A DNA stretch of 26,436 bases, taken from positions 1 through 26,436 of the forward strand of contig NW_026516527.1 in assembly GCF_025602895.1 (NCBI RefSeq), in the 5' to 3' direction. Source of the DNA: Polychytrium aggregatum (taxonomy: Eukaryota > Chytridiomycota > Chytridiomycetes > Polychytriales). Shown piece by piece: positions 1-26,436 of the stretch (the first letter of the stretch is position 1; each line of letters starts with the position of its first letter). The notes beneath the pieces are model-generated. The model saw nothing but the letters and a program-made list of their open reading frames with translations. It did not search any database and was not told the origin of the DNA. The position numbers and the translations under genes were made by a program.

Positions 1-482
1 TTGTGCCACTTATGGGTGCGCTGCATCGATGCCCATTGGTGCATTTCGGCGTCGCGCGCACCTGTCTGGCGTTCCGCGGCAGATCCGTGTTGCCCAGTGG
101 CCAAACCAACGGACCTGTGCCCAAAAACCTGTCCCAGCTTCGATCACTCATCGCCACGTTTCCCGTTCGATCATCGGGCGATTGGCCATTCGATCCAACG
201 CAAACCAGTAGCGAGCAGCGAACAACACGCCATCTCATCGCGCTCGACAAGGTGCGGTCGGTTCTCGATCCGGATCGCGCCGATTCTACAGCCGCATTGA
301 AGCTGCAGATTGGGCACGGCAGCGCACGAAGCGGCCTTGCGACATGTTGCTTCGGGCGTGGCTCGCCCCCTTGGTCTGGGATTTCTTCGCCAGCGCCGAC
401 ATATAAAACCTGGGCATTCCCACCGCCGTCCTGCTCCTCACCGACCGCCCGTTGGCTTCTCGCTCCTCTTGGTTTGGAAAAA
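1..482. other. upstream region of the aspartyl protease gene
   Basis: I see no convincing gene here. Reading frames are open on the plus strand but their translations resemble nothing I recognise and have the composition of shadow frames. The right part holds the core promoter of the protease gene, with a TATA box at 402-408, and is otherwise featureless to my eye. Confidence 0.5.
402..408 (+). promoter_or_regulatory. TATA box of the aspartyl protease gene
   Basis: The motif TATAAAA lies about 75 bp before the ATG at 483. That spacing fits a TATA element with a short 5' UTR. It is the only good match near the start, and the gene reads in the same direction. Confidence 0.55.
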
Positions 483-3207
483 ATGAGAGTCTCCGCCGCC
501 ATCTTTGCCCTCGCCACCACGGCCGGTGCCTATGCCGCCATTGTGTACGTTTCTCTATTCATCGGGTCGCTGCAGCCCCCCAGTTCCGTTGCCCTCCACA
601 TCTGCTTCAACCTGTGAGCCACCGCCTGTCCAGCCAACAGCTTTCTAACCTGCGTTCGCCGGCCATATACAGTATCCCCATCAGCAAGAACATCACCGCG
701 GACCAGATCACCCCTCAGTCTGTGGGCGCTGACATCGCTGCTGTCACTGCCAAGTGGAGCACCCGCTTTGGTCTTTCGGGCAACGACAACAGCTTTGTCC
801 CCACCAACACTCCCATCATCAACCTGGCCAACTATGCTGTACGTTTGAGTTATTTGGCACTGCACTTGGCGAGTTGCGCCTTGTCTACCTGCACGCATAC
901 TTTTCATCATGCTCTCATCCGCACTTTCGACCGAGTCGCTCACCGTGTTCCTCCACGTCTCGTTCGTAGTACCTCGCGCCTATCTTGATTGGGTGAGCCC
1001 ACAGGTTGCAGTGCATGACTACTGGCCACTATGAGCTTTGATCACTCGCTGCTGCCAATGCTGCCCACTGCTCCATGTTCTGACCGCTGTGTCCCACTAT
1101 TTTTGTGATTGCACCCAGCACCCCTCCTCAGTACTTCAACGTCCAACTGGACACCGGCTCTAGCCGCCTCTGGGTCGAGGGTTCCTCCTGCACCACCTGC
1201 AAAGGTGCCGACAAGTTCGACTCGGCTTCAAGCTCGACTTTTTCCTCAACGGGTACTCCCGAGTCGCTCCAGTATGGCTCTGGTAGCTGCAGCGGCACCC
1301 TTGATTATGTAAGTTCCTCGACGATCATCGTATGCACCAGCGTTTTGGTGCAAGTGTCTAAGCCTCCACTACACTCTCCCCTTTACAGGACGCAGTAAAC
1401 TTTGCTGGAGTTATCTCTACCTCTCAAATCTTCAACGACATCAGCTCCGTCGACTCAGTTTTCGCCAGCCAGACTGCCGAAGGCATCGATGGTATTCTTG
1501 GTCTCGCCTACAACAGCCCGGCTCAGTGTAAGTCGCACACCATGGTCGCCGACAATCTGCATCGGTGGCGCTCTTTGTCGCCGTCCTGACCGCCTCAAGC
1601 CACATAGGTACAATCACTCACGCCGCTTCATACTCTATCTGACTCGATAGCTGACACCTCTCAGGAAGGTGTTGTCCAGACTCTGAAGAGAACCGGCGTC
1701 ATTGATCAAGCTGTCTTTGGCTTCTGGCTCAACGGCAGTCCTACCGACAGCGTCGACTCTAACACTGGTGGAGAGTTCACCCTCGGTGGCTATGACTCCA
1801 ACCGCTTCACCGGCAGCATCACCTGGCTCACGCTCGATCCTTTCTTGGTCGGAGGCACCACCCCACTTTACTACTACTGGAGCCACGCTTTGACCGCCAT
1901 CACATCAATGGCCAGAGCACTGCCATCACCGATGGTTCCCTTGGTATCCTCGATACAGGTGGGTCTATCAGCAGCAGCAGCAGCACGCAGGCAGTCTCGC
2001 ATCTGTCCTCTGCCCCGACATTGACCACTTATGCGCTCTCGCTCATGGCAATCCTTCTGACCTACTTGCATCTCCTTCCGTTGCTTATGAACTACTCTCC
2101 AGGAACGAGCTGGATCGTTGCTCCTCAGAGCCACTTGACCAACATCGTCCTTCCTGCCTTGCCGTCTCAGCCGACCTACAATCCTGCTTATGGCGTGTAC
2201 ACTGTGGACTGCTCTGTGGCGTCGCAGTTCCCTGTCATCCAGCTCGCGCTTCAGGGTAACCAGTTCTCGCTCCTTCCGGAGCAGTATATTCTCTATTTCC
2301 CTGGAAACAATCCTCCCATCTGTGTTTTCGCCATCTCGGCCATTAGTAAGTATGAGGGAAGCAGAGTTTGAATCGCTACGCCATGTCGTTGGCATGTACG
2401 AATCAGTTGCTGATATTTGATTCCGCTTGAACCCATAAAGACGGTGCCCCTGGATGGATCCTCGGCGATGTCTTCCTCCGCAACTACTATTCCATCTACG
2501 ACTTCGACAACTCTCGCTCTGGCTTGGCTCTCGCGGTCGGCACGACCCTTCCTCCTCAAGTTCCTTCCCCGAGCCCGTCCACCTCCTCGACTACCTCCTC
2601 CGCCACTTCGTCTTCCGCCACTTCCTCGGCCACTTCGTCTTCCTCGGTTTCTCCTTCGTCCTCGGCCACTTCGTCCTCCGCCTCGTCCTCCGCCACTTCG
2701 TCTTCCGCCACTTCCTCGGCCACTTCGTCTTCCTCGGTTTCTCCTTCGTCTTCGGCCACTTCGTCCTCCGCCTCGTCCTCTGCCACTTCGTCCTCCGCCT
2801 CGTCCTCCGCCACTTCGTCTTCCGCCTCGTCCTCGGCCACTTCGTCTTCCTCGGTTTCTCCTTCGTCCTCGGCCACTTCCTCCTCTTCCTCGTCTTCCGC
2901 TTCGTCCTCCGTCTCGTCTTCCGCTTCGTCCTCCGTCTCGTCTTCCGCTTCGTCCTCCGTCTCGTCTTCGGCCACCTCCTCCTCCGCTTCTGCTTCCTCG
3001 GTGTCTCCCTCGTCTACCGCTTCGTCTTCCTCGGGTCTCCTTCGTCTTCGGCCACTTCGTCCTCTGTGTCTCCCTCTTTCCTCCGCTTCGTCCTCCTCCG
3101 TTTCTTCCACTTCGTTCGTTTCGACTTCCAGCGCCACCTCCTCCGCTTCCCCTTCGGCTTCCTCCACCGCCCTCCCTTACAAGTGTGTCCCCATCGGATA
3201 CATGTAG
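483..3207 (+). CDS. secreted pepsin-like aspartyl protease (family A1) with Ser/Thr-rich tail
   Basis: This is an A1 endopeptidase, active outside the cell or at the cell surface. Proposed exons are 483-544, 673-838, 970-992, 1119-1308, 1389-1527, 1651-1958, 2103-2345 and 2441-3207; every junction is GT-AG and in phase. A signal peptide (about residues 1-20) is followed by a short propeptide. The catalytic motifs are QLDTGSS (Asp about 95, exon 4) and ILDTGTS (Asp about 295, split over exons 6 and 7). The late motif [17 protein letters not shown] is typical of the C-terminal lobe. After about residue 400 comes roughly 200 residues of Ser/Thr/Ala repeats, as in wall-linked or heavily O-glycosylated proteases; no hydrophobic GPI tail is seen. 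Exon 6 loses frame near 1901-1905 by one missing base, and two compensating shifts lie near 3037 and 3085. It is therefore a sequencing-error case or a young pseudogene. The family call is firm. Confidence 0.88.
2575..3160 (+). repeat. TCN-rich low-complexity tract encoding the Ser/Thr-rich tail
   Basis: The tract repeats short units built from TCC, TCG, TCT, GCC and ACT codons, with a longer block ending in TCGGTTTCTCCTTCGTC that recurs several times. It encodes the flexible, probably O-glycosylated tail of the protease. Slippage here explains the brief loss of the Ser pattern near 3037-3085. The long minus-strand frames over it (Arg/Gly-rich and Glu-rich) are composition shadows. Confidence 0.8.
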
Positions 3208-3608
3208 ATTGCTCTCCTCCCGTCTCAGTCCCCGCACGGTTAACTTTTGACATCTCTAGTTGTCGCTTCCCTCCGATTAGACCAATGTATCTTTACTAGA
3301 CGTTAGTTTAGTTTACAGTGTTTTCTTCAGTGTATGTCAATCCTTAGGTCTTGTCTTTGGCTCAAAGAGCCCCTCCAACTCTATTCAATACACCTTTGGT
3401 CCAAAATTTACAGCACATCTTGTTTTGAGTTCGGGATGGCATGATTTTCTGGAATCCACCTCACCCACTGTGCAAATCTCGAATGCATGCCTCGCACTCC
3501 CGCATCGCGACATTGCTGCCAGTCGATCGTCATCTCAGGAGATCGGCCAGATGTATTCAAGACTGTGTTCCCGAAACCGGCCAAACCACTGGATAGCGAG
3601 ACCACAGT
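3208..3608. other. gap between convergent genes, nothing recognised
   Basis: AT-richer sequence follows the protease stop and precedes the end of the Sel1 frame on the other strand. It presumably holds both 3' UTRs. I found no canonical AATAAA on either strand and no further gene. Confidence 0.5.
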
Positions 3609-5059
3609 TCATGCTTGACTCATGTTCTCGCTGTTGCCTGTGTCGGCAGCACGTTGGTCCCAGCGGGCGGCCTCTTCCGGTTTGGCTCGACTCCTTCGCC
3701 GTTACGATAGCAGCCGGCAAGAAACGTGCTGTGCAGCCGGCAGACCAAGCTCCGCAGCGGATCTGAGGAGCTCAAACGCCTGGACTTGTCGGTTGCTGTG
3801 CCTGAGCCGTCCATATAGCATTGCCCAAGCAGCAGCTTCGCCTCGACATGACCCTGGCTTGAAGCTGTCTCGAACAGCTCGAATGCCTTCTTGTAGGATC
3901 CCACTGTTCCGAAATCAAAGTAGTAACAGTAGCCGAGGTAAAACTTGGCATCCATATTGTCTTGTTGATCCAGCATGGATGCGAGCTGGAACAGGGTATC
4001 CTTGGCAAAGTCGACGTCTCTGTCTGATGATTCTCGATACCATCGCAGGGCCTGGGAAAGGTCTTTCGGTCTGCCTATACCATGCTCGTATTCAAATCCG
4101 CAACAAAGGGCACCGTAGCGGTCGTCTTGGTCCGACAGTCTTCGTGAGAGACGGATGAGGGCCTCTTGAGCCTCACCGGAGCCCTGCCGAGCCACCCGCT
4201 GATACCACTCCAGCGCTTTCCGATAGCTAGTGCGGTGCCCATTGCAGTCTTCGTACGCGCTTCCAAGCCAGAGCTGCTCGGACGCATCCGAGGGCTCGAA
4301 GTTCGAAAGGAGATCGAAGAGTGCGCGCTGTGCGTCGATGCAGCGCTTGCGTGCTGCCTGGCGGTACCATTCAACAGCAGCCATGCGATCCGCAGCGATG
4401 CCAAAACCATGCTCAAAGCAGTGGCCGTAAGCGAACAGTGCGAAGGCGTTGTCCGTTTCGACGTGAGCCGAGGAAAGCAGGAAGAGATGGACTTGAGATT
4501 CGAGATGGCCGTGATCCGCAGCACGCTTGAACCAAATCAATGCACTACTAATGTCGGCCTCGGTCCCAGTTCCGGTTTCGTAACGCCGGCCGGCTTGAAA
4601 CTGGGCCTCAGCAGATCCTTGCTCAGCAGCGCGTTGGAACCAGTGGAGGGCGCTTGCATGATCGACTGCGGCGGTGGTCCCCTGCTCAAAATGCCGGGCC
4701 ATCTCGATCTGCGCATTGACCCGACCACCGGCCGCGGCGGACTCGAGGAGCTTGAGTGCCTTCTCACGATCCATCTCTGTGCCAAGGCCGTCGCGACAGC
4801 AGAGGCCAAGTCTGAAATGAGCGTCGTAGCACCCTTGTTGAGCAGCTTTCTCGAGCCACGGGATAGCCCGAGCCGGATCCGCTTCGACCCCGAATCCATC
4901 GAGATAGCATTCACTCAGTCGGAACTGCGCCTCGGCAATTCCTCCATCGGCGGCCTTGGCAAAGGCATCAACTGCCTTGGACTGGCGGCGGGGGTCGGGC
5001 GAGGTGGCGAGATAGCGAGCATATGCGAGTTGGGTCTGCGGAGTGTCGGTATAGCTGGC
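3609..5059 (-). CDS. Sel1-repeat (SLR) protein region, possibly the C-terminal exon of the adjacent NLR
   Basis: About nine to ten Sel1-like repeats are visible, with the pattern AQ..L...Y..G.G...D...A..W...AA..G, for example AQFRLSECYLDGFGVEAD near the start. SLRs are paired alpha-helices related to TPRs and serve as protein-binding scaffolds. The frame has no ATG: its first true Met lies inside the second repeat, and a TGA stands upstream at 5080-5078. A candidate 3' splice site (CCACAG before 5059) and polypyrimidine tract precede it. A candidate donor at 5150 in the NLR ORF would join the two in phase 0. An alternative is a separate gene starting at the ATG at 5136, whose other-frame peptide has a signal-like hydrophobic stretch, followed by a frameshift. 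Near the C-terminus three one-base shifts (about 3779, 3725 and 3675) alternate the frame that keeps the SLR pattern. The uncorrected frame stops at 3620; the corrected one stops at 3609. Confidence 0.72.
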
Positions 5060-5141
5060 CTGTGGAGCCAAGGAAGATCAGCCAGAATGAACAAGACGGC
5101 AGGCAACATAGAGGGTAGAGTGCAGCAACGAATCATACAGA

Positions 5142-8100
5142 TTAGCGTACCACGATCTTTGTCAAGCGATGGAAGACCATGTAGATCTGGCTGTCATCAG
5201 AGACGTGGCGAGAGTACCAATCAAAGAGATTGTGAGGAATCTTGATAATGTGTTTGTTGTGCCGCAGCCACTGGGTGGACTCGGCTGCCTCCATCCATGC
5301 AGTTGGTGGCGGTCGGCCAAGATCAGTAGCTTCGAAATCGATCAAGGCCTTTTCGGAGCGGACGAATTCATCATCCCTGCTCATCCAGAGAATAGTAACG
5401 TCGTCATAGTCGGTGCTTGTGATGATACGGCCGTCGGGGGAGATGTCGATGGAGACGGGTGCTCCTGCGTGTCCCTCGAGTGTTTGTCTGAGACGGCCAG
5501 TTTCGATATCCCAGATCTTGATCGTATTGTCGTCCGAGCCAGAGACGATTCCCTTGTCGCCTGGTAAGATGACAATCGACTGGACGTCCATGTTATGGCC
5601 ATCGAGCGAGTGTATCAGGCGGCCAGAAGAGGCATGCCATACTTTGACGGTGTGATCATTCGATCCGGAGATGATGTGCTGGCCGTCAAATGACACCGCA
5701 ACTGCTCCAACTGCTTCGGTATGACCCTCGAGGGTCTGGAGACGCTTTCCAGAGACAATGTCCCATATCATGATCATCGAGTCTCTCGATCCAGAGACGA
5801 TCGACTGGCCATCAGGAAGGGCTGCGAGAGCAAGCACATAGTCGGTGTGTCCTTTCAGATTCAGCTTGAGCCCACCTGTGGCCAGATCCCAAACCTTGAT
5901 AGTGGAGTCATTGGACCCGGAGGCGATGGTACCCCCATCAGGAAGCAAAATAGTAGCTCGTATGTAATCCATGTGGTCCGTGACCGACTCTGGAGTCTGG
6001 GCATTCGCATCCCAGATTTTAACCGTCATGTCTTCGGAGCCGGACAGGATCCACTGGCCGTCGGTTGAAACGGCCAGGGCAAGGATGTAATGATCGTGTC
6101 CAACGAGGGTTCTCTTGAGATGCCCCAGGGATGCGTCCCAGATCTTGATGGTTTTGTCCCAGGATCCAGACACAATGAAGCGGCCGTCATGGCTGACGGT
6201 AACGGCGCCCACGGAGTTGGTGTGGCCTTCGAGCGTCATCTTCAACTTGCCAGTGACAAAGTCCCAGACTTTGACTGTGTGATCAGCCGAGGCTGAGACT
6301 ATAGAGCCTCCATCAGGCGCAAAGCAGGCTGAATAAACCCAGTAGGTGTGTCCTTCGAGAGTGTGTTTCAGCTGGCCTGTTGTGGAGTCCCATATCTTGA
6401 TGGTGTTGTCGCACGACCCGGATAAGATCCATTTTTGGTCTGGGGAGTAGGCGACACAACAGAGTGGCTCGGTATGGCTTTCGAACGTGTGCTTTGCTTG
6501 GCCGGTTGCAATATCCCACACCTTGATGGTCTTGTCATCAGAGCCAGAGACAAGGTATTCATTATCCGGGGAGAAACAGAGGCTACGTATCCAGTGCGTG
6601 TGGTCCTTGAGGACGTACTTGAGCTGGCCGGTGACCACGTTCCACATCTTTATGACGTTGTCGCATCCACCCGACGCAGCGGTTTTGCCGTCAGGAGATA
6701 TGGCTGTCGTCAAGTAAGCTTGCTCGCCACCACCAAGGGTTCGTTTCAGCTGACCAGAGACAGCATCCCATATTTTGATTTCTCCGTCGTTCGAGCCTGA
6801 TATGAACCACTTGCCGTCCGCCGAAAGGGAGACATAATTTAGGCAGTCAGTATGTTCTGTGAGTGTCATCACACACGGATCCCAGGTGGGTGCTGGACCG
6901 CAGGTGACCAGGAACGGAATCTTGTCCTCGAGTTGGTCGGCATATGTCTTGTAGATCGCCGTCTCCTTCGGTGTGAATGCATATCCCGAGTTGTACACCT
7001 GTGGTGCACTCTTGATGATCGGGTCGGCAAACTCGCGGATGAATCGATACGTGTCCTTGACCAGTTCCTTCGTGGTATCGTCGACGACGGTGCTGGGTGC
7101 CTTGGCGATCACTCCTCGCAGCACAGCCAGTTGCTCGATGATCGGCTTGACCACATGTGTGAGCGACCCACACTCGAGCCAGAAGAACACATGAGTCTTG
7201 ACGAACCGAGTGAGCACCGCTGCCACATCGACCATCTCGGTCGACTGCCACACCGGACTCGACTCGGCCACTCCATCCACACACCACACAAAGTGTGTGA
7301 TCCAGTGGGCGACGCTGTATCGCAGCGACGGTGTGATCTTGGCTGCGACCCTGTCCTCGAGGTCTGGGGTGTTGTCGTGAAAGTCGTAGATATCGCAGAT
7401 GTTGATCACTGGCTCGTGCGAGAGGATCACGCCGAGACATCCCATGGCAAACACCGTGTGGAACGAGTCCGACACATGCCACGGATGGCCAGTCGATGCG
7501 TCACCGAGGAGATAGTCCGCCACCGACTTGTGGTTGAACTTGACCTCGGTGTTGGTGGACTGGCTGTCTCGGGGACCCAGTCCATTGGCGCCAGGATCGA
7601 GGACCAGACTGAGGCTCTTGAGACACTCGCAAACGACGCCGATCTCGAGTCCAAACACATCGGCGATGATGTATGGGGTCAGGATCGACTGGGCCGTGGC
7701 AATCGCCGACACCACCGTGACCAGCTCGGCCGGATGGCTCGACTGCGAGTGGATCTTGGCGAATGTCTTGTGGTACAGTCCCTTGAGATCCACCGACGAG
7801 TCGTTGATTTCTCGGATCATCTCGAGAGTCAGTGTCCGTGGCTCGTGTGCTGCGTCGCTCTCCTCGCACGGCGTCGATCCAGGCTCGGGAGTCTCCAGCT
7901 CGTGCTCGACGGTGTTGAGGATCAGGTTGATCCACACGAATGTCTTGGACTGGTCCAGCAGCACCGAGATCGCCTGGGTGCGGTCCGACTCGCTGAGGCT
8001 GGGATGGTCCCTGAGACGATGGTCGATGAACACCCGGAGGTCGCGGATGTTGTCCTCGCTCGACGGCTCGATCGTCGTGGTCGGCACTCCTCGGAAGGCA

Positions 8101-10408
8101 TCCCTGATGTCGGCCTCGGGGCGGGACGTCAGCAGCAGCTTGATCCGGGACTCGTCCTTCAGCTGTGTGAGTCGCCAGGCCAGGAGCGACAGGATCTCGT
8201 CGCGCGGATGGCACTCGTCCAATCCATCGACCATCACCACGACGGCTCCCTTGGGCCGGTACTGGCCAAGTGCCTCGAGTGGATCCTCAATCACGGCCTT
8301 GAACAGATCGTTGATGCTCATCTTGTCGAGGTCGTCCTTGGAGTGGCCAGCATCGAGGAGCCGACGGCCGATCGGTGCGTACCAGCGACACAGTCCATAT
8401 GCGATCGTGGTCAGCAGGATGCGGGGGTTGTTCTTGCGGGTGTCGTTGTACTTGAGGAACAGCGATGTCGTCAGCTGGTCCCGGCCAAGGAGGATGTTGG
8501 CGATCTGGGCAGCAGCGACGGACTTGCCGACACCGGCGACGGCATTGACCCACAGGACCCGGTCGGCGTTGTCGTCGTCGTCGACCCAGGCAGTGACATG
8601 GTCAAACAGCCACTGGCGGGTGCCCTCGACATACAGATCCTCGAGCGCCTTCCTGTCGGGGTCAAAGTCGATGGGATCGAGCAGGACGCGGAGCTGCGAG
8701 TCTTCGTCGGCAGCGAGGACGATGGGTCGGCTCTGGTGGTAGAGGATGCCCTCGGCGATGGCCCTCTCGGTCTTGGCCACAAGCACTCGGATGTACGGAG
8801 AGAGCCTGTGTGGTGGCGGGGGATGGACGAGTGCGAAAGGGAATGTGGTCAGTTAGATGTGGTCAGATGGATGTGCAGCAAGGTGAGGCGATGTGTATGG
8901 TGTCGTGTGGTGTTGTGAGAGAAGTCTGATGCAGCATGGTGCGCATGACATTGATGGTGTGCATGACATTGATGGTGTGTATGGTGTGCAGGATGTTGCG
9001 ATCACGCATGACAGCAATGCAGCAGAAATGGCTTGCCATCGATGGGATGACAGCAGCCACCCACCTCATCACCGCCGTCCCATCGGCGGCATTGAACTGC
9101 TGGAGAGCCAGGACATCTCGGATGGTCTGGCGGATCGATACGGGCTTGCCGTCGACGAGGGGACTCAGATCGTGGCAGGGCGGCTCGTCGGGAAAGTCGT
9201 CGGGGTTGGGGAAGTACTTGGAAGCATAGGTCTGGTTGTTGATGATGCGGGTCGACCACATGTAGACGGGCTGGACGGTCACCGGGCGGCCGGTGGTGGC
9301 CGACTCTCGCATCCGACGCAGGGCATGCTGGACCTGAGTGTGAGTGTGAGTGTGAGTGTGAGTGTGAGTGTGAGTGTGAGTGTGAGTGTGAGTGTGAGTG
9401 TGAGTGTGAGTGTCAGGGACTATCGAGTGCAAGTGCATCGACATGGAGGCTCGGCCAACCGCTCGCTTGCTCACCTCCAGGAACTGGTTGTCTGGCTTGA
9501 GGTGTGCCTCGCGGGTGCGGCTCAGTCCCCGCTCCGACAGAACCAGCACAATGACCTGCGAGTTGACCAGGCCGTTGATGAAGCCCGTCTCCCAGTTCAT
9601 GGCATCGACGAGACACAGCTGGTCGAGGTACGGACACAGGTTCTTGTCGTATTGGCTGGACGACTTGAGGGCGGCGTAGAGCTTGATTGCGGGCATCTCG
9701 TCGCTGAAGACTCGATAGCTGGGCAAAGAGGCGATGGTCAGTGGACACTCTGGATGTCGATGTTGCCAGTGCAGACATGGACATGGATTGATGATCAACC
9801 GGCTGGAGTGCAGACACCCCACACTGCACCACAGACATCGCCGCACCTGATGAACACCTCGTGGTCCCTGTTGCCCAGCTGGCACTTCCATCCCCTCGTC
9901 AGCGGAGGCGGTCTGTATCGGACCACAGGGAGAACAGCATTCTCGCTGCTATCGGGTGTCTTGGATGGCGGTGGCTCGCTCTTGTGGACGACAACAGGCG
10001 GCTCGGTGTTCTGGCGCTGGGCTCGCTGGATCTTCTTGATGGCGCCGAGCTTGAGCCCGATCTGCTTCATCTCTGGCTCGGTCAGAGAGAGGACCTGGAC
10101 AGGCAGCCGTTGTTCAGCAACAATGTCTAGATGGCCAGGGGCATCGACGGCCGCAGTGTCGGCGACATTCCATCGCCAGCACGGACATCGCCAACCATCG
10201 AGTGCATCATGCCATCGGCGACAGAGCCAAGCAACCCACCAGGTCGGTGCTGTTGATCTCGTGGTCGACCAGGAGGGTCTTGTTCCTGGCGAGATCGTGC
10301 TTGTCCAGGAAGGCATCAAAGTCTGGCACAAGGGTCAGCAGCAGACATTGCCGTCACCCGCCATCGGTGATGCATCATCAACAGAGTCTCACCTGTGGCT
10401 GCAGACAT
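5142..10408 (-). CDS. NLR-type STAND receptor: SAM-TIR-NACHT-WD40
   Basis: Proposed exons in gene order are 10408-10393, 10322-10240, 10094-9847, 9718-9475, 9333-9065 and 8805-5142. All are GT-AG and in phase, giving about 1507 residues. A SAM domain (about 6-61) spans exons 1-3 and ends in the motif IGLKLGAIKKIQRA. A TIR domain follows (about 109-235), from HEVFISYRV to QVIVLVLSERG and PVTVQPVYMW. Its likely catalytic Glu is the last codon of exon 4 (NQFLE). The NACHT NTPase has Walker A AGVGKS (about 378-382), Walker B VVVMVDGLDE (about 475-484) and LLTSRPE. The winged-helix region contains FNHKSVADYL. Twelve WD40 repeats (about 930-1440) share the pattern GHT..V...SGS.D.TIKIWD and form the probable sensor. 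By family knowledge, such proteins oligomerise on ligand binding and signal through TIR, often by NAD cleavage. No ligand can be inferred. Exon 1 (16 nt) is the least certain part. Confidence 0.88.
8938..8993. repeat. short tandem repeat in NLR intron 5
   Basis: Two copies of about 18 bp containing GCATGACATTGATGGTGT, plus partial copies, lie in the 259-bp intron 9064-8806. There is no sign of function. Confidence 0.7.
9335..9412. repeat. hexanucleotide microsatellite (TGAGTG)13 in NLR intron 4
   Basis: Thirteen perfect copies of TGAGTG run up to the 3' splice site of the intron between exons 4 and 5 of the NLR. On the gene strand it reads (CACTCA)n and ends in the acceptor CAG, so the repeat replaces the usual polypyrimidine tract. 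Its long Thr-His open frame is not expected to be translated. Confidence 0.95.
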
Positions 10409-10994
10409 GGCACGCTGGCTGCTGGATGGGATGTGCGGACGGATCGATGAAAGAATCGATGGAAAGCTGGATGGGCTGGAGGTTGACAGATGGAGACGAG
10501 GGAGAGGCACCGAACATTGGGCCAAGCGGAAAGGGCGTGCCAAGTGGGCGACCAAGCACCGCCCCCGTTCGGAATCGAGAACGTGACAACCCAGAGCGAA
10601 TCGATCGGGCTGGCACAGCACATCCAGACCACCTTGCTGAACATCTCGAATACACGGTCAGATCATTTAGATCAACGCAATCGGCTTGAACGTATAACCG
10701 ACGGCATGATCGAGACAGCAGGGCTATGCCAAGGACCGCATGTTTCCGATCCTGCCAACATGCGCCAAGGAGATTGTATCCAGGCATCTGCTTTCTCGTT
10801 GTTTGGGGCATCGCTCTCGCGGTTGGAGGAAGAACAGCCAGCATGGTCGATCAGGATGTGTACGGCCAACCTTCCGACACTTCTGAGGTATCTCCAACGC
10901 AGCGAATGTCATCGGTGCAGAGTGATTCATGGATCGCCATGTCAACACAGTCGGGGACACATCATGCAAGTCGCTCATGTACACTTTATTCAGA
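10409..10994. other. intergenic region upstream of the NLR, nothing recognised
   Basis: This stretch separates the NLR start from the end of the Fanzor element and probably holds the NLR promoter. Open frames on both strands match no family I know. The only clear sign is AATAAA on the minus strand at 10990-10985, immediately outside the element. Confidence 0.5.
10985..10990 (-). terminator. AATAAA poly(A) signal just outside the Fanzor element
   Basis: AATAAA on the minus strand lies 5 bp beyond the terminal inverted repeat and about 90 nt after the Fanzor stop codon. A Fanzor transcript that used it would run through the element end into flanking DNA. That is where guide sequence would be expected. 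Confidence 0.4.
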
Positions 10995-11007
10995 AAAAAA
11001 CGGGACA
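10995..11007 (+). repeat. left terminal inverted repeat of the Fanzor element
   Basis: The sequence AAAAAACGGGACA is the exact reverse complement of 14609-14621. It also takes part in a local hairpin with 11014-11019 (AAACGG with CCGTTT, 10-nt loop). On the gene strand that hairpin is followed by seven T residues. Confidence 0.65.
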
Positions 11008-11078
11008 ATATAGCCGTTTCCATGAACAGTAGTATGTGCTGTGCTTGCGTCAAGCAAAGCCACAAGAAATAAAACAGA
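10995..11078 (-). ncRNA. candidate Fanzor guide-RNA (fRNA) scaffold at the element end
   Basis: By analogy with known Fanzor and TnpB loci, the guide RNA scaffold lies between the nuclease stop codon and the transposon end, and the guide comes from DNA just outside. This 84-nt stretch has that position. It holds two possible hairpins: TGCTTG/CAAGCA with a 3-nt loop at 11042-11056, and AAACGG/CCGTTT at 10998-11019 overlapping the inverted repeat. There is no expression evidence, and a two-hairpin pattern can arise by chance. Confidence 0.3.
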
Positions 11079-13451
11079 TCACTTTGGCAGCCTCCGAGTG
11101 AAGACCGCCGGTCGCTCTCCGATCTCCACAATCGACCTGCATACTGTGATCATGTTGCGCGCCGCATTGACGTCGCGATTCCACACTGTCAGGCAGCTGG
11201 GATTCTTGCAGCTCCTGACAAAGTGGGAATTCGCAACACTGGGCGCATCGAGTCCTTCCAACCGAACTGGCTCCAGGCACTTGGAGCACACTTGCGAGGT
11301 GTTGAACCCGTTCGTCGAGGCCACCTTGACACTTCCATGATGGTGATTGGGACGGCGTCGGTGGTGCTCGAATTGCTCAAAGTACCGAGCAAACCGCTGC
11401 CTCCGAGGGCTGGATGCATAGCCCTTGCCTTGCCGCCATGACGCATTGCCAAAGGCGATCACCACATCGGTCCGTATCGGGGCGTGCTTCAGGACGGCCT
11501 TGCACATCCTGTCGACGGCCACTTGGCGCCTCTTGTGGCCCGTGAAGCGATGGTGGCGAGCCTTCTTGCCAAGGTGGAAGTCGAGCTGCACTCGCAGCTC
11601 CGGTCGCAGGACATGGGTGAGATGGACCTTGAAAGCCTCCGAGGACGACACCTTGGGCGAGGGGGTGGTCGACATCCAGGTCTCGATGCTGAGTCGATAC
11701 TTCATGGTGTTGTGCCACTTGGTGTTGGACGTATGGCCACACATGTGCTGGTAGTGGCCATTGGAGAATGAGACCACCTCGTCTTGGTGGCCCGGTGCTT
11801 GGATGACCGCCGTGAAGATGGAGCCGACGCCTGGGTCGATTCCAATCCAAGTGGTGCGATCGGGGTCTGGGTCGCCGATGTGGGCCTGGATACGCTGCTC
11901 GGCAGTCGGAGGAGGCTCGATGGTCTCGGTGTGATCGGTTCGAGGCAGAAACTTGACGAGGCCGATGGTGCATCCAATGCCATCGGTGCTGATCTCGTAG
12001 TTGAACAGCTTGTGATTGATATCCCGGTCACGGAAGAGGGAACTACGCAGCTTGAAGCAACTGCGCCAGAGACGATCCTGGTTGTTGACACCGTCCTCAC
12101 CTTCTTCCTTGAGCATGTCCCTGGTGAGTCCAAGGCGCTTCTTTGGACCCAGGAGTTCCCAGAGAGTGACCGTGTCAATCTTGACATACTTGGCCCTTGT
12201 AGTGCACAGAGGAACCATCGTTCACACGGCCGGAGGAGTGTCAAGAGCGAGCTGCTTGAGGCACCACTTGAGTCTGGATGCCAGCTTGTTGATCTTGGCC
12301 TTGGTGGTGCCGAGCTCAGACTTGGCCGTGGTGAACCTCTTGTCGTCGGAGGGAATGCCTTGGGTAGTGAGCTCGTCCAGCTTGGCCTGGCGCTGCAGCT
12401 CGGTGACTCGGAGGGCGGGCATGTCACAGTCGATCCACTTGTGGACATTGTCGACCATCTTGTCTCGGGCGAGGATTCCCACATGGTGTGAGAGGCGATG
12501 GAGGGCTCGGAAGCGGTCCTGGTCGTTGCTGTACCGAAACTCGTCCAGGACGTGACCAAACTCGGGATAGAGGAACTCGAGATCGGCCTTGGGTGGTGTC
12601 TGCCCTGGTTTCTCGAAGAGCTCGAGACAGGCCTCGATGGCTTCGTGCTTATGCTTGTTGGCTGGGAAGACGGCAGCGCAGAAGCGGCGAAGGAGTCGCC
12701 AGTAGGCCAGGTCGAGGTGGGTGGTGCAGTTGGTAGCATAGGCATTGACAGCGAGAGTGAGAAGCTGACTGCGAGCACCATCAGGCAGACAAGGGGCCGG
12801 AGGCAGGTCTGCGTGCCGAGTGGTCTGGTAGTCGCGAAAGGAAGCGACCAGATGCTCGTTGTATTTCTCATTGTCCCCAGTCGGCGAGAGGGCACCGGCC
12901 TGGACGATCTTGAAGCATTGGCGAACGAAAGCAGGTGTGGCCTTGGAGATGACGGGGACGGGAAGATCCTGCTCGATGCACCGGAGGATGTGCAGGTTGA
13001 GCAGCCTGGATGCCTCGAACTGGATCTGTGTCATGACCTCGACGGTGGCCTGGATCTTGTCGCGGAGAGCGGGATTGAGACAACAGCCATCCATCGTCTG
13101 CTTGAAGCAGCTGTAATGAGGGGCGGATGACCTTCCATCCACGGGTGGGACGACAGAACTCTTGAGGGGCCGGTATTTGGGACACTTGCTAGTGTTGCTT
13201 CGCTCGTGATCGGTGCCATCGCACTGGCGACATCGCTTGCCGGTACTCGAGGAAGTAGATGGACCAGGCTCGGTGGGATCGACATCCATTGGATCTGCAG
13301 AAGCAGTGGTGGTGAGCGACGGAGCAACAGACGAACAAGCATGCGTGGGATCAGAAGACGAACCAGAGACAGGCTCCGACTGTGACTTGGCTTTCTTGGG
13401 CCTGGGCGGCCGAGGCTGGCCATCACCGGTACCCTTGCGCTTCGGAGGCAT
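11079..13451 (-). CDS. Fanzor1-type RNA-guided nuclease relative, interrupted by one in-frame TGA
   Basis: Two same-frame segments (13451-12222 and 12218-11079) are separated by a single TGA at 12224-12222, making about 790 codons. The N-terminal part has a basic nuclear-localisation-like stretch (PPKRKG ... PRPPRPKKAK) and a small zinc motif CRQC....H........CP. The C-terminal part has the TnpB/Fanzor RuvC core. Counting from the ATG at 12218, Asp128 lies in IGIDPGVG, TS at 307-308 precedes a C4 zinc finger (C311, C314, C337, C342), and D349 lies in NRD. This fits the published Fanzor1 signature D-x(125-275)-[TS][TS]xx-C4-x(5-50)-RD. Glu is absent from the canonical RuvC-II site (VVIAFGNASW), as in other Fanzors. 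The position before FNTS, where I recall the alternative Glu, is Gly304. The nonsense codon and this Gly suggest a dead or dying nuclease. Start choice: the ATG at 13451 opens the basic region. Confidence 0.88.
12222..12224 (-). other. in-frame TGA inside the Fanzor gene
   Basis: The frame is open for 409 codons before and 380 after this TGA. No GT-AG intron removes it while keeping the frame. TGA serves as the normal terminator of the S28, EARS2 and Fanzor genes here, so recoding is unlikely. A C-to-T change of CGA (Arg) in a CpG context would create it. Confidence 0.8.
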
Positions 13452-13744
13452 GGGGGCAGAGGATGCTGGATGCCTGCCAGTGGTACTGGTCAGAACAGAG
13501 ACTTTTTTTTATCGTGCAATAGCGCGATGATCAGATCAAGGCGAGATGAGGGAAGAAAGCAGCAGGACGAAGGTGTGGCATTTATACCCGAGAGCAGGAA
13601 CCCGTCTTTGCGGGCTGGTTGGGGAAGTGACCCTGTTCAAAAATCGCCGAGAGGTTCAAGCCAGGGATGTGAACGCGAAAATGGCGGCTTGATTGGGGGA
13701 CTAAACCCCAAATTGGAGGAACTCAACCCCAAATCGGTGGGGAC
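13452..13744. other. spacer between transposase remnant and Fanzor start
   Basis: This is upstream of the Fanzor ATG in the transcribed direction and presumably holds its promoter. It contains an A8-T8 type tract at 13504-13511 and most of the GGGGACTCAACCCCAAA repeat array. I see no further gene. Confidence 0.5.
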
Positions 13745-13777
13745 TCAACCCCAAAATGATGGGGACTCAACCCCAAA
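13696..13777. repeat. four-copy 21-22 bp tandem repeat, GGGGACTCAACCCCAAA
   Basis: Copies begin near 13696, 13717, 13739 and 13761; the last two are identical over 17 bp and the others differ at one or two sites. Each unit can fold, since GGGG pairs with CCCC across six bases. The array overlaps the 3' end of the transposase frame and supplies its last codons, so it has probably replaced the original C-terminus. Confidence 0.9.
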
Positions 13778-14551
13778 GAAGTTCTCGATGGGATTGAAGT
13801 CGAGTGAGGCAGGTGGGGTGAAGATCACTGACCATCCACGGTGCTCGATGCAGTCCAGGACAGGCATTGTCTTGTGCATGCTGACATTGTCCATCACAAC
13901 CACAGAGTCGTCTGGGAAGGTCGCTCGCTCAAAGAACTCGACCATCGAGTGTGTCTTGAATGATGTGGGGATGTACATGCGATGCAGCACACCAGAGTGG
14001 TTGATGGCAAATGCCACCGAGACAGACTTGTGCTTCATGTGATTGCGCTGACGGAGTGGGACGCCCTTCGGTGAGTATCCGTAAAGAGGGAAAATGGATC
14101 TCCTGATCCCTGTCTCATCGACAAAAACGAATCACCGCGGGTCGATGGAGCGGACCTGGTCCCTGAACTGTGCCACTCGCTCATCCAGTCGCTTGGACTT
14201 GTTGAGGTGTGTTGCTCTCTTGTGTGAGAGACCTGCTCGCTGGATGGCAGTGTGGCAGAGTGAGAGTGATACTTTCCTCTGGAGGATGGACTCGAGCTTG
14301 CATCGCAACACAGGACCAGTCTGGAACGGGTCCTGTTCAATCAGGGTGCGAATGACTGGACATGCCTGCTCGAAGAAAGTGGATCTGCGAGCTGGGACCC
14401 GGGATGGGTCATCCAGCTTGCATCCTCGGTGCCATCGATGGATGGTGCTCTTGGATACACTGAATATGGAGGCGACCTTACGCAGGCTATGGATGAGATC
14501 GTAGCATCGCAATGCGGCGGTGCGAAAGTCGGATGTGTGGCGAATGGTCAT
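13745..14551 (-). pseudogene. DD34E Tc1/IS630-type transposase, broken by TGA and truncated
   Basis: The frame starts at the ATG at 14551. An N-terminal helix-turn-helix (LRKVASIFSVSKSTIHRWHRG) should bind the inverted repeats. The catalytic triad is intact: Asp in FVFVDETG, Asp in VVMDNVSMHK and Glu in NPIENFFG. There are 34 residues between the second Asp and the Glu, hence DD34E. One in-frame TGA at 14134-14132 sits just before the first catalytic motif. The frame ends 12 residues after the Glu inside the GGGGACTCAACCCC array, where related transposases continue for some 30 or more residues. It lies upstream of Fanzor in the same orientation. It cannot make a full protein without readthrough, so movement would need a helper copy. 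Confidence 0.87.
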
Positions 14552-14608
14552 GGCCAGCGCGCGATGGTTTTGGGTAACAAAATATTCGATCAATGGTCAA
14601 AACCTGGG

Positions 14609-14621
14609 TGTCCCGTTTTTT
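14609..14621 (-). repeat. right terminal inverted repeat of the Fanzor element
   Basis: TGTCCCGTTTTTT is the inverted copy of 10995-11007. A TA dinucleotide overlaps its outer edge (14621-14622). On the minus strand AATAAA spans 14623-14618, so the repeat may also supply the poly(A) signal of the S28 gene, whose stop lies about 170 bp away. Confidence 0.65.
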
Positions 14622-14792
14622 ATTGGATTGCCTGTAAATCAACCACGTGTATTCACGACAGCATTTCCCGGCACGAACAACGACGAATAGTCCGCCTCTT
14701 GCACAAGAGCTATTCAAGTTCATGTAATGTACTCTGGTAGATGCAGAGTACCCCTGTATGATATTGCAGGGGCTGCGACAACCCCAAAGTCA
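14622..14792. other. gap between the Fanzor element and the S28 gene
   Basis: This short stretch is the probable 3' UTR of the S28 peptidase gene, which reads towards it. Nothing else is recognised. Confidence 0.5.
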
Positions 14793-17070
14793 TCAGTTCG
14801 CGAGCTGGGATCGGCAAGTATCACCGGCCATGAACTTGTCCCAGGCGGCCATGACTTCGACTTTGACTTTGCTGAGTAGAGGGGTGTCGTCCGGGCGAGG
14901 CGCATACATGTCCAGGCAATGGAACTCATCGTGAAGGAACACGGGCTGGGCATCGGTCGACGTGCGGTTGTAGATGCTCAACATGTGCCAGGGATCAATC
15001 TCGCTGTTGACGAAGGAGATGCGGCTGGTTTTGATGTTGGTGCCGCGGTAGCGTTTGTTGGTCTGGGCGACATGCGGGTTCTGGTGGTCCTTGCCAAAGA
15101 GAATGGCACAGGCCCGCTTATAATAGGCCATGTTGACCGTCTTGGAGTAGACGGGGGCTTGAACGTGCTCGGCATCCTGGAAGAACCCAAACTCGGTGCA
15201 CGTTTGCCAACACCAGGGGCGATAGCTGTTGCTTGGGTCGGCCATGTTCTTGGTCTCCAAGGCGGCAAGCTCGGTGGCGTTGTTCGGGATGATGCCCATC
15301 CCGTCCAGATATCCGTACATCCACCTTTGGAGATCAGTCCAGAGCTGGCTATCGGTGGCATTTGGATTGGCAAAGGAGGGAAAGTACTTTCCGGAGCATG
15401 CGGCGCTGATATGAGTGACCGAAGAATTGTAGAATTGGGCAGAGGGACCTGGATGTGGAGGGCATTGGTGGTTAGCAGCCCAATAACATCTTGGCTTTGG
15501 GCTAGGCTGCCGGCAAAACCCAATACAGCTTGATGGCCGACCGAGTTGTCAAAGCTCAAACGGCTTCAAGCACGGCCTCGTATGCTTGCCTCGTATGCTT
15601 GCCAAGCGGACCTACCAAATTGAACCGAGCCAGCCAAAGCACTGGTTGGAAGCATGCTTCCGACATCTCCGTCGAGCTCGATCGAGCCCAGACCCAAGTA
15701 ACGGCGAGTGCCCTTGGGGTCGCGCTTGAGAGCAGCATCAAAGAGCGAAACGGTGCGAATGAGGTTGTTCAGGCAAACCTCTGAACCGCCGATCTTGGGA
15801 ATGCCCTGGCGGACGGCAAGCGAATACTCGAAAAAGTCGGCTTTGGCCCGAAGTGGGGCCGACGACGAGTACGCAGCCCAGAAGATATCGGGGTACAGCT
15901 CGCGGAGCCAGGCAGCGAGATCACCAGGGTAGGATCCACTGACCTGGAGGAACGAAGCAGTGTCAGTCAAGGGCAAAGAGGAGCCAGCCGGCGACCGTCC
16001 CAGACATAATCACGGGAGCAGAGTCATCAAAGGCGCACCGGAATCCATTTGGTGCAGGACGGAAGATTGTGGGTGGCCGTAAAGTTCTTGACAAAGGCCA
16101 CAATGTCCTCAATAGCCTGATGCGACGAGAGATAGGCCATATTCTTGGTCGAATAGTCCGGGAAGGGCATCGAGTCACCATAGTAGCGGTGTTCGATGGC
16201 AGCCATGATGCCGTTCGTTTTGTTGGCAAGCGTGAAGAGCACCATGCCCGTCGAGGTGACCCATCCGCCATCTAGTGGAACCTCTCCGCCCACAAAGACT
16301 GCGGCCAGGAGTGCGTTAGACATTTGCGAGCCGTGAGGCGAGGTATGTACTTTCGGGATGCGTAAGGTCACTCACGCCAAACGGGACCACCAGGCTTGTA
16401 GTACTAGTTGCGATTAAGCACCGAGAGGCGGCGAGGAATCATTAGCATGGCGGGTATCTCGGTGAGCCTCGCTAGCCGATGTGGATGAGCGACAGATGAT
16501 GCTCTGCGAGCATGCTTCGGTGGCACAACAGAGAGCAAGGCATCCTCACCTGATCATTGAAGAAGTACTTCTGGCGGAAGGTACCGTTGGACTTTGGTGA
16601 GAAGTGATCGAGAGGCTGTCTCGGAGGGAAGGAAATCGATGCGAGGTCCGCATCAAAACGCAGAGTCAATGAATCGGCTGTCGCCCAACAAGAAAGAGCC
16701 TCGACGACGAGAGCGGCCAACGGGGCGATGAGTCAGAAGGCGAGCATGGCACAAACCTGGTCAATCCAATATGGCGTAGGTCCTCCTAGGACAGACTCGC
16801 CACCAGTGCCCAGGATACTGAACGAGCGACGCAGTACAAAATGAATCCATGCATCAGAGGTCGGATCAGGACGTGGGCAGAGCGATGGAGGCAGAGCGAT
16901 GGAGGCAGAGCGATGGAGGCGGCAACAGCTTCCCAGGCAACAGCACGTGCTTACGCTTTAACCTGGGTCTGATGCTGGTTCTTCTGGATTTGCTGGATGG
17001 CAAAGCTTCCCAGGACAGCGGTGGGGGCCAAGACGAGGGCGATGAGCTTGGATATGTTCAGGGCGACCAT
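14793..17070 (-). CDS. secreted serine peptidase, family S28 (Pro-X carboxypeptidase / DPP2-like)
   Basis: Proposed exons in gene order are 17070-16955, 16817-16757, 16699-16550, 16403-16376, 16298-16039, 15943-15616 and 15448-14793. All joins are in phase and give about 532 residues, usual for S28. The N-terminus is a signal peptide (SKLIALVLAPTAVLG). Family landmarks in order are QPLDHF, KYFFNDQ, YYKPGGPVW, GGEVPLDG, EHRYYGDSMPF, and the nucleophile Ser in VSGSYPGDLAAW. The other two triad members are Asp in NSEIDPWHML and His in DEFHCLDMY. The enzyme removes residues after proline and acts in the secretory pathway or outside. Exons 2 and 3 (61 and 150 nt) are the least certain, because the 5' splice site after exon 2 (GTTTGT) and the 3' site before exon 3 are weak. 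No frame break is seen. Confidence 0.87.
15575..15600. repeat. 13-bp direct duplication in S28 intron 6
   Basis: GCCTCGTATGCTT occurs twice in tandem inside the intron 15615-15449. Confidence 0.85.
16877..16918. repeat. 14-bp tandem repeat, three copies, in S28 intron 1
   Basis: GCAGAGCGATGGAG is present three times without interruption inside the first intron of the S28 gene. Confidence 0.9.
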
Positions 17071-17133
17071 CTTGGGCGGGTAAGGGGGAGAAGGCTGCTG
17101 CTGAGAAGATGGGGTGCCTCGGATATCGTCCGG

Positions 17134-17140
17134 TTTTATA
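17134..17140 (-). promoter_or_regulatory. TATA box of the S28 peptidase gene
   Basis: The minus strand reads TATAAAA here, about 65 bp before the ATG at 17070. The arrangement matches the TATA box of the other secreted peptidase gene in this window. Confidence 0.55.
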
Positions 17141-17790
17141 CACACCGATGGTCCGTTGAGGGGGCGGTCATGCGCTCGCCGCAAAAAGAAAGGTGGGGCC
17201 AAAGGAGTGCGCTCCAGAAGCTGGCCCGCAAATCGGCGACGTGGGAATAGATATCGCCAACGAATCGGCTGCGAGTATTGCAGTCACCAGCCAAGCCAGC
17301 AGCCACCCAACGAGATGGCGCGGAGTTCCCCCACGCGCAAAATCACCGGGGTATAGTTCGGTGGCAATATGGACCCGAGAGGTCACAAATTTGCATCCTG
17401 CTCACAAGAGGGGTGGGGACAGAGCGATGGACGGCCAGACAGAGGGGTGGTGGAGCGAGGGGGGGCGCTGGTGGGTGGGCAATGCAGCTGACCGACGCGA
17501 TGGGACCGTGGGCCGGCTGAATGGGTCCTGTGCATCCCAGATGGCTGCTGGTTGTCGACCGAGCATCATGGAGGTGTTGGGGCGGAACTCGCGACGCATG
17601 TGGCTCGTTGCGGCCCATGTGGCTCACTGCGGGCCAGGGTCGTCCACCCTCCCCTTGGGTTGGTGTTGGTTGTACCTTGGCGAGACGGATTGCCGTGGAG
17701 TCAGTCCGTGGCCGAGCTCATTGGCCCAGACCATTGCGACGAATTGCATATCTGTGGTGTGTGGTTGGGTGTGGTATCATGGGTAATGTG

Positions 17791-17834
17791 GTGTATCGTA
17801 TCGCGTAATGTAGTGTATTGTATCGTGTAATATG
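17791..17834. repeat. 22-bp imperfect tandem duplication
   Basis: Two copies of a unit close to GTGTATCGTATCGCGTAATG lie side by side in the S28-DBT gap, differing at a few positions. Confidence 0.7.
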
Positions 17835-17866
17835 TCCCATCCGGTTTGGTTTCCATGAGGATGCCT

Positions 17867-17920
17867 TTGTGGCATCACCTCCATGGCATCGACGCTGTGG
17901 CATCACTTCCATGGCATCAA
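17867..17920. repeat. imperfect direct repeat TGGCATCACNTCCATGGCATC
   Basis: Two copies lie about 30 bp apart, just before the GCACATC array. Each contains the palindrome CCATGG. Confidence 0.75.
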
Positions 17921-17923
17921 ATT

Positions 17924-17979
17924 GCACATCGCACATCGCACATCGCACATCGCACATCGCACATCGCACATCGCACATC
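17924..17979. repeat. 7-bp tandem repeat (GCACATC)8
   Basis: Eight perfect copies of GCACATC sit about 260 bp before the DBT start codon. They are intergenic and of unknown role. Confidence 0.95.
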
Positions 17980-18238
17980 GCACTGCGCCCAGCCGACTCC
18001 CGTCCCGTGCTCGCCGGCTGCTCCGTGCGTGTCGGGTCCGTGTGGCGCATGCAATCGGAGCTTGCGGCCTTCCCAGCCGAACCCCGTCGGAGCCGTCGCG
18101 CCGATCCGCTTCCCGTCGCCGGCCTGCCCGTTTTCAGCCCTCTTCTGTCCCTTTCGCCTCGATCTTGTCCCGGATCTTGTCCTCGATCTCGTCCTGAGCC
18201 CGTCGCTTCTGCCGCACATCCGCCTCCACGCTGTCGCC

Positions 18239-20443
18239 ATGAACCGTCTTGCTTCCGCCAACCGCCACCTTCTGCGACCCCTCGTGAGTCGTCTGGCTGT
18301 GTCGCCCGAGTCTGGGAACTGTCTCGATTCGCCAACAGCTCGCATCGCAGGCTGGCTGCCTCCATCGTGATCCTGCTTCGTCTGGATGTGTCGTCTGCAC
18401 AGCCGTGTCTCTAACCCGTCGTATACTTACATCCATACGGATCCTTGCCTCGTGTCCGTTGCAGTCGAGTGCGGTTGCTGTCCGTCGAACCCTGGGTACT
18501 TCCTGGGGCTGCGTGGTAAGTCCGAGCCGGATGCCCAGGTGGCTTCCGTGCGGGCTCGGCGAAGCTCTGATGCTGTCGTTCCTGCTTCGTTGGGCCGGGC
18601 CCGTCCAGACAAGAATACTGATCGCGACTGCCGATGCTGCAACACCCAGGCCCGTGGATTCCACTCCAACTCGCTGCTGCTCAAGAACGTCCCGTATCTC
18701 TTGGCCGACGTCGGAGAGGGCATCACCGAGTGCGAGGTCATTCAGTGGTAAGCCCAAAGCGCCCTAATGGCAGACCGAACGGCATGGGAGGCCCGCGGCT
18801 CTCGTTCCCCAGTCATCGAGGTCGCAACTGACACGGCGCCCCATCCTTCCTCCCACGATCATCTCAGGTTCGTCAAGGAGGGCGAGCGTGTCGAGCAATT
18901 CACTCGCATTGCCGAGGTCCAGTCCGACAAGGCCGCCGTCGAGATCACCTCGCGCTTCGATGGTGTCGTCAAGAAGCTGCACTACAAGGTTGGCCAAATG
19001 GCCAAAGTCGGCGCTCCCCTCGTCGACATCGATACCGATGAGGCCGATGATGCTGCTGCCGAGCCTACCCCCAGCACCCCTGCGCCTGCTGCTGCTGCTG
19101 CTCCTGTCGCTGCTACCCCGGCTGCTAAGGGTGCTGCCCAGCCTGCTGCTGCCGCTGCCGAGGCTGAGACCGACGACAGCCAGGTCTTTGCGACCCCTGC
19201 CGTCCGCCGCGTTGCCAAAGAGAACAACGTCGATCTCCGCAAGGTCGTGGGCACCGGAAAGGCCGGCCGCATCATGAAAGAGGACGTGATTGCGTTCCTC
19301 GAGGGCGGTGCGACTCAGTCTGCCCCTGTCGTTGGCGCTGTGGCCCCAACCCGTAAGTTGACCCATGTGGCTCGCCCGTCCGTCCTCGAGTGAGATCGTG
19401 CACACCATGAACGGCACGCTCTTTGATTTTGCTTTGCTGTGTCCTGATCTCGGTTTCTCCGGCGCCTGTCGAATCCAGATACCCCTGTGGCCCAGGATGC
19501 GCTCAAGTCCCTGACGCCAATCCAGAAGGCCATGTTCAAGCAGATGACAAAGTCGCTGTCGATCCCTCACTTTGGCTACTCGGACGAGGTCGTCCTGAAC
19601 CGAGTCTCTGCCTTCCGTGAGACCATCAACAAGTCGCTGAGCAAGTCTCCCAAGCACAACCTCAAGAAGATTTCATACATGCCCATCTTCATCAAGGCCC
19701 TGTCCATGGCCCTGAACGAGTACCCCATCTTGAACGCCATGGTTGTCAACGGCGATGATCTCAGCAAGGTCCAGCTGCAGTATCGCGGTGCCCACAACAT
19801 TGGCATTGCCATGGATACCCCTCAGGGGTGAGTTATTTTGCCATTGATGCTGGCAGAAGCTAGTAGAGCTGCGCGATGTGAGCACAGGGGTGGAATATGG
19901 CCGCACAATTGCGTTTGTGGCTCGCTCTTTGCCTGGACTGTCGTGGACACACCTGATCACAGGCCGTCTCACCCATCCAACTCGCCTTCATCCATCCGTC
20001 GCTGCGCCAATGCTGTCTTTCTCAGTCTGGTCGTCCCTAACATCAAGAACTGCCAATCAAAGTCCATCCTCGAAATTGCCGCCGAGCTCGAGCGCCTCAA
20101 GGAGCTCGGTAAGAAGAACGCCATCACCCCCGCTGATTTCGCCAACGGAACCATTTCCTTGAGCAACATCGGCACCATCGGCGGCACCGTCCTCCATCCC
20201 GTCATCGTCTCGTCCGAGGTCTGCATTGGCGCCATCGGCAAGACCACCCGCACCCCTCGCTTTGAGACCGTCAAGAGCGCCAAGACTGGCGAGGAGGAGG
20301 AGATCATTGTCGCCCACGAGATCATGAACGTCAGCTGGAATGCCGACCACCGTGTCGTCGACGGCGCCACCATGGCCCGGTTCGTCCAGCTGTGGAAAAA
20401 GTACCTGGAAGACCCTGCCCTGATGGCCGTGGAGCTCAAGTAG
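18239..20443 (+). CDS. branched-chain 2-oxoacid dehydrogenase E2 (dihydrolipoyl transacylase), mitochondrial
   Basis: Proposed exons are 18239-18283, 18465-18515, 18650-18747, 18868-19352, 19479-19827 and 20026-20443. All are GT-AG and in phase, giving 481 residues, the usual DBT length. An Arg/Ser-rich presequence (MNRLASANRHLLRPL) targets the matrix. The lipoyl domain (about 46-120) runs from LLADVGEGITECEVIQW and carries the lipoylated Lys86 in VQSDKAAVEI. An Ala/Pro hinge follows. The E1/E3-binding domain (about 172-210) contains ATPAVRRVAKENNVDL. The acyltransferase domain ends with DHRVVDG (His451, Asp455). The enzyme moves branched acyl groups from E1 to CoA in valine, leucine and isoleucine breakdown and forms the core of the complex. 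The phrases ITECEVIQW and SRFDGVV favour DBT over pyruvate or 2-oxoglutarate E2. No frame break is seen. Confidence 0.95.
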
Positions 20444-20732
20444 ACCCTTGCTCACCGATGCCTCGCTCTGTGCCTCTCCAAATATAGACAGTTCGAGTCT
20501 TGAGCCGCCGCAAAGGATCCAACCCGATTCCTTCGTCGTCGGCCGGCTCATCCCTCGTCTGGATCCCAGCAGCAAACATGATGTGTGTCCTGCGAGCGTA
20601 TCGCCCGCAATTGCACCCTTTGGAGCGCCATGCTCATTCCCAGTGAATCCATTGCTCACTCAATTGTCACATACAAACAATAAAACTATAGCATGCATGC
20701 ACAAGTTCTGCAGGAAGGGGGATCGGAGTGGT
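20444..20732. other. gap between convergent DBT and EARS2 genes
   Basis: This holds the DBT 3' UTR, with a poly(A) signal at 20679-20684, and the end of the EARS2 transcript. No gene is seen. Confidence 0.6.
20679..20684 (+). terminator. AATAAA poly(A) signal of DBT
   Basis: AATAAA lies about 235 nt after the DBT stop codon, in an AT-rich patch just before the EARS2 terminal exon on the other strand. Confidence 0.6.
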
Positions 20733-23862
<3,130 letters not shown>

Positions 23863-23940
23863 TCAGGGCCGACGAGCGGTTTCCGAGATTCCGATGATGT
23901 GGGCGAGGCCGGCGCTGTCGGCGATGGCAGGGACGCTGGA

Positions 23941-23985
23941 TGCTGACGATGACGATGCTGACGATGACGATGCTGACGATGACGA
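23941..23985. repeat. 15-bp tandem repeat, three copies
   Basis: TGCTGACGATGACGA occurs three times in the shared upstream region. Confidence 0.92.
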
Positions 23986-24006
23986 GGCAAGACCGATTGA
24001 ATGCGA

Positions 24007-24052
24007 CCGACAAAGCCTGGCGATCGACAAAGCCGGGCGATCGACAAAGCCT
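24007..24052. repeat. 17-bp tandem repeat in the divergent promoter region
   Basis: The unit CGACAAAGCCNGGCGAT occurs twice in full and once in part (24007-24023, 24024-24040, and from 24041). Confidence 0.9.
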
Positions 24053-24258
24053 GTGCGCTGACGAGCAAAGGCTGGCTCCGCGATCGACATGTGGACTCGA
24101 TGCACATCCCCACAACCCGCAGCGACATTCCGGCGAGGCTCGCTGCCCGTGCTCGAGCGCTCTTTCTCCTCTCCCTCGCTCGCTGTTCTTTGCAGTTTCG
24201 GACCAGCACAAGACACCGGAATCCGCCGTCTTGCCTCTGCCGTCTCGCAGCCGCCACG

Positions 24259-26436
24259 ATGGCCCTGGTCGACGCATTGTCGCCGTCCAGCGACAACCTG
24301 TTCGAGTGCAGCGCCCACGGCAAATGCCATGACTTTTTCCTCTCTTACCGAGTCCGCCCCGATTCGAAGGCGGTCGAGGACCTCAAAGAGCTGCTGTCGT
24401 CTGTGGCACTGCGCCGTCTTGACCGGCCTCTATCTATCTTCCATGACATTGACTGCTTGAACGATGCCAAGGACTGCAAGGACGGCTTCCTTCGGGCCCT
24501 CCCCGGCAGCTCGGTTGTGATCCTGTTCCTGAGCAAAGACTCGCTGATGACCATGCAGGCCCGAGAAAAGGACGGCCAGGAAGACAATGTCCGACTCGAG
24601 GTCACCCTGGCTCTCGAGCTGTTCGAGGCCGGAAAGCCCATCACCGTGATGCCGCTGTGCCTGGATCTGAAGGATGGATCCGGTTACCGACCGTTTGCCC
24701 CGTATGAAGACCCGGAGCTGACGCAGCCGTCATGTCCCGAGACCCACAGCCTCGTCAAGCGCCTCAAAGCCATCCAGATGTATGGCTACCGGCCAGAGGA
24801 GCCCCACAAGCAGCTCTATCGGCTGCTCAACCTCCTCCACCCGATCGCCGTCGACGAGCTCACCAACAAGCACATCTACTCCAAGTACTTTTGTGACCCC
24901 AAGTTTGAGATCGAAATGGACAAGCTCGATGGCCTCCTGAAGCAAATCACCCTGACGGGCCGGGCCATCATCTCGGGCATGGGTGGCATGGGCAAGTCGG
25001 TGCTCGCCCGCCAGTTCCTGCGCTTCATGATGGGCAAGCTCAAGGTCAAGAACCAGACCGAGCTCAGCGACTACATGATGGATACCATCGGGGTCAAGCC
25101 ACAGTACAGCAGAGTGCACTGGATAAACTGCTCGGGCGAGTTCTCTGCCCTCTACGACCTCAGCGCCATCTTTCCGGGAGTCGATCGGCAGGAGATCAAG
25201 GAGCATGCTGCATGGATGTTCGCCAACGAGAGGGACTACCTCCTCGTCCTCGACAACGTCGACGACATCCGCATCGTCAACTCGGTGTTCAGCCACTCGC
25301 GATCGCTGGGCTTTGGTGGCGACGTCTTGGTTACGACTCGCCTGCCGCTCTTTCCCAAGGGCCCGTTCCTCGATGCGCTCAAGGCCAAGCTACCGACGTT
25401 CAAGCAGGAGCCGCTGAAGCTGGAGCGGTGGTCCGTCGAGAAGACCAAGCGGTACATTCTCTCGGCGAGTCCCTCGCTCCAGAGGAAAATCCAGTCGCTC
25501 GAGTCGGTGAAGGCACTCACGCGGATGCTCAGTGTCGTCGACGGCCATCCGCTGGTGGCCCAGTCCTTTGTCTCTCACTTTGAAAACAACAGCACTCCGA
25601 TCTATGAGTTTGAGAACTGCATCGACGAAGTACTGCAGGAGAGCGTCGGTGACGACGAGACGCGCTCGTCGCTCAAGGTCATTGTGGACCAGTCGATGGA
25701 GAGCATGCAGAAGGACGGCGACGAAGGACGAGAGGCCTGCCGCATATTTGGAGCGATCGCTCTGCTCAAGGAGAATGGCATTCACTATCGTCTCATCAAG
25801 GGGATCGCACAGAAGCTGGGGTTATTGATCCAGAGTAAGTGCAACGCAATGCTTGATGGGAGATTGTTGGAGTATGGAATGAGGGACGAGCGAAGGGTCG
25901 GCTGTGCTGGTGCTGCTGGTGCTGGTGCTGGTGCTGGTGCTGGTGCTGGTGAATATCGGGCAATGTCCGATCTGGAAATCCATCGAGCCGGGCACTCCTT
26001 ATGGACCGATGGCTGACTATGCCTCACCTACTTGCCCAGCTGGACAGCTCCTCAAACGAGTGACCCACACCGGGCTTCTTCACGTGGACTCGAACGACAC
26101 CTACCACACACACTTGCTGGTGTCGAAGTTGGCGTGGGAATACGTGCTCAGGGAACCCGAGCTCAAGGCCGCCGATATCAACACCGCCACTGGCGAGGCA
26201 CTTTTGGAGCTTGGCTCAGTGCCCACGGATGCCAAAGTACTCGAAAACATTCCGCATCTGGAGCAGTATGCGGCCAAGATGCGCACCAGTGTCAGCCACA
26301 CTGACATCCATGTCAAGATTGTCCGGCTCATCGAAGCAATCGAGGGCGAGAAGCGAGCCTGTCTGGGTGCGGCGGCACCCGCTGCCCAGCCCGAGACAGC
26401 GATGGTGCATCCTGTGGCTGAGGTGGGTTTGGCCGC
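24259..26436 (+). CDS. NLR-type STAND receptor: TIR-NB-ARC, 3' end beyond the window
   Basis: Exon 1 is 24259-25834 and exon 2 starts at 26040. A possible donor (GAG then GTGGGT) lies at 26423, so the coding part of exon 2 may end at 26422. The TIR domain (about 23-135) runs from HDFFLSYRV through VVILFLSKDS to PITVMPLCL; the likely catalytic Glu is E114 (VRLEVTLALE). The NB-ARC part has P-loop GMGGMGKS (240-247), Walker B YLLVLDNVDD (327-336), VLVTTR (356-361) and VDGHPLVA (GLPL-like). Exon 2 is helical and leads towards a sensor region, probably repeats, outside the window. By family knowledge it is a self/non-self or pathogen receptor whose TIR may cleave NAD. Start choice: the ATG at 24259 directly precedes the TIR. 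The same frame is open further upstream, but without similarity. Confidence 0.87.
25914..25952. repeat. (GGTGCT)n microsatellite in the TIR-NB-ARC intron
   Basis: About six copies of GGTGCT lie within the intron 25835-26039. They make an open Ala-Gly run if the intron is read through, but the donor (GTAAGT) and acceptor (CCCAG) are good and the frame soon stops. Confidence 0.9.

What the first reader, a model, noticed from the sequence alone, without database searches (positions are those of the whole stretch)
11079..13451. Fanzor1-type gene in a fungal genome, split by one nonsense codon
The C4 finger, the TS-xx-C spacing and NRD match the Fanzor1 signature, and the N-terminal half adds a nuclear-localisation-like stretch and a small zinc motif. 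The reading frame is continuous for about 790 codons apart from one TGA. A full-length relative, if it exists in the same genome or species, would be a new programmable nuclease candidate.
Basis: partly seen in the sequence, partly recalled or inferred. Interest (0 to 1): 0.9.

Follow-up and report, generated by a model that had tools for sequence, protein, structure and literature searches.

The report
Dead copy of abundant Fanzor transposon
In a chytrid fungus, a broken gene for an RNA-guided DNA cutter (Fanzor) turns out to be one dead copy of a very abundant jumping gene, many copies of which still carry a whole Fanzor gene, so this fungus is a good place to ask what Fanzor does for its carrier.

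Summary
In detail: minus strand 13451-11079 is one frame of 789 sense codons with a single TGA at 12222-12224, and it encodes a Fanzor1 protein. A profile of relatives hits SpuFz1 at E=5.7e-30 with the three catalytic residues aligned; the seven best fold matches are Fanzors. It is not a lone gene. It is cargo of a 3,657-bp Tc1/mariner (IS630-type) transposon, 10980-14636, beside a transposase that is also broken. The host is the chytrid Polychytrium aggregatum. Its assembly holds 396 left and 381 right ends of this element. Of 108 Fanzor copies scored, 76 have an open frame of at least 790 codons. The window copy is dead twice over: it also lacks the catalytic glutamate that 28 of 30 copies keep. 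The family evolves under purifying selection. Its right end folds like a guide-RNA scaffold. The exact left end follows a T (T-TA) in 172 of 178 places, with no such rule on the right; this predicts the targeting motif TTA. Fanzor1 in mariner elements is known since 2013; this is a new, abundant member. Function is inferred.

The parts
10980..14636 (-). whole transposon copy, 3,657 bp, counting the TA at each end
   Evidence: ends shared between copies while flanks differ; TA duplication read from paralogous empty sites of another copy
14637..14637 (-). host T immediately 5' of the left TA (T-TA site)
   Evidence: T at this place in 172 of 178 exact left ends
14609..14636 (-). left terminal inverted repeat TACAGGCAATCCAATAAAAAACGGGACA
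13748..14551 (-). IS630/Tc1-mariner DDE transposase gene, broken: in-frame TGA at 14132-14134 and deletions in its 3' part
   Evidence: intact relative P0002 hits NF033545 at 123.3 bits, cut-off 100
11079..13451 (-). Fanzor1 coding frame (790 codons plus stop), broken by a TGA
   Evidence: family by relatives:
12222..12224 (-). in-frame TGA, codon 410
   Evidence: 28 of 30 copies have a sense codon here
13182..13232 (-). N-terminal Cys motif (Cys 74, 77, 90), also seen in several metagenomic relatives
11829..11837 (-). RuvC-I DPG motif (residues 539-541), D539 opposite SpuFz1 D383
11307..11309 (-). place of the catalytic glutamate 715 (opposite SpuFz1 E541); glycine in this copy
11172..11288 (-). 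zinc-ribbon cysteines 722-753 and RuvC-III Arg-Asp 759-760 (D760 opposite SpuFz1 D606)
10980..11111 (-). right-end stretch of 132 nt, candidate guide-RNA scaffold (end of the coding frame, 3' untranslated part, terminal repeat)
   Evidence: the matching stretch of copy L032 folds at z=-3.78, 1 of 200 shuffles as good, lowest of 31 tiles along that copy; right end kept in 4 Fanzor-less derivatives. The window copy's own stretch was not folded.
10980..11007 (-). right terminal inverted repeat TGTCCCGTTTTTTTCTGAATAAAGTGTA

Best explanation
The feature is an inactive copy of a high-copy Tc1/mariner (IS630-type) transposon that carries a Fanzor1 gene. In working copies the transposase would cut the element out and paste it at TA (shown: TA duplication at one locus; inferred: activity). 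The Fanzor1 protein would bind an RNA made from about the last 130 nt of the element, whose 3' extension is the host sequence to the right of the insertion (inferred from SpuFz1 and from the fold here). After excision, that guide together with the motif T-TA on the left matches exactly the rejoined empty site. Cutting it would force repair from a filled copy and so keep or restore the element (inferred, as proposed for bacterial TnpB). Purifying selection on Fanzor in the lineages that spread is shown; retention is the most likely reason for it.
Against: No RNA, protein or cutting data. The T-TA rule could be a taste of the transposase alone. Sub-stretches of the right end fold less strikingly: 104 nt z=-1.68, 116 nt of the coding end z=-0.63, 166 nt z=-2.23. 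The synonymous rate at the 3' end is only weakly low: in the last 20-40 codons 9.5-17.8% of windows are as low, in the last 56 codons 2.2%, a length picked after looking; other stretches (codons 1-40, 321-360) are about as low. The one subfamily copy with a nearly identical Fanzor C-half, L035, has A, not T, before its left TA. Foldseek rmsd values are large (16-20 A; TM-score by query 0.44-0.48) and the model is of middling confidence.
Confidence: 0.7

Rival explanations
1. The transposase alone demands T-TA in one orientation; Fanzor is cargo kept for another reason (for example attack on rival elements, or help in transposition), not for retention at the site.
For: The T is near absolute, like a requirement for insertion. 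The transposase also shows purifying selection in shared variants (dN/dS 0.35, 36 N and 41 S, 16 elements). A related terminal-repeat family in the same genome takes A or T at this place (27 A, 34 T, 2 G in the 63 rows with 0-1 mismatch; the pattern counts G or C there as a mismatch, so these are under-listed), so site taste varies between families.
Against: A symmetric transposase dimer would be expected to give A on the right about as often as T on the left (my inference); right-side A is 57 of 296, 19% against 13% background. In Spizellomyces the matching bases are the measured Fanzor motif. Only 5 of 18 full elements have the full-length transposase frame, while 13 of 18 have an open Fanzor frame of at least 790 codons.
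Confidence: 0.3
2. The TGA lies in an unrecognised intron or is a sequencing error, and the window gene is functional.
For: It is the only stop in the frame; other genes in the window look split into exons (for example two S28 peptidase pieces).
Against: 28 of 30 copies have a sense codon at this place and read on in frame; the copy at the same site on C223 has the same TGA; both have also lost the catalytic glutamate.
Confidence: 0.03
3. The zinc ribbon/NRD part belongs to an unrelated family and the Fanzor label is wrong.
For: A single-sequence search against solved structures gave only E=0.11 for SpuFz1 with the C-terminal piece and nothing with the N-terminal piece.
Against: Profile E=5.7e-30 over profile positions 280-647; DPG, TDG and the shifted glutamate typical of Fanzors; fold matches.
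Confidence: 0.01

Closest known systems
SPu-1 / SpuFz1 element of Spizellomyces punctatus (PMC3627910 passages; PMC10432273 passages and section 7)
   Same: Fanzor1 in a chytrid (host group of Spizellomyces as recalled), TA duplication, many near-identical copies, Fanzor-less derivatives that keep the right end, conserved bases before the left repeat
   Different: SPu-1 is about 2.1 kb with a single reading frame (17 full-length copies in the 2013 paper; 42 Fanzor loci, 19 of them full-length, and 134 derivatives in the 2023 paper); here the element is about 3.7 kb with its own transposase, 396 left ends, T-TA instead of CA-TA; the two proteins are related only at profile level
Mariner elements PGv-1 and PUl-1 with Mariner transposase plus Fanzor1 (PMC3627910, passages)
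   Same: Mariner transposase and Fanzor1 in one element with TA duplication
   Different: PGv-1 is given there as single-copy, in a virus, with a further nuclease gene; here hundreds of ends in a fungus and no third gene seen
Bacterial IS200/IS605 and IS607 TnpB systems
   Same: RuvC nuclease with zinc ribbon in a transposon; guide expected from the right end, motif at the left end
   Different: DDE transposase instead of the TnpA recombinases of those families; 790-aa Fanzor1 with a large N-terminal part and shifted glutamate
Second Fanzor family in the same genome (called B here)
   Same: 68%, 53% and 57% identical over 14%, 17% and 6% of the query (P0009, P0010, P0012)
   Different: other sequence and apparently other element ends; 150 matches scored of 1097 candidates

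Membership tests
Fanzor1 | D-X(125,275)-[TS][TS]-x-x-C4 finger-X(5,50)-RD motif (PMC3627910) | tested here: met
   D539, T718 S719, Cys 722/725/748/753, R759 D760 in P0001; the same in 30 copies except D760 in L016
Fanzor1 | DPG in RuvC-I and glutamate in the shifted position (PMC10711439) | tested here: met
   DPG in 30 of 30 copies; E715 opposite SpuFz1 E541, present in 28 of 30 copies, lost in the window copy and its same-site twin
Fanzor1 | TDG motif in the WED domain (PMC10711439) | tested here: met
   T489 D490 G491 in 30 of 30 copies and in the 9 aligned proteins
Fanzor1 | Fanzor fold | tested here: met
   model of P0001, pLDDT 68.4, pTM 0.58; seven best matches are SpuFz, PpFz and GtFz chains
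Fanzor1 | carried by a transposon other than IS607 | tested here: met
   IS630/Tc1-mariner transposase and ends
Fanzor1 | guide RNA from the right end reaching into the flank | tested here: inconclusive
   predicted fold only, strong for 132 nt, weaker for other lengths; no RNA data
Fanzor1 | RNA-guided DNA cutting | not testable with these tools
   needs a biochemical assay; the window copy itself should be inactive
Tc1/mariner (IS630 group) | DDE transposase of the family | tested here: met
   P0002: NF033545 123.3 bits (cut-off 100), PF13358 84.7 bits (cut-off 28.6); broken in the window copy
Tc1/mariner (IS630 group) | terminal inverted repeats | tested here: met
   28-bp imperfect repeats sharing TACA...AAAAACGGGACA
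Tc1/mariner (IS630 group) | TA target duplication | tested here: met
   one insertion (L040/L043) compared with 6 paralogous empty sites; not shown at the window site

The most novel reading that the evidence does not exclude
Fanzor cutting drives re-filling and gene conversion between copies. In five same-site pairs of elements on two contigs the elements differ by 0.6-3.4% over the aligned Fanzor part, in clusters, mostly at positions where both bases also occur in copies at other sites, while the flanks compared are identical or nearly so, except the left flank of one pair, which is itself the second Fanzor repeat and differs by 2.7%. This is what excision or cutting followed by repair from a copy elsewhere would leave, and it would be genomic evidence of Fanzor homing in a eukaryote. 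Mixing of repeat reads during assembly is not excluded.
Probability: 0.12. Interest if true: 0.85.

Novelty: new member of a known kind. Interest (0 to 1): 0.5.

Why it matters
What Fanzor does for its transposon in a eukaryote is little known (PMC10711439 says so, passage). A genome with hundreds of near-identical ends, some elements with both transposase and Fanzor frames open (4 of 18 full elements), Fanzor-less derivatives and a sharp site rule gives direct tests: predict the motif (TTA), look for the right-end RNA, compare excision with and without Fanzor. It also offers a new candidate nuclease of 790 aa with a predicted short motif.

Tried and rejected
Intron over the TGA: rejected, other copies read through. 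Extra T as part of the element: rejected for one insertion, where the T is already in the 6 empty paralogues; and the right end shows no comparable A. Empty alleles: two searches with joined flanks. The first (16 junctions) returned 40 rows of 221 candidates, all for one repeat-flanked junction, which gave its paralogous empty sites. The second (14 junctions) returned 40 rows of 51 candidates, no row spanning a junction fully. Guide-RNA signal by synonymous rate: weak. Fold of the second family's right end: no signal (z 1.01 and -0.37). One row, labelled WIN_A, was cut at the wrong place and is not used. The four-sequence alignment of right ends with subfamily copy L035 is too divergent in its last 50 columns to count paired changes, so no covariation count was made. 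The sister repeat family as a control for the T rule is only suggestive: that repeat may stand at both ends of an element. Dropped before counts: L006, L017, L002, L021; also L014, L022, L025; L031 and L043. Papers: 'Fanzor'+'Polychytrium' (0 papers), 'Fanzor'+'chytrid', 'Polychytrium aggregatum'+'genome'+'transposable element', 'Polychytrium aggregatum' (listing only). So this library does not describe the element under these terms; subscription papers, preprint servers and repeat databases were not searched.

Full report
OBSERVATION. On the minus strand 13451-11079 reads as one frame of 791 codons with one internal TGA at 12222-12224. The C-terminal piece matches Pfam PF07282 (E=7.3e-8, 32.9 bits, cut-off 26.3); the N-terminal piece has no Pfam match up to E=0.1.

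THE COPY IN THE WINDOW IS DEAD. Of 30 copies read, 28 have a sense codon at place 410 and 28 have E715. The two exceptions for both are the window copy and the copy at the same insertion site on contig C223. The full catalytic triad is present in 27 of 30 copies; the third exception, L016, lacks D760 and also has a stop.

THE ELEMENT. Copies share sequence up to one sharp right end...GAATAAAGTGTA, about 100 nt after the stop codon, and then differ. The left end is TACAGGCAATCCAATAAAAAACGGGACA. The two ends are imperfect inverted repeats. Between the left end and Fanzor lies a transposase gene on the same strand; the intact copy P0002 (310 aa) matches IS630 family NF033545 (123.3 bits, cut-off 100) and DDE_3. 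Eighteen full elements were read: 17 of 3,480-3,743 bp and the window copy of 3,657 bp. Ten of 18 carry a large deletion in the 3' part of the transposase: eight the same 105 nt, L045 and the window copy others; L032 has a 4-nt gap there. The window copy and L031 also have a stop in the transposase. Five of 18 have the full-length transposase frame, 13 of 18 an open Fanzor frame of at least 790 codons counted from stop to stop, and 4 (L034, L037, L038, L044) both. In the genome search 76 of 108 scored Fanzor copies have such a frame without an inside stop; 25 have shorter frames and 7 a stop inside the matched part. The first look had 1274 candidates, so 108 is a lower bound.

COPY NUMBER. The left end occurs 396 times with up to 3 mismatches and the right end 381 times with up to 2; the reversed patterns 0 times. 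So the number of distinct insertions is smaller, perhaps a little over 200 (my estimate).

TARGET SITE. One insertion (L040/L043) lies in another high-copy repeat. Six copies of that repeat without the insertion show TTTTTTTAACAAG or close variants where the filled site reads ...TTTT-TA-element-TA-ACAAG. So TA is duplicated and the T before it was there already. Genome-wide the exact left end is preceded by T in 172 places and by another base in 6 (two of the six, on C101 and C376, are one site on two contigs). In 20 sites read (16 full elements, 4 derivatives), T is at -1 in 19 and A or T at -2 in 16. In flanking DNA 13% of TA dinucleotides follow a T. On the right the base after TA is A in 57 of 296, 19%, modestly above background (p=0.002). 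The rule is thus one-sided. The subfamily copy L035 has A before its left TA. In Spizellomyces the element has conserved CA before the left repeat and the nuclease needs CATA (PMC10432273). By analogy I predict TTA, perhaps with A or T in front. This is inference.

GUIDE RNA CANDIDATE. The last 132 nt of copy L032 fold at z=-3.78 (1 of 200 shuffles as good); the last 104 nt alone gave -1.68 and the last 116 nt of the coding part -0.63; 166 nt gave -2.23. In my rerun five family copies gave -2.25 to -3.35, and this end was the lowest of 31 tiles along the element (-3.04, 60 shuffles each). Subfamily copy L035, much changed in its last 50 nt, still closes a long terminal helix ending at GTGTA (z=-2.23). 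Four Fanzor-less derivatives read in full, of nine spotted by coordinates in the first 100 listed ends, keep about 100 bp at the left and 167-217 bp at the right, as the derivatives in Spizellomyces keep a part similar to the guide-RNA region. Synonymous variation falls toward the 3' end of the frame (0.081 in the last 56 codons against 0.211 overall, 2.2% of windows as low), but shorter end windows are not unusual and other stretches are low too.

SELECTION. Among 26 copies (30 minus L006, L017 and one of each of two near-identical pairs) variants in two or more copies give dN/dS about 0.34 (122 N, 146 S), private ones 0.62 (114 N, 77 S). With one copy per site (23) the values are 0.34 and 0.55, difference p=0.02. 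The transposase shows 0.35 and 0.54 (16 elements). I infer that both proteins were needed in the lineages that spread.

SAME-SITE PAIRS. Window and L031: 0 mismatches in 4,721 flank positions (28 gap columns), 68 in 3,655 element positions. L041/L025, right flank only: 1 in 1,058 against 89 in 2,710. L047/L022, right flank only: 3 in 1,123 against 56 in 2,721. L049/L050: 1 in 2,415 against 28 in 3,739. L040/L043: right flank 1 in 995, element 130 in 3,629, but the left flank, which holds the second Fanzor repeat, 83 in 3,059. Over the Fanzor part the differences are clustered, and both bases occur in copies elsewhere at 16 of 18, 71 of 90, 73 of 84, 38 of 55 and 15 of 15 of them. Gene conversion between copies fits; so does mixing of repeat reads during assembly. 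I cannot decide.

VERDICT. A dead member of a large, selected mariner-Fanzor1 family with many open copies. The kind is known (PMC3627910). The family was not found in the papers I could search. Its number of ends is above the copy numbers I read: 17 full copies of SPu-1 and about 150 of CMe-1A in PMC3627910, 42 Fanzor loci plus 134 derivatives in PMC10432273; the comparison is rough, since my counts include sites present on two contigs and derivatives without Fanzor.

Noticed in passing
G000, e.g. C323:307349-307783, C364:320090-320524; also inside L040 and L043: A second Fanzor family, 150 matches scored of 1097 candidates in the same genome, open frames up to 1,011 aa. It seems to end about 300 bp beyond an inner repeat-like TGTCCCG...GACTGTA.
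   Followed up: partly
L031 against window; L041/L025; L047/L022; L049/L050; L040/L043: Elements at the same insertion site on two contigs differ far more than the flanks compared, in clusters of variants seen elsewhere: conversion or assembly mosaic.
   Followed up: partly
G000, 237 matches of WTACAGCGTTTCCAAAATGAAACGGGACA (up to 3 mismatches): A related terminal-repeat family with A or T before TA (27 A, 34 T, 2 G in the 63 best rows); its cargo is unknown.
   Followed up: no
window 5142-8786 (-), 24001-26016 (+), 3620-5071 (-): A long WD40-repeat protein, a protein with weak NB-ARC, AAA and TIR matches below cut-off, and a Sel1-repeat protein.
   Followed up: no
window 14793-15320 and 15566-15976 (-): Two pieces of a serine carboxypeptidase S28 gene just beyond the left end of the element.
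   Followed up: no
P0009, P0010, P0012: Public gene models of P. aggregatum hold Fanzor pieces inside longer proteins with other domains; probably gene-prediction artefacts.
   Followed up: no
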